Assembly (NCBI GenBank): GCA_019635635.1
Contig: JAHBZB010000002.1
Coordinates: 1-64,000, forward strand
Reading direction: 5' to 3'
DNA length: 64,000 nt
From: Xanthobacteraceae bacterium
GTDB taxonomy: Bacteria > Pseudomonadota > Alphaproteobacteria > Rhizobiales > Xanthobacteraceae
Made by a program: the position numbers and the translations under genes. Numbering within the stretch: position 1 is the first letter of the stretch; each line of letters starts with the position of its first letter. The notes beneath the pieces are model-generated. The model ran no database searches. It saw only the letters and a program-made list of their open reading frames with translations, and was not told the DNA's origin. Of this stretch, positions 1 to 64,000 are shown piece by piece.

Positions 1-52
1 CAGCTCGGACTGGTGGCTCATCCACATCTTCGAAGCGTAGTAACAGTCGGAC

Positions 53-232
53 TCAATCGCACTCGATCTCTTTAGTGGCACTCCACACAAACGGAGCAGA
101 GCAAATCTCCTCACCGTCCTTCGTCACGGTCCAGGAGAAGAGATAGCCATCGCCAGACAATACCGCGGCGTACGCGCTGGCCCCAATCGCTAGAACAAAC
201 CCAAAAATTGCTCCTGCGAGAAACTTAATCAT
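53..232 (-). CDS. small single-pass membrane or secreted hypothetical protein (59 aa)
   Basis: A 59-codon frame starts with ATG at 232 and ends with TGA at 53. An AGGAA Shine-Dalgarno-like element lies about 6 nt upstream of the ATG, which supports the start. Residues 3-24 are hydrophobic and Ala-rich and could be a signal peptide or one membrane anchor; the short remainder carries two cysteines, a possible disulphide pair. No family is recognised. It lies on the same strand as the next two genes, in a visibly AT-richer stretch than the rest of the window. Confidence 0.55.
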   Translation of the reverse strand: MIKFLAGAIFGFVLAIGASAYAAVLSGDGYLFSWTVTKDGEEICSAPFVWSATKEIECD

Positions 233-282
233 GAACGTTTCCTATTGCGCGTTACAAACTTAACGCAAAGTACTAGCTCAAG

Positions 283-765
283 CTATTTCTTATTCTCCTG
301 GAAACCGCGAAAGGCCCAAAGAGTTGCGATCCCAAACAATAGCAGTGCAAAAGGAGGGCCGACCGCTATCAAAATCATGGATTGCAACTTTTCCCATGGC
401 CTGAATTCTCCTAACGGGTCGCCTGCTTGGGTCCAAAGTCTTCGAGCAAGAAGAGAATCTGGAGTCTGGGAATGCTCCGGAAACAACCTGCGGAATCCTG
501 CCCTATCGTAAAAGCAGAATTCCCTGCCTCCAGAAGGAACTTTGAGGTAGTCTTGCACCTCCACCCCACGAGCGCTTTGACAAACTAACGGCCACGTCCG
601 CTGGCTGCCTGACAATAGTTCTTCGGTACGGCTGGAGTTGGAGAATTCTTGTCGAACCGGGCCAAATAAAAGGAAACAGCACGCCATCAAGTAGAAGGCA
701 GCAAGCACGATCCACACTCTCCAGAGGCCTATCTTCCAGTTCATCTGGCTCTGATGCAAAGCCAT
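283..765 (-). CDS. hypothetical two-TM membrane protein
   Basis: About 160 residues. There is one transmembrane segment near the N-terminus (about residues 15-37) and a second near the C-terminus (about 130-155), with a roughly 90-residue loop between them containing two cysteines. An upstream in-frame start exists at 783, but the ATG at 765 sits directly behind the stop codon of the ribbon-helix-helix gene (TGATATG arrangement), so translational coupling makes 765 the better start. No function is recognised. A regulator plus membrane protein pair could be a small regulated module, but nothing in the protein shows its activity. Confidence 0.6.
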   Translation of the reverse strand: MALHQSQMNWKIGLWRVWIVLAAFYLMACCFLLFGPVRQEFSNSSRTEELLSGSQRTWPLVCQSARGVEVQDYLKVPSGGREFCFYDRAGFRRLFPEHSQTPDSLLARRLWTQAGDPLGEFRPWEKLQSMILIAVGPPFALLLFGIATLWAFRGFQENKK

Positions 766-766
766 A

Positions 767-952
767 TCAGAGCGCCTTCTCAATCAGTTCGCGAATCTTC
801 TCCGACCGCGAGACGCCTTCTTTCTCGGCGGCCTTGTCGATGGCAGCGACGAGCTTCTCAGGCATCCGAATGCAGACCAGCGGGTCTTTGCCGGTAGCCG
901 GCCTTCCGGCCCCCTTTCTTTCACCGCCCCAGCCTGATTTTACCTTTTTCAT
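767..952 (-). CDS. ribbon-helix-helix (CopG/Arc-like) DNA-binding protein
   Basis: 61 residues. A basic Gly/Arg-rich N-terminus (GGERKGAGRP) is followed by a short beta strand (LVCIRMP) and two helices (EKLVAAIDKAA and SRSEKIRELIEKAL), the layout of MetJ/Arc/CopG ribbon-helix-helix proteins. Such proteins bind operators as dimers and usually regulate their own small operon. An AAGG element precedes the ATG. Its stop codon abuts the ATG of the membrane-protein gene at 765, so the two are probably co-translated. The divergent gap to the Tat-signal gene at 1016 is only 63 bp and could hold an operator for both directions. Confidence 0.75.
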   Translation of the reverse strand: MKKVKSGWGGERKGAGRPATGKDPLVCIRMPEKLVAAIDKAAEKEGVSRSEKIRELIEKAL

Positions 953-1015
953 GTTGCCTTCCGAGTCGAAGCGTTATACCGTTTTCAAGTCACCGTAGCA
1001 ACTGGAGGTATTGCA

Positions 1016-1609
1016 ATGCCAAATAGTAATCTGAGTCGCCGCGCCGTCATCGGCGGAATCGCCGCAACTCCAATCCTCGCCGCGCCAGTCATTGCCGCCG
1101 AAGCGGACCCGATCTTCGCGGCCATCGACAGGTTTCACCGAGCTCGAGAGTTTCACCGTCAGTGTCTGACGAAGATGGACACGTACGAGGCCATCGTGGA
1201 CCGGAAGGCGGAGGAATTGGCTGCCGAACGGCTACCTGCTTATCAGGCGGCAAAGGCTACCAGCGGCGAAGTTGTCAGGGCAGACGATGTTGTTCTGAAT
1301 GAACTGCGGTGCAAAGCGCTCTGGGGTGAGCTTAAGGATATGCCTGAGTCAGTATATGCGAGGCGCTGGCGGGATCTCGGCTGTGATGCTGAGGCAGACG
1401 CAGCATGGGCGCTGTTTCGCACGGTTCCTCAGTCCGCGGCTGGCGCTGTCGCAATGATCCAGTTCGTTCAGGATCAAGAGGCGGAAGGTAACGAGATACT
1501 TGAATACTACCGGGAGTTTTCAGACGATCACGGCCAGGATTGGCGCGAAAAAATCTCCGAAGTTTTCCTGTCCTCGGTGAAAACCTATCTATCGGGAGTA
1601 CGCGCATGA
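1016..1609 (+). CDS. Tat-signal hypothetical exported protein (197 aa)
   Basis: The N-terminus has a twin-arginine signal: SRRAVIGGIA followed by a hydrophobic stretch and a probable cleavage site near APVIAAEA (about residue 28). This predicts export of a folded protein by the TatABC system encoded at 57-59 kb. The mature part is mainly helical with several Trp/Tyr residues; no domain is recognised. A CTGGAGG element lies about 7 nt before the ATG. The stop overlaps the next start as ATGA, so the 72-aa downstream protein is translationally coupled. Confidence 0.7.
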   Translation: MPNSNLSRRAVIGGIAATPILAAPVIAAEADPIFAAIDRFHRAREFHRQCLTKMDTYEAIVDRKAEELAAERLPAYQAAKATSGEVVRADDVVLNELRCKALWGELKDMPESVYARRWRDLGCDAEADAAWALFRTVPQSAAGAVAMIQFVQDQEAEGNEILEYYREFSDDHGQDWREKISEVFLSSVKTYLSGVRA

Positions 1610-1824
1610 AGGTCGTTCATATCGAAACACGCGCCACTGGAAGCCGCGTTTATCTTCGCACAAGCAACCGCGACTACATGGCGGCGGTAATGCCGAACGG
1701 CGAGATCATCGCAGTCGATATCGCGTCGAAGCTGAGTGAAGGATTCTGGCGGTGCAATCGATTCAATCGCGATCGCTACCCGCGCCGGATCACTGATGCC
1801 GTGCGGCAAGCACTGGCTCACTGA
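1606..1824 (+). CDS. small hypothetical protein (72 aa), coupled to the upstream Tat-signal gene
   Basis: The ATG at 1606 overlaps the upstream stop (ATGA) and is preceded by GGGAG at a 7-nt distance, so this start is preferred to the in-frame one at 1540, which would overlap the upstream gene by 70 bases. The protein begins with alternating strands and ends with a basic helix (DRYPRRITDAVRQAL). No signal peptide or known domain is visible. It is the last gene of a two-gene operon closed by the hairpin at 1830-1860. Confidence 0.6.
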   Translation: MKVVHIETRATGSRVYLRTSNRDYMAAVMPNGEIIAVDIASKLSEGFWRCNRFNRDRYPRRITDAVRQALAH

Positions 1825-1829
1825 GAGAC

Positions 1830-1864
1830 AAAGCCCCGGCTCCGCGCCGGCCGGGGCTTTTTTT
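1830..1864 (+). terminator. Rho-independent terminator, probably bidirectional
   Basis: Perfect 10-bp stem AAAGCCCCGG / CCGGGGCTTT (1830-1839 with 1851-1860) with an 11-nt loop, followed by a T run on the plus strand. It lies 6 nt behind the stop of the 72-aa gene, and the convergent minus-strand gene ends at 1863, so it may serve both. Confidence 0.85.
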
Positions 1865-2477
1865 ATTTAAACGCACATCTTACGTGAAGCGCACCCTTCA
1901 TTTTTGGGTTGCCATCATGAAAATCCTGCCAGACTTCCTCAGCGCTCGATCGAGGGTGTGTAAGGCAGTTTATTAGATGGAGATGTGAACCTTCTTTCCA
2001 GTGATTGCGATCCGCTTCGGTGTCACGCTGATCGAAGTAAAAAAGGTGCCAGAGTTCGGGATCCTCGTGATAGAACAAGTGTCCTACTAGTAATCTGCGT
2101 TCTTCGAACGTGGCCATGATCTTGCGGAACGCTTTCGGCAACGGCTGCCCGACTCTCGCCTTGCTCATTTCGTCCCTGTCTTTTTCCGAGATATGAAGAT
2201 GGTCAGGGATGAACTGCCGGTGCGAAATTTCGTGCAGCCAAGGGATTAGCCTAGCTTCACAGGCAATAATGCTGTCGGAGAACTCGCTCTTAGAAATCGT
2301 AATCGTGTCGATGTACTTGCGCAGATCCGCCAATCGATCGAACAGAAATATCTTCTCCAGTATCAGCTGGCCGTTCTCGTAGGCCGATCTAGCGCGCGCT
2401 TCCATATCTCCGAAAACGGCGTCTGCCGTTTCCCGAGCCAGCTTTTTGATAAACGCCGGTGTGGTGTCGCCACTCAA
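1863..2477 (-). CDS. hypothetical protein (204 aa)
   Basis: A soluble protein without signal peptide or membrane segment. The middle is rich in His, Glu and aromatic residues (HEISHRQFIPDHLHISEKD, then GHLFYHEDPELWHLFYFDQ). This could suggest metal binding, but no known motif is matched. It lies on the 3' side of the tRNA-Lys gene and ends in the shared terminator at 1830-1864. It may belong to an accessory block inserted next to the tRNA; this is inference from position and unfamiliar content only. Confidence 0.6.
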   Translation of the reverse strand: MSGDTTPAFIKKLARETADAVFGDMEARARSAYENGQLILEKIFLFDRLADLRKYIDTITISKSEFSDSIIACEARLIPWLHEISHRQFIPDHLHISEKDRDEMSKARVGQPLPKAFRKIMATFEERRLLVGHLFYHEDPELWHLFYFDQRDTEADRNHWKEGSHLHLINCLTHPRSSAEEVWQDFHDGNPKMKGALHVRCAFK

Positions 2478-2585
2478 AGGCGAAGATTCCCTCTAAAGGT
2501 TTGCGGACACTATGCGGACAATTTATCGGCTGCGCTTTGCAAGTTTCCCGCTGGCATCTATAACGTATTGTCATTATTAATGAAT

Positions 2586-2660
2586 TGGTGAGCCCGGATG
2601 GGATCGAACCATCGACACCCTGATTAAAAGTCAGGTGCTCTACCACTGAGCTACGGGCCC
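2586..2660 (-). tRNA. tRNA-Lys (anticodon UUU)
   Basis: Reading the minus strand from 2660 gives a full cloverleaf: acceptor stem GGGCCCG pairing with CGGGCTC (one G-U), D arm with AGCTCAGTGGTAGAGC, anticodon stem CCTGA/TCAGG with loop CTTTTAA (UUU at positions 34-36), and a T arm containing GGTTCGATCC. The discriminator A and CCA are encoded at 2589-2586. The gene carries no intron or long variable arm. Confidence 0.97.
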
Positions 2661-2718
2661 GCCGGGCGGGACTGGTACGGACCGAGGCCACGCCCGTCAA
2701 GGCGCGGTTTTGGCCTAT

Positions 2719-3489
2719 TCAACGAATGATCGTCTGCGGCAGCAGAAACGGCCCCTCAGGCACCCCGCACACCCTCGCCTCGACGTCATAAAGTGCTCGG
2801 ATCAGCCCGTCGGTCACCACATCGGCCGGTGCGCCTGTGGCAATCACGCGGCCGTCTTTGAGCGCAACGATTTCGTCGGCCACCATGACCGCGAGATTGA
2901 GATCGTGAAGCACGGCGAGGACGCCGCCGCCTGCGTTTGCGTGCTCGCGCGCGATGCGCAGTGTCGCCAGCTGATGCGGCAGGTCGAGGCTCGCGGTCGG
3001 CTCGTCCAGAAGCAGATAGCCCTTGCCGCCGTTCGCCCAGAGTTGCACCAGCACGCGGGCCAACTGCACGCGCTGACGCTCGCCCCCCGAAAGCGTGTCG
3101 TACGTCTGCGCGGCGGCGAACGACATGTCGACTTCCGCGAGCGCGCGCGCGGTCAGCTCCTGTCCCTCGCCGCGCGGATAATATTGCGGCACGCCAAGTG
3201 CCACGATCTCTTCGGCCAGAAACGGAAAGGCTACGGTGACCGATTGCGGAAGCACCGCGCGCCGTTTTGCGAGCGCGTAGGCATCCCACTGGCGCAGTGC
3301 GACGTCGTCGAGTGTCACCACTCCTTCGTTGGGGCGCCGTTCGCCCGCGAGCACTTTCAGGAGTGTCGACTTGCCCGCGCCGTTCGGCCCGACGATCGCG
3401 ACCACCTTGCCCGGCGCGAGCGCGATGGAAGCGTCATCGACGATCAGTTTGCCGCCTGCCTTCACGCGAATGTTCCGTGCCGCGTACAT
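2719..3489 (-). CDS. hmuV: hemin ABC transporter, ATP-binding protein HmuV
   Basis: A 256-residue ABC ATPase with Walker A GPNGAGKST (about residues 34-42), signature LSGGERQR (about 136), Walker B LLLDEPTAS and the switch His in VLHDLN. It would energise heme import across the inner membrane with HmuU. It starts 2 nt behind the hmuU stop and is the last gene of hemP-hmuT-hmuU-hmuV. The name rests on this context, since the ATPase alone resembles siderophore and cobalamin importers such as FecE and BtuD. Confidence 0.93.
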   Translation of the reverse strand: MYAARNIRVKAGGKLIVDDASIALAPGKVVAIVGPNGAGKSTLLKVLAGERRPNEGVVTLDDVALRQWDAYALAKRRAVLPQSVTVAFPFLAEEIVALGVPQYYPRGEGQELTARALAEVDMSFAAAQTYDTLSGGERQRVQLARVLVQLWANGGKGYLLLDEPTASLDLPHQLATLRIAREHANAGGGVLAVLHDLNLAVMVADEIVALKDGRVIATGAPADVVTDGLIRALYDVEARVCGVPEGPFLLPQTIIR

Positions 3490-3491
3490 GA

Positions 3492-4577
3492 TCAGCCGAA
3501 GCTCCGGCGATTCTGGCGCAGGAGCCAGATGAAGAACGGCGCGCCTATGAACGCGGTGACGATGCCGATCGGCAATTCGGCTGGCGACGCCGCGGTGCGC
3601 GCGAAAATATCGGAGCCGGTAAGCAAAGCTGCGCCGAGCAATGCGCTGCCGATGATCAGCGATTTGTGCGACGGCCCTGCCGTCAATCGCAGCAGATGCG
3701 GCACCACGAGTCCGACGAAGCCGATAATGCCGCTCACCGCCACGGCCGCGCCGACGCCTGCCGCTACGATCACGATCGCGGCCCGCTTCATTCGTTCGAC
3801 ATTGATGCCGGTGTGAAACGCTTCCGCCTCGCCAAGCGCCAGCGTGTCGAGTCCGCGCGCGAGCCAGAGCGCGCCACCGATCAGGATAACCGTGAACGGC
3901 AACGCGAGGATCACCCGCGGCCAGGTCGCAGCACCGAGGCTACCCAACGTCCAGAAGGTGAATTCGCGAAGCTGGAGATCGCTCGCAACAAAAATAATGA
4001 GTCCCGTGCCTGCACTTGCCAGCGCGCCGAGTGCGATGCCCGCGAACAGAAGATTCGCGACCGAGGTGCGCCCTTCATACGTCGCAAGCCGATGAAGCAG
4101 AAAGATCGCGACAAGACTGCCCACGAACGCCGCGAACGACAGCGCGTGACTGACGAGAAACTGCGGCAGGTGATGCGCGATCGTGCCGCCAAATACGATC
4201 CAGGCAACGGCGGCAAGGGCTGCGCCCGGAGACACGCCGACCAGTCCCGGATCTGCAAGCGGATTACGGAAGATGCCCTGCAAAAGCGCTCCCGCGACTG
4301 CGAGCGCCGCACCCACGATCGCGGCCAGCACCGCCCGCGGCAAGCGAATGTCGAGCAACACCACTGCATCCCGCATATCGACGCCCGACGTAGGCCGCCC
4401 ATGAAACATCGCATCGTAAAGGATCGAGACGACCTTCTCAGGCGCGATCACGACGGGGCCGATTGCGAGCGAGGCGACGAAAGTAATGACGAGCAGTACT
4501 GCGCAGCCGATCAGGATCGGCCGCGTCTTTCCCGCTCGCCGCCACGAAATACCGAGCGCGGCGTCGCCCGCGCTCAT
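3492..4577 (-). CDS. hmuU: hemin ABC transporter permease HmuU (FecCD family)
   Basis: 361 residues with about nine to ten hydrophobic helices typical of FecCD/BtuC permeases, including the conserved GxxLQGIFRNPLADPGLVG region and the cytoplasmic loop that contacts the ATPase (AEAFHTGINVE). It forms the inner-membrane channel for heme delivered by HmuT. Its ATG overlaps the hmuT stop (ATGA), a coupled arrangement. Family length and motifs are normal. Confidence 0.94.
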   Translation of the reverse strand: MSAGDAALGISWRRAGKTRPILIGCAVLLVITFVASLAIGPVVIAPEKVVSILYDAMFHGRPTSGVDMRDAVVLLDIRLPRAVLAAIVGAALAVAGALLQGIFRNPLADPGLVGVSPGAALAAVAWIVFGGTIAHHLPQFLVSHALSFAAFVGSLVAIFLLHRLATYEGRTSVANLLFAGIALGALASAGTGLIIFVASDLQLREFTFWTLGSLGAATWPRVILALPFTVILIGGALWLARGLDTLALGEAEAFHTGINVERMKRAAIVIVAAGVGAAVAVSGIIGFVGLVVPHLLRLTAGPSHKSLIIGSALLGAALLTGSDIFARTAASPAELPIGIVTAFIGAPFFIWLLRQNRRSFG

Positions 4578-5530
4578 CGCGCGGCGGCCGGCTCCGCAGC
4601 AGTCCAGGGCCGTGGCGGCAGCTGCGGCAGAGAGAGTTCGGGATAAATCTGGGTCGCGAGCTTGCTCGCGGCATGCGCGGTGCGCGGGCCGAAGCTCAGG
4701 TAGTAGGACGGCACAGAGATCAGCCGCTTGTCGCGCGCGGCTGGAGTGCCGACGAACGCAGGCAGCGCGAACATGACCTCCGCTTCGAGACCATGATTGC
4801 GCTCGAGCATGGTGATGACCGCCTCCGGCTGCGCGGCGAGCGTGGCTTCGGGCGTAGCGGGCTTGTAGCCGTTGATGTCCTTGATCGCGTTATCGACGCC
4901 AGCAAGATGGAAAATGCCCTCGGCGGCGGTGTGTGCGCCTGCGACCGTCGGCGAGCCATTGCCGACGGCGAGCACGAACACGGCGCTGCGCCGCTTCGAA
5001 ATCTTTGCTCGTATCGCGTTCAGCGCCGCGAAATCTTCCGCGATCTGCTTCGCCATCGCCTCACCCTTCTCGGGCACTCCGAGCGCCTGCGCAATGAAGC
5101 GGACCTTCTTCAGCACGCTCTGTTCGTCGAAGCCTTCAGGCACCAGCGCGAACGGCACTGACGCGCGCGAAAGCACTTCGACCGCATCCGGCGGACCGGA
5201 GCCTTCGATCGCAAGCACCAGTGTCGGCGCGAGCGCAAGCACGCCTTCCGGCGAGAGCGCACGCATGTAGCCGATGCTGGGAAGCGACTTCACCGATGCG
5301 GGATACATGCTTGTGATATCGACCGCGACGACACGGTCGCCGAAGCCGAGTGCATAGACGATTTCGGTCACCGCGCCGCCGATGGTCACGATCTTCGACG
5401 TGTCGGCGATTTCGATTGTCTTGCCGGCGGCGTCTTTCACCTTCCAGCTATCGGCGCTGGCGGAAAGACTGGTCGCCGCAACCAGAATTGCAGCGGCGAA
5501 GATCGCGGATTGCAGGCGGGCATGCTTCAT
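4574..5530 (-). CDS. hmuT: periplasmic hemin-binding protein HmuT
   Basis: 318 residues with a clear signal peptide (cleavage probably near SLSASADS, about residue 27) and the TroA/BtuF-type bilobal fold of class III binding proteins. The tyrosine in SIGYMRALSPEG (about residue 88) sits where ShuT and PhuT place their heme-ligand tyrosine. It hands periplasmic heme to HmuUV. Both ends overlap neighbours by 4 bases (hemP upstream, hmuU downstream), so the operon is tightly coupled. The Pro/Ala-rich C-terminal tail is unremarkable. Confidence 0.93.
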   Translation of the reverse strand: MKHARLQSAIFAAAILVAATSLSASADSWKVKDAAGKTIEIADTSKIVTIGGAVTEIVYALGFGDRVVAVDITSMYPASVKSLPSIGYMRALSPEGVLALAPTLVLAIEGSGPPDAVEVLSRASVPFALVPEGFDEQSVLKKVRFIAQALGVPEKGEAMAKQIAEDFAALNAIRAKISKRRSAVFVLAVGNGSPTVAGAHTAAEGIFHLAGVDNAIKDINGYKPATPEATLAAQPEAVITMLERNHGLEAEVMFALPAFVGTPAARDKRLISVPSYYLSFGPRTAHAASKLATQIYPELSLPQLPPRPWTAAEPAAAR

Positions 5531-5742
5531 TTGGTGAGGATCAGCTTGTTTAGTGCGGTCAGACGGAGACGATATGCTTCCCCCTCGTGCCCGATCGTTA
5601 TTTCTTTCGTTGCGACAAAAAGATCACGGCTCTCGATCCGGTTATTCTGCATCGAAATGGCACGTGAATTCGTCGCATCCGCTTCTGTCGTAGCCGGAAC
5701 TTGAGCCGGATCAACATCTTTCCGCATGCCGGTGCTATCCAT
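5527..5742 (-). CDS. hmuP: hemin uptake protein HemP/HmuP
   Basis: 71 residues. The C-terminal half matches the HemP family: RIESRDLF, then EITIGHEGEAYRLRLT and the terminal KLILTK. In Bradyrhizobium, HmuP is reported to act with Irr as a co-activator of the outer-membrane heme receptor gene; that role is inferred here from family and location. It is the first gene of the minus-strand heme operon and faces the receptor gene across a 219-bp control region. The N-terminal 30 residues are variable. Confidence 0.9.
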   Translation of the reverse strand: MDSTGMRKDVDPAQVPATTEADATNSRAISMQNNRIESRDLFVATKEITIGHEGEAYRLRLTALNKLILTK

Positions 5743-5761
5743 CGCGGGAATTGGCCACCTT

Positions 5762-5800
5762 TTTTGAACAATTCTGAACTGGATGCAGTTTAGAACTGTT
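5762..5800. promoter_or_regulatory. putative iron control element (Irr/ICE-like) between hemP and the heme receptor
   Basis: The divergent control region contains three GAAC units at 5766, 5776 and 5793 within two related decamers, TTCTGAACTG (5772-5781, last base G) and TTTAGAACTG (5789-5798), and a perfect CAGTT-TAG-AACTG inverted repeat (5786-5798). In Bradyrhizobium japonicum an ICE between hmuR and hmuTUV is bound by Irr and consists of imperfect direct repeats with a TTTAGAA-like core. The match is by eye; RirA/Fur alternatives cannot be excluded. Confidence 0.6.
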
Positions 5801-5961
5801 TTTATGTAGTGATTTCAATAACTTGACCGTAGTACGCGCTCTCGGTACGTATAGCAACTAATTTGCGGGACCGGGCTGGTTCCGCGAACGCCCGCCAGCT
5901 AGCCGCAGCGAAAGCTGCAGCCCGCAAGCCGCGGCAACAATAAAATGAAGTGGGGCTTCAA

Positions 5962-8166
5962 ATGGCTGGGACGACAACACGCGCAGCGCTCTTGGGCAGC
6001 GTATCTGCGTTAACGATTCTTACTTCCGCGGTGCTTTCTTCCGCATCCGCGCAGACCACATATCTCGACGCGATCACGATCATCGCGACGAAGACCGAGG
6101 AATACGCAATCGACGCGCTTGCGCCGGTAAGCACGCTGCGCACCGAGCAGCTTCAGCAGATCAATGCGACCCGCATCGGCGACCTGTTCCAGGGCATGCC
6201 GGGAGTCACGACTTCCAGCTCCGCGCAGGAAGGTAGCACCTCGATCAACATTCGCGGTCTTCAGGATTGGGGCCGCGTCAATGTCGTCGTCGACGGCGCG
6301 CGGCAGAACTACGCGCGTATCGGTCACACTTCCGGCGCCGGCAGCTTCTTCCTCGACCCCGAACTCATCGGGGGTGTCGATGTGGTTCGCGGTCCGACCT
6401 CGAACATCTTCGGTTCGGGTGCGATCGGCGGCGTCGTGTCGTTCCGCACCAAGGATGTCGAAGATATTCTGCGGCCGGGACAGACTTGGGGCTTTGCGGG
6501 CACGCTCGCTGGCGCAGGCGGGAGTTCGTTCAACACGCTCGCGTCGTTCTTTGCCGCGAGCCGCATGAACCCGAACGCGGAATACGTCATCGGTGCAACG
6601 TACCGTCATAACGATCCGTACAAGAGCGGGAACGGCACTTTCATCCCGAATTCGGGTCAGGATGCAGCCTCGATACTTGCCAAGGCGACGTTCCGTCCGG
6701 CCGACGGCCACGCGATTAAGATTTCCGGCATCATTCAGGACAACCAGTTCACCAGCGGCCCGGCCGTCAGCAGCGGCATCGTTCGCGACTGGGACGCCGT
6801 AACTTCGACGCTGACGGCGAATTGGCGCTATTCGAAGCCTGAAGATCGTCTCTACGATTTCAGCGGCACACTGTACTGGAATCGGGTCGACAACACGAGC
6901 ACTACGCTTGCGGTCAATCCGGGCTACGCGGGCTTCTATGGCCCGCTGGGCAATCAGGCTTACTACCTCATCGATACGATCGGCTTCGACGCGAATAACA
7001 CCAGCCGCTTCGATACCGGTGCAATCCGTCATGCGCTGACTTACGGCGGCGACTTCTTCAACGACGATGTCGCCAACCGCGATCCGGGAGGCTTCGGTGC
7101 CGGATATAACCCTAAAGGCACGCGGCAGATCTTCGGTGGTTTCGTGCAACTCAAGAGCAACTACTCCACGTGGCTCGAGACCATCACCGCGATCCGTTAC
7201 GACAATTATCACCTCGAAGGTAATCACTACATCACGAACGCGCTGATCTCGACAGAAGGCGACCGCTTGTCGCCGAAGTTCACCCTCGGCATCACGCCGA
7301 TCACCGGCTTCCAGGTGTACGCGACTTACGCCGAGGGCTATCGCGCGCCGGCGGTCACGGAAACAATCGTTTCCGGTACGCATCCGATCCCGAACTTCCC
7401 GTTTCTGCCGAACCCGACCCTGCGTCCGGAGGTCGGCAAGACCGCCGAAATCGGTTTTAATATCAAACAAGACAACCTCTGGGCCGCCGGTGACAAACTG
7501 CGGATCAAGGCGAACTACTTCGAGAACAATGTCGATGACTTCATCGATCCGGTTGTGGTTCTTGCCGGCGCAAACGGCTGTCCGATCGCGGCACCGTTCT
7601 TCTGTCAGCAGTACCAGAACACGCCGCGCGCGCGGATCAACGGCTTCGAGTTTGAAAGCACCTATGATCGCGGCAACTGGTTCGCGACCGTCTCGGGTCA
7701 CGCCATTCGCGGCCGCGATCTGACGCACGGCGATCCGCTCAACAACATTCCGCCGGATATGGTGGCTCTCACGTTCGGCGCGCGCCTGATGGATCAGCGT
7801 CTCGTCGTCGCGATGCGCTGGGCTGCCTATGCCGCGAAGAAGCGCATCGACCTGCCCGCCGACGATCCGCTTGCACCGGGCGACGAATGGGCTTCGTTCG
7901 TTACCGGCAGCTACAACCTGGTCAATCTCTACGCGAGCTACGACGTAAATCCGGGTCTCCAAGCTTTCCTGCAGATTCAGAATCTTCTGAACGAGGAGTA
8001 CAAGGTCTACAATTACGAGTTCGCTTCGCCGGGCATCACCGTTTGGGCCGGCATCCGTTACCGCTTCGGCGCCGACGCGAACGGCAACGTGCAGGCGATG
8101 CTCGACAGTCAGAACTCGACGCGCAATCTGCGGGCGAATGCCGACGCCACCAGAGCGACGCGTTAA
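5962..8166 (+). CDS. hmuR: TonB-dependent heme receptor (HmuR-type)
   Basis: 734 residues from the ATG at 5962, which is preceded by GGGG at 6 nt and begins a standard signal peptide (cleavage near SASAQT). The GTG at 5950 lacks a ribosome site. A TonB-box-like DAITIIATKT follows, then the plug (FQGMPGVTTSSS, INIRGLQDWGRVNVVVDGARQN) and a beta-barrel with YAEGYRAP and a late LQIQNLLNEEYKVY motif. Context (hmuTUV, heme oxygenase, TonB) points to heme or hemoprotein as ligand. Oddly, about 32 residues follow the last barrel strand (VWAGIRYRF), whereas most such barrels end at a terminal aromatic residue. Confidence 0.92.
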   Translation: MAGTTTRAALLGSVSALTILTSAVLSSASAQTTYLDAITIIATKTEEYAIDALAPVSTLRTEQLQQINATRIGDLFQGMPGVTTSSSAQEGSTSINIRGLQDWGRVNVVVDGARQNYARIGHTSGAGSFFLDPELIGGVDVVRGPTSNIFGSGAIGGVVSFRTKDVEDILRPGQTWGFAGTLAGAGGSSFNTLASFFAASRMNPNAEYVIGATYRHNDPYKSGNGTFIPNSGQDAASILAKATFRPADGHAIKISGIIQDNQFTSGPAVSSGIVRDWDAVTSTLTANWRYSKPEDRLYDFSGTLYWNRVDNTSTTLAVNPGYAGFYGPLGNQAYYLIDTIGFDANNTSRFDTGAIRHALTYGGDFFNDDVANRDPGGFGAGYNPKGTRQIFGGFVQLKSNYSTWLETITAIRYDNYHLEGNHYITNALISTEGDRLSPKFTLGITPITGFQVYATYAEGYRAPAVTETIVSGTHPIPNFPFLPNPTLRPEVGKTAEIGFNIKQDNLWAAGDKLRIKANYFENNVDDFIDPVVVLAGANGCPIAAPFFCQQYQNTPRARINGFEFESTYDRGNWFATVSGHAIRGRDLTHGDPLNNIPPDMVALTFGARLMDQRLVVAMRWAAYAAKKRIDLPADDPLAPGDEWASFVTGSYNLVNLYASYDVNPGLQAFLQIQNLLNEEYKVYNYEFASPGITVWAGIRYRFGADANGNVQAMLDSQNSTRNLRANADATRATR

Positions 8167-8175
8167 TACCGAGGA

Positions 8176-8201
8176 GGCGGGACTGCTTCCGCAGCCCCGC
8201 C
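8176..8201 (+). terminator. hairpin behind the heme receptor gene (terminator or processing site)
   Basis: GGCGGG-A-CTGC / GCAG-C-CCCGCC forms a compact stem with a TTCC loop 10 nt after the receptor stop. No T run follows, so it is a weak candidate terminator. It may instead stabilise the receptor mRNA or separate its expression from that of the heme oxygenase. Confidence 0.45.
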
Positions 8202-8236
8202 TTAATGCCCCACTAGGGGTAAAATAAACGAGCTGA

Positions 8237-8305
8237 AATTCCCGCTTCCATTGACCTCCGGAAGCGGGAATTCTGGCGTTTCCGGGGAGCCAGCCGAAAC
8301 GCCAG
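8237..8305 (+). promoter_or_regulatory. two consecutive perfect hairpins in the leader of the heme monooxygenase gene
   Basis: Hairpin 1: AATTCCCGCTTCC (8237-8249) with GGAAGCGGGAATT (8260-8272), 13 bp, 10-nt loop. Hairpin 2 follows at once: CTGGCGTTTC (8273-8282) with GAAACGCCAG (8296-8305), 10 bp, 13-nt loop. Neither has a following T run. They end 36 nt before the ATG at 8341. Possible roles are an mRNA stability or attenuation structure, or a palindromic repeat element; the sequence alone does not decide. Confidence 0.6.
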
Positions 8306-8340
8306 CAAGACCCAGCAACCGCAAGGCAGAGGAAATACCC

Positions 8341-8679
8341 ATGTTTATTGCCATGAACCGCTTCAAAGTGACCCCGGGTCAGGAGGACGCCTTCGAGCGC
8401 ATCTGGCGCGAGCGCGAATCGTATCTTCACACCATGCCGGGCTTCATGGAGTTTCATCTCCTGAAAGGTCCGAAGAAGGACGACCACACGCTCTATTCGT
8501 CGCACACGGCGTGGCAGACCAAGAAGGACTTCGAGAACTGGACGAACTCCGAAGGCTTCAAGAGAGCGCATGCGCGCGCCGGCGAACATAAGCCCGCGGT
8601 GCCGATGTATCTCGGCCATCCGGAATTCGAAGGCTTCGAATCCGTGCTGATGCAGACGGCCCCGAACAAGGCCGCGTAA
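8341..8679 (+). CDS. heme-degrading monooxygenase, IsdG/HmuD-HmuQ type (ABM fold)
   Basis: 112 residues from the ATG at 8341, which has an AGAGGAAA element 6-7 nt upstream; an in-frame start at 8251 would lie inside the hairpin leader and is rejected. The antibiotic-biosynthesis-monooxygenase fold is evident. Asn6, Trp67 (in DFENWTNS) and His77 (in FKRAHA) line up with the Asn, Trp and His catalytic residues of IsdG/IsdI. It should open the porphyrin ring in the cytoplasm and release iron from heme imported by HmuTUV. Bradyrhizobium HmuD and HmuQ are the nearest named relatives; which of the two it matches is not decided. Confidence 0.9.
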   Translation: MFIAMNRFKVTPGQEDAFERIWRERESYLHTMPGFMEFHLLKGPKKDDHTLYSSHTAWQTKKDFENWTNSEGFKRAHARAGEHKPAVPMYLGHPEFEGFESVLMQTAPNKAA

Positions 8680-9774
8680 ATGGCGAAGATCGGTAGCGCG
8701 CCAAAGCCTTCGCGGCGGAACGAGGAAGCGCCTCACAGCGCGACCGTCCTGCCGTTCCGGCTGCGCGCTACCCGATCCGAACATGTCGAATTCGCAGGCG
8801 GCGCACCCGCCGTCGAACTCCAAACCAAGCCGAAGCAAGCCGCTTCCGGCAAAGGCAAGGGAAAAGCGGCCGGCGTTTCTGTCGCCGAGCGGCCGACGAT
8901 CCTGCCGCCACGCTACCGCGGCTGGTTGCAGCAGGCCATCATCGGCGCGGTTCTTCTGCACTTCATTGCGTTCGCGCTGTTGCACTACCAGTTCGTCAGC
9001 GACGTCGAACGCGCGGCGAATGCCGGCGGCCAGGTGTCGGCCGACGGCACCACGGTTCTCGATGTCGACATCGTAGCGGACGCCAAGCTGCCGCCCGCGA
9101 AGCAGCCGACGAACATGACCGCTCCCGACGCGACGCAGCAGACAAACACACCGCCGCAGGTGAAGCAGCAGGAGCAGCAGAAGGATTCGCAGAAAGCGGA
9201 GAGCGCGCCGGACAACGCGCCGCAATTCGCGCTTCCGAAAGAAGAGATCGCGCCGCCGAAAAAGGCGGAAACCGCGCCCGCGCCGCAGTCGCCCAATCAG
9301 GAAAAAAAGGACGAGGTAAAGCCCGAGCCGCAGAAGATCCAGAAACAAAAGGCGGCCGAGCAGAAAAAGAAGCAGGAACAGGCGCAGCCGAGCACCGCGG
9401 CCTCGCCGAACCGCGCGGCCGGCAACCGTACCCACCAGCAGCGGCAGACCGGCGCGAACGGCGCGGTGCAGAACGGCGGACAGGCAGACGCAACCGCCTA
9501 CAGCGCGATGGTGCTCGCGCATTTGCAGCGCTACCGCATCTATCCGGACAGCGCGCGCTCCGCGGGCATCACCGGCGTTGCCGTGGTCCGGTTCACGTTG
9601 GGCGCAAGCGGCAGCGTAATCGGCGTTTCGCTCGCGGGATCGAGCGGAAAGTCGGTACTCGACCAGGCCGCGCTCGCAATGGTGCGCCGGGCCTCGCCCT
9701 TCCCGCCGATCCCGCCTTCGCTCGGCCGGGGCAGCATGAGCTTCGCCGCACCCGTGCGCTTCAACCTGCGCTGA
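8680..9774 (+). CDS. TonB family energy transducer
   Basis: 364 residues, starting directly behind the heme oxygenase stop (TAAATG). Domain order: an unusually long basic cytoplasmic N-terminus (about 80 residues), one membrane helix (about 83-105), a periplasmic Pro/Gln/Lys/Glu-rich spacer (about 130-265), and a C-terminal TonB domain (about 275-364) with YPDSARSAGITGVAVVRF and ASPFPPIPPSL. It would couple the ExbBD proton-motive complex to the heme receptor encoded upstream. exbB and exbD are not in this window. E. coli TonB has only a very short cytoplasmic segment, so the long N-terminus is notable. Confidence 0.92.
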   Translation: MAKIGSAPKPSRRNEEAPHSATVLPFRLRATRSEHVEFAGGAPAVELQTKPKQAASGKGKGKAAGVSVAERPTILPPRYRGWLQQAIIGAVLLHFIAFALLHYQFVSDVERAANAGGQVSADGTTVLDVDIVADAKLPPAKQPTNMTAPDATQQTNTPPQVKQQEQQKDSQKAESAPDNAPQFALPKEEIAPPKKAETAPAPQSPNQEKKDEVKPEPQKIQKQKAAEQKKKQEQAQPSTAASPNRAAGNRTHQQRQTGANGAVQNGGQADATAYSAMVLAHLQRYRIYPDSARSAGITGVAVVRFTLGASGSVIGVSLAGSSGKSVLDQAALAMVRRASPFPPIPPSLGRGSMSFAAPVRFNLR

Positions 9775-9777
9775 CGT

Positions 9778-10899
9778 TCACGCCGCTTCGGTTTCTCCGC
9801 GCGACCAATTCTCCGTCGTTTCCTCCGCAAAATCCGCGAGCCGTCCGTTTGCGATGGCGTCACGCATGCCGGCCATCAGCGACTGGTAATAGGCGACGTT
9901 GGCCCAGGTCAGCAGCATCGAGCCGAGAATCTCGTTGGCCTTAATCAGATGATGCAGGTAAGCGCGCGAATAATCGCGCGCGGCGGGACAGTCGCTCGTT
10001 TCGTCGAGCGGACGCGGATCTTCGGCGTGGCGCGCGTTCTTGAGATTGAGTTGGCCGAAGCGCGTATAAGCCAGCGCATGGCGACCCGCGCGCGTCGGCA
10101 TCACGCAGTCGAACATGTCGATGCCGCGCGCGACCGCTTTCACGAGGTCGTCCGGCGTGCCGACGCCCATCAGATAACGCGGCCGATCCTGCGGTAGCGC
10201 CGGCACGGTCGCCTCGATCATTTCCAGCATGACTTCCTGCGGCTCACCGACCGCAAGACCGCCGATGGCATAGCCGTCGAATCCGATATCGATCAGGCCT
10301 TTCGCGGATTCGAGCCGCAGCGGCACCGAGGCGCCGCCCTGTACGATGCCGAACAGCGCGCGATCTTGGGGCGTTCCGAAAGCTTTCCTCGAGCGCTCGG
10401 CCCAGCGCAGCGAAAGCCGCATCGCGCGCGCGGCTTCTTCGTCGCTGCACGGCAGCCGAACACATTCGTCGAGCTGCATGGAAATATCGGAGCCGAGCAG
10501 CCGCTGGATCTCGATCGCGCGCTCCGGCGTCAATTCGTACATCGTGCCGTCGATATGCGAGCGGAATTTCACGCCGCTTTCGTCGAGCGTGCGTAACGTC
10601 GCGAGCGACATCACCTGAAAGCCGCCGGAGTCGGTAAGGATCGGCCCGCTCCAGTTCATGAACTTGTGCAAGCCGCCTAGCTTCGCGACGCGCTCCGCGC
10701 CGGGCCGCAGCATCAAATGATAGACGTTGCCGAGAACGATGTCGGCGCCGGTTGCGCGCACGGTTTCGGGCAACATCGCCTTCACGGTCGCGGCAGTGCC
10801 GACCGGCATGAAAGCGGGCGTGCGTACAACACCGCGTGCGGTTGCAAGCTCTCCGCGCCGCGCCGAACCATCCGTTGCGTTGACCGTGAATTTCATCAT
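9778..10899 (-). CDS. tgt: tRNA-guanine(34) transglycosylase Tgt
   Basis: 373 residues with the [11 protein letters not shown] motif (Asp90, general acid/base), the substrate loop GIVQGG, the GGLAVGE motif and the nucleophile Asp264 in [10 protein letters not shown]. It exchanges G34 for preQ1 in GUN-anticodon tRNAs, the step before QueA. Numbering runs parallel to E. coli Tgt, and the usual zinc ligands Cys302, Cys307 and His333 are Ser, Ala and Ala here; only Cys304 remains. The gene follows queA by a few bases. Start: ATG at 10899 or the adjacent ATG at 10896. Confidence 0.96.
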
Positions 10900-10905
10900 G
10901 CGCTT

Positions 10906-11991
10906 TTAGCGCGGCGATTCCGGAAACAGCAAACTGCCGTCGCCATAGGAGTAAAAACGATATCCGCTCGCAATCGCGTACACATAGGCGCGCTTCATGC
11001 GCTCAAGTCCTGAAAATGCGCTGACCAGCATGAACAGTGTTGAGCGCGGCAGATGAAAATTCGTAAGCAGCGCGTCGACTGCGCGGAATCGGTAGCCGGG
11101 CGTGATGAAGATATCGGTCTCGGACGCGAACGGCTTGATTTTGCCATTCAGGTCCGCGGCGGACTCCAGGAGCCGCAGCGCGGTCGTGCCGACCGCGATC
11201 ACGCGGCCGCCTTCGGCTTTCGCTTTGTTAATCGCATCGGCGGTCGCGTCGTTGATCTGCCCATACTCCGCGTGCATCTTGTGTGCGCCGACGTCATCGG
11301 TTTTCACCGGCAGAAACGTGCCCGGGCCGACATGGAGCGTCACTCGCTCGATGCCGACGCCCGCATCGCGCAGGTTCGCGGTCAAGAGATCTGTGAAGTG
11401 CAGCCCGGCCGTCGGTGCCGCGACCGAACCTTCGTGTGCTGCGAACATCGTCTGGTAATCGCCGCGGTCGCGCTCGTCGTCTTCGCGCTTCGAGGCGATA
11501 TAAGGCGGCAACGGAATATGCCCGAGCGCGTCGATCGCCTCGTCCAGTATCGCGCCGTGAAAATCGAAGCGCAGCGTAATCTCGCCGCCCCCGCCTTTCT
11601 CTTCGACCGTCGCGTCGAGCGCGCCGAGCAGGCACACACGGGATTCATGACCGAAGCGGACGCGGTCGCCGGGTTCGAGCCGCTTTGCGGGCCGTGCCAA
11701 GGCCTGCCAGCGCTCCGGTCCCAGGCGCTTGATCAGCGTTGCCTCCACCTCGACGGTGACGCCGTTGCGCTCGCGCGTGCCGAATAGCCGCGCCGGTATC
11801 ACCTTGGTGTCGTTGACGACGAGCACGTCGCCCTTGCGCAGCAAGGACGGCAGATCGCGCATGGTCCGGTCTTCAAGTTCGTGCTCCGCCTCAGGCCGAA
11901 CCACAAGAAGCCGCGCGCTGTCGCGCGGCTCGGCCGGCCGGAGCGCAATCGCCTCCTGCGGAAGTTCGAAGTCGAACAGATCCGTCTTCAT
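10906..11991 (-). CDS. queA: S-adenosylmethionine:tRNA ribosyltransferase-isomerase QueA
   Basis: 361 residues, normal length. Conserved segments are the N-terminal [39 protein letters not shown], the central [17 protein letters not shown] and [10 protein letters not shown], and the C-terminal [21 protein letters not shown]. It transfers and isomerises the ribose of SAM onto preQ1-tRNA to make epoxyqueuosine. It sits directly upstream of tgt in the same transcript, a common alphaproteobacterial pairing. The 61-bp gap to ppiB shows no preQ1 riboswitch-like structure. Confidence 0.97.
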
Positions 11992-12052
11992 TTCATGCCG
12001 TTATCGTCCGCTCTCGCGAGGCATGACAAGGATACGAATGCACGCGCGACGA

Positions 12053-12505
12053 TCAGGCCGCCATCTTCGCCGAGACAATCTTGTCGGGATTCATCACCGG
12101 CTCGCCGCGCTTGATCTTGTCGACGTTCTCCATGCCCTCGGTGACTTCGCCCCAGACGGTGTACTGGCCGTCGAGAAAACGCGCGTCGCCGAAGCAGATG
12201 AAGAACTGGCTGTCGCCGGAATCCGGGTTGGCGGCGCGCGCCATCGAAACCGTGCCGCGCACATGCGGCGCGTCGTTGAATTCCGCTTTCAGCTTCTTGC
12301 CGGAGCCGCCGGTGCCGGTGCCATGCGGGCAGCCGGTCTGCGCCATGAAGCCGTCGATCACGCGATGAAAGACGATGCCGTTATAGAAGCCTTCCTTCAC
12401 GAGTTCCTTGATGCGCGCGACATGACCCGGCGCAAGATCGGGCCGCATTTTAATCGTGACCGGCCCCTGCGTGGTTTCGAGCAGCAGCGTGTTTTCGTCA
12501 GCCAT
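12053..12505 (-). CDS. ppiB: cytoplasmic peptidyl-prolyl cis-trans isomerase (cyclophilin)
   Basis: 150 residues without signal peptide. Cyclophilin motifs are complete: FYNGIVFHRVIDGFMAQTG, SMARAANPDSGDSQFFI and GQYTVWGEVTEGMENVD. The Arg of FHRV and the Gln/Phe of SQFFI are the active-site residues. It isomerises Xaa-Pro bonds in the cytosol. It is separated by 10 bp from the exported paralogue ppiA, and the pair probably arose by duplication. Confidence 0.95.
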   Translation of the reverse strand: MADENTLLLETTQGPVTIKMRPDLAPGHVARIKELVKEGFYNGIVFHRVIDGFMAQTGCPHGTGTGGSGKKLKAEFNDAPHVRGTVSMARAANPDSGDSQFFICFGDARFLDGQYTVWGEVTEGMENVDKIKRGEPVMNPDKIVSAKMAA

Positions 12506-12515
12506 TTTCGTTTCC

Positions 12516-13166
12516 TTATTGTCCGGGGATCGCTTTCAGGATGCGATCCGGAGTGCGGGGCGGTTCGCCCTTGTTGATCTTGTCGACGACGTTCATACCG
12601 GAGACGACTTCGCCGACCACGGTATATTGCCCGTTCAGCGACGACTGCTCGTCGAACATGATGAAGAACTGACTATTCGCAGAATCGTTGTTGCCGCCCT
12701 TGCGCGCCATACCGACGATGCCGCGCCGGAACGGCACGTTCGAGAACTCGGCCTTGAGGTCCGGATATTTCGAACCGCCTGTGCCGTCGCCATTCTGGCC
12801 ATCGCCGGTCTGGGCCATGAAGCCCGCGATCACGCGATGGAATGGCACATTGTTGTAGAAGCCTTCACTCGCGAGTTGCTGCAAACGCTTGACATGGTTC
12901 GGCGCGAGATCGGCGCGCAGACGAACGACGATCTTGCCCTTGGTGGTCTCGAGCGTGAGCGTATTGGCGCCGCCGCTTTTCGTTTTGGTCTGCGCTGTCT
13001 TCTTCTCGGACTTCGTTTTGCTGTCGGCGTTGGTGTTCGTCTTGGCTTTGGTATCGGACTTCGCGGCCGGCGTGGTGCCGCGCCAGGGATCGAAATTCTG
13101 TTGCGCAAAAGCCGCGGCCGGCAGCGCCAGCGCGCAAAGGAAAGCGATCGTCTTCAGCATTCGCAT
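12516..13166 (-). CDS. ppiA: exported peptidyl-prolyl cis-trans isomerase (cyclophilin)
   Basis: 216 residues. A signal peptide (cleavage near AAAFAQQ, about residue 22) is followed by a Lys/Thr/Ser/Asp-rich low-complexity linker (about 35-70) and a cyclophilin domain with FYNNVPFHRVIAGFMAQTG, GMARKGGNNDSANSQFFIMF and GQYTVVGEV. It acts in the periplasm. The start (MRM..) is 2 nt behind the coaD stop, indicating co-transcription with coaD and gyrA. ATG codons at residues 1 and 3 are both possible. Confidence 0.94.
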   Translation of the reverse strand: MRMLKTIAFLCALALPAAAFAQQNFDPWRGTTPAAKSDTKAKTNTNADSKTKSEKKTAQTKTKSGGANTLTLETTKGKIVVRLRADLAPNHVKRLQQLASEGFYNNVPFHRVIAGFMAQTGDGQNGDGTGGSKYPDLKAEFSNVPFRRGIVGMARKGGNNDSANSQFFIMFDEQSSLNGQYTVVGEVVSGMNVVDKINKGEPPRTPDRILKAIPGQ

Positions 13167-13168
13167 AT

Positions 13169-13678
13169 TCAGCTCGCAGCTATTTTTCTGGAAACCTCAG
13201 TCAGCTTCTTGACGACGAAATCCGGCACGAATTTGGACACGTCGCCACCCATGGCCGCGATCTGCCGCACCAGCGTGCCGGTGATGTGCCGCGTCGCGGG
13301 CGTCGCCGGAATGAACACGGTCTGGATCTTCGCGTCCATCTCGCTGTTCATGCCGCTCATATGCATTTCGTAGTCGAAATCGGTGCCGTCGCGCAGGCCG
13401 CGGATCAGTAGTGTCGCCTTGGCCTTCTTCGCGGCGGTAATAACGAGATTGTCGAAGGTAATCACTTCGATCTTCACCTTGTAGGCGCGCGCGATCGAGG
13501 CGCTTGCCTTCTCGATCATCGCCTTGCGCTCCGCCGTCTCGAACAGCGGCTTCTTGCCGGGATGAATGCCGATCGCGACCACCACGCGGTCGCAGATGCG
13601 TGCGGCCGCCTCGAGCACGTCGAGATGGCCGTTGGTGATGGGATCGAAAGTGCCAGCGTAAAGACCGGTGCGTTCCAT
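13169..13678 (-). CDS. coaD: phosphopantetheine adenylyltransferase CoaD
   Basis: 169 residues of the nucleotidyltransferase superfamily: GTFDPITNGH (T/HxGH motif), RGLRDGTDFDYEMHMSGMN and the C-terminal ITGTLVRQIAAMGGD, which replaces the ISSTLVK-like phosphate-binding motif. It converts 4'-phosphopantetheine and ATP to dephospho-CoA. It lies 10 bp behind gyrA on the same strand, the usual order in this bacterial group. Confidence 0.97.
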   Translation of the reverse strand: MERTGLYAGTFDPITNGHLDVLEAAARICDRVVVAIGIHPGKKPLFETAERKAMIEKASASIARAYKVKIEVITFDNLVITAAKKAKATLLIRGLRDGTDFDYEMHMSGMNSEMDAKIQTVFIPATPATRHITGTLVRQIAAMGGDVSKFVPDFVVKKLTEVSRKIAAS

Positions 13679-13687
13679 AACGCGTTC

Positions 13688-16396
13688 CTAGCTGCCGTTC
13701 TCGTCGTCTTCGCGGATGCGTTCGACCGAGACGACCTTCTCGTCGTCGGCAGTATCGAACACAATCACCCCTTGCGTCGAGCGGCCGGCGATGCGGATGC
13801 CAGCGACCGGCGTGCGGATCAGCTTGCCGGCGTCGGTCACCAGCATGATCTGGTCGCTTTCCTCGACCGGGAACGAGCCGACCACGCGGCCATTCTTCTT
13901 GCCCAGCGACATCGCTACGATGCCTTTGCCGCCGCGGCCGGTGATCCGGTATTCGAACGAGGAGGTTCGCTTGCCGTAGCCCTGATCGGTGAGCGTGAGG
14001 ATGAACTGCTCGGCCGCGCCCATTTCGGCGTAGCGCTGCTGCGAAAGCTCGATCGCGCCGACCTTCTCCTCGTCGTCGGACTCCGCTTCGGCTTCCTCTC
14101 CGCGCCGCACGGCGTTGGCGAGTTTCAGGTAAGCCACGCGCTCCTCGCTGGTCGCTTCCATGTGGCGGATGATCGCCATCGAAATCAGCTTGTCGCTTTC
14201 ATCAAGCTTGATGCCGCGCACGCCGGAGGAGTCGCGGCCCTTGAAGACGCGGACATCGCCCACGGGGAAGCGGATGCACTGGCCCGTGTCGGTCGAAAGC
14301 AGTACGTCGTCGGCGTCGGTGCAGAGTGCGACGTCCGCGATCGCCTCGCCCTCGGCGAGTTTCATCGCAATAATGCCGGAGCGGCGGATATCGACGAAAT
14401 CCGAAAGCGCATTCCGGCGCACGCCGCCCGCGGTCGTCGCGAACATGATGTTGAGCTTGTCGCGCTCGGCGCTGTCGGCGGGCATGGTGATGATCGAGGT
14501 GATCGCTTCGTCCGGCTGGATCGGAAGCAGGTTCACGAATGCCTTGCCGCGCGCCTGGGGTGCTGCAAGCGGCAGCTTCCAGACTTTCAGCGTATAGGCG
14601 CGGCCGCGCGATGAGAAGAACAGCACTTCGTCGTGCGTGCTCGCCACGAACAGGCGGCTCACGAAATCCTCTTCGCGGGTCTGCATGCCGGCGCGGCCTT
14701 TGCCGCCGCGGCGCTGCGCGCGATAGGTCGAAAGCGGAACGCGCTTAACGTAGCCCGCGTGCGAAACCGTCACGACCATGTCTTCCGGCGTGATAAGCGC
14801 TTCCTCGTCGATCTCGCCGATTTCCTCGCCGGAGATTTCCGTCTTGCGCGGGGTCGCGAATTCTTTCTTGATGCCGGAAAGCTCGGTCTTGATGATCGAC
14901 TGGATGCGCGCGCGCGAGCGCAGGATTTCGAGATACTCCGCAATCTCCTTGCCGAGCGTATCGAGCTCGGCCTCGATCTCGTCGCGGCCGAGCGCGGTCA
15001 GGCGTTGCAGGCGCAGGTCGAGGATCGCGCGCGCCTGCTCGTCCGACAGGAAATAGGTGCCGTTGGCCGAAACCTTGTGGCGCGGATCGTCGATCAGTTC
15101 GACCAGCGCCTTCACGTCCTTTGCCGGCCATTCGCGCGCCATCAACTGTTCGCGCGCGGTCTGCGGATCTTTCGCGCTGCGGATCAGCTTGATGACCTCG
15201 TCGATATTCGCGACTGCGATCGCAAGACCGACGAGAATATGCGCGCGGTCGCGCGCCTTGTTCAGCAGGAACTTGGTGCGGCGGCCGATGACCTCTTCGC
15301 GGAAGGCGACGAATGCCGACACGAGGTCGTGCAGGTTCATCGTTGCCGGGCGTCCGCCGGAGAGCGCCACGATATTCGCGGGGAACGACGATTGCAGTGC
15401 GGTGAAGCGATAAAGCTGGTTCAGCACGATTTCAGAAATCGCTTCGCGCTTCAGTTCGATCACGACGCGCATGCCGTCGCGGCTCGACTCGTCGCGGATG
15501 TCGCCGATGCCGTCGATCTTCTTGTCGCGCACGAGTTCGGCGATGCGCTCGATCATCGAAGCCTTGTTCACCTGATAGGGAATCTCGGTGATGATGATCG
15601 ACTCGCGGTCGCGCTTGTCGCGCTCGATCGCGACGCGCCCGCGCACCATGATCGAGCCGCGCCCGAGATGATACGCTTGGCGGATGCCGTTCTTGCCGAG
15701 AATGATGCCGCCGGTCGGAAAGTCCGGGCCGGGTACGATCTCGGTCAGTTCCTCAAGCGTGATATCGGGCTTGTCGATATAGGCAACGCAGGCATCGATG
15801 ACTTCGCCGAGATTGTGCGGCGGAATATTTGTCGCCATGCCGACCGCGATGCCGCCGGCGCCGTTGACGAGCAAATTCGGGAACTTCGCAGGCAGCACGA
15901 CCGGCTCTCTTTCGGAGCCGTCGTAGTTGTCCTGATAGTCGACGGTCTGCTTGTCGAGATCGTCGACCAGCGAATCCGAAATCTTGCGAAGCCGCACTTC
16001 GGTATAACGCATGGCGGCCGGCGGATCGCCGTCGACCGAGCCGAAGTTACCCTGCCCGTCGACCAGTTCGACGCGCATGGAAAAATCCTGCGCCATGCGA
16101 ACCAGCGCGTCATAGACCGACTGATCGCCGTGCGGATGATATTTACCGATGACGTCGCCGACCACGCGCGCGGATTTGCGGTAGGGCTTATTCCACTCGT
16201 AGCCGTTCTCGTGCATCGAATAGAGGATGCGGCGATGCACCGGCTTCAGGCCGTCGCGCACGTCGGGCAGCGCGCGCGCCACGATCACGCTCATCGCGTA
16301 ATCGAGATACGAACGGCTTAGCTCGTCGGTGATCGAAACGGGCTTGATGTCCGAAGGCGGCAGGTCCCCCGGATTGGGTGTCTTTTCTTCGGCCAC
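13688..16396 (-). CDS. gyrA: DNA gyrase subunit A
   Basis: 902 residues. The catalytic tyrosine is Tyr131 in AAMRYTE. The quinolone-resistance region reads [17 protein letters not shown], so the position equal to E. coli Ser83 is Gln92, Ala84 is Ser93, and Asp87 is kept as Asp96. The GyrA box QRRGGKG precedes the C-terminal beta-pinwheel domain. With GyrB it introduces negative supercoils. The acidic C-terminal tail (EDDENGS) is normal. It is the first gene of gyrA-coaD-ppiA-ppiB-queA-tgt. Confidence 0.98.
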
Positions 16397-16522
16397 GAGT
16401 TTGGATTATCCGCCTGAAATCTGTGCCTGTTTTCTAGCCGATTCCGGCGTCAAAAGCCAGCAAATCGGCTCACGAAATGGGACGATTTCGCTTTCTAAAT
16501 CAATATCTTATTGCTGCGTCAC

Positions 16523-16993
16523 TCACCACAGTCTGGCGCGCGAAATCATCAGCCAGAAAATGACGAGAATGGAAAAGAACGCAGGGAATCCGAACGCGAA
16601 CCAGATGCGGTAGTACCAATAATAGTCCGCAGGCAGCGGCTTCTTCTGATCGCGCGCATGTGTCGCCAGGTCGCGCATGCGCATCTGGAAATAGATGACC
16701 GGCAGCCAGAACGCGCCGATCACGAGATAAAGCACTACCGAAGCAACGATCCAGCTCGAGGCCAGCGGATAGTTCTGCACTTTAGCGAGCAGCAAGCCCG
16801 TAACCGGCTGCGCGATCACGGCAGTCGCCGTGAAAAGAAAATCGGCGATGACGACGATGCGCGCGACACCTGCGATCACGGCAACGTCCTTCGTGCGATG
16901 CGCCATGACCATGAAGAATGCGATGCCGGCACCCGTGCCGAGCAGCACCGTTGCGCCGACGATGTGGAGGAATTTCAGATCGAGATAGCCCAT
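16523..16993 (-). CDS. DUF2269 family membrane protein
   Basis: 156 residues from the ATG at 16993, whose first base overlaps the stop of the upstream SDR gene (TGATG), so that start is preferred to the in-frame one at 17143. Four hydrophobic helices (KFLHIVGATVLLGTG, a GVARIVVIADFLFTATAVI region, WIVASVVLYLVIGAFWLPVIY, and WFAFGFPAFFSILVIFWLM) match DUF2269. Function is unknown. Co-transcription with a fused SDR/DoxX-like membrane protein suggests a shared membrane redox or lipid-associated role, which is inference. Confidence 0.85.
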   Translation of the reverse strand: MGYLDLKFLHIVGATVLLGTGAGIAFFMVMAHRTKDVAVIAGVARIVVIADFLFTATAVIAQPVTGLLLAKVQNYPLASSWIVASVVLYLVIGAFWLPVIYFQMRMRDLATHARDQKKPLPADYYWYYRIWFAFGFPAFFSILVIFWLMISRARLW

Positions 16994-18279
16994 CAGCGGT
17001 CGTCCAGAATCGTGAGTGCCGCGAAGCTCGCGAGCAACACCGGAACGATCTTCACCAGCGGCCCGAGCGGGTCTGCCCATAATTTCGGAAGCAGGACGCC
17101 GCCAAGCAAGAGATAGCCGAGCGAGACGGCGATCGCGGCCCAAAGTGCAAGCCGCGCGGTTTTCTTAATTGCGATGCCGACGCCGATCAGGAGATCGAGC
17201 AACGCGCCGCCGATTGCAGCCGGCACCGCGTAAGTACCGAGCCCGGCCTGCAACAGCAGAAATATTCCGGCATCGCGCGCCGGCCCGAGCGTAATCAGTC
17301 CGGTCACAATCCAGAACAGCGCGAGGCCGCCGAAGAGAAGCGGCTTCAGCAGGAAGAGTTTCGAGAACCAGCGCTCCTGCGCCGAAGCCGGATTGCGCGC
17401 GAGCGCGTCCGCGAGCCGAAGCGGCGTGACGCCGGTGAGCGAGGTCCAGCCCTTGTCGTCGCCGGTAACGTCGCGTTGCAACTGGCGGAGCGCCGTGGTG
17501 CGTACCGGCGGCCGCCAGCCGAACCAGCTTAGGCAATCGCCGAGACGAAACGCGAATGCCTCTAACCACGAAGGAATCCGTGTCCCTATCGCAGGCCGGT
17601 AGCCCAGCCATTTGCGATACGCGCCGACCATATCCGAGAGGCGCATGCGCTCGGGGCCTGCGACTTCGAGCAAATTCTTCGCGGGCGTTTCCGGCCGCAA
17701 AAGATGCGCAATCGCTTCGGCAAGATCCGTCACCTGCACCGGCTGCAACAGCGCGTCGCGTGAGCCAAGCGGCAGAACCGGGAGTGCCGCGAGCGCGCGG
17801 ATCAGCGCGGTGCCGCCATAAACATTGCGCCCGACCACGATGGAAGGGCGCAGCACGATCCAGTCGAGATCGCTTTTCATCAAGGCATCGTCAGCTTCGC
17901 GCTTGGTGCGTGCGAAGGCCGTGTCCGCGTCCACGCCGATCGCGGAAATATGCACGACACGCTTCACGCCTGCCCGCTCGCAAGCCTGAAACAACGCGAG
18001 CGTGCCTTCGACATGAACGGCATGCACGTTGTCGGAAGGATTGTCCTGCAACGCGCCCGCGCAATTCACGACCGCATCGACGGCTTTCAGATGCGGCAGC
18101 CAGTCATCGGCGCTTCTCGCTTTCGCGATGTCGAGCCTGACCCAGCGCACATCCGGCAGCGCCAAGGCCGCGCGCGCAATGTCACGCCCCACGCCGACGA
18201 CCTCATGGCCGTCCGCGACAAGCCGCGCCGTCACCGCCGAGCCGATGAAACCATAGGCGCCGGTGACGAGAACGCGCAT
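16993..18279 (-). CDS. SDR-family NAD(P)-binding protein fused to a DoxX-like membrane domain
   Basis: 428 residues. The N-terminal 290 residues form an atypical/extended SDR of the NDUFA9/YbjT type: GAYGFIGSAVTARL nucleotide motif, DAVVNCAGAL and HISAIGVD. The C-terminal part (about 305-428) has four membrane helices resembling DoxX. It likely works at the inner-membrane face; the substrate is unknown. It is followed by the overlapping DUF2269 gene and starts 8 bp behind the ssb stop on the same strand. Confidence 0.87.
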   Translation of the reverse strand: MRVLVTGAYGFIGSAVTARLVADGHEVVGVGRDIARAALALPDVRWVRLDIAKARSADDWLPHLKAVDAVVNCAGALQDNPSDNVHAVHVEGTLALFQACERAGVKRVVHISAIGVDADTAFARTKREADDALMKSDLDWIVLRPSIVVGRNVYGGTALIRALAALPVLPLGSRDALLQPVQVTDLAEAIAHLLRPETPAKNLLEVAGPERMRLSDMVGAYRKWLGYRPAIGTRIPSWLEAFAFRLGDCLSWFGWRPPVRTTALRQLQRDVTGDDKGWTSLTGVTPLRLADALARNPASAQERWFSKLFLLKPLLFGGLALFWIVTGLITLGPARDAGIFLLLQAGLGTYAVPAAIGGALLDLLIGVGIAIKKTARLALWAAIAVSLGYLLLGGVLLPKLWADPLGPLVKIVPVLLASFAALTILDDR

Positions 18280-18286
18280 TCAGGAT

Positions 18287-18763
18287 TTAGAACGGGATGT
18301 CGTCGTCGAGATCGTTGCGCTTGCCGGATGCCGCGACCCGCGCGCGCGGCGCCGTACCGGTCGAACCGAACTCGTTGCCGCCGTCGTCCGACATACCCGC
18401 GCCGCCGCTGCGGCCGTCGAGCATAGTCAGCGTCGAGTTGAAATTCTGGAGCACGACCTCGGTGGAATAGCGGTCCTGCCCGGTTTCCTTGTCCTGCCAT
18501 TTGCGGGTCTGCAACTGGCCCTCGATGTAAACCTTGGAGCCCTTCTTCAGGTATTGCTCCGCGATCCGGCACAGGCCCTCGCTGAAGATCACGACGCGAT
18601 GCCATTCGGTCTTTTCGCGACGCTCGCCGGTCGCCTTGTCCTTCCAGCTTTCCGAGGTCGCAATCCGCAAATTCGCGATTGGACGGCCGTCATTGGTCTT
18701 CCGCATTTCCGGATCAGCGCCGAGATTGCCGACGAGAATGACTTTGTTGACGCTGCCTGCCAT
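18287..18763 (-). CDS. ssb: single-stranded DNA-binding protein
   Basis: 158 residues. The OB-fold covers residues 1-110 ([45 protein letters not shown]), followed by a Gly-rich linker and the acidic protein-interaction tip DDDIPF. It coats ssDNA in replication, recombination and repair. AGGAAGG lies 6 nt before the ATG. The 178-bp region up to a LexA box at 18941-18955 suggests SOS control, as is common for ssb in alphaproteobacteria. Confidence 0.97.
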
Positions 18764-19110
18764 GACGTACCTTCCTGTAGCTCCCGAAATTGCCGCGTAC
18801 CGCGCGGCCCGGCACCCTAGCCCTTACCGCCCGGCCAACTCTCTTCCGTTCGGCGCTTTTCCACACCCATTGCAGGGCCAGGAGCGTCTCGCGTTAAGAG
18901 TTTTTCCACAGGGGTGAAACCGGACGGGGAAAACTAGCGTGTTCCTGATATGTTCTACTATGCGAAAGCGCCTGCCGCAAGGGGATAAGTTCGCCTTTTC
19001 GGACGTTTGTTATGCGTCAATATGAAGTTCTTCCGGAGGGCGAATGTTCGCCGGACGTTCACGGTTTCGCACCTGCCAAATATTAACGATTGTGACGCTT
19101 CGGCAAAGGC
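18764..19110. other. 347-bp intergenic region upstream of ssb with SOS and DnaA-box-like sites
   Basis: No coding frame is supported here. The region holds a LexA box (18941-18955) and two copies of TTTTCCACA (18857-18865 and 18902-18910, same orientation), one mismatch from the DnaA box TTATCCACA. It separates ssb from the 3' end of the ligD reading frames. Confidence 0.7.
18941..18955. promoter_or_regulatory. LexA (SOS) box upstream of ssb
   Basis: GTTC-CTGATAT-GTTC is an exact match to the alphaproteobacterial LexA consensus GTTC-N7-GTTC. It lies 178 bp from the ssb start codon. A second exact match occurs between ku and uvrA. Confidence 0.85.
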
Positions 19111-21057
19111 TTAGCGAAACTTCGGCAGCCGCTGTTTCACCTTCGCGTAGTCCTTCCATGGGTCGCCTTTAGGCTTTTCACCGACCGCATAAGGATGTGC
19201 GCTTTCCAGCTTTTCGAGCGCCTGCCAAGACAGCGGAACCGCAAACGGCGCCCCTTTCCTCGCCCGCGACGAATAGGGCGCGATCGCCGTCGCGCCGCGG
19301 GTGTTGCGTAGATAGTCGACGAAGATTTTCCCTTTCCGCTTCGCCTTCGACATGGTCGCAATGAAGCGCTCCGGTTCTTCCTCGGCCATCAGGCGGGCCA
19401 TGGCTTCCGCGAAGTCGCGGTGCTGGTCCCAGGTGTGCCCGCGCGCGAGCGGCACCACGACGTGAATACCCTTGCCGCCGGTCGCCATTGCGAAGGATTG
19501 AAGGCCGAGTTTTTTCAGACGCGCGCGCATTTCCTTCGCCGCATCCTTCACTTTTGCGAAGGCCACGCCTTCGTCCGGATCGAAGTCAAACACCATGCGG
19601 TCGGGTTCTTCGACGGCATCGACATGCGCGCCCCAAAGATGCAGTTCCAACGCGCCCATCTGCACGGCCGCAATCAGGCCCTGCAAATCCTCGATGTAGA
19701 GATAGTCGCGCTTGCCCGCACTCTCGCGGATCGGCACTGCGCGGAATTCGTCCGGAAAACCTTTGGAGGCGTGCTTCTGAAAGAAGCATTCCCCGCCCTC
19801 GCCGTCCGGGCAACGCACCAGGCTGATCGGACGGTCCGCGATATGCGGCAACATCCGGTCGGCGACCGCGATGTAATGCGCGATCAGATCGCGTTTGGTG
19901 ATGCCCTGATCGGCGAACAGGATCTTGTCCGGGTGCGTGACGCGCACGCCCTCGATGATGTCTTCATCCTTCCCGCGCGCAGATGATTTCGCTCCGGAGG
20001 ATTTGCGCGATGGCTTTGAGCGTTTCGCGGCTTTCTGCTTTGGCATCGGCTTCTCCCGCACCACGGCGCTTGCCGGCTTGTCCTCGCGCAATCCCTTGAA
20101 CGCACCCTGACGCACCAGCCCCTCACGCGTCCAGCCGCGGAATTCGATTTCGGCGACGAGCTTCGGCTCGACGAATTTCGCCTGCCGCGCGATCGAAGGC
20201 GGCACACCTTCGGCCGGCGTATCGGCACGCGCGAGTTTTCTGAACTGCGCTTCAAGATGTTCGAGCCGCGCGCCGGAATAGCCGCTGCCGACCCGGCCCG
20301 CGTAGCGCAGCTTGCCTTCCTCGCGCACCGCGAGGAGGAGCGACGAGAACGCGCGGCCCGCCTTGCCGGATGGCCGCCAGCCGATGATGACGAACTCCTG
20401 CTCCATTCCGCATTTGGATTTCAGCCAGTTCGCGTTGCGTCCCGAGCGGTAGGGCGCGTCCGCGCGCTTCGAAATGATGCCTTCGAGCTTCAATTCGCAG
20501 GCGCGGCCGAAAACATCGCCGCCGCTGCCTTTCACATGTTCGGAATAAGCGAGCGGCCCCTTTCCGATCACCGGCTTCAGAAGCCGCTGGAGACGTTCCT
20601 TGCGCTCCGTCAGCGGACGCTTACGCAGGTCTTGGCCGTCGAGTTCGAGCAGATCGAACAGGTAATAGGCAAAACCGCCGCGGCCGGTCGAAAGCGCGTC
20701 CTGCAACGCGCCGAAGTCGGTATGACCCTGCTTGTCGGCGACTGCGATCTCGCCGTCGAGTAGCGCGTTCTCGCAATCGAGTTGCTCGAGCGCCGGCACG
20801 AGGGGGGCGAACTTGCCGGTCCAGTCCAGGCCGTTGCGGGTATAAATGCGCGTTTCCCCCGCGCCGATCGCCGTAATCGCGCGGTAGCCGTCGAATTTGA
20901 TTTCATGGAGCCACTCGCCGCCCGGGGGCGGCGCGTCCACCAGCGTTGCAAGCTGTGGCGCGACGAAGTCAGGAACTTTTGCGTTTCCTTTTCTTCTTCG
21001 CGCTTGCGGTCGTTTTCTCCGCCTTGCGTGGCGAAGACGAGCGTGCCCGCGGCGCAC
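19111..21057 (-). CDS. ligD: LigD ligase and polymerase domains (3' part of a frameshifted ligD)
   Basis: The meaningful sequence starts at VPDFVAPQL (about 20976) and runs into an ATP-dependent ligase domain (catalytic Lys in LHEIKFDGYR, then DGEIAV, EGIISKR and WLKSK), a basic linker (about 340-365) and a primase/polymerase domain (HPDKILF, GITKRDLIAHY, FDFDPDEG with the acidic pair, GGKGIHVVVPL). Order PE-LIG-POL is that of Pseudomonas-type LigD. The open frame reaches back to a GTG at 21057 but those residues are a shadow of the PE frame. Removing one base of an A4 run in the linker joins both parts into one protein of about 868 residues. The partner is Ku, encoded upstream. Confidence 0.85.
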   Translation of the reverse strand: MRRGHARLRHARRRKRPQARRRKGNAKVPDFVAPQLATLVDAPPPGGEWLHEIKFDGYRAITAIGAGETRIYTRNGLDWTGKFAPLVPALEQLDCENALLDGEIAVADKQGHTDFGALQDALSTGRGGFAYYLFDLLELDGQDLRKRPLTERKERLQRLLKPVIGKGPLAYSEHVKGSGGDVFGRACELKLEGIISKRADAPYRSGRNANWLKSKCGMEQEFVIIGWRPSGKAGRAFSSLLLAVREEGKLRYAGRVGSGYSGARLEHLEAQFRKLARADTPAEGVPPSIARQAKFVEPKLVAEIEFRGWTREGLVRQGAFKGLREDKPASAVVREKPMPKQKAAKRSKPSRKSSGAKSSARGKDEDIIEGVRVTHPDKILFADQGITKRDLIAHYIAVADRMLPHIADRPISLVRCPDGEGGECFFQKHASKGFPDEFRAVPIRESAGKRDYLYIEDLQGLIAAVQMGALELHLWGAHVDAVEEPDRMVFDFDPDEGVAFAKVKDAAKEMRARLKKLGLQSFAMATGGKGIHVVVPLARGHTWDQHRDFAEAMARLMAEEEPERFIATMSKAKRKGKIFVDYLRNTRGATAIAPYSSRARKGAPFAVPLSWQALEKLESAHPYAVGEKPKGDPWKDYAKVKQRLPKFR

Positions 21058-21718
21058 GGCGCGCGGCGGTGGCGCGCTTTGCTTTCTTCAGCCGCTTCAC
21101 GTTCGATTCAACGGTTTCGTTCGAGTGCCACTCCGGCTGCTCTTCCGCGATCTCTTCCATTTCGAGACCGCTATGGATGCTGGTGAGCTGGCTTTCGATC
21201 AGGTCGCCGCCTTCGCCGGGGCGCGCGAATTCGTCCTTCTCCTTGATGAGCAGCCAGTTTTCCTTGCCCTGCTTGCGGCCGGTGTCGGAGCGCAGCCGCA
21301 CCAGCGCGAAACCGCCGTGCAGGCGTTTGCCGTGGATGACGAATTTCAGCTTGCCGTCGCGGAAGCCTTCGTCCGGGTCGCCGATCGGCTCCCAGCTGCC
21401 TTCGTCCCACAGCATCACCGTGCCGCCGCCGTACTGGCCTTTCGGGATCGAGCCTTCGAAGCCACCGTATTCGACCGGATGATCTTCGGTGCGCACCGCG
21501 AGCCGCTTGTCGCCCGGATCCATGCTCGGGCCGCGCGGCACCGCCCAGCTTTTCAGCACGCCGTCGTGTTCGAGGCGGAAGTCGAAATGCAATTGCCGCG
21601 CTTCGTGTTTCTGGATCAGGTACGCGTGGCCCTTGCGCGATTTGCCCGCGCCTTCCGGCTCGCTCGTCTTCGTGAAATCGCGCTTCTCGCGATAGGTGTG
21701 CAGATGATCGGATTTCAT
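20969..21718 (-). CDS. ligD: LigD 3'-phosphoesterase domain (5' part of a frameshifted ligD)
   Basis: 249 residues. The phosphoesterase domain covers about 1-165, with HEARQLHFDFRLEHDGVLKSW containing the metal/phosphate ligands, VEYGGFEGSIPKGQYGGG and NWLLIKEKDEFA. A Lys/Arg/Ala/Ser-rich linker then runs into KKKRKRKSS and stops at 20969. In other LigD proteins this linker leads directly into the ligase domain. Here the ligase frame is shifted by one base, with A4 runs (T4 on the plus strand) at 20977-20980 and 20989-20992. Either the gene is broken, the frame is shifted during expression, or the base is a sequencing artefact. Confidence 0.85.
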   Translation of the reverse strand: MKSDHLHTYREKRDFTKTSEPEGAGKSRKGHAYLIQKHEARQLHFDFRLEHDGVLKSWAVPRGPSMDPGDKRLAVRTEDHPVEYGGFEGSIPKGQYGGGTVMLWDEGSWEPIGDPDEGFRDGKLKFVIHGKRLHGGFALVRLRSDTGRKQGKENWLLIKEKDEFARPGEGGDLIESQLTSIHSGLEMEEIAEEQPEWHSNETVESNVKRLKKAKRATAARRAPRARSSSPRKAEKTTASAKKKRKRKSS

Positions 21719-21728
21719 TTCAATTCAC

Positions 21729-22613
21729 CTAGGCTGCCTTGCTGCGTTTGGCGGAGCGGCGCGCCGACTTCGCTGCTGACTTGGCCGCGCGCTTGGTTCG
21801 CTTCGCCGGTTTCTTGTCCTCTTTCGCGCTCTCGCCTTTCTTGCCGACGCTGCGCTTCAGCGCGTCCATCAGGTTGATGACGTTCGACGGAAGCTCGGCT
21901 TCCTCGATCTGGCGCGGCGCGCGCTTCTCCTGCTTCGCCTCGATCAGCTCTTTCAGCGCATCGGTATATTTGTCGTGAAACTCCTTCGGATCGAATTTCC
22001 TGGTCTTCTTTTCGATGAGCTCGGTCGCAAGCGAAATCATTTCGCTGTCCGGCTTCCTGGCCGGCACGTCCTGATAGAACGGATCGGCCTTCTGCACCTC
22101 GTCGGCGTAGTGCAGCGTCTGGAGAAGCAATCCCTTGCCTTCGGCGCGGATTGCGACGATCGCACCTTTGCCGCGGATCACGATTTGACCCAGGCCAATT
22201 TTCTTCTCTTTTTTCAGGGCGTCGCGGAGCACCACATAGGCTTCCTGCCCGTCTTCATCGTCTTCCGGCGCGACGAAGTAGCTGTTCTCGAAATAGACCG
22301 GATCGATTTCGTCCTCGCCGACGAACTGTACGAGGTCGATGGTACGCTTGGCCTCGAGCTTCACCTCGTCGATTTCTTCGTCGGTCAGGAGCACGTATTT
22401 GCCCTTCTCGACCTCGTAGCCCTTGACGATTTCGCCGGTGTCGATCGGTCCGATACCGGGCACGACCTTCTCGTAGCGGATGCGCTTGCCGCTCGGCTCG
22501 TGAATCTGGTTGAACGAAATGCGGGCGCCGCTTTTCGTCGTCGAATAGAGCTGGATCGGGATCGAGACGAGCGAGAGGCGGATGCGGCCGGTCCAATAGG
22601 CGCGTGCGGGCAT
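21729..22613 (-). CDS. ku: non-homologous end-joining protein Ku
   Basis: About 294 residues from the ATG at 22613, which has GGAG 8 nt upstream; a GTG at 22622 is a weaker alternative. The Ku core (1-260) shows YWTGRIRLSLVSIPIQLY, ISFNQIHEPSGKRIRY, GYEVEKGKYVLLTDEEID and DPVYFENSY. The C-terminus is a Lys/Ala-rich, DNA-binding type tail. It binds broken DNA ends as a homodimer ring and recruits LigD. It ends 10 bp before the LigD phosphoesterase frame, so ku and ligD form an operon that points away from uvrA. Confidence 0.95.
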   Translation of the reverse strand: MPARAYWTGRIRLSLVSIPIQLYSTTKSGARISFNQIHEPSGKRIRYEKVVPGIGPIDTGEIVKGYEVEKGKYVLLTDEEIDEVKLEAKRTIDLVQFVGEDEIDPVYFENSYFVAPEDDEDGQEAYVVLRDALKKEKKIGLGQIVIRGKGAIVAIRAEGKGLLLQTLHYADEVQKADPFYQDVPARKPDSEMISLATELIEKKTRKFDPKEFHDKYTDALKELIEAKQEKRAPRQIEEAELPSNVINLMDALKRSVGKKGESAKEDKKPAKRTKRAAKSAAKSARRSAKRSKAA

Positions 22614-22760
22614 TTCGATCACTCCAGCTACAAAACATGCCCCCGCCGGGAATAAACGCCGACCCCGCTATTTCGTTCCAAATACTGCGGAAATCGCTGT
22701 CTCCGCGGGGCTTTCCGGCTGCACACAGGCCATGCGAACGGCCTCTAGCGAAAGCCGCCC

Positions 22761-22775
22761 GTTCTCCCTATGTTC
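22761..22775. promoter_or_regulatory. LexA (SOS) box between ku and uvrA
   Basis: GTTC-TCCCTAT-GTTC matches GTTC-N7-GTTC exactly. It lies 75 bp upstream of the uvrA ATG and about 148 bp from the ku start on the other strand, so it is placed to control uvrA and possibly also ku-ligD. Confidence 0.85.
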
Positions 22776-22850
22776 AGCTAGCTTTTTCCGCGACTCGCAA
22801 ACATCAGCCGCGCCATCAAAGGTGCGCCAACATCCTGTAATCGCACCTTC

Positions 22851-25811
<2,961 letters not shown>

Positions 25812-25836
25812 TTACTGGTTTTTATTGGGCACAATC

Positions 25837-26163
25837 ATGTGGACGTTTTGGCCTGGATTCATTTCTTTTTTAGTCGCACTTTTTTCTGGAGTAGCTGCTG
25901 ACTACTTGCAGAAGCTGCCTTCACCAATATCCAAGTTGGCCTCTACCTCGGCCTTGGTAATTTCACTTTATTCAGTTGCAAATGGCTTCTACCATGTACT
26001 TTTTACTTGGGAGTACATCGATATATTCAATACTCAGAGTAATACGCGAATAAACGCAAAGGGCGGGATATTACTGTTTCTGATATCGCTTTGGCCCTTC
26101 GTTGCAATATTGGTTGGAAGTCTGGGAACTTGGATTTATTTCCATGTTTTTCGTCGAGTTTAG
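25837..26163 (+). CDS. small three-TM membrane protein between duplicated uvrA ends
   Basis: 108 residues from the ATG at 25837 (a TTG at 25825 is an alternative). Three hydrophobic segments are visible: WTFWPGFISFLVALFSGVAA, a TSALVISLYSVANGFYHVLF region and ILLFLISLWPFVAILVGSLG. The gene is strikingly AT-rich beside its neighbours. It starts 26 bp behind the uvrA stop, and its own stop codon is formed exactly at the edge of the second uvrA-end repeat (GTT TAG|CGC). No family is recognised. The bracketing repeats mark it as inserted cargo. Confidence 0.6.
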   Translation: MWTFWPGFISFLVALFSGVAADYLQKLPSPISKLASTSALVISLYSVANGFYHVLFTWEYIDIFNTQSNTRINAKGGILLFLISLWPFVAILVGSLGTWIYFHVFRRV

Positions 26164-26214
26164 CGCGACAAGGTGCTGTGCGCGAAACGGCCGAAGGTGC
26201 GGGCGGCGGAGTAA
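26164..26214 (+). repeat. direct repeat copy 2: displaced uvrA 3' end
   Basis: Reads [16 protein letters not shown] and stop in the uvrA frame but is detached from uvrA, 403 bp downstream of copy 1. It has no start codon of its own. The simplest reading is the 3' end left behind, or brought in, when a segment integrated at the end of uvrA and rebuilt the gene. Confidence 0.85.
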
Positions 26215-26229
26215 GCGGAAGGCTTTACG

Positions 26230-27612
26230 ATGAACCGCACTGTTCTGATCGACAACTCCACGCTAAGCGGCGTTCAACGCTTAACAGGCGAAGCGCAGAC
26301 GCTTAACCTGAACAACATCGATAACGACATTCTTTGTCTGGAGAAGTTGGTAACGGCAATTCTCTTTAGTGATCGCGTTATCAGTGTCGATGATTACAAA
26401 GAGAAATATCGCTCTGAGAGACTGAAACGGTTTGGGTTCGTCGATTTCATTAAACTAGATACCGAAACCGCGACGGTTCTTTCTAAGAACGCGGCAGACT
26501 TCGCCAGTAGCATGGTGTTCGAGTTCGATGGCTCTAAACCTGCCGGCGATGTCGTAAATTTCTTTGAGGCGTTGCGAATTGATCCGCAGCTTCGTTGGGA
26601 TGTCTTCGTCTCCAGCGAATATCTCACTTTGACATTGCTTGTCCAAGATACGAAGGCCACGCAACACGAGCTGGCGATTGATAGTGTTTTCAGGCACGAA
26701 AGCGCCGATGCAGGGGCAGTCACTAACCCACAAGAAATGGCCCATCCGGTCTCAGTTGAAGGCCGGTCCGACATTTCTGATATAAAAGACCTTGTCCAAG
26801 CATTTCGATCTGGCAATTCACAGTATCGCGGACCTGGACATAAAAGTCTGCTGCAGAGAATAGTATTTGGGTATGGATGGGCGGCCGAGAGATCGCATTT
26901 CTACAATGCTGTTGCGGCCATTCACAATGCGGATGCCTATTTGGCTCCGTTGCGTGATGCGTTTTGCGAAAGTTGCTGTAGAATTGAATCGCGCTCTCAA
27001 GTGAACAACTTACTCGAGAGGCTTAAATCGCACTCGCAAGAGACTTTGTCGAAAATCGTCGAAGCAGGTGGCGGAGCGAGATTTGCAGTAAAGCTGCCTT
27101 TCTTCACGGCCTATTTGATTTCACAGTGCGACAACCCTGCACAGTGCATCGAGAAGGCGCTCGAACTGCGTAGTAGCAAAGACTTTAAGGGTTGCCGGAC
27201 AGTTCTATACAACCTCGAAAATGCTAAGCAGCAAGACAAACACAAAGAGATCAATCAAATACTTGGCTACCTTGAACAGTCAGCTGATGCACTGATGAAA
27301 ACGTATGCTGTCACCACCGATGGTGGCAAGCAGTTTTCGCTGTCTTTGGGCCTGACAGGACCGAGCATCGGCACCAGCTTTAAGCTGAGCAATTTGTTCT
27401 CGTCATATGAAAATAAGCCGTTCACCAGGGTCTTCAGAAACATCGCCCAAGATATGCTCAATGTAGAGAAGTTGGGCGGGTTGCACGAAAAACTGTGCTC
27501 GACCATACGAGAGCACAAGAAGGCGACGTATCCGCAAATTGCGGTGACACCGAAATTCATGGAGGACAAGGAGAACGAGTACGGTCGTCCCGCGGAATTA
27601 AGAACTGAGTGA
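26230..27612 (+). CDS. orphan hypothetical protein (460 aa)
   Basis: 460 residues, soluble, no signal peptide or membrane helix. It begins MNRTVLIDNSTLSGVQRL; the short hydrophobic strand with an Asp could be the start of a Rossmann-like or PIN-like domain, but this is weak. The middle (about 190-320) is helical with a Cys cluster (CESCCR), and the C-terminal third is rich in Lys/Ser. GGAAGG lies 7 nt before the ATG, itself 15 nt behind the displaced uvrA end. Base composition is visibly more AT-rich than flanking core genes, which suggests recent acquisition. Function unknown; cargo of an integrated element is possible. Confidence 0.75.
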   Translation: MNRTVLIDNSTLSGVQRLTGEAQTLNLNNIDNDILCLEKLVTAILFSDRVISVDDYKEKYRSERLKRFGFVDFIKLDTETATVLSKNAADFASSMVFEFDGSKPAGDVVNFFEALRIDPQLRWDVFVSSEYLTLTLLVQDTKATQHELAIDSVFRHESADAGAVTNPQEMAHPVSVEGRSDISDIKDLVQAFRSGNSQYRGPGHKSLLQRIVFGYGWAAERSHFYNAVAAIHNADAYLAPLRDAFCESCCRIESRSQVNNLLERLKSHSQETLSKIVEAGGGARFAVKLPFFTAYLISQCDNPAQCIEKALELRSSKDFKGCRTVLYNLENAKQQDKHKEINQILGYLEQSADALMKTYAVTTDGGKQFSLSLGLTGPSIGTSFKLSNLFSSYENKPFTRVFRNIAQDMLNVEKLGGLHEKLCSTIREHKKATYPQIAVTPKFMEDKENEYGRPAELRTE

Positions 27613-28281
27613 TTTTTCGCGGGGATAAATATTCTTCTGCGTCCTCAATTATCCTTTTCGCACAACCACTTCCCCTCACCCTCCAAAAAACTTATCCCCG
27701 CCCCTCCACGCGCGCTTAGAGTCGGCCTCGTCTCGGCCCACGGTTTTTACCGGGACAAGTCGGGGTAACCCGACTGGTCTTTAGGGGCGCGTCGCGCGGC
27801 GTGTTCGATGTCGCGGGTCGGGAGCGGTGGCTGTATCGCGGGGCGTAACGCACCCCGAATACGGCGGCTGAAGTCGCATGGTTCCGGCGCGCCTGCCGCG
27901 CGTCACAAGGGCCTTGCTTGGCTGCTTCGTTGGGAACGTGTGCCAACGCAAGTACGGCGAAGCAGACTAGGCCCGCCAGCGGAGGATAACTTGGTCAGTC
28001 CTCCGGGGATCATGCGAAGGAAAGCCGAAGCCCCACCGCGTGCGGGACGCCGGTTGTTTCTCCGGCTTTCGCGGTGACGACAATTCATCTGTGCCTTCTC
28101 CAACTCGCACAGATGGCCGTGGAGGACGGAAATCCTCCGGCGTCCCCGCCGCCCTTAACAGGCGGCGATTGCAAACCCCGGCTTCAACGGAAGCGCGGAA
28201 ATGTTTTCGCGCGCCAAAACGCATTCTCCCCGCCAACTTGCGTTGGCGGGGAGAAAGATCAGGCTCGAATATTTATTTCCG
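27613..28281. other. 669-bp non-coding region with dense hairpins
   Basis: Overlapping short frames occur on both strands but none has a ribosome site or protein-like composition. An inverted repeat GCGGGGATAA (27619-27628) / TTATCCCCGC (27692-27701) follows the 460-aa gene. From 27741 to 28255 there are at least eight perfect or near-perfect hairpins, listed in the separate entry. No T run marks a simple terminator. Confidence 0.7.
27741..28255. ncRNA. candidate structured RNA or palindromic repeat element (unrecognised)
   Basis: Hairpins in order: CGGT/ACCG (27741-27752); AGTCGGG-GTAA-CCCGACT (27758-27775); CGGGGCG-TAA-CG-CCCCG (27839-27857); CGGAGGA/TCCTCCG (27980-28005); CACCGCG/CGCGGTG (28034-28076) enclosing GCCGG/CCGGC (28049-28066); CATCTGTGC/GCACAGATG (28086-28115); GGAGGA/TCCTCC (28121-28138); GCCGCC/GGCGGC (28148-28166); and a 14-bp stem TTCTCCCCGCCAAC/GTTGGCGGGGAGAA with a 4-nt loop (28224-28255). 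So many stems in 0.5 kb suggests a folded RNA or a mosaic of palindromic repeats. Transcription direction is not decided. Confidence 0.45.
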
Positions 28282-29382
28282 TCAGTCGGTGACGAGGAAC
28301 GTGCTGTTGCCCGCGACCGGCAGCAGCGGCAGGTTCTTGTTGCCGGTGACGCTCGGGTTCGCGGCATTCCCGCCGAAGTAGAACGTCAGGCCGACGGAGG
28401 CGCTGAACTGCTCATGACCGGAGCCGAGCGGACCCGCCGGCGTGTGCGGCGAAACATAATTGATGGTCGAGAATACCGACCAGTAATTGTTGAGCGGCGC
28501 TTCCGCGTTCAGGCCATATTGCATCTTGCCGATGTCCTGCCCGCTGAGACGGCCGACATAGGCGGTCACCAAAGCGCCGAACGCAAAGTTGTGCTTCACG
28601 TAGAAGTTCAGCTGGTCCATCGCGTGGATCGTCGAGAGAACGCCCGGCGCGCCGGCAACGGTGATTGCCGCCCGATCGGTGTCGAGCGCATGCGTGCCCC
28701 ACAGGCCGATCTCGGTCGATCTCGTCAGCGCGACGCCGACGGTGCCGCGAAGCTGGCTCAGACTGATGTCGTTGGCGTTCGCGTTGATGCCCCATTGCTT
28801 GGCCTGGAAGACGTCATACACGAGGCCGACGCTGAGGCGGTCGCCGTTGTCGATGTCGCCCTTCTTGTAGAGGCCGGCCGTGAAGAACGTGTGCTTTTCC
28901 TTGTCCGTGAAATTCGGCGTGAGCCCGAGGCGGCCCTTGAAGTCGTAGACGCCATGGCTTGCGCCGATCTGCACGCGGACCGGGAAGTCGCCGAAGCCGA
29001 AGGCGGTGTTGAAGCCGCCGGTGACGCCAAAGCTGTCGGTGAGCGCGCCGGTGCCGCCGTTGATGTTGGTCAGCCGTTCGCCGATCGACTTGTAAATATC
29101 GCCGCTGACAAAGATGTAAGTGTTGTAGAGCGGATTGTCCGGCAGCGCCGGCGCGGCCGCGAGGGCCTTTACCGGACCGTGAGACCTTGGCGATGCCGTC
29201 CGCGCCGGTGTCGGCGACTGCGATACGCCGAACAGCTTCTGCTGGTCGGCCGGAGTGATTTTATACTTCTTGACCAGCGCCTGCTGTTCCGGGCTCAGCG
29301 ACGATTGCGCGCTCGCACCCGTGAACGAAAACATCAGCGAACACGCAGCGAGCGCCGCGGCTCCAAAAGCGAATTTTTTCAT
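28282..29382 (-). CDS. outer-membrane beta-barrel-like protein with signal peptide
   Basis: 366 residues from the ATG at 29382 (GGTGGGGG upstream); the longer frame to 29592 lacks a ribosome site and starts with non-protein-like sequence. The signal peptide is cleaved near TGASAQSS (about residue 26). After a Pro/Ala-rich linker the sequence alternates aromatic and polar residues in many short strands (YIFVSGDIYKSIG, VQIGASHGVYDFKG, FTAGLYKKGDID, QFSASVGLTFYFGG), as in porin-like barrels. Family not recognised. The hairpin at 28224-28255 lies just behind its stop and might end its transcript. Confidence 0.75.
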   Translation of the reverse strand: MKKFAFGAAALAACSLMFSFTGASAQSSLSPEQQALVKKYKITPADQQKLFGVSQSPTPARTASPRSHGPVKALAAAPALPDNPLYNTYIFVSGDIYKSIGERLTNINGGTGALTDSFGVTGGFNTAFGFGDFPVRVQIGASHGVYDFKGRLGLTPNFTDKEKHTFFTAGLYKKGDIDNGDRLSVGLVYDVFQAKQWGINANANDISLSQLRGTVGVALTRSTEIGLWGTHALDTDRAAITVAGAPGVLSTIHAMDQLNFYVKHNFAFGALVTAYVGRLSGQDIGKMQYGLNAEAPLNNYWSVFSTINYVSPHTPAGPLGSGHEQFSASVGLTFYFGGNAANPSVTGNKNLPLLPVAGNSTFLVTD

Positions 29383-29563
29383 TAAAAAGCCCCCACCGTA
29401 TGGGAGCAACTTATGCTTATTCGGCCCGTCGGTACATCGGGAGGGGCCGTATAGACCCCTAATTTCCGGGTCTAAATTACTCTTCCCGTGAATGTTGCGC
29501 ATCTGCAACAGTCTGGCCGCCCGAAAGCGCGGTCCGCGGGGATGCGCGAGCCCACAATCAACC

Positions 29564-31303
29564 TCAAGACCCCCGCCGCTTGCGCTCCGCATCGTCCCAC
29601 GCGGTGAGCGCCTGATAGTCCGGCACGAACCCGAGGCCCTTCTGCGCGTCCGACGAGATCACGGTCTGCGAGGTCACGACATCGACCAGCGCAGGCGCAT
29701 TCCTCAGCGCGCGCTCGATCGCGGGCTTCAGCTCTTCCGGCTTGGTCACGCGTTCGCCGTAGAGCCCCAACGCCTTCGCCATACCGGCGTAATCGGAATG
29801 ACGCAGCGTGGTACCCACGACGCGGCCGCCGTAATTCATCTCCTGGTCGAGCCGTTCGATATTCCAGGCGGCGTTGTTCGAGACGATGAAGACGCATTTC
29901 GCGCCGTGGCGCACGGCGGTGTCGATCTCCATGGCGTTGATGCCGAAGGCGCCGTCGCCGTTCACGGAAATCACTTGCCGCTCCGGCTCGGCAAGGGCCG
30001 CTGCGACCGCGAACGGCACGCCGACGCCAAGACAACCGAAGGCGCCCGCGTCCATGTAGGTCCGCGCCTGCAAGCCGGTGCGCGCGAACGAAAGCAGATC
30101 GCCGCCATCGGCGATCGCGATGTAATCGGGGTCGGCCAGATCGGCGAGCGCATCGAAGATCGCTTGCGGATGCACCTTGCCGTCGTCGCCTGTCTGCGGC
30201 CCCTTGTTGGCCTTCGCCCTGGCAACCCGGTCCTTATGCTTCCGGCGCAACCCATCGGCCCATTGTTTGTCGATAGAAGATTCCCGATTGCCCGCGGCGT
30301 CGCACATCGCTTTCAGCGCCAGCGGCACGCTGGCCAGAATTTCAGGCTGGCCGCGGCGGTTGTCTATCAGCTCGCCCGGCGCATCCGATAAGCGAATAAA
30401 CTTCGCGTGCGGGAAAACAGCCGGCGAGCCATAGCCGGTCTGATAGTCGAGCTTGCGGCCGATCAGCAGCACGACATCGGCGTCCGTCATTGCTTGTGCG
30501 CGCACGGCGGCGGCGGTTGACGGATGATCGGCGGGTACGAGGCCCCGGCTCTCCTGCGTGTCGAGATAGAGCGCGCCGGTCGCATCCAACAGCCGCACCA
30601 GCTCCTTGTCCGCGCCGCGCGCGCCTCGTCCGGTGAAGACCAGAGGACGCTTCGCACCCCAGAGCGCATCGACCGCCTGCTTGATGGCATCAGGGTCCGG
30701 CAGCATCACGCGCGGCGCTTTCGGCGCCATCCATTCATCGAGCACGAGCTGCTTCGGCACGGAAGTCCGCAGCACATCGGTCGGAATTTCGAGATAAACC
30801 GGGCCCGGCTCGCCGCTGTCGCCGATTGCGCGCGCTATACCCTCGTCGAATTCACGGATCACCTGATCGGCAACCCGCAGCGTGCGCGCGGTGCGGCACA
30901 CCGGCTTCAGCAGATCGACATGCGGAATGTCCTGCAACGGTCCCATGTTTGCCTGCGGGCGAGAGGTGCAGCCGCCAATCAGCAAAACCGGAATGCGCGC
31001 CAGATGCGCGTTGCACATTGCGGTCACGGTGTTGGTAACGCCCGGCCCCGCAGTGACCATCGCGACGCCGAAGCCGCCAGTGAGTTCGGCATGCGCATGC
31101 GCCATATGGACGGCAGCGCCCTCGTCGCGCACGTCGATGATGCGGATGCCTTGCTTCGCCACATGATCCCAGATCGGCTGGATATGGCCGCCTTGCAGTC
31201 CGAAGATCCGGTCGACGCCGCGGCTTTTAAGGAAGCGCGCAATCCATGCGGCACAGGAGTTTTCGTCTGCATTCAGATCGAGCGCCGGCGTTTTGTTGTT
31301 CAT
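29564..31303 (-). CDS. thiamine diphosphate-dependent enzyme (acetolactate synthase-like / 2-hydroxyacyl-CoA lyase-like)
   Basis: 579 residues with the three-domain ThDP fold. The N-terminal Pyr domain carries the catalytic Glu in [16 protein letters not shown] (about residue 63); the PP domain has the ThDP/Mg motif [16 protein letters not shown] ending in NNAAWN. It would cleave or form a C-C bond next to a carbonyl. It is not the biosynthetic IlvB, since no small subunit is adjacent. The gene lies 10 bp behind an acyl-CoA synthetase gene, so a CoA-thioester substrate (oxalyl-CoA or 2-hydroxyacyl-CoA) is a reasonable inference. Confidence 0.85.
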
Positions 31304-31312
31304 GTTCGCTCC

Positions 31313-32872
31313 CTATATTTTTCCCGAAAGACGCTCGCGCAGAATCCGGTGCTGTATTTTTCCGGTCGCGGTGCGCGGCATTTCGCTTTCCACGATCACG
31401 CTGATGGAGCGCGGTCGCTTGTAGCCCGCGATCTTGTCGCGGCTCCACTCGATGATTTCCGCCTCGCTCAGCGCCGTGCCGTCATGCGGGATGATGACAG
31501 CATGCACGCGCTCGCCCCATTTCGGGTCGGCGACGCCGATCACGGCGACATCCTTGATCTTGGGATGGCCGCCGAGCATCGCCTCGACCTCCGACGGATA
31601 GACGTTCTCGCCGCCGGAGATCACCATGTTGCTCTTGCGGTCTACGAGATGAATGAAGCCGTCCTCGTCGCGCCGCGCCAGATCGCCCACTGTGCAATAG
31701 TCGCCGCGGAAGGCTTCGCGCGTCTTCTCGGGCAGCTTCCAGTAGCCGTCGAACGTCTGTGCGTTGCATGAGTAAAGCTCGCCCGCCTCGCCGTCACTCA
31801 CTTCATTGCCATTGGGATCGAGAATTCTGATGCGCTGTGAGCCGACTGTCTCGCGGCCGACAGAGCCGAGCTTGGAGAACTGCTCCTCGGGATGCAGCAT
31901 CGTCACCCAGCCGCATTCGGTCGAGCCATAAAGTTCGAACAGGCCGGTATTGCGGAAGTATTCCATGATCTCGCGTTTGGTATCGGCGCGCGCCGGCGCG
32001 GACGAGATCATCATCTTCGTCACCGCTTCGACGTTGTATTTTTCGCGCACCGCAGGCGGCAGCCCAAGCATCATGATGTAGTGCGTGGGCACGAGCGAGG
32101 TGAAGGTCGATCCGTTTTCGGAGAGAGTGCGGACCAATTCTTCCGGGTCGATGCTCTTGCGGTTGTAAACCGTCACCCGCGCGCCGGTGCCGAGGAAGGC
32201 GCCGAAGAAGAACAGCGAATTTGCGTGACACATCGGCATCACAAGCAACGCCGAGTCGTCAGTGCGCACGCTGAGCTCGGATTGCGTGACCAGCGCGATC
32301 ATCGAGCTTGCGCTGTGCGAGCGGATCGCGCCCTTGGGCTTTCCGGTCGTGCCCGAGGTGTACATGAAGGCCCAGGGGTCGGTGACCTCAACGCGCGCAG
32401 CCGGAATTGTATCGCTGGCGTCGCTAAGTAATTTCTCATAGTCGCGATAGCTTCCAGCGCGCTTCTGCTTGCCGAATGCGATAAAATTCGCCTCCGGAAT
32501 CGAAATCCCGCCGCGCACGGTTTCGAGCGCTGCCGTCAGCTCATCCTGCACGATGATTGCGCGGGCTTCGCAGTTCTCGACGATGTATTGAATCTCGGGC
32601 CCGACCAGCCGGAAATTCACCGGGACCATAACGAGGCCCGAAAACGCCATCGCCGCGTAGATCTCGACCCACTCGACGCAGTTGTAGGCCAACACGCAGA
32701 CCCGGTCGCCCTTCTTCAGCCCGAGACCAAGCAGCGCGTTCGCGAGACGCGCGGAACGGTCGCGCCACTGGCGAAACGTCATCGCGCGATCGAGGTCGCG
32801 TGCGCCGATCTTATCCGGAAAAATGCCCGCGTAGAGACGCAGGGCGTCGCCGACATTCGCGAGCTGATTCAC
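31313..32872 (-). CDS. AMP-dependent acyl-CoA synthetase/ligase
   Basis: 519 residues from a GTG at 32872 with GGGAG 6 nt upstream; the frame is open further back but that part has no start signal. Adenylate-forming motifs are present: YTSGTTGKPKGA (P-loop), LYGSTECG, GDLARRDEDGFIHLVDRKSNMVISGGENVYP and the C-terminal Lys in PRTATGKIQ. It activates a carboxylic acid via an acyl-AMP to its CoA thioester in the cytosol. Substrate not identifiable. It forms an operon with the ThDP enzyme downstream. Confidence 0.92.
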   Translation of the reverse strand: MNQLANVGDALRLYAGIFPDKIGARDLDRAMTFRQWRDRSARLANALLGLGLKKGDRVCVLAYNCVEWVEIYAAMAFSGLVMVPVNFRLVGPEIQYIVENCEARAIIVQDELTAALETVRGGISIPEANFIAFGKQKRAGSYRDYEKLLSDASDTIPAARVEVTDPWAFMYTSGTTGKPKGAIRSHSASSMIALVTQSELSVRTDDSALLVMPMCHANSLFFFGAFLGTGARVTVYNRKSIDPEELVRTLSENGSTFTSLVPTHYIMMLGLPPAVREKYNVEAVTKMMISSAPARADTKREIMEYFRNTGLFELYGSTECGWVTMLHPEEQFSKLGSVGRETVGSQRIRILDPNGNEVSDGEAGELYSCNAQTFDGYWKLPEKTREAFRGDYCTVGDLARRDEDGFIHLVDRKSNMVISGGENVYPSEVEAMLGGHPKIKDVAVIGVADPKWGERVHAVIIPHDGTALSEAEIIEWSRDKIAGYKRPRSISVIVESEMPRTATGKIQHRILRERLSGKI

Positions 32873-33003
32873 GCTTACTCCCGAGCATTCCCCGATGCGT
32901 CCGCCATTTGCATGGCTTGTGTTCGCATCTACTCCCGTTATCAATACTGCCCGCCGCGCCAAGCCCTGACAATATCGCGCGGCGCATAGGAAGAGAGGCC
33001 GCC

Positions 33004-33276
33004 ATGAGCGAAGTCCGCGACAATCCGGAAAGGCACCAGTTCGAGATGCACGTCGATGGGCACACCGCGCTTGCCGCCTACCGGTTGACGCCGGGCACGA
33101 TCACCTTCACACACACCGAGGTGCCGAAAGAGCTGGGCGGGCGCGGCATCGGCTCGCAGCTTGCGAAGGGTGCGCTTGATCAGGTCCGCACGCGCGGGCT
33201 GAAGGTCGTGCCGCTCTGCCCCTTCATCAAGGCCTATATCGAGAAGCACGCCGAATATCAGGACCTCCTGAAATAG
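33004..33276 (+). CDS. small GNAT-like N-acetyltransferase (YjdJ type), copy 1
   Basis: 90 residues, COG2388-type minimal GNAT: central strand ITFTHTEVPKELGGRGIGSQLAKGAL has the acetyl-CoA-binding R-G-x-G/A motif, and LKVVPLCPFIKAYIEKH is the typical C-terminal half. The start ATG at 33004 has GGAAGAGAGG upstream. Substrate unknown. The next gene is a paralogue of nearly the same length, with the same NxxERxxF/Y start pattern and RGRGIG core, so this is a tandem duplication. The pair is divergent from the acyl-CoA synthetase gene. Confidence 0.88.
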   Translation: MSEVRDNPERHQFEMHVDGHTALAAYRLTPGTITFTHTEVPKELGGRGIGSQLAKGALDQVRTRGLKVVPLCPFIKAYIEKHAEYQDLLK

Positions 33277-33340
33277 CAGCGCAATGCAGCCATCCGTGTG
33301 CGCCCTTGCATCGCGCCGGATAATCCCGACATTGAGCGGC

Positions 33341-33616
33341 ATGAGCAGCATTCGCGATAATCAGGAAGCCGGGCGCTACGAGTACGACGTCGAAGGCGGC
33401 GTCGCGTTCGCGAACTACCGCATGTCGCCGGGCGTCGTGACTGTGGACTATACGGAAGTGCCGCGTGCGTTACGCGGCCGCGGCATCGGCGCGAAGCTCT
33501 CCGCCGCGGTGCTCGACCATATCCGCGTAGAGGGTTTGAAAGTCATTCCCCGCTGCGGCTATTTCGCGGGCTTCATCCGCGACCATCCCGAATATCACGA
33601 TCTGGTGGCGCGATGA
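33341..33616 (+). CDS. small GNAT-like N-acetyltransferase (YjdJ type), copy 2
   Basis: 91 residues, start ATG at 33341. Core [30 protein letters not shown] and [23 protein letters not shown] parallels copy 1. Both keep RGIG; the cysteine in the VxPxC motif is present in both. The stop overlaps the start of the luciferase-like gene by ATGA, so those two are translationally coupled. Acetyl acceptor unknown. Confidence 0.87.
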
Positions 33617-34605
33617 TTCCGTTCTCGGTCCTCGATCTTGCGCCGGTCGTCGAAGGCGGCACGGCGGCCGATGCGTTTCGCAATTCGCTCGATCTCGCGC
33701 GGCACGCTGAAGTGCTCGGCTACAAGCGCTACTGGCTCGCCGAGCATCACAACATGCCGGGGATTGCGAGTGCGGCGACTTCGGTCGTGATCGGGCATAT
33801 TGCGAGCGGCACAAAAACGATCCGCGTCGGCGCGGGTGGCGTTATGCTACCCAACCACTCGCCGCTCGTGATCGCCGAGCAGTTCGGCACGCTCGCCTCG
33901 CTTTACGGCGATCGCATCGATCTGGGTTTGGGGCGCGCGCCCGGCACGGATCAACTCACCATGCGCGCACTACGGCGCAACAAGACCGACGAGGATACGT
34001 TTCCCGACGACGTGGTTGAGCTTGCGCACTACTTCATGGCGCCGCAGGCAGGTCAGCGCGTGCACGCATATCCGGGCGCGGGCTTGAATGTGCCGCTCTG
34101 GATTCTCGGGTCGAGCGCATACGGTGCGCAACTCGCAGCCCTTCTCGGCCTGCCTTACGCGTTCGCCTCGCACTTTGCGCCGGATTATCTGATGACGGCG
34201 ATCGACCTTTACCGGAAGAATTTCCGGCCGTCGCAGTTTCTGGAGAAGCCCTATTTCATGCCGTGCATCGGGCTGTTCGCGGCGGCGACCGATGATGAGG
34301 CACGAATGATCTTCACCTCGCAGCAGCGCCAGTTCGTGAACCTTCGTCGCGGCAATCCGGGCCTGTTGCAGCCGCCCGCGAGCCTCGAACAATACTGGTC
34401 TCCGGCGGAGAAAGCCGGCGTCGAGCATGCGCTTCAATATGCGGTCGTCGGCTCGCCAGAGACGGTACGCGCGAAACTAAAGCAATTTATCGAAATGACG
34501 GCCGCGGACGAGGTGATGCTCGCCGCCCAGATCTACGATCACGGCGCGCGCAAGCGCTCCTACGAGATCGCCGCGCAGGTGCGCGACGATCTCGCGAAGG
34601 CCTAA
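33613..34605 (+). CDS. LLM class flavin-dependent oxidoreductase (luciferase-like)
   Basis: 330 residues, F420/FMN luciferase-like TIM barrel. Motifs: [63 protein letters not shown] and the C-terminal [15 protein letters not shown]. This matches the MsnO8/YhbW-like group that uses FMNH2 or FMN as cofactor. Substrate unknown. It is coupled to the upstream acetyltransferase gene and converges on the hemerythrin gene, with stops overlapping by 4 bases. Confidence 0.93.
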
Positions 34606-35183
34606 AGCCCCTTCAGCAACGCCGGGATCACGATGTCTTCCTCGTCCGCCAGATGGCGGTTGAGGATGTGATCGAGCTTCCCTGCATCGACAAGCGCGGC
34701 TCCAATCCGGTCCTTGTCGGCAGTCTCTGCCTGCAACGCGCGGACATGGTTTTCGACTGCGTCCAACGTCTCTTCGAGCACACGGTGATCGCAGTCGAGG
34801 AGATCGATCGGCCGCCCGAGCTGCGGAAATACTTCCTTGAAGCGCGGGAAGTAGTGATCGTCCTCGACGTGATGATGCACATGCGCGTGACCGATGAGAT
34901 GGCCGCCGAGCTGGCGCAGGTTGTTCAGCAACAGCGCCGATTGCATGTCACCATTCGGCATGTCGCTGAGCTGCTCGAGCCCGCTTACGAACAGGCCGGA
35001 CTCGTGCAACAGCGAGCGGTGAATGCTCTGCCACATGTCCGCGCCGCGCCAATAATTGCTGTGCGAACCCCATTCCTCTTTCGGCGTGTCGAACAGCAGT
35101 TTGCGCAGCTCCCCGGTCAGCCCGGGGCGCTTCGCAAGGTGGTGCTCTGGCGAGTCGTAATTCGCAAACATTGTTCTGCTCAT
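34602..35183 (-). CDS. hemerythrin HHE-domain protein
   Basis: 193 residues from the ATG at 35183; the longer frame up to 35357 is basic non-conserved sequence and is rejected, and an ATG at 35171 is also possible. The four-helix bundle carries iron ligand candidates: [35 protein letters not shown] and [17 protein letters not shown]. Such proteins bind a di-iron centre and are linked to oxygen, NO or iron handling. It is a cytosolic protein with a divergent DUF2189 membrane protein gene on its upstream side. Confidence 0.85.
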
Positions 35184-35389
35184 TTTTCTGGAGTTCTTGG
35201 CGCATATAGGGCGGCGATGGAACTTCGCAAGACGCGACCCTCGACACACGAGCCGAACAGCGCAATGCTTTGCGCAGAAGGGCTTCGCGGGTCTGCGTTC
35301 GAACAACGCTCCACCCGGCGGCCGCTCCGCCGCCGCGCGCGTGAGACTTCGGGCCAACCTGCCTGACCCAATATTCAGGAGGAAAGGTC

Positions 35390-36184
35390 ATGGCCACATT
35401 TCATGTCATTGCCGGCGCTTCCGACACGCCGCAAAACCCCACGATCCGCAGGATCGGGATCGGCGATCTGAAGCAGGCGCTCGTGCGGGGCTGGCAGGAT
35501 TTCGCCGCCTATCCGAGCCAGGCGCTGTTCATCGTGCTGATCTATCCGATTGTCGGTTTCGTGCTGCTGCAACTCGCACTGGGCAACGCGACGCTGCCGC
35601 TGGTGTTTCCGCTGGTCGCAGGATTCGCGCTGGTCGGGCCGCTTGCAGCCGTCGGTCTCTATGAGTTGAGCCGCCGCCGCGAACTCGGCCTCGACAGCCG
35701 CTGGACGCATGCTTTCGACGTTCTGAAAAGCCCGTCGATTTTCGCGATCGCCGCGCTCGGCATCGTACTGCTTGTCCTACTCTCGGCGTGGCTGATGACG
35801 GCGCAGTCGATCTACATGGCCCTGATGGGCCCCTACCCGCCGGACTCCGTTTCGTCGTTCCTACATGAGGTGCTGACGACGCGCGCCGGCTGGATGCTGA
35901 TCGTAATCGGCAATGCGGCCGGCTTCGTTTTCGCGGCGGCAGCGCTGACGATCGGCGCGATCTCGTTTCCGATGCTGGTCGATCGCGACGTGGGCGCGGG
36001 TGCCGCGGTATGGACATCCATCCGCACGGTGATGGCCAATCCGCTGACCATGGCGGTCTGGGGATTCATCGTGGGATCGCTGTTGCTGCTCGGCTCGCTC
36101 CCCTTCTTCGTGGGCCTCGCGGTCGTGATGCCGCTGCTCGGCCACGCAAGCTGGCATCTCTATCGGCGCGCGGTCAGCCGCTAG
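35390..36184 (+). CDS. DUF2189 integral membrane protein
   Basis: 264 residues with six hydrophobic segments and the family-typical start IRRIGIGDLKQALVRGWQDFAAYPSQALF. Conserved polar positions include LGLDSRWTHAFD between helices 3 and 4 and SFPMLVDRDVG before helix 5. Function is unknown for the family; heme-copper oxidase associations have been suggested but nothing here supports that. A strong AGGAGGAAAGG element precedes the ATG. It ends convergently with the hydrolase gene, sharing TAG bases. Confidence 0.9.
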   Translation: MATFHVIAGASDTPQNPTIRRIGIGDLKQALVRGWQDFAAYPSQALFIVLIYPIVGFVLLQLALGNATLPLVFPLVAGFALVGPLAAVGLYELSRRRELGLDSRWTHAFDVLKSPSIFAIAALGIVLLVLLSAWLMTAQSIYMALMGPYPPDSVSSFLHEVLTTRAGWMLIVIGNAAGFVFAAAALTIGAISFPMLVDRDVGAGAAVWTSIRTVMANPLTMAVWGFIVGSLLLLGSLPFFVGLAVVMPLLGHASWHLYRRAVSR

Positions 36185-37044
36185 CGCAGGACGACGCGCG
36201 TAAGCCAGTCCTTGAGATCGGCGAGCACGATGTCCCGGTCGTGTTCGCGCTCGTTGTAAATCTCGTGCCAGAGGCCGGGATAGATTTTCAGCGTGCACAG
36301 CCCGGCAGGCGCAACCGCGGCGAACGCCTTCGCACCCTCCGGATCGACGAGCCGGTCGTCCCCTGCGGCTTGCACCAGCAGCGGCGTGCTGAGTTTGCCG
36401 GCATCGCGGATAGCCGCTTCGCCCGCGTTGAGAATGAACATCGTGATGCGCGGCGAAATCAGTGAATGGTTCAGAGGATCAGCGATTGCGTCGGCGAGCA
36501 CTTCGGGATCGTGCGAAATCTTGTGAAGCGGCAGGCCGTGCGGCATCGCGATATTCGGGAGCAGCATCTCCAGCCCGCTCGCGACGCCGCGCAGGAAGCC
36601 GCCGATGCGCGATTTCAGCGCGGGCGACGACAACACGAGCGCGCGCGGCGTGATCCAGCCGCCCGTCACCGCGCGCGCCGCGATCGCGCCGCCCATGCTG
36701 TGCCCAAGCAGGATCGGCAGCGATCCGCTTTCCTGTTGGACCGTCGCATAAATCAGCCGAGTGTCTTCGATCAGGGTATTCGCTTCCGGAACGCGGGCGC
36801 GCGCGCCTTCCGATCTTCCGAAGCCCCGATGATCGTGCGCCCAGGCTTCGATGCCGAGCTCGTTAAAGAGATGCGCGACATGCCCATAGCGGCCGCCATG
36901 CTCGCCTAGGCCATGCACCAGAAGCACGCTCCCTTTCGTCTCGGTATCGGCCGGCACCCGCCAGCAGCGCAGGAAGAGCTTGGTGCCGTCCGCCGCTTCC
37001 ACCTCGCGGGTATCGGTCGCTTCGAACATCCGGTACGGCGCCAT
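36181..37044 (-). CDS. alpha/beta hydrolase (lysophospholipase / monoacylglycerol lipase type)
   Basis: About 287 residues from the ATG at 37044, which has AGGAG 9 nt upstream (an in-frame start at 37098 lacks one). Catalytic triad: nucleophile Ser in GHSMGG, Asp in DRLVDPEGA and His in LWHEIYNE. The oxyanion segment is LVHGLGEHGGRYGHVA. This is the Serine aminopeptidase S33/Hydrolase_4 subgroup with PldB-like monoacylglycerol or lysophospholipid hydrolases. No signal peptide is seen, so it is probably cytosolic or membrane-associated. Confidence 0.92.
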   Translation of the reverse strand: MAPYRMFEATDTREVEAADGTKLFLRCWRVPADTETKGSVLLVHGLGEHGGRYGHVAHLFNELGIEAWAHDHRGFGRSEGARARVPEANTLIEDTRLIYATVQQESGSLPILLGHSMGGAIAARAVTGGWITPRALVLSSPALKSRIGGFLRGVASGLEMLLPNIAMPHGLPLHKISHDPEVLADAIADPLNHSLISPRITMFILNAGEAAIRDAGKLSTPLLVQAAGDDRLVDPEGAKAFAAVAPAGLCTLKIYPGLWHEIYNEREHDRDIVLADLKDWLTRVVLR

Positions 37045-37307
37045 TTTCAGCGCTCCTGCGTAAGGAACCCGACAGACGGGTTCCGGGTTTAGTTTCAAAA
37101 CGGCCCGTGGCCGGAGTGATTCAACAATAGGACGCGATTTTCCATCTGTCCGCTAGCGGACGGACGCGGATTATGCGTGCCCATAAGGTTTGCGCGCTCT
37201 CACAAGATTCGAGAGCGGCCTTGCCCGCTCGTAAGAGGGGCTCCTTGGGACGGTTGGTTCACTCAGGGTCATGGCTCGAACGAAGCAGAGTCAGGAACCG
37301 GAGTGCT

Positions 37308-38030
37308 ATGCTGAAAACGACCGCCGAAGCGCGCAACCACTTGCTCGCCTCGCTTCCGCAGAACGAATACGCGCTGCTTGAGCCGCATCTGAAAGATGTG
37401 CCGCTGAAGCAAGGCTTGGTGCTCGCCGAACAGGGCGAAGCGATCAGCCAAGTTTATTTCCCGCATAGTGGCATGGTGTCGGTCGTCGTCGTCCTCTCCG
37501 GCGGCGAGAAATCAGTCGAAACGGCTACCATCGGCCGCGAAGGTGCGGTCGGCGCTATCGCCGGCTTGGGCGACCGCAACGCCAGCGCGCGCGCCATCGT
37601 GCAGGTTGCGGGTAACGGCGCGCGTATCCCGGCGCGCCAGTTGCAGACTACGGTGCGCCAGAGCACATTTCTTCGCGATTTCATCGTGCGGTATCAGGAG
37701 ATGCTGCTGCACCAAGCGCAGCAATCGACCGCCTGCAACGCACTGCATGAGGCGCGCCCTCGCCTATGCCGTTGGCTCTTGCAGACCCGTGACCGGCTCG
37801 ACAGCGACGTGGTCGCACTCACGCAGGAATTTCTCGCCCAGATGCTCGGCGTGCGCCGTACGACCGTAACCGAGCTTGCGCGCGGCCTCCAGACCAAGGG
37901 CTTCGTGCGCTACAAGCGCGGCAAGATCGAAATTCTCGACCGTGACGGGCTCGAGGAATGCGCCTGCGAATGCTACGAGGCGCTGCGCAGCCAGGCGGAC
38001 CATTATTTTCCCAAGAACCGGCAAGCGTGA
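37308..38030 (+). CDS. Crp/Fnr family transcriptional regulator
   Basis: 240 residues from the ATG at 37308 with GGAG 6 nt upstream. The N-terminal cyclic-nucleotide-binding-like domain (about 20-140) lacks the FNR cysteine cluster and has an incomplete cAMP pocket. The C-terminal winged helix (about 150-225) has LTQEFLAQMLGVRRTTVTELARGLQTKGFVRYKRGKIEI. It is a Crp-like member without obvious redox cofactor; the effector is unknown. The patatin gene follows 58 bp downstream on the same strand and may be controlled together. Confidence 0.9.
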   Translation: MLKTTAEARNHLLASLPQNEYALLEPHLKDVPLKQGLVLAEQGEAISQVYFPHSGMVSVVVVLSGGEKSVETATIGREGAVGAIAGLGDRNASARAIVQVAGNGARIPARQLQTTVRQSTFLRDFIVRYQEMLLHQAQQSTACNALHEARPRLCRWLLQTRDRLDSDVVALTQEFLAQMLGVRRTTVTELARGLQTKGFVRYKRGKIEILDRDGLEECACECYEALRSQADHYFPKNRQA

Positions 38031-38088
38031 GGCGCTTGCCGTAACGTCACGCTTCCACGGCGGCGCCAAGCCGTTGTAGGAAGCGGCA

Positions 38089-38919
38089 ATGTACGACGCC
38101 ATCTGTTTCGCCGGCGGCGGCAACCGCTGCTACTGGCAGGGCGGTTTCTTCGAGGCGGCAAGCGAAAAACTCGACCTGAAGGCTCCGCTGATGACCGCGG
38201 TAAGTGCCGGCTCGTTCGCGCTTTGCTACTCGTTACTCGGCATCGGCCCCCGGGTACGCGAACTCGTCATTTCAGGTTGCGGTCCGCATTTGAGAAATTT
38301 CGACTTAAAGGGATGGCGCGCCGGCAAGCCGCTTTACCCGGTCGGCGCGATGTACCGCGATCTGCTCCGCGAAGTGTTCGACGAGGACGCGCTGCGCCGG
38401 TTGCAATCGATGGGCGATATCCTGGTTGCCGTCGCGCGTTTGCCGCGCGGATTGCCCCCGGTTGTTGGCGCGGCGCTCGGCATCGGCGCGTATCAGGTCG
38501 AGAAGAAGCTGTTTCACCCCGTACATCCGGTGTTCGGCCGGAAGCTTGGGATCAAGCAGGAGTTCGTGAATGTGCGCGATCTGAAGCGCGCGGAAGATTT
38601 ACATGACCTCATCATGGCGAGCGGCGGCGTGCCGCCGTTCATGCCGGTCACGAAGATCGGCGCGCGGGCGGCGTTCGATGGCGGGCTGGTCGACAACGTG
38701 CCGGTAACACCGCTCGAACCGATCGAGGCGAAAGGCGGTAAGTCGCTCGTGCTGCTCACGCGCGTCTATAAGCGGCTCCCAGAGATTGCGGGCCGAACCT
38801 ATGTCCAGCCCTCCGCGCCGATCCCGATCAAGCAGTTCGATATTCGCAACGCAGAAGGTTTCCGGAAAGCCTACGAACTCGGGCTAAAGGACGGCAAGGC
38901 GTTCGCAGCGCGCGCCTGA
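38089..38919 (+). CDS. patatin-like phospholipase
   Basis: 276 residues. The oxyanion motif is FAGGGNRCYWQGG, the nucleophile elbow reads AVSAGSF (family consensus GxSxG, with Ala here for the first Gly), and the catalytic Asp is in AFDGGLVDNVP. It is a Ser-Asp dyad lipase predicted to cleave acyl ester bonds of membrane lipids. No signal peptide, so cytosolic or inner-leaflet action is likely. TAGGAAGC lies before the ATG. It ends 8 bp from the convergent FAH-family gene. Confidence 0.9.
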   Translation: MYDAICFAGGGNRCYWQGGFFEAASEKLDLKAPLMTAVSAGSFALCYSLLGIGPRVRELVISGCGPHLRNFDLKGWRAGKPLYPVGAMYRDLLREVFDEDALRRLQSMGDILVAVARLPRGLPPVVGAALGIGAYQVEKKLFHPVHPVFGRKLGIKQEFVNVRDLKRAEDLHDLIMASGGVPPFMPVTKIGARAAFDGGLVDNVPVTPLEPIEAKGGKSLVLLTRVYKRLPEIAGRTYVQPSAPIPIKQFDIRNAEGFRKAYELGLKDGKAFAARA

Positions 38920-38926
38920 GTTACGC

Positions 38927-39637
38927 TCACACCAGCGGCTTCACCACCTTGAGCGCCAGCTCGGGCAGCCCTTCGATCTTTGCGATCATCACGTCGCCGA
39001 CGACCACTGGACCGACGTTTTCCGGCGTGCCGGACATGATGAGGTCGCCTGCCTTCAACTCGAATAGTTGAGACAGGCGCGCGATCTGCTCCTCGACGCT
39101 CCAGATCATGTCGGCGAGATCGGCCTTCTGCTTCACGACACCATTCACCGCGAGCGAGATTTCGCCATTCTTGAAGTGACCGGTCTTGGAAGCGGGATGA
39201 ACCGGGCCGATCGGGGCACCGTTGTCGAAGCCCTTGCCGATTTCCCAGGGCTTCTTCTGGTCCTTCATCTCCGACTGGAGATCGCGCCGGGTCATGTCGA
39301 GGCCGACGGCGTAGCCGTAAACGCAATCGAGCGCGCGCTCGACCGGAATGTTACGGCCGCCCTTGTTGAGCGCTGCGACCAGTTCGACCTCGTAGTGATA
39401 ATTCTTCGTCACTGGCGGATAGGGATGCTCGGCGACCTGCCCCGGCATCACAACCTGTACGGCGTCGCTCGGCTTCTGGAAGAAGAACGGCGGCTCGCGG
39501 GTCGGGTCCGAGCCCATCTCGCGGGCATGGGCGGCATAGTTGCGGCCAATGCAGTAGATCCGCCGCACGGGAAATACCTGGTCGCTTTCGGCAATCGGAA
39601 GCTCGGCACGGTCGAGAGCGAAAATCTGCTTTGTCAT
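38927..39637 (-). CDS. fumarylacetoacetate hydrolase family protein
   Basis: 236 residues from the ATG at 39637 (the frame is open to 39835 but upstream residues are not family-like). Conserved: IYCIGRNYAAHAREMG, PPFFFQKPSDAV, the metal-binding Glu/Asp set in HYEVELVAALNKGG and GLDMTRRDLQ, and the C-terminal GDLIMSGTPENVGPVVVGD. This is the FAH superfamily (fumarylpyruvate hydrolase / 2-keto-4-pentenoate hydratase or oxaloacetate decarboxylase types). The exact substrate cannot be told. Confidence 0.93.
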   Translation of the reverse strand: MTKQIFALDRAELPIAESDQVFPVRRIYCIGRNYAAHAREMGSDPTREPPFFFQKPSDAVQVVMPGQVAEHPYPPVTKNYHYEVELVAALNKGGRNIPVERALDCVYGYAVGLDMTRRDLQSEMKDQKKPWEIGKGFDNGAPIGPVHPASKTGHFKNGEISLAVNGVVKQKADLADMIWSVEEQIARLSQLFELKAGDLIMSGTPENVGPVVVGDVMIAKIEGLPELALKVVKPLV

Positions 39638-39900
39638 TGGAATTTCTTCGGAAATTGGGACGCTGGTCCAATGCCTATCCCGCCCAGGAGCCGAACGCCA
39701 TAAGCCCAGGCGCGCCTGCCACATTTCAGCTATGCGGAATTCATAATTTGCTAACAATGGCATGCGGTTATCGCATTGCAGCAATGTAGCCTTTTCGCTA
39801 CCGCACCGCAGCACGGAGGCGTATCTGTAGTTCACGAAATCAGGTGATTCCGCTTCAGCCGAGGGCGCGACGGGATCGCAAGACGTGAAGGAGACTGAAC

Positions 39901-40065
39901 ATGCTGATCTGGGGTTATCTCCTCAAGCAGGTCCGCCGCTGGCGTACGTATCGCCGCACCTATAACGAGCTCGTTTCGCTCGATGACCGCACGCTCGCTG
40001 ACATCAACATCAGCCGCAGCGAAATTCCGGGCATTGCCCGTCATGCGGCCGCGGCCATCCGCTAA
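39901..40065 (+). CDS. DUF1127 small protein
   Basis: 54 residues. The YjiS/DUF1127 pattern is visible: hydrophobic start, WRTYRRTYNELVSLDDRTLADINISRSEIP, then a short alpha-helical tail (RHAAAAIR). Several alphaproteobacterial relatives are Arg-rich proteins that bind RNA and affect phosphate or carbon regulation; the role here is unknown. GAAGGAGA lies 6 nt before the ATG, and the transcript is closed by the terminator at 40089-40123. Confidence 0.92.
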   Translation: MLIWGYLLKQVRRWRTYRRTYNELVSLDDRTLADINISRSEIPGIARHAAAAIR

Positions 40066-40088
40066 GACTTCCTCCAAAGGCTAGCCTC

Positions 40089-40123
40089 AACGGCTCCGGC
40101 GTCCTCCCCGCCGGGGCCGTTTT
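40089..40123 (+). terminator. Rho-independent terminator behind the DUF1127 gene
   Basis: AACGGCTCCGGC (40089-40100) pairs with GCCGGGGCCGTT (40110-40121) over 12 positions with one G-U pair and a 9-nt loop, followed by TTTT. It lies 23 nt after the DUF1127 stop. Confidence 0.85.
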
Positions 40124-40126
40124 CCT

Positions 40127-40771
40127 TTAGCTCCCACGCATCCAGCGCTCGAGCGGCAGTGTATCCGGCCGCTGCCCGTTACTCTTGGTCCATGGATCGA
40201 TTGCCCAGAGCGCACCGGTCTGCACATCGCGGATTACGGCGGTCGCGTGGGGATAGCGGAAATCGACCAGATAGCCGCGCGATGCTGGCCCATCGACCTC
40301 GTGATGGCGCAGCAGCCTGAGATCGGAAATCAAAATCAATAGCGCCGTTGTGTTGACGCTTTCGTCTATGCAGTCCGCCTCGCTGCGAAGGCCGGACTGA
40401 TCCGGACCGGCGCGCGGGGTGCGGCGGTTTGTGCCTGTGATGGCGCCGATGCGCCGCTCGAACCACGAGACCGCGTCGGCGACCGCGGACACTTCCGCTT
40501 GGGCCGAGCGCGCACCTTTTGCCAGAATGCGCCGCAGGGTTTGAATATCCCCTCCGTTCAGGCCGACCACGGTTTTGAACTTGCAGCCGAAGCCATGGCA
40601 GACGACTACCCGACTGGCCGTCGGCGGAATCACTTCGTAGCGGGAAAGATATCGCCGCGCTTCACCGCTCGACGCGTAGGCATTTATGTAAAATTGCGGC
40701 AAGGCGCATAGCGCCGCGGCCATCAACCACGCAAAACGCTTTACCTGCCGGCTCCATCCAGCTTCGACCAT
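40127..40771 (-). CDS. exported protein with transglutaminase-like Cys-His-Asp residues
   Basis: 214 residues. A signal peptide or anchor is at residues 12-32 (FAWLMAAALCALPQF). The C-terminal half contains DCIDESVNTTALL (Cys134), FRYPHATAVIRD (His175) and LWAIDPWTK (Asp192), spaced like the Cys-His-Asp triad of transglutaminase-like peptidases. Two further cysteines (VCHGFGCKF) lie in the N-terminal half. The product is probably periplasmic. The function is inferred from motif spacing only. It is a single-gene unit between a DUF1127 gene and the sec operon. Confidence 0.65.
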   Translation of the reverse strand: MVEAGWSRQVKRFAWLMAAALCALPQFYINAYASSGEARRYLSRYEVIPPTASRVVVCHGFGCKFKTVVGLNGGDIQTLRRILAKGARSAQAEVSAVADAVSWFERRIGAITGTNRRTPRAGPDQSGLRSEADCIDESVNTTALLILISDLRLLRHHEVDGPASRGYLVDFRYPHATAVIRDVQTGALWAIDPWTKSNGQRPDTLPLERWMRGS

Positions 40772-40829
40772 GCCCGATTTTCTGCTTTCGACGCCGACAT
40801 TTCAATCGCACATTGCTTCCGAGGTTGCG

Positions 40830-41666
40830 TTAAATCGCGCCACGACGCGCCGCACGCCAGATCATGAACTGCGCGCGAAGCCTCGAGAGTTCCAGCGGCG
40901 TGTGGAACGGGTTGTAGTTCCCGTGTGACATCACGGCGAGATGACGCGGGATGAGCGACAATGTGAGAAAAGCAGCCAACAGTTCGGGGGGAACATCTAC
41001 GCTCCGGAACCGCGCATACTCTTCGAGCGCCCGCTCCTGAAGTACGCGAAGTGCCGTCCGCAGACCTTCGGAGTTTTCGCCCGAAGCTACACTCGCGGTG
41101 TGGACTCCTTGCGCCGCGAGCAGATCGAGCGGCACGCGCAAACGACCTCTGGATACATCGCGCGCGAAGGTTCGCAAGAAATCTGAAATGGTCAAAGCGC
41201 GGCCTGCGTGTAAAGCGGCTTGCGAGATCGCAGGATTTCTTGCGCCAAGGATGGTCGCCGCAAGCGCGGCGGTGGCAGCCGCGGTCGCATCGGCATAGGC
41301 AATCAAGTCTTCAACGGTCTCGAAGCTGATAGCGTCGAGATCGCGCGTTCGCGCATCGACCGCGGTAAGGAGGAGTTCGCGCGGCAGGTCATGACGCGCG
41401 GCGGTCGCCAGGATAGAATCAGCGACGGGGTTCGCTTTCGCCTCTTCTTCCCGCTTGCCTTCCAGCGCCTCGCGCCACCATTGAAACCGGATTTCTCCGG
41501 CCATCGGTTCGCGCACCGCGTCGGCGATATGGGCAATTTCGAGATCGAACGCATAGAGCGCGAACAGGTCCGGTCGTTTCACGGAGGGCGCGAACAATGC
41601 CGCGATGAATCGCTCGCGATCACGCTCGCGCACCAGCGCTTCGCAATAGTCGTAGGCGTCCTTCAT
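40830..41666 (-). CDS. squalene/phytoene synthase-like protein (NDUFAF6-like)
   Basis: 278 residues of the trans-isoprenyl-diphosphate synthase fold (FALYAFDLEIAHIAD, EIRFQWWREAL, TISDFLRTFARDVSRGRLRVP). The two Asp-rich catalytic motifs are degraded: DLEIAHIAD for DxxxD and ARDVSRGR for DVxED. It is therefore unlikely to be a terpene synthase. Mitochondrial NDUFAF6, a complex I assembly factor, belongs to this degenerate branch. It follows the Mth938/NDUFAF3-like gene in a secDF operon, and the operon context favours an assembly role. Confidence 0.85.
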   Translation of the reverse strand: MKDAYDYCEALVRERDRERFIAALFAPSVKRPDLFALYAFDLEIAHIADAVREPMAGEIRFQWWREALEGKREEEAKANPVADSILATAARHDLPRELLLTAVDARTRDLDAISFETVEDLIAYADATAAATAALAATILGARNPAISQAALHAGRALTISDFLRTFARDVSRGRLRVPLDLLAAQGVHTASVASGENSEGLRTALRVLQERALEEYARFRSVDVPPELLAAFLTLSLIPRHLAVMSHGNYNPFHTPLELSRLRAQFMIWRAARRGAI

Positions 41667-41670
41667 AATT

Positions 41671-42054
41671 TCAGCTTACCGCAATCAGTGCGGCGGCAAC
41701 CCGGCGGCCTTCATCCAGCAGCACATTATAGGTCGAGGCCGCGCCGCCGGTCGGCTGGATATCGACCGAGATTTTTGCGTCCCGGCATCGTTCGCGGAGC
41801 CTTGCCGGCAGCGCGAATGGATCGCGGCCCGAGCCGATCATCAGAAGGTCGATTTCATCCGCTTCCGAGAAGACCCTTGCGAGCGCAGCGAAGTCGATTT
41901 CCTGCGGCACAAAGACGTTCCAGGCATAAATCCCGCTCGGCACGATCAGGAGCGAGCCGCGATGCGACATGCCGGCAAAGCGGAAGCCGCCCTGCCCGTA
42001 GCCGTCGATGGGCGCGCGGTGCGGAAAGTGCGGATCGTCTCTCGAGACGCTCAT
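41671..42054 (-). CDS. Mth938 (DUF498) domain protein, NDUFAF3-like
   Basis: 127 residues from the ATG at 42054, which lies 20 bp behind the secF stop; the frame extends to 42105 and would overlap secF. The Mth938 fold is recognisable by APIDGYGQGGFRFAGMSHRGSLLIVPSG, DEIDLLMIGSGRDPFALP and the terminal YNVLLDEGRRVAAALIAV. Its mitochondrial homologue NDUFAF3 assembles complex I with NDUFAF4, and proximity of the bacterial gene to secDF has been noted in the literature. Biochemical role in bacteria is unproven. Confidence 0.88.
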   Translation of the reverse strand: MSVSRDDPHFPHRAPIDGYGQGGFRFAGMSHRGSLLIVPSGIYAWNVFVPQEIDFAALARVFSEADEIDLLMIGSGRDPFALPARLRERCRDAKISVDIQPTGGAASTYNVLLDEGRRVAAALIAVS

Positions 42055-42073
42055 CGAGCGGCCCCGCGCAGGT

Positions 42074-43006
42074 TTACTGCTTGTCGGCTGCCGGCTCGCG
42101 CTCACGGTGCGCGCCCACGCCGAGATACATCAACATCGGAGCGGCGATGAACACCGAGGTATAGGTACCGACCAGCACGACGCCGAAGGTCATCACAGCG
42201 GCGAAACCGTGAATCGCACGGCCACCCCAGATCAACAGCGCGATGAGCGCGAGCGTCACAGTCAAGTGCGTAATCACCGAGCGCGATAACGTCTGGTTGA
42301 CGCCTGCGTTCAGCAATTCCCGCATCGGCATGCGCTTGTACTTGCGCAGCAGCTCGCGGATACGGTCATAGATTACGACCGTGTCGTTCAGCGAATAGCC
42401 GAGAATCGTCAGCAGCGCCGCGACCGAGGTCAAGTCGAAATCGATCTGCGTGATCGACATGAATCCGATCGTCAGCACGATATCGTGGACGTTCGCGATC
42501 ATGGCGCCGAGCGCGAACTGCCATTCGAAGCGGAACCAGAGATAGATCAGGATGCCGATGATCGCGAGAAACAGGCCGACGATGCCGTAGCCCAGCAATT
42601 CGGCGGACACGCGCGGGCCGACGACTTCGACACGCCGATACTCGACCGTGTCGCCAAGTGCTGCGCGCACCTTAGTCACGACGGCCTGCTGTGCGGCGTC
42701 GCCACCCGGCTGCTGCGCGACTCGGATCAGCACTTCGTTCTCGCCGAACTGCTGGAGCTGCACTTCGCCGAGATCGAGCTTCTCGAGCGTGGCACGCATC
42801 CGCGCGATGTCGACCTTTGCGGTCTTGCTCTGCACTTCGATGATGGTGCCGCCCTTGAAGTCAATGCCGAGGTTCAGGCCGAAATGGAAATAGGCCAGCA
42901 CGGCAAGGATCGAAAGGATCGCGGACAGCGGGAAGCTCAGCCGGCGAAACTGAACGAAGTCGATCTTGGTGTCGTCCGGGACGAGACGAAGCAACGGAAT
43001 ACGCAT
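42074..43006 (-). CDS. secF: protein translocase subunit SecF
   Basis: 310 residues from the ATG at 43006 with GGAGG 6 nt upstream; the frame continues upstream without start signal. Six membrane helices in the RND-like order, with LGIDFKGGT near the N-terminus (first periplasmic loop), LTSVAALLTILGYSLNDTVVIYDRIRE (helix 4 motif, with the conserved Asp/Arg set) and the C-terminal LMYLGV. SecDF uses the proton gradient to assist late steps of protein export. It starts 14 bp behind the secD stop. Confidence 0.97.
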   Translation of the reverse strand: MRIPLLRLVPDDTKIDFVQFRRLSFPLSAILSILAVLAYFHFGLNLGIDFKGGTIIEVQSKTAKVDIARMRATLEKLDLGEVQLQQFGENEVLIRVAQQPGGDAAQQAVVTKVRAALGDTVEYRRVEVVGPRVSAELLGYGIVGLFLAIIGILIYLWFRFEWQFALGAMIANVHDIVLTIGFMSITQIDFDLTSVAALLTILGYSLNDTVVIYDRIRELLRKYKRMPMRELLNAGVNQTLSRSVITHLTVTLALIALLIWGGRAIHGFAAVMTFGVVLVGTYTSVFIAAPMLMYLGVGAHREREPAADKQ

Positions 43007-43019
43007 CGAACGCCTCCGG

Positions 43020-44606
43020 TCAGATCGGCAGCGTCTTCGGGCGCCACCAGTGATACCAGAGCGCAACCAGAAGACGGGTGAAGGTGAAGGCGGTGAACAA
43101 CGTCGTCAGAATGCCGATGCCAAAGGTGACCGCGAAGCCGCGCACGGGACCGGTGCCGACATAAAACAGCACCGCCGCCGCAATAAAGGTAGTGAGGTTC
43201 GAGTCGAGAATGGTCGCGAGCGCGCGGTCGAAGCCCGCGTTCAGCGCGGAGATCGCAGAGCGTCCGCCACGCACCTCTTCGCGGATGCGCTCATAGATCA
43301 GCACGTTACTATCAACCGCGATGCCGACGGTCAGTACGATGCCGGCGATACCCGGCAGCGTCAGCGTCGCGCCGAGCAGCGACAGAATGCCGAGGATCAT
43401 GCCGACGTTGACCGCAACCGCAATGTTCGCGAACAGGCCGAACAGTCCATAGGTCACGAGCATGAAGACGATCACGAACAGCGAGCCGATCCATGCGGCC
43501 TTCAGACCTGCCTGGATCGAGTCTTCGCCAAGACCGGCGCCGACGGTGCGTTCTTCGATCACGGTGAGCGGCGCGGGCAGCGCGCCCGCGCGCAACAGAA
43601 TCGCAAGATCATTCGCGGTCTGCGCGGTGAAGTTACCCGAGATCTGGCCCGAGCCGCCGAGGATCGGCTCGCGGATCACCGGCGCCGAAATCACCTTGTT
43701 GTCGAGTACGATCGCGAACGGACGGCCGACGTTGTCGCGGGTCGCATTCGCAAAACGACGTGCGCCCGCGCTATTGAAGCGGAAGTTCACGACCCACTCG
43801 CCGGTGCGCTGGTCGGTCGCTGGCTGCGCGTCGATCAGGTCTTCGCCGGCTACGACCACACGCTTCTCGATGACATAAGGCTGGCCTTCGTTCGATTGCA
43901 GCAGTTCGGAATCCGCCGGCGGCTGCGCCTGCGCCTGCTGCGCCGAGACCGTAAGATCGACCATGCGGAAGGTCAGCTTCGCGGTAGTCCCGATCAGGTC
44001 GATCAGGCGCTTCGGATTATCGAGGCCCGGCACCTGCACCAGAATGCGGTCGAGCCCCTGGCGCTGAATCGAGGGCTCGCGGGTGCCGAGTTCGTCGATG
44101 CGCTTGCGCACGATTTCGATCGACTGCTCGACCGACTGGCCCAAGCGCTGGGTGATGCCTGCCTGGGTGATCGTAAGGCGGATCAAGCCCGCGTTTTCCG
44201 TGATCTCAAGATCCTGAATATTGGAACCTGAGAAAATTCCGCCGAGCGGCTGGGAAAGCTCGCGCAGCTTGCGAAGCGCTTCCTGAATATCCTTCTCTTC
44301 GCGGATACGGACGGAAACTGTCAGACCCTGAAGCGCAAGATTGGTGTAGCCGATCTTGGCCTCGCGCAGCACACGGCGCACGTCGTCGCGGAGATTTTCG
44401 CCCTTCTCCTTGCGGACGAAATCGCCGTCCACCTGCAACAAGAGATGCGAGCCGCCCTGCAAGTCGAGGCCGAGCACCATCTTGCGCTTGAAGAACGACG
44501 GCAGCGCCTCGAAAGTCGCCGGCGCGAGCACGTTCGGAATCGCCAGCGCGCAGATAATCCCCGCGGCTACGATGATCGCGAAGGCTCTCCAGGTCGAAAA
44601 ATGCAT
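43020..44606 (-). CDS. secD: protein translocase subunit SecD
   Basis: 528 residues. MVLGLDLQGGSHLLLQVD marks the N-terminus after the first helix; the periplasmic P1 domain includes VQVPGLDNPKRLIDLIGTTAKL, and the C-terminal bundle has TLPGIAGIVLTVGIAVDSNVLIYERIREE with the conserved Asp and Arg. It is the proton-driven partner of SecF and lies in the order yajC-secD-secF. The spacing to yajC is 45 bp. Confidence 0.98.
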   Translation of the reverse strand: MHFSTWRAFAIIVAAGIICALAIPNVLAPATFEALPSFFKRKMVLGLDLQGGSHLLLQVDGDFVRKEKGENLRDDVRRVLREAKIGYTNLALQGLTVSVRIREEKDIQEALRKLRELSQPLGGIFSGSNIQDLEITENAGLIRLTITQAGITQRLGQSVEQSIEIVRKRIDELGTREPSIQRQGLDRILVQVPGLDNPKRLIDLIGTTAKLTFRMVDLTVSAQQAQAQPPADSELLQSNEGQPYVIEKRVVVAGEDLIDAQPATDQRTGEWVVNFRFNSAGARRFANATRDNVGRPFAIVLDNKVISAPVIREPILGGSGQISGNFTAQTANDLAILLRAGALPAPLTVIEERTVGAGLGEDSIQAGLKAAWIGSLFVIVFMLVTYGLFGLFANIAVAVNVGMILGILSLLGATLTLPGIAGIVLTVGIAVDSNVLIYERIREEVRGGRSAISALNAGFDRALATILDSNLTTFIAAAVLFYVGTGPVRGFAVTFGIGILTTLFTAFTFTRLLVALWYHWWRPKTLPI

Positions 44607-44651
44607 GTCTGAAGTTCCCGAGGCGCGGCAAACAGCGCCGCGCAGCGCTTC

Positions 44652-44978
44652 TTATTCCTTGACCGGTTCGCCCTTGGCACGGACTTCGGTCACCATCGAG
44701 CGCACCTGACGGATTTTCACGCCGTCTGCGATTTCGATTTCGACTTCGTGATCGTCGATCACCTTCGCGATCTTTCCGATGACGCCGCCATTGGTAATGA
44801 CCGTGTCGCCGCGGCGCAGGTTCTTCACCATTTCCGCATGCGTCTTCACCCGCTTCTGCTGCGGACGGAGGATCAGGAAATACATGATGACGAAGATGGC
44901 AACGAACGGGAGCAACGAAACCAGCATGTCGTTGCCGCCGGGTGCGGCTGCCTGGGCGTAAGCGGGGGTGATAAACAT
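44652..44978 (-). CDS. yajC: Sec translocon accessory protein YajC
   Basis: 108 residues. A short periplasmic N-terminus (FITPAYAQ) is followed by one membrane helix (LVSLLPFVAIFVIMYFLILRP) and a cytoplasmic domain with NLRRGDTVITNGGVIGKIAKV. It associates with SecDF. It is first in the operon; the 201-bp gap to the divergent DUF815 gene should hold promoters for both sides, though I see no convincing motif. Confidence 0.96.
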   Translation of the reverse strand: MFITPAYAQAAAPGGNDMLVSLLPFVAIFVIMYFLILRPQQKRVKTHAEMVKNLRRGDTVITNGGVIGKIAKVIDDHEVEIEIADGVKIRQVRSMVTEVRAKGEPVKE

Positions 44979-45179
44979 GGCCTCCTCGGGGGCTTTTGGT
45001 GGGCGGCAGCGGCAAAAACAGCCATGCCGCCAAATCGGCGGGGACTATACTGGCGGAGGCCCGGATTGCAACGGAATGGGGCCTTCGAAAGCGCCCGGAA
45101 CACGCTATCAGCCCTGCTTTTCCAGCGCCTTGCCTGCGGCAAAGCCGCCGCGCTATGCCCCGGGGACAAGGAAATGGAA

Positions 45180-46058
45180 ATGAACCGCCCCGCCTCCTCC
45201 GATACGATTCTTGGAATGCTCGCCGATGCGCTTTCGCGGGTCGCGGCGGCCGTCGAACGCTGGGCGCCGCCCGCGATCGAGGCCCCCGATTTTTCGGCCG
45301 CCGAGGCCTTCATCTGGAACGCGCAAACCAAGCGGCTCGATCCGGTCGCGAAGGTCAACCGGGTCGAGATGATGCTTTTGAAGGGCATCGACCGGATGCG
45401 CGACACGCTGGTCGAAAACACCGAGCGCTTCGCCAAGGGCCTGCCCGCCAATAATGCGCTTCTGTGGGGCGCACGCGGCATGGGCAAGTCGTCGCTGGTG
45501 AAGGCAGTGCACGCCTCGATCAATGCGGAAACGAAGAACCTCAAGCTGATCGAAATTCACCGGGAGGACATCGAGTCTCTTCCCCTTCTGATGAACCTGC
45601 TGCGAGCCTCGAAGGATCGCTTCATTGTGTTCTGCGACGACCTTTCGTTCGACGGCGACGATACCTCGTATAAGTCGCTCAAGGCCGTGCTCGAAGGCGG
45701 TATCGAAGGGCGGCCGGATAACGTCATTCTCTACGCAACCTCGAACCGCCGTCACCTGCTCGCGCGCGAGATGGTCGAGAACGAACGCTCGACCGCGATC
45801 AATCCGGGCGAAGCGGTCGAGGAAAAAGTCTCGCTCTCGGACCGCTTCGGACTCTGGCTCGGATTTCACCGCTGCTCGCAGGACGAGTTTCTCGCCATGG
45901 TCAACGGCTATGTCGCGCACTTCAAGATTTCCGTCGAACCTGACCGGCTGCGGCGCGAAGCGCTCGAGTGGTCGACCACACGCGGCTCGCGCTCGGGCCG
46001 CGTCGCGTGGCAATTCATTCAAGACCTTGCCGGCCGCCTCGGCGTCAAACTTTCATAA
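45180..46058 (+). CDS. DUF815 family AAA+ ATPase
   Basis: About 292 residues from the ATG at 45180, with AAGGA 7-8 nt upstream (ATG at 45174 is also in frame). Walker A is WGARGMGKSSLV (about residue 95), followed by a Walker B-like region FIVFCDDLSFDGDD, the sensor segment LYATSNRRHLLAREMVENE and the lid LSDRFGLWLGFHRCSQDEFL. Family members are AAA+-like proteins of unknown function that often sit next to yajC-secDF or nlpD. The extended 5' open frame to 44748 overlaps yajC on the other strand and is not coding. Confidence 0.9.
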   Translation: MNRPASSDTILGMLADALSRVAAAVERWAPPAIEAPDFSAAEAFIWNAQTKRLDPVAKVNRVEMMLLKGIDRMRDTLVENTERFAKGLPANNALLWGARGMGKSSLVKAVHASINAETKNLKLIEIHREDIESLPLLMNLLRASKDRFIVFCDDLSFDGDDTSYKSLKAVLEGGIEGRPDNVILYATSNRRHLLAREMVENERSTAINPGEAVEEKVSLSDRFGLWLGFHRCSQDEFLAMVNGYVAHFKISVEPDRLRREALEWSTTRGSRSGRVAWQFIQDLAGRLGVKLS

Positions 46059-46067
46059 GAGAGATTC

Positions 46068-47060
46068 ATGAACCGCCAGATCCTGCTCGTCGAAACGCCA
46101 AAGGGAAAACTCGCTCCCGAACATTTCAAATTGCAGGACGGCGAGATGCCTTCGCCCAAGGACGGCGAAGTGTTGCTCAAGGTTCGCCTGATCTCGCTCG
46201 ATGCCGCGAACCGCGCCTGGATGCAGGGCGCAACCTATCGCGAAGCGGTCGGTGCCGGCTCCGTAATGGCGGGCGGTGCGATCGCGGAAGTGATCGAAAG
46301 CAAGGATCCGAAGTTCGCCAAAGGCGATCTCGTTTTCGCGGACACCGGCTGGCAGGAATATGCGGCCCTCGCCGGACGCAAATTGCTCAAGGTGCCGAAC
46401 ATCAAGCCGATGACAAACCTGCTCAGCGTCTATGGCGTTGCCGGTCTTACTGCTTACTTCGGTCTCCTCGACGTCGGTCAGCCGAAGGCGGGTGAAACGG
46501 TTGTCGTTTCCGCCGCTGCCGGTTCGGTCGGTTCGCTGGTCGGGCAGATTGCCAAGATCAAAGGCTGCCGCGTCGTCGGCATCGCCGGCGGCAAGGAAAA
46601 GTGCGACTGGCTGAAGTCCGAACTCGGCTTCGACGAGGCGGTCGATTACAAGTCCGGTCCGGTCTTCAGGTCACTGAAAGCCGCCTGCCCCGATGGCATC
46701 GACGTCTATTTCGACAATGTGGGCGGCGACATTTTCGAAGCCTGTCTCTCGCAGATGAAATTGCACGGACGCATCGCCTGCTGCGGCGCTGTCTCCGCCT
46801 ATGATGGCGCCGCGCCTGCAAGCGGTCCACGCGGTGTGCCGGGACTGATCGTGGTGAAGCGGCTGCGCGTCCAAGGCTTCATCGTCATGGACTATTACGA
46901 CCAGGCGATGAAAGCGGTCGCCGAACTACAGGGTTGGGTCGCGAGCGGCAAGCTCAAGGTGCAGGAAGACGTTCTCGAAGGTCTCGAGAATACGCCGAAA
47001 GCACTGATCGGTCTCTTGAACGGCGAGAACCGCGGCAAGCGCATGGTTCGCGTTTCGTAA
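46068..47060 (+). CDS. NADP-dependent medium-chain oxidoreductase (CurA / leukotriene B4 dehydrogenase type)
   Basis: 330 residues. The Rossmann part has VVVSAAAGSVGSLVGQIAKIKGCRVVGIAGG and DVYFDNVGGDIFEACL; the N-terminal substrate domain has EVLLKVRLISLDAANRAWM, and the tail is KALIGLLNGENRGKRMVRV. This zinc-independent double-bond reductase group acts on alpha,beta-unsaturated carbonyls using NADPH. AAGAGAG precedes the ATG, 9 bp behind the DUF815 stop, so co-transcription is likely. Confidence 0.93.
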   Translation: MNRQILLVETPKGKLAPEHFKLQDGEMPSPKDGEVLLKVRLISLDAANRAWMQGATYREAVGAGSVMAGGAIAEVIESKDPKFAKGDLVFADTGWQEYAALAGRKLLKVPNIKPMTNLLSVYGVAGLTAYFGLLDVGQPKAGETVVVSAAAGSVGSLVGQIAKIKGCRVVGIAGGKEKCDWLKSELGFDEAVDYKSGPVFRSLKAACPDGIDVYFDNVGGDIFEACLSQMKLHGRIACCGAVSAYDGAAPASGPRGVPGLIVVKRLRVQGFIVMDYYDQAMKAVAELQGWVASGKLKVQEDVLEGLENTPKALIGLLNGENRGKRMVRVS

Positions 47061-47094
47061 AAGAAAAAGCGCCGGGTGTTTCCACCCGGCGCTT
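47057..47094 (-). terminator. Rho-independent terminator for the PsiF-like gene
   Basis: A perfect 12-bp stem AAGCGCCGGGTG (47067-47078) / CACCCGGCGCTT (47083-47094) with a 4-nt loop. On the minus strand it is followed by TTTTTC-TTTT, so it terminates the PsiF-like transcript. It also lies directly behind the oxidoreductase stop at 47060 and may help end that transcript. Confidence 0.88.
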
Positions 47095-47118
47095 CGTGTA
47101 TCGAAAAGCAAAGCCGGT

Positions 47119-47355
47119 TTAGACGGCGTCTTTCACGCACTTGTTGGTGAAACTGTTCTTGGCCGCACCCGAAAGCTTCTGGTCGGCCGCCTTCTTATCG
47201 CACGCCGCCTTGGCGTCGCTTTCACATTTCTTCAGGAAGCTGGTTTTCGCCGCGCCGTTCAGGTTCTTGGTCTTGGCCTCGGCACTGCAGGTCGCCTGCG
47301 CATTGGCCGCGGTCGCCGCAAAGGTCAGCGCCAGCGCGAGAATGATCGTACGCAT
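47119..47355 (-). CDS. PsiF-repeat exported protein
   Basis: 78 residues from the ATG at 47355, preceded by GGAGGAA at 8 nt. The frame is open to 47550 without start signals. A signal peptide (MRTIILALALTFAATAANA) is followed by two repeats of about 30 residues, LNGAAKTSFLKKCESD and LSGAAKNSFTNKCVKDA, each with paired cysteines, as in E. coli PsiF. The repeats are probably disulphide-stapled helices in the periplasm. Function of the family is unknown; in E. coli psiF is phosphate-starvation-induced, but no Pho box is evident here. Confidence 0.9.
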   Translation of the reverse strand: MRTIILALALTFAATAANAQATCSAEAKTKNLNGAAKTSFLKKCESDAKAACDKKAADQKLSGAAKNSFTNKCVKDAV

Positions 47356-47461
47356 TTCGGTATTCCTCCATCGCTCCCGGAATGATTCCGAGGATGCGAG
47401 ATCATACGGAATTGAAAAATTGCGTCCGGAAAATGACGTACGAAAACGGCCGCGTTTGTAC

Positions 47462-48679
47462 TTATGAGAATGACGTTTTGGGGCGGCCCAGATAGACAAT
47501 TGCCGCCGCAGCGAGATCGAGCGCGGCCGCGATGTGCAGCGCAGCACCATAGCCGCCGAACCAGTCGTACATCCATCCGAACAAGACCGGACCGAGGGCG
47601 CAGGCGATTCCTATGAGCATCCACGCCGCACCGTTGATCGCGCCGAATGCCGCTGCGCCGAACTCACGCCGCATGATAATCGGCGACAGCGTGGTGACGT
47701 TGCCGGTCGTCAAGCCGTAGACGAGGCTTGCGCCGATTAGCACTGACGCGATCGGAAATGCCGCGATCGCCTCCAACGAAACCGCGGCGACGCAAAGCAC
47801 AGCTGCGGCGGTCGTGCGCAGATCCACCTGATCGGCCCAGCGCGCGAGCGCGACACGCCCGGCGAAGGCAGCGATTGCAGTAATCGACACGATAAAGGAC
47901 GCGCCGCCGGTGCCGAGAAACGGCACCGAGAGCGTGACATGGTGAGTCAGAAACCCGACCTGTACGCCGAGGCCAAGAGAAAAGGCCAACACGAGCGAGA
48001 GAAATCCTGCGGTCCGGATCGCTTCCGCGCGGGAAACGCCACGCCGGGCCGCAGGCTTCTCCGCGCCCGAGGGCATCTCGCCGTCCGGATAAAGACCGAG
48101 TTGCGCCGGGCTTTTGCGGATGACGAAGAGCGCGAGCGGCAGCACAACGGCGAGGAGCACGCCCGCCCCCCACAACATCGTCGCTGGAAAACCGATGTGC
48201 TCCACGCCAAGAAGAAGGATCGGCGTCGAGCTCATGCCGCCGACCGATGCGCCGAGCATCGCCGACGACATAGCGCGGCCCTGATACTTCTCGAACCACG
48301 GTGAGATTGCTGCCGTAATGGCAGTCACCGACAGGCACGCGTTGCCGAGTCCGGACAGAATAAATGCGCCGTACACATGCGGGAGTGTCCGGACTTGCCC
48401 GATCAATGCGAGGCCGGTTGCCATCACGAGTGCGCCGAACGCCATGACCGGGCGCGGACCGTAGCGGTCGATCGCGGGGCCGACGAAGAACGTCGCGATT
48501 GCCGAAAGAATTCCGGACATGGTGATTGCGGTTGAGACCGAGCCAACCGACAGCCCGCGGGTCTGCGTAATCGCGTGCAACGATACGCCCGCCCCGAAGA
48601 CGCCAAGACCCCAGCTAAGAATCGCAATCAGCAGACAGGCGGCAACGATCCACCAGCCGTAAAATACGCGCGCCGCCAT
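47462..48679 (-). CDS. MFS transporter (monocarboxylate/oxalate antiporter-like)
   Basis: 405 residues from the ATG at 48679 with GGGAG 8 nt upstream; 12 hydrophobic helices. The N-half has FYGWWIVAACLLIAILSWGLGVFGAG and the loop 2-3 motif GPAIDRYGPRPVMAFGAL, the C-half FAGRVALARWADQVD. The layout and the GWWIV start resemble OFA-type oxalate:formate and monocarboxylate transporters. Substrate not known. Confidence 0.88.
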   Translation of the reverse strand: MAARVFYGWWIVAACLLIAILSWGLGVFGAGVSLHAITQTRGLSVGSVSTAITMSGILSAIATFFVGPAIDRYGPRPVMAFGALVMATGLALIGQVRTLPHVYGAFILSGLGNACLSVTAITAAISPWFEKYQGRAMSSAMLGASVGGMSSTPILLLGVEHIGFPATMLWGAGVLLAVVLPLALFVIRKSPAQLGLYPDGEMPSGAEKPAARRGVSRAEAIRTAGFLSLVLAFSLGLGVQVGFLTHHVTLSVPFLGTGGASFIVSITAIAAFAGRVALARWADQVDLRTTAAAVLCVAAVSLEAIAAFPIASVLIGASLVYGLTTGNVTTLSPIIMRREFGAAAFGAINGAAWMLIGIACALGPVLFGWMYDWFGGYGAALHIAAALDLAAAAIVYLGRPKTSFS

Positions 48680-48783
48680 TCGTTCGCTCCCGGCGGACGC
48701 TATACGCGCTTCCGCGCCGGCCGCGAAGCCGTCGCCTGCATTCAATTCAATGGGTTTATCATCTGGCGGCGGCAGCTAGAAAA

Positions 48784-48993
48784 CTAGTGAACCGTGTCGT
48801 GGGGACCGGGGCCGCGCTTGTCGCGAACCGCGACGGTGCCCAGATCCTCGATCAGGTCGTAGTGCTGGGTGATGTCCTTCCAGACTTTCGCGATGCGTGC
48901 CCACTCGACGCGCGCCTCTTTGGGCAGCGACGGATCGTTCGCCTTGTTCACCGCTTCGATGGCGCTGGCCTGGCAATAATCGAGGACTCGCAT
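48784..48993 (-). CDS. small hypothetical protein (69 aa)
   Basis: 69 residues: helical, acidic/basic mixed, with DYCQASAIEAVNKAND and WARIAKVWKDITQHYDLIED, ending in a charged tail. GAAGAG precedes the ATG. No signal peptide and no family recognised. It lies alone between the MFS gene and the DUF3309 gene on the minus strand; its upstream side faces 215 bp of DNA with a terminator-like hairpin. Confidence 0.6.
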   Translation of the reverse strand: MRVLDYCQASAIEAVNKANDPSLPKEARVEWARIAKVWKDITQHYDLIEDLGTVAVRDKRGPGPHDTVH

Positions 48994-49144
48994 GGCTCTT
49001 CAACGCCGTTTCGACCTGCGGGTTCCATGTGCGCCTACATCCCGTTCATCAGCAAATAAATCCGTCGTGAGCCGGAACCGTTCTTCGACCCCGCGCATTA
49101 CATGCATGTCGCGCAACGCCTTCCCCCCGGGCGGCCCGACACCA

Positions 49145-49180
49145 AAAACCCGGAGCGCGCCTCGCCTCCGGGTTTTCTTT
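49145..49180. terminator. orphan intrinsic terminator upstream of the DUF3309 gene
   Basis: AAAACCCGGAG (49145-49155) pairs perfectly with CTCCGGGTTTT (49166-49176) over 11 bp with a 10-nt loop; TTTTCTTTT follows on the plus strand and T5 on the minus strand. No gene ends here. It sits 32 nt before the DUF3309 start codon and 152 bp from the 69-aa gene start. Confidence 0.8.
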
Positions 49181-49207
49181 TCGGCGGTGGCGAATGGAGG
49201 CTATTCG

Positions 49208-49372
49208 ATGTCGTTGGGTACAATCCTACTCATCATTCTGGTGATTATTCTGCTGGGCGGCTTTTCCGGCTTCGGCGGCGGCCCGTTTTACGGCACGGGG
49301 TATTACGGCGGCGGCGGCCTCGGCCTCGTTATCGTAATCCTGCTCATCCTGGTCCTGATGGGCAGAATCTAG
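49208..49372 (+). CDS. DUF3309 small hydrophobic protein
   Basis: 54 residues: one hydrophobic N-terminal helix (GTILLIILVIILLGGFSGF), a Gly/Tyr-rich hinge (GGGPFYGTGYYGGGG) and a second hydrophobic helix ending MGRI. This is the DUF3309 pattern common in Rhizobiales. GGAGG lies 7 nt before the ATG. The preceding terminator-like hairpin and the following 13-bp stem suggest a short independent transcript. Confidence 0.9.
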   Translation: MSLGTILLIILVIILLGGFSGFGGGPFYGTGYYGGGGLGLVIVILLILVLMGRI

Positions 49373-49390
49373 CGTAAAGATACACCTCTT

Positions 49391-49422
49391 CAGGCCTTGC
49401 CGGCACCTCCCGGCAAGGCCTG
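49391..49422 (+). terminator. hairpin behind the DUF3309 gene
   Basis: CAGGCCTTGCCGG (49391-49403) with CCGGCAAGGCCTG (49410-49422): a perfect 13-bp stem and 6-nt loop. The T run is displaced (GAACCTTTTC), so termination may be weak. Confidence 0.65.
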
Positions 49423-49484
49423 GAACCTTTTCAAACTACCGGAGTTTTCCACTTTAACGTAGCGTTCAAGGAGAACGCGGGGGA

Positions 49485-51029
49485 ATGACCGACGTGAAGC
49501 CGCCGAACCAGTTCCTCTCCTCCGAGACCGAGGGGGAGCAATTCCGCATACTGGTGCAGGGCGTTACCGATTACGCAATCTATATGCTCGACCCGCAAGG
49601 CCATGTCGCCAGCTGGAACTCTGGCGCGGAGCGGATCAAGGGCTACAAGACACACGAAATTCTGGGCGAGCACTTCTCCCGCTTCTACACAGAGGAAGAC
49701 CGCAGCGCCGGCGCACCGCAGGAGGCGCTTGATACCGCGATCCGCGAAGGCCGCTTCGAGAAGGAAGGGTATAGAGTCCGGAAGGACGGCACCCGCTTTC
49801 TCGCGCACATCGTTCTCGACCCCATTCGCGGCGATGACGGCGACATTATCGGCTTTGCCAAGATTACCCGTGACATTACCGAACGCGAGCAGAACCGCCT
49901 CGCGCTCGAACGCACGCGCGAGCAGTTATTCCATTCCCAGAAAATGGAAGCGATCGGCAAGCTGACCGGCGGCGTCGCGCACGACTTCAACAATTTGCTG
50001 ATGGTGATCCAGAGCAGCTTAGAGCTGCTGCGCAAGCGTTCGCCGGACAACCCGCAGATCACGCCACTCATCCAGAACGCAATGCGTGCGACCGAACGCG
50101 GCACGGCGCTCACCCATCGCATGCTCGCCTTTGCGCGGAAACAGGATATCGAACAGCGCGTGATCGACGTCCCGCAGATCGTCAACGAAAGTAGAGAACT
50201 TTTGCGGCGCTCGCTCGGCCCAAGCTACACGGTAGAGACAAATTTCTGCGAGGCGATCCCGAACGTGCTCGCCGATCCGAACCAACTGGAAAGCGCGCTG
50301 CTCAACCTTGCCTTCAACGCGCGCGATGCGATGCCGGACGGCGGCCGCATCGAGATCATCGTGCGTGTTGCGCGTAATCCGCTCGCGGAACTTGCCGTCG
50401 GTGAATATGTCTCGATTACGCTGCGCGATACCGGTCACGGAATGGACGTCGATACGCTGCGACAAGCGACTGACCCGTTTTTCACCACCAAGGGCGTCGG
50501 CAAAGGTACTGGCCTTGGCCTCTCGATGGTGCAAGGCATGGCTGAGCAGTCAGGCGGAACTTTCCGGCTTACCAGCGTCCCCGGCGGGGGAACGAGCGCG
50601 GAAATTCTACTACCTGCGGTCGATGCCGATGCGACGGCAGAAATACTGCAAAAGCCGGAGCCGAATGAGACCGCGCGGCCGCTCGTCATTGTCGCGGTCG
50701 ACGATGACAGTCTCGTGCTGATGAACACGACGGCCATGCTCGAGGATCTCGGCCATACGGTTCTCGAAGCAAATTCGGCGCGCGAGGCGCTCGAACTCGT
50801 GCGCGGCCAGAAGATCGATCTGGTCATCACCGACCACGCAATGCCGGGCACGACGGGCTTGCAGCTCGCGAAAACCATTCGCGCCGAGCAGCCCTTGCTG
50901 CCGATCCTGCTTGCGACCGGCTATGCCGAAATCGATCCGAGTGCGGGCATTCAACTGCCCCGCATCGGCAAACCGTTCCTGCAAAACGATCTCAAGGCCG
51001 CGATCGACAAGGCGATGCAGCGCGGGTGA
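49485..51029 (+). CDS. PAS-domain hybrid sensor histidine kinase with receiver domain
   Basis: 514 residues, no membrane helix. Domains: PAS (about 18-135; DYAIYMLDPQGHVASWN, FYTEEDRSAG), HisKA with phospho-acceptor His166 in GGVAHDFNNLL, HATPase_c (N box LNLAFNARDAM, G boxes DTGHGM and GKGTGLGLSMV) and a C-terminal receiver with Asp450 in LVITDHAMPG. This is the cytoplasmic HWE-unlike, HisKA_2-free type found with soluble PAS sensors. No cognate response regulator gene is adjacent, so the partner is unknown. AAGGAGAAC lies upstream of the ATG. Confidence 0.93.
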   Translation: MTDVKPPNQFLSSETEGEQFRILVQGVTDYAIYMLDPQGHVASWNSGAERIKGYKTHEILGEHFSRFYTEEDRSAGAPQEALDTAIREGRFEKEGYRVRKDGTRFLAHIVLDPIRGDDGDIIGFAKITRDITEREQNRLALERTREQLFHSQKMEAIGKLTGGVAHDFNNLLMVIQSSLELLRKRSPDNPQITPLIQNAMRATERGTALTHRMLAFARKQDIEQRVIDVPQIVNESRELLRRSLGPSYTVETNFCEAIPNVLADPNQLESALLNLAFNARDAMPDGGRIEIIVRVARNPLAELAVGEYVSITLRDTGHGMDVDTLRQATDPFFTTKGVGKGTGLGLSMVQGMAEQSGGTFRLTSVPGGGTSAEILLPAVDADATAEILQKPEPNETARPLVIVAVDDDSLVLMNTTAMLEDLGHTVLEANSAREALELVRGQKIDLVITDHAMPGTTGLQLAKTIRAEQPLLPILLATGYAEIDPSAGIQLPRIGKPFLQNDLKAAIDKAMQRG

Positions 51030-51038
51030 TGCCGCGCG

Positions 51039-51248
51039 TCAGCGGTAGCCGGCACAGCGTTGCGCGCGAAGCGACTCGACCGCTGCCGCTCGCCGATACG
51101 CGCTTGTCGTCAGATCGTTTGCGATCCGGCCAAATTCCGCACAGCGCGCCTCGGCGGATTGCGAAAGCGGCGGCGATTCGGACGATACCTGCGCACAGCC
51201 GGCCGCAGACATGGCTATCGCAATCAGCCCGGCCCACCTCATTCTCAT
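51039..51248 (-). CDS. small lipoprotein (69 aa)
   Basis: 69 residues. The signal MRWAGLIAIAMSAAGC ends in a lipobox with the acylated Cys at about residue 18 (AAGC). The mature part is short and has two further cysteines (RCAEFG, QRCAGY), possibly paired. The product is likely anchored in the outer membrane. It converges on the kinase gene with a 9-bp gap. No family name. Confidence 0.65.
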   Translation of the reverse strand: MRMRWAGLIAIAMSAAGCAQVSSESPPLSQSAEARCAEFGRIANDLTTSAYRRAAAVESLRAQRCAGYR

Positions 51249-51418
51249 CCCCCGAATTGGCCGCGCGTCTATCCGCCAATTCGAGAACTTCGTCGCCGCG
51301 ACAAGGCGTCCCGCTCAAGCTGACGCCGCGCGGCGGCGCAACGGCTCGCAACAATGTGTAGTGCCGACGCCGGGGCGGAAGAATATCAGGACGTCTCATT
51401 CAACAGCGGCGTGCCCGA

Positions 51419-51802
51419 ATGATTTTCCGCCGAAATGCCGCCTTCATGCTTGCGCTGTTGCCGGGCCTTGCGGCGCAGCCGGTTCACGCTCAGCAGCGCG
51501 TCGATCACCTGGAAAGCTGTGCACCGAGCGAGCGCAACGCCGACTTCGTCCGCATTCGCAACGACTGCGATCAACCGGTGAGCCTGATCTTCTGGCGCTT
51601 TTCGCTTTCCGCGCCGATCATGCGCACGCTTCAGCGCGGAGAGGTTTTCCAGGAACATTTCACCGGCGACAGCGGCTGGTGGATGTCGACAGCCTGCCCG
51701 CTCGGCTATGATCCAGACCCGCCGTTCCTGCTTGAAAACACTAAAGTCATCGTCGAAAGCACCTATCGCTGCGTCAGCAAGCAGATTTCGATGCTGCACT
51801 AA
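51419..51802 (+). CDS. secreted hypothetical protein (127 aa)
   Basis: 127 residues. The signal peptide is cleaved near PVHAQQRV (about residue 24). The mature part has cysteines in SCAPSER, NDCDQP, TACPLGYD and YRCVS, so probably two disulphides, and a repeated aromatic pattern (SLIFWRFSLS, SGWWMSTA). No domain is recognised. The start is at the ATG 51419; no strong ribosome-binding site is seen. Confidence 0.6.
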   Translation: MIFRRNAAFMLALLPGLAAQPVHAQQRVDHLESCAPSERNADFVRIRNDCDQPVSLIFWRFSLSAPIMRTLQRGEVFQEHFTGDSGWWMSTACPLGYDPDPPFLLENTKVIVESTYRCVSKQISMLH

Positions 51803-52006
51803 GGGAACGCCGATGCTCGCGCCCGGCCCCGACCTTTGAAGCGCCCTAGCCGGCCGTGGAGGACATCAAGTGTTACCTGGCCTTCTATCCGTTCAAAGTG
51901 GACGCAATCGAAGAATTCTTACCGTGCCCGCCCTGCCCTCGTTCCCGTGTCTCTGCTAGGCTCGCTTCACCTTTCATTCCTGCGCCAGCCATTGGAATTA
52001 TCAGCG

Positions 52007-52432
52007 ATGAAAACGTTTATCTTTGCCGCCATGCTGACCGGCCTGCTTTCCCTTCTTCCGCATTCCGCCCATGCTACCGGCGCGCTCGCGATTGGCGAGC
52101 CGCAAAATCTGGCCGACGGTTTTGCGTCGGGCTGGTCGACCGGTCAGGAAAGCGAAGATATTGCGAATGCAAAAGCCTACGAGCAATGCCGCGACAAGGC
52201 GGACGCGCCTGACCAAATTCGCGCACTCTGCAAGGTAGTCCGCACGTTCACCAACCAATGCGTGGCGATCGCGCTCGACACCGAGCCTGGCGCTACCGGC
52301 ACCGGCTATGCGGTCGCTCCCTCTCGAGCCGAAGCGGAACGCAAGGCGCTCGACGATTGCCGCGCAACCGCGGGCGATCGTTCCCAGCACTGCCGGGTCA
52401 TCAACGGCGGTTGCGACGGCAACGCACGCTAG
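52007..52432 (+). CDS. DUF4189 secreted protein, copy 1
   Basis: 141 residues from the ATG at 52007. The signal peptide is cleaved near SAHATGAL (about residue 24). The DUF4189 core has AIGEPQNLADGFASGWSTGQ, AYEQCRDKADAP, CKVVRTFTNQCVAIALDTEPG and the C-terminal CRATAGDRSQHCRVINGGCDG, with six cysteines in a fixed order. Members are small secreted proteins of unknown function; conserved Cys spacing suggests disulphides. It is immediately followed by a paralogue. Confidence 0.85.
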   Translation: MKTFIFAAMLTGLLSLLPHSAHATGALAIGEPQNLADGFASGWSTGQESEDIANAKAYEQCRDKADAPDQIRALCKVVRTFTNQCVAIALDTEPGATGTGYAVAPSRAEAERKALDDCRATAGDRSQHCRVINGGCDGNAR

Positions 52433-52447
52433 TTCGGGCGCTCAAAC

Positions 52448-52876
52448 ATGAAGAACGTACTTGCGACCGTTATTTTGCTTGCTGCGTGCGGTTTCGCTTC
52501 GCCGGCACTGAGCTTCGGCGCCATTTCAATCGCCGAACCGGCCGATGTCGCCAAGGACGGCTACTCGAGCGGGATCTCTTACAATTTCAAAACGCAGGGC
52601 GAAGCGGAAGACCGGGCGGATACCGAATGCGCGAATACGCAGGACGCTCCGCCCGAGACGCGCAAACTTTGCAAGGTAATCCGGACCTTCCAGAACCAGT
52701 GCGTAGCGGTCGCGCTCGATCCGAAAGCCGGGACGCCGGGCGCCGGATGGGCCATCGGAGATACTTCGGCGCTCGCCAGGCGCGACGCACTGGAACGCTG
52801 CGAAGACACCGCCGGCCCCGACCGCAAGGGAGAATGCAGAATCACCGCGGAAGGTTGCGACGGAAGAGCGAAGTAA
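52448..52876 (+). CDS. DUF4189 secreted protein, copy 2
   Basis: 142 residues, 15 bp behind copy 1. The signal peptide is cleaved near ALSFGAIS (about residue 22). Core AEPADVAKDGYSSGISYNFKTQGEAEDRAD, CKVIRTFQNQCVAVALDPKAG and CEDTAGPDRKGECRITAEGCDG parallels copy 1 in order and Cys spacing; a tandem duplication. Both are likely co-transcribed and exported by Sec. Confidence 0.85.
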   Translation: MKNVLATVILLAACGFASPALSFGAISIAEPADVAKDGYSSGISYNFKTQGEAEDRADTECANTQDAPPETRKLCKVIRTFQNQCVAVALDPKAGTPGAGWAIGDTSALARRDALERCEDTAGPDRKGECRITAEGCDGRAK

Positions 52877-53008
52877 TCGCGGCGAACGACCCCGTTACGC
52901 CCGATTGCCTCCAAGCGGCCGCCAAGATTTCGGCGAGCGCACGGAACCTTCCCCTTCGCCGGGGCGTTGCAGTCGCAGATACGGCAATTCCTTCGCGGGG
53001 CAAGCGCG

Positions 53009-53248
53009 ATGCGCGACGTTCTTTCGCTCTATCCGAGATTTCTGATCTTCAGCGGTATCATGGCCGCCTTCCTGCTCGCTTTGGCGCTCGTTCCGGGTTC
53101 AAGTGACGCCAACGCGATCAGCCAGACCGTCCAGACCACAGGTGCCGACAGCACGCGCAGCGTCGAAGGCGACTGCCGTCCCGATCAACACGCCTACGCG
53201 CCCACCTGCACGATGCAGGGGCGCGTAGTTCGCGTCATCAGGTTCTGA
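53009..53248 (+). CDS. small hypothetical membrane-anchored or secreted protein
   Basis: About 79 residues from the ATG at 53009 (the frame is open to 52967, and an ATG at 53057 would give a plain signal peptide). A hydrophobic segment FLIFSGIMAAFLLALALVPG is followed by a short Thr/Ser-rich and Cys-containing tail (DCRPDQHAYAPTCTMQG). No family recognised. It converges on nlpD with 6 bp between stops. Confidence 0.5.
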   Translation: MRDVLSLYPRFLIFSGIMAAFLLALALVPGSSDANAISQTVQTTGADSTRSVEGDCRPDQHAYAPTCTMQGRVVRVIRF

Positions 53249-53254
53249 AGTCCG

Positions 53255-54514
53255 TCAGATTCCGGACAGGTGCTTTTCCGGATCGACCGGCTTCGAGCCC
53301 TTGCGGATCTCGAAGTGCAGCTGCGGCGAGGTTACGCCACCGGTCTGGCCCGCTTTCGCGATGAGATCACCGCGCTTGATCTTCTGATCCTTCTTCACGT
53401 CGATGGCGCCGAGGTGCGCGTAAGCGGTCACCCAGTTGTCGGCGTGCTGGATCAGAACAAGATTCCCGAAGCCTTTTAGTTCATTGCCGGCATAGGCAAC
53501 GACGCCGTCTTCCGCCGCGCGGATCGGCGTGCCTTCCGGCACCGAGACGTTGATCCCGTCGTTCTGCTGACCGTTCGGTTTGCGGCCATAAGCTGACAGG
53601 ATGCGGCCGCGCACGGGCCAATGGAAAGTCGGCGCGGCGCGCGGAGAGCTCTGCGGCGCCTCATTCACTGCCGGCGGAATATTCGGGCGAACCATGCCGA
53701 CGTTTTCCGGCGCGGGCGTTTCGGCATGCGCGATATGCTGCGCCGGCGTTTGCGGCACGGTCTGCACGTTGCGCTGCAAAGTCCGCGGCTGCGGCGCGTT
53801 CGCGACCGGATTGGTGCCCGGAATACGGATCTGCTGGCCGATCCGAAGATGCGTCGAAAGCGTGAGGTTGTTCGCGCTCGCGATCGCCTGTGGCGTCACG
53901 CGATACTTACGTGAAAGCGAATAGATCGTATCGCCCGCGGCCGCCGTGTGGACATTGCCTGCAACCGGCGCTGTGCGCACCGGCGTGGTCGCGGCGGTGC
54001 TGCGAACCGGGACGAGGAGACGCTGGCCGGGACGGAGCACGCTTCCGCCCTGAAGATTGTTGGCGCGAAGCAGCACCTCCGGCGGCACGCCGTGCTTCCG
54101 GGAAATCGAGTAGACCGTCTCGCCCTGCTGGACAATGACCGTACGGCTGCCGGTCTGGGACCAGCCGTTGGTGTTGACGGCGGCGGTAGTGCGCGGTGCG
54201 TTCAATTGGCTCTGCGCGCGCGGTGCCTGCGCAGCCGGAACCGTTTGCGGACGATAATTCGTCTGCGGGGGCGTATTCAGCGGCTGCGTTTCCACATAGG
54301 TGCGCTGGGGCAGTTGATGCCCCGGCACCTGCGCCTGGTTATTCGTCTGCGGCTGGGGCACGGACGCCGTCGTGTCCTGCTTGCCGTTGAACGGATTGGA
54401 GTCGAACCGCGTTACATCCATGCTGCACGCGGCGGAGAACGCGCCAAGCGTGGCAAGGGCGGCAAAACGGGCGAGCAGCGCTCCCCGGTAGCGCATTGGA
54501 TTGGTACGCATCAC
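53255..54514 (-). CDS. nlpD: LysM/M23 peptidase lipoprotein (NlpD-like)
   Basis: 419 residues. Lipoprotein signal ending in SAACSM (acylated Cys at about 30). Domains: a Pro/Gln/Asn-rich spacer; LysM 1 (about 127-170, VQQGETVYSISRKHGVPPEVLLRANN region); LysM 2 (about 187-230, TAAGDTIYSLSRKYRVTPQAIASANN region); and a C-terminal M23/LytM domain (about 295-419) with GRILSAYGRKPNG, GDLIAKAG and HFEIRKGS. Whether the active-site His set is intact cannot be settled by eye; NlpD-type proteins are usually non-catalytic amidase activators. It works at septal peptidoglycan. The gene follows pcm and surE, as in many Proteobacteria. Confidence 0.92.
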   Translation of the reverse strand: MMRTNPMRYRGALLARFAALATLGAFSAACSMDVTRFDSNPFNGKQDTTASVPQPQTNNQAQVPGHQLPQRTYVETQPLNTPPQTNYRPQTVPAAQAPRAQSQLNAPRTTAAVNTNGWSQTGSRTVIVQQGETVYSISRKHGVPPEVLLRANNLQGGSVLRPGQRLLVPVRSTAATTPVRTAPVAGNVHTAAAGDTIYSLSRKYRVTPQAIASANNLTLSTHLRIGQQIRIPGTNPVANAPQPRTLQRNVQTVPQTPAQHIAHAETPAPENVGMVRPNIPPAVNEAPQSSPRAAPTFHWPVRGRILSAYGRKPNGQQNDGINVSVPEGTPIRAAEDGVVAYAGNELKGFGNLVLIQHADNWVTAYAHLGAIDVKKDQKIKRGDLIAKAGQTGGVTSPQLHFEIRKGSKPVDPEKHLSGI

Positions 54515-54627
54515 TACTCACTCAGGACGCAACAACACGCCTGATGAATAGGAGACTCCGGTAAACGCGGACTTAAGAAAATCCGGCGCCGCGCGAAATT
54601 TCGCTGCGGGGCTCAAAGCTTAACGGG

Positions 54628-55305
54628 CTAGAGCGCCTGCGCCTTGCCCTCGACCAGCGGGACGAAGCGGACCGACATCAGGTCCAGATGTTCGACTTTG
54701 CTGCCGCTTTTCGTGAACAGCCGCAGCGCCTGTACGCCTGCAACAGGCCCGACCGGCGCGATCATGTGGCCGTTATTCGCGAGTTGGTCGAACAGCGCAG
54801 GCGGCACCTCGGGCGTGGCAGCGGTCACGACGATCCGGTCGAACGGCGCTTCGTCAGGCGCGCCGAAACTGCCGTCCGCAACCCGCACGGTGACGTTCTT
54901 GAGACCGAGCACGCGCAGCCGTGCAGATGCGAGATCGGCGAGAGTGCGGTAGCGCTCGATGGTCACGACGGATTTCGCAAGCATGCCGAGCACGGCGGCC
55001 TGATAGCCGGAGCCGGTGCCGATTTCGAGCACTTTGTTGGAAGGTTCGACGTCGAGCGCTTCGGTCATGGTGGCGACGACGAAAGGCTGGCTGATGGTCT
55101 GACCACAGTCGATCGGCAGCGCCTGATCGGCATAGGCAACGCCGGCGTGCTCGGCTTCGACAAATATCTCGCGCGGCACCTGTTCGAGCGCGCGCAGCAC
55201 CTTAACATCGCGAATGCCGCGGCGGCGCATGGAGAGCAAGAACTCCATCCGCGCTTCCGCGTTCTTCCGCTCGAATTCCTCGTCGCGCCTGTTGCGGTCC
55301 GCCAT
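54628..55305 (-). CDS. pcm: protein-L-isoaspartate O-methyltransferase
   Basis: 225 residues. The SAM-binding motif is VLEIGTGSGYQAAVLGMLAKSV; the conserved substrate loop DQALPIDCGQTISQPFVVATMTEAL and the C-terminal PFDRIVVTAATPEVP are present. It methylates isoaspartyl residues and starts their repair to aspartate. It lies 27 bp behind surE, the usual pair in stress-survival clusters. Confidence 0.97.
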   Translation of the reverse strand: MADRNRRDEEFERKNAEARMEFLLSMRRRGIRDVKVLRALEQVPREIFVEAEHAGVAYADQALPIDCGQTISQPFVVATMTEALDVEPSNKVLEIGTGSGYQAAVLGMLAKSVVTIERYRTLADLASARLRVLGLKNVTVRVADGSFGAPDEAPFDRIVVTAATPEVPPALFDQLANNGHMIAPVGPVAGVQALRLFTKSGSKVEHLDLMSVRFVPLVEGKAQAL

Positions 55306-55331
55306 CCGCGCCAGAAGCTCCCTTTATGCGT

Positions 55332-56111
55332 TCAGTTCGTCAATTCGCTTTCGTCGAACATCGCCGCGAGTTTGGTCATGAACGGCTTGTCCGTCAGATC
55401 GATCCTGAGCGGCGTCACCGAGATCATCTTACGCTCGATCGCGGAAAGATCGCTGCCATCGGAGAAGGTGCGCTTGATGCGCTGAAAGCCGATCCAGTAA
55501 TACGGGAAGCCGCGGCCGTCATGGCGCTTATCAACCATCAGCAGTTCCGCATCGCGGCGGCCTTGGGTCGTGATCGCAACGCCTTTGACTTCGTCCGGCG
55601 GGCAATCCGGGAAATTGATGTTCAGCAAGACGCCGACCGGAAGCGGGTCCTTCAAAAGCTTTTTCAGAAGATCGGGCGCAAGCGCCTCGACCGTTTCGTA
55701 GCCGAGCCGGTCGCGCGTCGTCGGGCCATAGGCCTGACTTACGGCAACCGCCTGAATGCCTAAGATTGTGCCTTCCATCGCGCCCGCAACGGTGCCGGAA
55801 TAGATCACGTCTTCCGCGAGATTCTGCCCACGGTTCACGCCCGACAAAACGAGGTCCGGGCGCTTATCCTCGAGCACGTGGCGCACGCCCATGATCACGC
55901 AATCGGTCGGCGTGCCTTTCACGGCGAAACGCTTTTCGTCGACCTTGCGAAGCCGGAGCGGATCGGAAAGCGAAAGCGAATGCGACACGCCGGACTGGTC
56001 GAACTCCGGCGCCACCACCCAGACGTCGTCGGTCAGCGTCTTTGCGATGCGGACCAGCGCGTCGAGGCCGGGCGAATGAATGCCGTCGTCGTTGGTGACA
56101 AGGATGCGCAA
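55332..56111 (-). CDS. surE: 5'/3'-nucleotidase SurE
   Basis: 259 residues. The start is the TTG at 56111, 2 nt behind the serS stop, because the family begins with [10 protein letters not shown] and only [10 protein letters not shown] is found here; an upstream start would read the serS gene out of frame. Asp and Asn metal ligands are in [10 protein letters not shown] and [10 protein letters not shown] phosphatase acting on nucleoside monophosphates and polyphosphates. TTG use and tight spacing suggest translational coupling to serS. Confidence 0.95.
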
Positions 56112-56113
56112 CT

Positions 56114-57397
56114 TCAGTTCGCTTTCGTGATCTTGGCGAGGCCGCCCATATAGGGCTTTAACGCCTCCGGAATTGTGACCGAGCCGTCCTCGTTCTGGTA
56201 GTTTTCCAGCACCGCGATCAGCGCACGGCCGACTGCGACGCCGGAGCCGTTCAGCGTGTGAACATAGCGCGGGCTTTTGGCGTCCTTCGCGCGATAGCGC
56301 GCATTCATGCGGCGCGCCTGGAACTCGCCGCAGTTCGAACAGGACGAGATTTCGCGATAGGTGTTCTCTCCGGGCAGCCAGACCTCGATGTCGTAGGTCT
56401 TCTGCGAGGCAAAGCCCATGTCGCCGGTGCACAGCGTCATCACGCGATAATGCAGGCCGAGTTTCTGCAGCACCTTTTCGGCGGAAGCGAGCATGCGCTC
56501 GTGTTCGTCGGCGCTCTGTTCGGGCGTCGTGATCGAGACGAGCTCAACCTTGGTGAACTGGTGCTGGCGGATCATGCCGCGCGTGTCTTTACCGGCCGCA
56601 CCTGCTTCCGCGCGGAAGCACGGCGTGCAGGCAGTCAACCGCATCGGCAGCTTCGCCTCGTCGGCGATGTCCTCGCGAACGAGATTGGTGAGCGGCACTT
56701 CGGCGGTCGGGATGAGCCAGTAATCCTCGCCGGCGCGGAACTGATCTTCCCTGAACTTCGGAAGCTGCGCGGTGCCGAACATGGCGTCGTCACGAACCAG
56801 CACCGGCGGGTTCACTTCGGTGTAGCCGTGCTCGCCGGTATGCGTGTCGAGAAATAGCTGCGCCAGCGCGCGCTCGAGACGTGCGAGCGCGCCCTTCAAC
56901 ACCACGAAACGGCTGCCTGAAATCTTCGACGCGGCCTCGAAATCCATCAGCCCGAGAGCCTCGCCGATCTCGAAATGTAGCTTCGGCTTGAAGGCGAGGT
57001 TCGGCACGTTGCCGTGACGCCGATATTCCTTGTTGCCGGTCTCGTCCTTGCCGTCCGGAACGTCGGCGGCAGGCAAATTCGGGATCGCAGCAAGGATTTC
57101 ATCGAGCTTCTTTTCGGCTGCCTGCTGCTCGGCCTCGAGCTTTGGCATTTCGTCCTTGATGCTCGCCACTTCCACCATCAGCTTCTGCGCGCGTGGCTCA
57201 TCCTTGGCCTTCTTTGCTTCGCCGACTTCCTTCGAGACGGCATTGCGGCGCTCCTGCATGGTCTGGAGCTTGGCGATCACGGCGCGGCGCTTCTCGTCGA
57301 GCGCGAGCAAATCGCGCGACTCGGCACTCAAGCCACGGCGGGCGAGCGCCTTGTCGAAGGCCTCTGGGTTCTCGCGAATCCACTTAATGTCGTGCAT
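56114..57397 (-). CDS. serS: seryl-tRNA synthetase
   Basis: 427 residues. The N-terminal long coiled-coil arm covers about 25-105 (charged, Glu/Lys-rich). The class II core has motif 2 [16 protein letters not shown] with the preceding AGAAGKD, and motif 3 around [41 protein letters not shown] is the characteristic C-terminal segment. It charges tRNA-Ser. First gene of serS-surE-pcm-nlpD. Confidence 0.98.
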
Positions 57398-57459
57398 CGT
57401 TATTCCTGCGTAATAGCCTTTGATTACGCACGATTTTCTACTTCAAGTGAAACTTGAAC

Positions 57460-58284
57460 TTAGGCGCTCGGCGTACTGGCTGGCGGGACCGGGGCGTCGG
57501 TCGAGGGCGCGTCGGAGTCCGCTTGCGCTGCCGCCCGCTTCTTTTCCGCCGCCGCCACGAGCCAGATCGAGGCTTCGTAAAGGAGCAAGGTAGGCAGGGC
57601 AAGCGCAAGCTGTGAAATCACGTCCGGCGGCGTCAGCACGGCCGCGACGATGAACACCGCCACGATCGCGTAGCGTCGGATCGAGCGCAGCCATGCCGCC
57701 GTCACGACACCGATGCGCGCAAGCAGCGTCAGAATTACCGGAAGCTGGAAGCAGATGCCGAAGGCGAAGATCAGCGCCATGATCAGCGACAGATATTCGG
57801 AGACGCGCGGCAAGAGCTTGATCTCAGGCCCCGCGCCGATCTGCTGCATCCCGATGAAGAACTTCATCGCGAGCGGCATCGCGACGAAATAGACGAAGGC
57901 AGCACCCAGCAAGAAGCAGATCGGCGTCGCGATCAGATATGGAAGGAACGCTCCCTTCTCGTGCTTGTAGAGACCGGGCGCGACGAAGGCATAAATCTGC
58001 GAAGCGACCACCGGAAACGAGAGAAACGCCGCGCCGAACAGCGCGAGCTTGATCTGCGTGATCAGGAATTCCTGCGGCGCAGTGTAGATCAGTTCGATCT
58101 TGGCATCGACGCCGGCGGCGAGCTGATAGGGAAACAGCAGAATGTTGTAGATATACTTCGCGCCGGCGAAGCAGATTATCATCATCACGATGAAGGCGAG
58201 CATCGACTTGATGAGACGCGAGCGCAGCTCGACCAGATGCTCCATCAAGGGCGCCTTGGAAGCGTCGATCTCGTCCTGGCTCAT
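57460..58284 (-). CDS. tatC: Sec-independent protein translocase TatC
   Basis: 274 residues with six helices. Cytoplasmic N-terminus [17 protein letters not shown] has the Glu of the signal-binding loop; [23 protein letters not shown], the [12 protein letters not shown] loop and [13 protein letters not shown] are family motifs. It recognises twin-arginine signals and forms the Tat receptor with TatB. The C-terminus has an extra Ala/Asp/Pro-rich tail. It overlaps tatB by 4 bases. The Tat-signal protein at 1016 is a plausible client in this window. Confidence 0.97.
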
Positions 58285-58754
58285 GCGCCGCTGCCTTGCT
58301 TGCGGACCGGTTCGTTCGTGTTCGCGGCGCCGGTTTCCGTTTCGGCGGAGGTCGCAGCCGTCGGCGCGATCGGCGCGGGTTCGATGTTCAACGGTTCAGG
58401 CTGCGGCGGTGCTGGAATTTGCGCGTCGACCTGCGCGTCGGTCGCGGCGGGTGACGGCGCGGTGTTCGCCGGCGCCTCGATCGAATTCTGGATTTCGTTC
58501 GTGATGCTCTGCACCGGATTTTCGATCGCGCCTTTGGCGGTGGCGGCGAGCTTGTCGGCTTCCTTTTTCAGATCGGCGAGTTCGGCGTCGCGCATCGCGT
58601 CCTGAAACTGCCCCTGAAACTCGTTCGCCATCGAGCGCACTTTCGACATCATCGAGCCGAGCGCGCGCAGGACTTTTGGCAGATCCTTCGGCCCAATGAC
58701 GACGAGCGCGACGATCCCGATTAAGAGAAGCTCACTCCAACCGATGTCAAACAT
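58281..58754 (-). CDS. tatB: Sec-independent protein translocase TatB
   Basis: 157 residues. N-terminal [32 protein letters not shown] gives the single helix, hinge and start of the amphipathic helix that define TatB. The C-terminal 60 residues are Pro/Ala/Thr-rich and disordered, as is usual. It begins 57 bp behind tatA and its stop overlaps the tatC start. Confidence 0.95.
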
Positions 58755-58811
58755 GCGCTGCTACCTCGCGGCCGAAATTTGGGTCCGCGAACGGCGCCGC
58801 TGCTTGCGGCG

Positions 58812-59033
58812 TCAGCCGACCTTCTGATCGTCGGTGCGGCGGACCACCGGCGGGTTTTGCTCGATGGTCTTGGGCGGCGTCGTGGCGGCCGGCTCGTCGT
58901 CAGCCATGCCCTTCTTGAACGCCTTGATGCCCTTCGCAGCATCGCCCATCAGCTCGGAAATCTTGCCGCGCCCGAACAGCAGCAGCACGATGACGGCAAC
59001 GACCAGCCAATGCCAGATACTCAAACCACCCAT
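58812..59033 (-). CDS. tatA: Sec-independent protein translocase TatA
   Basis: 73 residues from the ATG at 59033, with GGAGG 5 nt upstream; the in-frame start at 59081 would add non-conserved residues. [41 protein letters not shown] is the membrane helix, Phe-Gly hinge and amphipathic helix. It oligomerises to form the export path with TatBC. Confidence 0.96.
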
Positions 59034-59102
59034 GGAATCCTCCGCTGGCAGGTTAGCTTTTGAGCCGCCAAAACCAGCCAATTTTCATTACTTCGCACGA
59101 AC

Positions 59103-60188
59103 CTAGGGCGGTGGAGAGGCAAAAACAAGAACTTCGGCAGGGTCGATTTCGACTCCGACATCCTCGCCCTCTTCGCGGTTAACGGGTTCCCGGACCCTCG
59201 CCAGCACCGGTTCTTCCAAGCCCGGCATCGCGATTTCGAGCAGGTTGACCTCGCCGACAAAACGGTGCGCGACAATCCGTCCAGGCAGGCCCTGACCGGG
59301 TAGTTTCAGGCGTAGCCCCTGCGGGCGGATGCAGACCACAGCCTCGCCGTCGCGGACCTCGCCGGCGTCGAAAGTTCCGAGCGGCGTTTCGATCTGCCTG
59401 CGATGGACCCAGCCGGAAAGCTCGTTCACCTCGCAGAAAAAGCGCGCGGCAAAGAGCGATTTCGGGTGCCGATAGATCGCCTGCGGATCGCCGAACTCGA
59501 CCAGCCTGCCCTCGTTCATGAGCGCGATCCGGTCCCCGACGCGCATCGCTTCTTCCGCGTCATGAGTCACGATCACGCAGGTCGCTCGCGCCTCGCGAAG
59601 GATCGCGAGCGTCTCGCCGCGCACGGTGTCGCGAAGGCGGCTGTCGAGACCTGAAAACGGTTCGTCCATCAGGATCACGGCGGGCCGCGGCGCGATCGCG
59701 CGCGCAAGCGCCACGCGCTGCTGCTCGCCGCCGGAAAGCATGTGCGGATATTCGCCGCCGCGACTGCCCAAACCCACGCGGTCAAGCGCGAGCACGGCCT
59801 GCCGCTCCGCCTCGTCGCGCGAGAAGCCGCGCAGGCCGAAGCGGACGTTATCGAGATTGGTCATGTGCGGGAAAAGCGCGTTGTCCTGAAACATCAGGCC
59901 GATGCCGCGCTTCTCAGGCGGCACGAAACTATCCGGCCCCGCGATCTCGAGGCTGTCGAGCAGCACGCGTCCGGCATTGGGTCGCTCCAGGCCGGCGGCG
60001 AGGCGCAGAAGCGTCGTCTTCCCGCAACCCGACGGCCCGACAAGACTCACGACCTCGCCGGGATCGACCGAGAGCGTCACGCCGCGGATGGATTCCGGTC
60101 CGCCATAACTGTGATGCACGTCATCGAACGCGAGATGCGCGGCGATCGAAACGGGTGCAGGACTGCGCGGAGCGAGACGAGTTGCCAT
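59103..60188 (-). CDS. ABC transporter ATP-binding protein, Fe3+/spermidine (FbpC/PotA) type, orphan
   Basis: 361 residues. Walker A GPSGCGKTT (about residue 52), Q-loop FQDNALFPHMTN, signature LSGGEQQRVALARAI, Walker B VILMDEPFSGLD and switch VTHDAEEAM. The C-terminal third is a TOBE_2-like domain (VVCIRPQGLRL, VGEVNLLEIAM). This matches iron(III)/polyamine importer ATPases. No permease or binding-protein gene adjoins it, which makes it an orphan subunit. It lies 39 bp from scpB on the same strand and between two conserved clusters. Confidence 0.9.
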   Translation of the reverse strand: MATRLAPRSPAPVSIAAHLAFDDVHHSYGGPESIRGVTLSVDPGEVVSLVGPSGCGKTTLLRLAAGLERPNAGRVLLDSLEIAGPDSFVPPEKRGIGLMFQDNALFPHMTNLDNVRFGLRGFSRDEAERQAVLALDRVGLGSRGGEYPHMLSGGEQQRVALARAIAPRPAVILMDEPFSGLDSRLRDTVRGETLAILREARATCVIVTHDAEEAMRVGDRIALMNEGRLVEFGDPQAIYRHPKSLFAARFFCEVNELSGWVHRRQIETPLGTFDAGEVRDGEAVVCIRPQGLRLKLPGQGLPGRIVAHRFVGEVNLLEIAMPGLEEPVLARVREPVNREEGEDVGVEIDPAEVLVFASPPP

Positions 60189-60227
60189 AATGGCAGGAAG
60201 GTAGTGCTTCCCGCGCCTTTCGTCGCG

Positions 60228-60908
60228 CTACTTGCCGCTTTCCGGATCGAGCTCGGGATCGCCCTCCTCGAGCGGCTCCTCGTCGTCGCGCAGCGTCGAG
60301 ATGTCGTTCGGGATCGGTACCGCGAACCCGGCCGGCAGGCGGTCGTCGAGAAAGCCCGCGCCCTTGAGTTCTTCCAGACCCGGCAGGTCCTCGATCTGGT
60401 CGAGGCCAAAGTGGATCAGAAATTCTTCGGTCGTGCCGTAGGTCACCGGGCGGCCCGGCACCTTGCGGCGGCCACGCAGGCGCACCCAGCCGGTTTCGAT
60501 CAGCACGTCGAGCGTGCCCTTGTTGATCGTGACGCCGCGGATCTCCTCGATCTCGGCGCGCGTGACTGGCTGATGATAGGCGACGATCGCAAGCGTCTCG
60601 ATCGCCGCACGCGAAAGCTTCTTCGGCGGCGGCGTGTCGCGCGCGATGCGGTGGCCGAGATCGGACGCGGTACGCAGCGCCCACTTGCCCGCGACCCGCA
60701 CGAGGTTCACGCCGCGCGCGGCGTAATGATCGGCGAGCTTCTGAAGCTCCGCCTTCAAATCGGTGCCTTCGGGGAGACGCGAGGCGAGCAGCTTCTCGTC
60801 CACCGGCTCCGCGGAGGCAAACAGGATCGCTTCCAGCGTGCGCTGGACGTCGTCGGTTTCGGGCTCTGCACCCACGATCGATAGCGGCGGTTTGCGCAAC
60901 GCGGTCAC
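60228..60908 (-). CDS. scpB: segregation and condensation protein B
   Basis: 226 residues. Two winged-helix domains are visible: LEAILFASAEPVDEKLLASRLPEG and the second around LSRAAIETLAIVAYHQPVTRAEIEEIRGV, which is the family signature, followed by GLEELKGAGFLDDRLPAGF. It is the kleisin-associated subunit of the SMC-ScpAB complex. It overlaps scpA by 4 bases. The acidic tail is normal. Confidence 0.96.
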   Translation of the reverse strand: MTALRKPPLSIVGAEPETDDVQRTLEAILFASAEPVDEKLLASRLPEGTDLKAELQKLADHYAARGVNLVRVAGKWALRTASDLGHRIARDTPPPKKLSRAAIETLAIVAYHQPVTRAEIEEIRGVTINKGTLDVLIETGWVRLRGRRKVPGRPVTYGTTEEFLIHFGLDQIEDLPGLEELKGAGFLDDRLPAGFAVPIPNDISTLRDDEEPLEEGDPELDPESGK

Positions 60909-61717
60909 TGCTTGGTCTCCACCAATTGTAATTCAGGTCTCGGCTCGGGGCGACGCTTCAGCCAGAGCGGCGCAAAAGCCCTCTCCTGCTGAAGTTCAAG
61001 GTGCCCCTCTTTGACCATTTCGAGAGAGGCCGAAAAACTTGACGCCAATACGGTCGGGCGCATCTCCGGCTCGACCAGATATTCGATCAGAAAGCTGTCG
61101 AGACGCGCCCAGTCCTGCCCGACGCCGACAAGACGCTCGAGCGCGTCGCGCGCTTCCTTGAGCGACCAGACCACGCGCTCTTTCACAGTATGACGCGCGA
61201 GCGCTTTCTTCTGGCGCTGGACTGCGTAGGCCGAAAGCAGGTCGTAGATCGTCGCCGTGTATTCCTGCGGGTGAAGCGGATCGGTTTCTTCCGGCGCGCC
61301 GCGCATGAAGAACTCGGTGCCGAGCTTGTCGCGGGTCATCAGCCCCGCGCCCGCGCGGCGGATCGCTTCGAGATGTTGCAGGCGCGCGGCGAGATCGGCG
61401 GCAAGATCCGCGGCCGAAGGCTCTTCCGGGCCCGCGGGTTCGGGCAGCAACAGGCGCGATTTCAGGTACGCGAGCCATGCCGCCATCACGAGATAGTCGG
61501 CCGCGACCTCGATTCGCAGATCGCGCGCGCGCTGGATGAATTCGAGATACTGGTCGGCGAGCGCAAGAATCGAAATCTTCGCGAGATCGACCTTCTGCGT
61601 GCGGGCGAGCATCAGCAAAAGGTCGAGCGGACCTTCAAAGCCCGTTACGTCAACGACGAGTTGCGGCTCGTTGCTTCCGCGTTCGGCTTCCGGCAGTTCG
61701 AAATCGCTGGTTTCCAC
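60905..61717 (-). CDS. scpA: segregation and condensation protein A (kleisin)
   Basis: 270 residues. N-terminal SMC-binding region GFEGPLDLLLMLARTQKVDLAKISILALADQYL, family core ADYLVMAAWLAYLKSRLLLP, and C-terminal winged helix ASFSASLEMVKEGHLELQQERAFAPLWL. It bridges the SMC heads and ScpB in chromosome condensation. Starts 15 bp behind the nagZ stop. Confidence 0.96.
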   Translation of the reverse strand: METSDFELPEAERGSNEPQLVVDVTGFEGPLDLLLMLARTQKVDLAKISILALADQYLEFIQRARDLRIEVAADYLVMAAWLAYLKSRLLLPEPAGPEEPSAADLAADLAARLQHLEAIRRAGAGLMTRDKLGTEFFMRGAPEETDPLHPQEYTATIYDLLSAYAVQRQKKALARHTVKERVVWSLKEARDALERLVGVGQDWARLDSFLIEYLVEPEMRPTVLASSFSASLEMVKEGHLELQQERAFAPLWLKRRPEPRPELQLVETKQ

Positions 61718-61732
61718 GCTACTGATTCCGTC

Positions 61733-62734
61733 TCAAACCGTTTCGACCATAGCGGAAAAGCGGCCCCAAGCCTCGGCGACATCGAGCGGTTTGGCCCCGG
61801 AAGCGATCCTATCCAAGGCTTTCTTCGCGCGTTCGGCCGCTTTACCGTCGAGCGGCGGGCTGTTTTCCGCGACGCTACGCATTTCGTCCATCTTGCCGTT
61901 GCAGTGAAGTGCGAGATCGCACCCCGCCAGAAAGGCGGCCCGCGTATTTTGGCCTATGCCGCCGGAAAGCGCCTTCATCGAGACGTCGTCGGTCATCAGC
62001 AAACCGTCGAATCCGATATGGCCGCGGATCACCTCACCGACAACGGTGGGCGAAATCGTGGCCGGAAGCGCGGGATCGACGGCCTCGTAGATCACGTGCG
62101 CGGTCATCGCGAGCGGCAGGTCGTTCAGCGCACGGAACGGCACAAAATCCGTTCGCTCGAGTTCCACGCGGGAGACTGTCACCTTGGGGAGTTCGAGATG
62201 GCTGTCGGCCATGGCGCGGCCGTGGCCGGGGATGTGCTTGACCACCGGCAGCACGCCGCCCGCCATCAGCCCCTCGGCAGCCGCCCGCGCGAGCGTCGCC
62301 ACTGCCGCCGGATCGCTGCCGTAAGCGCGATCGCCAATGACGTCGTGCGCGCCGGGAAAGCGAAGGTCGGCGACCGGCACACAGTCCACGTTGATGCCCA
62401 GCCGGAGCAGTTCGTTTGCGATCAGCCGGGCGCCGAGCGAGACAGATTCCCGGCTCGTGGAGGCGGTTGCGAGCTTCTCTGCCGCAGGGAAATCGGGCCA
62501 GTGCGGCGGACCCAGCCGCTGCACCCGGCCGCCCTCCTGATCGATCAGCACAGGTGCATCATCGCGGCCAACGATTTCCCGGTAACTTGCTATCAGTTCA
62601 GCAACCTGCGCCGGGTCTTCAATGTTTCGCTTGAATAGAATCAAGCCCCACGGGCAAGCTTCTGAGAAGAAACGCTTTTCTTCTTCGGAGAGCGTGGTGG
62701 AGCCGCAGCCGGAAATGAAGGCGCGAACAGTCAT
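61733..62734 (-). CDS. nagZ: beta-N-acetylhexosaminidase NagZ
   Basis: 333 residues, glycoside hydrolase family 3. KHIPGHGRAMADSHLELP has the catalytic His of the loop, LLMTDDVSMKALSGG has the nucleophile Asp, and the N-terminal GLILFKRN, RVQRLGPP match. It removes GlcNAc from muropeptides in the cytoplasm during wall recycling. It lies upstream of scpA and behind the SPOR gene in the order conserved in Rhizobiales. Confidence 0.97.
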   Translation of the reverse strand: MTVRAFISGCGSTTLSEEEKRFFSEACPWGLILFKRNIEDPAQVAELIASYREIVGRDDAPVLIDQEGGRVQRLGPPHWPDFPAAEKLATASTSRESVSLGARLIANELLRLGINVDCVPVADLRFPGAHDVIGDRAYGSDPAAVATLARAAAEGLMAGGVLPVVKHIPGHGRAMADSHLELPKVTVSRVELERTDFVPFRALNDLPLAMTAHVIYEAVDPALPATISPTVVGEVIRGHIGFDGLLMTDDVSMKALSGGIGQNTRAAFLAGCDLALHCNGKMDEMRSVAENSPPLDGKAAERAKKALDRIASGAKPLDVAEAWGRFSAMVETV

Positions 62735-62789
62735 GCGCGGGCGTAAGCGGCCCGGCTCCGGCGGTCAAGAACGGCGGGAAAACTAGCTG

Positions 62790-64000
62790 TTAGTTGCGGG
62801 TCTGGACGATGCAGCCCGCGCCCTGGGTCTTCAGGTTCTGGCAGAGCGCGTTCGCCTGATCCCGGTTCATCGGGCCCACCATGGCGCGATAGAACGTGCC
62901 GCGATCGCCGAGATCGACCTTGCGGATATCGGCGTTCCGCGCACCGAAGATCGAGCCGTATTGCGACTTCAGCTGTTGCCAGGCGGCCTGCGCCTCTTGC
63001 GGTGTCTTGTGGGATGCAACCTGCACGACATAGTTGCCACTCGTCGTTGCCGGAGGCGTCGTCGGATTGAGCGACGCGACGTTGCGGTGCTGCGGCGGCA
63101 GGTTCGATTGCGGGCGCTGGGGCGCGGCTGCGGGCGGCTCCTGCTGTTGCACCGGCGGATTTGCTTGCAGTGGCAGCGGTGCATTGCTCTGCGGCGCCGT
63201 GGTGCCGTCGGAGCGCACGGTGATGGTCTTCACCTTGCGCGGGCCGGTATCAACCGGCTGTTGCTGCTGCGGAGCGGCTGCCGGGAAGTTGTTTTGCGGC
63301 GCCTGCTGTTGCTGCGGCGGGCTGAACTGCGTCGGCCGTTGCGTCGTCAGATCGATCGGCTGCTCTTCGCGCTTCAGCGTCTGGGTCTCGGCGGCACCCG
63401 CGATACGGTCCTGAATCGCCTTGTTTGGCGCGACCGCGTTCGTCTGCGCAGGCTGCTGCTCCACCTTGGTGGGAGCGTTCGACTTGGTAATAACCGCCGC
63501 GCGCTGTGGCGTATTGAAAACCGTGCGGTACGCAAAGACGCCGAGGAACGCGACCGCGATCAGGCTCGCGACGACAATGCCGGAGACGATCCAGAATCCG
63601 ATGCCGCGCCCCGAGCGGCGCACGTCGTCGTAAACGTCGTCGGCGTGGTCCGAAAGGTAGGCGTCGTCCGCGTATTCCGGATCGAAGTCGTCCTCGTATG
63701 TGTCGTACTTCGGCTCGCGATAGGCCGCCGGCTGCGGCCGCATGCGGCTGTGGCGCAGCGCCTCTTCCGGCACATAACGGTCACGCTCATTCGGCGTGCG
63801 GGCTTCACGCACAGGCTGTCGGCCCGGGCGTGCCCGTTCGGTTTCGCTGAAATCTTCCCGCCGGTAATTCTGCTCGGCGTAGCGGGCGTTCGCGTCGTGG
63901 CCGTTCTGCCGCGAAGGCTGCGCCGGACGCGGCGCATCGCGATAAGCCGCAGGCTCCGCGGTATTGCTCCGGAACTGCGGACGCTGGGGTTGAGGCTGCG
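62790..64000 (-). CDS. SPOR-domain protein (5' end outside the window)
   Basis: The frame is open from the right edge (last in-frame codon ends at 63998) to the stop at 62790, so the start is outside the window; the GTG at 63812 is not a convincing start because in-frame, similar Pro/Gln/Arg/Tyr/Asn-rich coding continues upstream. It has an N-terminal cytoplasmic acidic and Arg/Tyr/Pro-rich part, one membrane helix (FWIVSGIVVASLIAVAFLGVFAY), a Pro/Gln-rich periplasmic spacer, and a C-terminal SPOR domain (YVVQVASHKTPQEAQAAWQQL; FYRAMVGPMNRDQANALCQNL) that binds denuded septal glycan. It is followed by nagZ. Confidence 0.93.
   Translation of the reverse strand, partial: QPQPQRPQFRSNTAEPAAYRDAPRPAQPSRQNGHDANARYAEQNYRREDFSETERARPGRQPVREARTPNERDRYVPEEALRHSRMRPQPAAYREPKYDTYEDDFDPEYADDAYLSDHADDVYDDVRRSGRGIGFWIVSGIVVASLIAVAFLGVFAYRTVFNTPQRAAVITKSNAPTKVEQQPAQTNAVAPNKAIQDRIAGAAETQTLKREEQPIDLTTQRPTQFSPPQQQQAPQNNFPAAAPQQQQPVDTGPRKVKTITVRSDGTTAPQSNAPLPLQANPPVQQQEPPAAAPQRPQSNLPPQHRNVASLNPTTPPATTSGNYVVQVASHKTPQEAQAAWQQLKSQYGSIFGARNADIRKVDLGDRGTFYRAMVGPMNRDQANALCQNLKTQGAGCIVQTRN

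Follow-up and report, generated by a model that had tools for sequence, protein, structure and literature searches.

The window analysed here is a 64,000-nt stretch of a Xanthobacteraceae genome (GCA_019635635.1), in which a hairpin-rich segment lies between a 460-aa open reading frame (ORF) without a Pfam match (26230-27612, + strand) and a DUF6666 gene (28282-29592, - strand). The original prediction described the segment, at 27741-28255, as non-coding DNA packed with perfect hairpins, and took it for a large structured RNA or a cluster of palindromic repeats linked to the adjacent insertion. The stems that it named are indeed present in the sequence: the arms 27754-27764/27769-27779 around AGTCGGG-GTAA-CCCGACT, the pair CATCTGTGC/GCACAGATG, and the 14-bp stem 28224-28237/28242-28255; TCCTCCGG does form the right arm of two of the stems. 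The segment folds with a minimum free energy of -282.5 kcal/mol, against -224.4 +/- 6.1 in 100 dinucleotide shuffles (z = -9.6), none of which folded as well. Its non-coding nature is borne out too, since three overlapping ORFs of 89-113 aa have no Pfam match at E <= 0.01 and no frame is open throughout 29 homologues, in which the longest open stretch is 27-159 codons per copy and frame. The hairpins had been placed correctly by the original prediction, but its limits cut through a unit that begins further upstream; the AGTCGGG hairpin belongs to an insert of about 36-38 nt, and the palindrome at 28224-28255 lies outside the conserved RNA.

On the + strand, the whole unit of the window copy extends over ~27,690-28,200, with the promoter region starting near 27,690 and the structured RNA at approximately 27729..28200, its ends being set from an alignment of homologous copies. 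The RNA consists of a core (27781-28152, the portion within that alignment), a 5' lead and a 3' hairpin. Upstream lies a 5' block (27619..27701, + strand) with the arms GCGGGGATAAATATT (27619-27633) and AAAACTTATCCCCGC (27687-27701), 87% complementary, which may serve as an upstream promoter element; an A-run and a TTATCCCC-like stretch occur upstream of many copies in the genus of the window. A putative promoter, TATCCC-18-TAGAGT (27693..27722, +), is weak, with 6/12 consensus letters; once corrected for the insert at 27742-27779, however, it matches the position of TTGAC(A/T)-16 to 18-TATATT in other copies, and transcription of the window copy would start near 27,729. The insert itself (27742..27779, +) is the palindromic one that carries AGTCGGG-GTAA-CCCGACT, and it is missing from the same-site copy L009. 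Downstream of it on the same strand follow a 5' hairpin (27787..27814, helix 1 of the alignment), with changes on both sides in 6/7 pairs, and a conserved multi-branched core (27823..28042), which scores 217.9 bits against a covariance model that includes the window copy itself. A long 3' arm is closed by GGGACGCCGG (28044-28053, +) and CCGGCGTCCC (28137-28146), with nested covarying helices inside. The 3' hairpin CCCCGGCTTC-AAC-GGAAGCGCGG (28176..28198, +; approximate ends) is the window version of the terminal hairpin of the genus. The 3' end common to the copies consists of a hairpin, then a CGCGAGAA-like stretch and often GCTGTTTGA. Beyond it, the perfect 14-bp palindrome with a 4-nt loop (28224..28255, strand unassigned) sits between the RNA and the convergent DUF6666 gene, and is perhaps a terminator of that gene or of both transcripts.

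To assess the fold, 29 near-complete copies from 7 genomes of the genus of the window were aligned (alignment A1), omitting L028 and L016 for their divergence, L008 because it coincides with L005, L015 and L017-L019 as weak matches, and, as incomplete copies, L031, L033, L034, L037, L038, L039 and L042. RNAalifold predicts 93 pairs in A1, in 15 helices, and itself counts 46 pairs with both sides changed; in the analysis with controls, 95.7% of the cells in the 93 pairs were paired and double-sided changes fell in 47 pairs (241 cells). None of 500 shuffles reached the observed level on any of five measures, and pairing dropped to 37.7-47.1% when the partners were slid by 1-3 columns. A lack of compensatory changes, which would have refuted the original prediction, was not what the alignment showed. 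A wider alignment (A3; 46 copies from many genera) gave 93.1% pairing with 49/63 pairs doubly changed, although A3 was fitted to the covariance model and so leans toward the model structure. As to the strand, 348 G-U cells stand against 28 A-C cells, although the program that picked this structure allows G-U pairs, and the consensus folding energy is -289.5 on the + strand versus -236.6 on the - strand, with -173.2 +/- 6.1 in 60 column shuffles. Covariation and the better folding of the + strand together indicate that selection most likely acts on an RNA transcribed from the + strand of the window.

The RNA so defined is GC-rich and ~360-480 nt long, with a multi-branched domain as its core. 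Many copies carry palindromic insert modules in variable loops, and the window copy has one in its lead as well; modules of the form GGCGCGAATGG...CCAAGCGCGC, sometimes nested, were seen in variable loops of L005, L007, L012-L014, L021, L023, L026 and others. Of the two descriptions that the original prediction offered, the large structured RNA thus gains the support of covariation, strand preference and the positioned promoter-like sites described below; a cluster of palindromic repeats is a true description of the small inserts in variable loops only.

The tip of the 3' arm is a feature of its own. In the window copy, CATCTGTGC (28086-28094, +) and GCACAGATG (28107-28115) flank a G-free loop of 12 nt, CTTCTCCAACTC (28095-28106). 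Across the genus the tip is a 9-bp covarying stem with a loop of 9-13 nt, the composition of which is 62% T, 30% C, 6% A and 1% G (298 nt from 27/29 copies, leaving out two with long inserts there), whereas the whole RNA contains 35% G. In other genera the stem sequence is altered; wherever the arm can be recognised there, its loop mostly contains little G. A pyrimidine loop as a rule for the whole family holds only in part: among distant copies, 12/35 automatic picks by a simple search were another or a doubtful hairpin, and the corresponding loops in G163, a genome of another genus, contain 1-5 G.

Several copies appear to have promoters of their own. Directly ahead of the RNA, the genomes G063 and G167 have a sigma70-like promoter such as TTGACT-17-TATATT. 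Of 60 copies scanned, all from genomes other than G163, 20 have sigma70-like boxes with at least 9/12 consensus letters before the RNA, compared with 0/59 upstream and 1/58 downstream control windows (p = 9e-10, treating the copies as independent, which they are not fully). The remaining 40 copies score below 9/12; 19 of the 20 strong sites fall within 10 nt of one position. The promoter regions may evolve apart from the RNA that follows them. Among the five copies of G063, mean identity is 96.3% in the bodies, 56.9% in the promoter regions and 41.1% in the downstream flanks; as each diverged promoter is correctly spaced, old loci with homogenised bodies seem a simpler account than recent jumps. 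One G063 pair shares its promoter too (97.8%), which indicates that recent copying of the whole unit also occurs. The G063 copies have a common 3' end and no evident target duplications.

How widespread is the RNA? A DNA search found 7 copies in the 3.37-Mb genome of the window, the other six matching the window copy in pieces at 74-86% identity, and the covariance model R1 (26 copies, 218 positions, excluding L012, L014 and L040 beyond the A1 exclusions) recovers the same 7 places. Among 61 genomes covered by the DNA search, 7/8 of the window's genus contain copies, the exception being G005, which is 72% complete; outside the genus the DNA search gave merely matches of 39-60 nt in 5/53 genomes. 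R1 matches 68/198 sampled genomes of the family, in 23/47 sampled genera. G163 belongs to genus g24, in which genome size is mostly 7-10 Mb. With a query from G163, 114/117 sampled genomes of g24 match when 5 candidates per genome are scored, and G163 itself (7.3 Mb) holds at least 40 copies, counted with 40 of 93 candidates scored, which are mostly full-length and 78-89% identical to the query copy. A scan by sequence pattern found matches in Pseudolabrys sp., Bosea sp., Ancylobacter gelatini, A. moscoviensis, A. koreensis and A. mangrovi, as well as in metagenome bins assigned to Xanthobacteraceae, Hyphomicrobiales, Rhizobiales and Pseudomonadota; in Ancylobacter mostly one copy was detected per genome. 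Outside the family the RNA is sporadic. R1 matches 7 of 297 genomes of the order, 3 of them outside the family, and a wider model, R2, which leaves out 7/44 loci with long inserts, matches 22/397, of which 17 are within the family of the window and 5 outside, one of these (G350) weakly at a contig end. In the class, R2 matches 3/385 genomes, the one outside the order having 5% contamination. Surveys of more than 40 genomes used stricter filters, so that weak matches were lost. Neither of two different queries matched any of 50,697 phage and 72,556 plasmid records, and a single pattern, suited to Ancylobacter and the genus of the window though not to G163, gave no match in viral contigs. Several G007 contigs end within near-identical copies of the L003 type (L101-L104), so further copies are probably hidden in that assembly. 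With one to at least 40 copies per genome among related bacteria, this is probably a real RNA gene family.

The sites occupied by the RNA combine long retention with turnover. In the window genome (G000) and in G001, G002 and G004, it has uvrA on one side and a 2-hydroxyacyl-CoA lyase gene on the other; in G007 it is near uvrA, and the opposite side was not found. The 460-aa ORF and the DUF6666 gene of the window were not found in the uvrA-site stretches of four relatives; the RNA occupies this site in relatives where neither was found beside it, and the proposed link to the adjacent insertion is not supported. The same-site copies of G000 and G002 are about 95% identical (95.6% in a second comparison), with flanking DNA at 93% (uvrA) and 87% (lyase gene). 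For many copies in the window's genus, the closest relative is the one at the same site in another species, and mean identity between copies within one genome is 73%, which together suggest that many paralogues are old. A second site, L003, adjoins groES-groEL and is filled in G000, G003 and G007 but empty in G002, where both flanks aligned; the element is also absent from stretches of G001 and G006 in which one flank aligns. Inspection of the empty G002 site by eye recognised no terminal inverted repeats or target duplication of the kind expected of a MITE or insertion sequence derivative, in flanks diverged enough that such marks may have escaped notice. In genus g23, the RNA occupies the hisS-hisZ spacer of five genomes (L065, L066, L067, L071 and L079), three of them Ancylobacter, and lies at other places in further genomes. 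Within the spacer, three copies are forward and two inverted while the flanks stay collinear, which makes a cis element of the flanking genes unlikely.

We also compared the neighbouring genes, clustering all-against-all 291 ORFs of at least 90 codons that lie within about 1.5-2 kb of the copies and passed a third-position GC filter. Among the 25 largest clusters, no protein was found in more than five loci, those five being one shared site, and the others covered 2-4 loci. In G163, of the large-genome genus, 30/40 copies are oriented away from dnaA, which lies at position 1 (p = 0.002, with the terminus assumed at half length), and palindromic repeats of several unrelated families occur within 120 nt after 25/30 copies (L160-L189), compared with 3/30 control positions upstream and 2/30 further downstream. 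In 23 cases the repeat lies 12-28 nt past the 3' end of the RNA, in one orientation, and two further copies precede another repeat type that an ill-fitting motif had missed. Hairpins were not enriched downstream of 25 copies from the window's genus (p = 0.77), and an enrichment after 28 copies from other genera was weak (p = 0.049). Two G163 copies (L086 and L091) have ~1.8 kb in common at 94% identity, of which ~1.3 kb is an insertion within the 5' portion of the unit. High-copy scattering, which the original prediction would have read as the mark of a repeat element, is real in this genus, with at least 40 copies in G163, alongside the evidence for a structured RNA; the two descriptions apply to the element together.

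Comparison with known RNAs produced no family to which these copies could be assigned. The 4227 models of Rfam 15 gave no match within the copies at the gathering threshold (window and 18 loci), and a permissive scan (window and 8 loci) gave weak matches far below threshold or elsewhere in the loci. Group I and group II introns were dismissed as candidates, no Rfam intron model having matched. HEARO, the IscB-associated omega RNA, is likewise a structured RNA of a few hundred nt that is possibly mobile. The copies scanned had no Rfam HEARO match, and the clustering of the 291 flanking ORFs revealed no recurrent neighbour, although a rare one could be missed. Closer in kind are OLE, GOLLD and ROOL, and the 'Soda Lake RNA'/smtA motif (PMC11109978): these too are large, complex folds with covariation whose job is unknown or open. 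Unlike all of them, the RNA described here occurs in 1 to at least 40 dispersed copies per genome, belongs to a different lineage and has no Rfam match.

In Bradyrhizobium, Hahn et al. 2016 (PMC5082802) describe Br-REP1 and Br-REP2, palindromes of 20-40 nt at 50-200 sites. They resemble our copies in being dispersed palindromic repeats, with an RNA-seq signal in the case of the Br-REPs, probably in the same lineage, but in G163 palindromes of that kind follow the 3' end of the RNA and are not inside it. The unit as a whole was therefore rejected as a Br-REP1/2, being ~460 nt in G163 and not a palindrome of 20-40 nt, with the REP-type palindromes beyond its 3' end in 25/30 copies. The same paper remarks, giving no data, that Br-REP2 is surrounded by a larger repetitive element in several genera of this lineage, and describes the small RNAs BjsR5, BjsR6, BjsR7 and BjsR10, with 2-4 imperfect copies and several mapped start sites. 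By their description these share the multicopy habit with our RNA, but are listed there as conserved in Bradyrhizobium only. A 'Rhizobiales-1' motif is listed without an Rfam number in PMC2864571. No published description of the RNA was recognised among titles and the openings of abstracts. The RNA is in no Rfam family and apparently undescribed, and an earlier notice in print is possible.

Taken together, we consider the segment to be a single locus within a multicopy family of RNA genes, apparently undescribed so far, that is maintained by the host and acts in trans, with a probability of roughly 80%. The strongest alternative is a selfish mobile element that would spread, as DNA or by way of its RNA, with the help of a trans-acting transposase or reverse transcriptase, its fold serving mobility and not the host. 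Such an element would account for copies scattered in unrelated flanks, at least 40 of them in G163, for the empty groES-groEL site in G002 and the coming and going of copies, for the G007 contigs that end inside near-identical copies, for the sporadic presence in other families, for the two orientations at one site in g23, and for the two G063 copies that are alike in body and promoter. Retention at shared sites and promoters that diverged before their homogenised bodies fit it poorly, however, as do the positioned promoter-like sites. By eye, moreover, neither terminal inverted repeats nor a target duplication were recognised at the one empty site, between diverged flanks; no neighbouring protein cluster recurs in more than five loci, although a rare partner could be missed; and phage and plasmid records and, with one pattern, viral contigs gave no matches. 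With shared-site retention, positioned promoters and no recurrent partner or extrachromosomal copies weighing against it, we regard a selfish element as rather unlikely, though a serious competitor.

Two further readings are far less probable. A cruciform or palindromic element of chromosome structure, acting as DNA in the manner of REP or BIME sequences with the RNA irrelevant, would suit the palindromic inserts in the loops, the orientation of the G163 copies away from dnaA and the REP-type palindromes that follow most of the 30 examined there; yet the asymmetry between G-U and A-C cells, the better folding of the + strand, the positioned promoter-like sites and the window's genus, where downstream hairpins are not enriched, make it improbable. 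Least probable of all is a cis-regulatory element or riboswitch of the neighbouring genes. It would agree with the intergenic location and the complex fold, but the neighbours differ among copies, the orientation flips between hisS and hisZ, and the + strand RNA of the window copy faces a convergent gene; the riboswitch was rejected as a candidate, no constant position or orientation before one class of genes having been found.

For the preferred reading, a trans-acting RNA gene family kept by its host, the following picture may be drawn. The loci would be independent transcription units with sigma70-type promoters of their own, as the sequence ahead of the RNA suggests. Their predicted product, modelled as a GC-rich RNA of ~360-480 nt, would have a multi-branched core and a long 3' arm tipped by a G-poor single-stranded loop. 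Selection would maintain this RNA, with shared sites persisting for long and the copies becoming homogenised in some genomes, while RNA gene copies may now and then duplicate or move and exchange sequence. Transcribed and acting in trans, it may be a structural or protein-binding RNA, and we would guess that the G-poor loop docks a single-strand RNA-binding protein, perhaps Hfq, a cold-shock protein, Rho or S1; the level of the RNA may be set by gene dosage.

More tentatively, and with somewhat less than even confidence, we propose that these genes represent a novel class of large structural RNA in the service of the host, amplified by one bacterial family to at least 40 genes per genome, with concerted evolution of the bodies like that of rRNA genes and separate evolution of the promoters, in which an RNA-binding protein docked to the G-poor loop would give an abundant ribonucleoprotein. 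As kin of the large orphan structured RNAs, it is set apart from them by its copy number and by the way it evolves. There are few large structured RNAs whose job is still to be found, and every new class is a direct path to new function; the present one also prompts us to ask by what means RNA genes at dispersed sites become homogenised.
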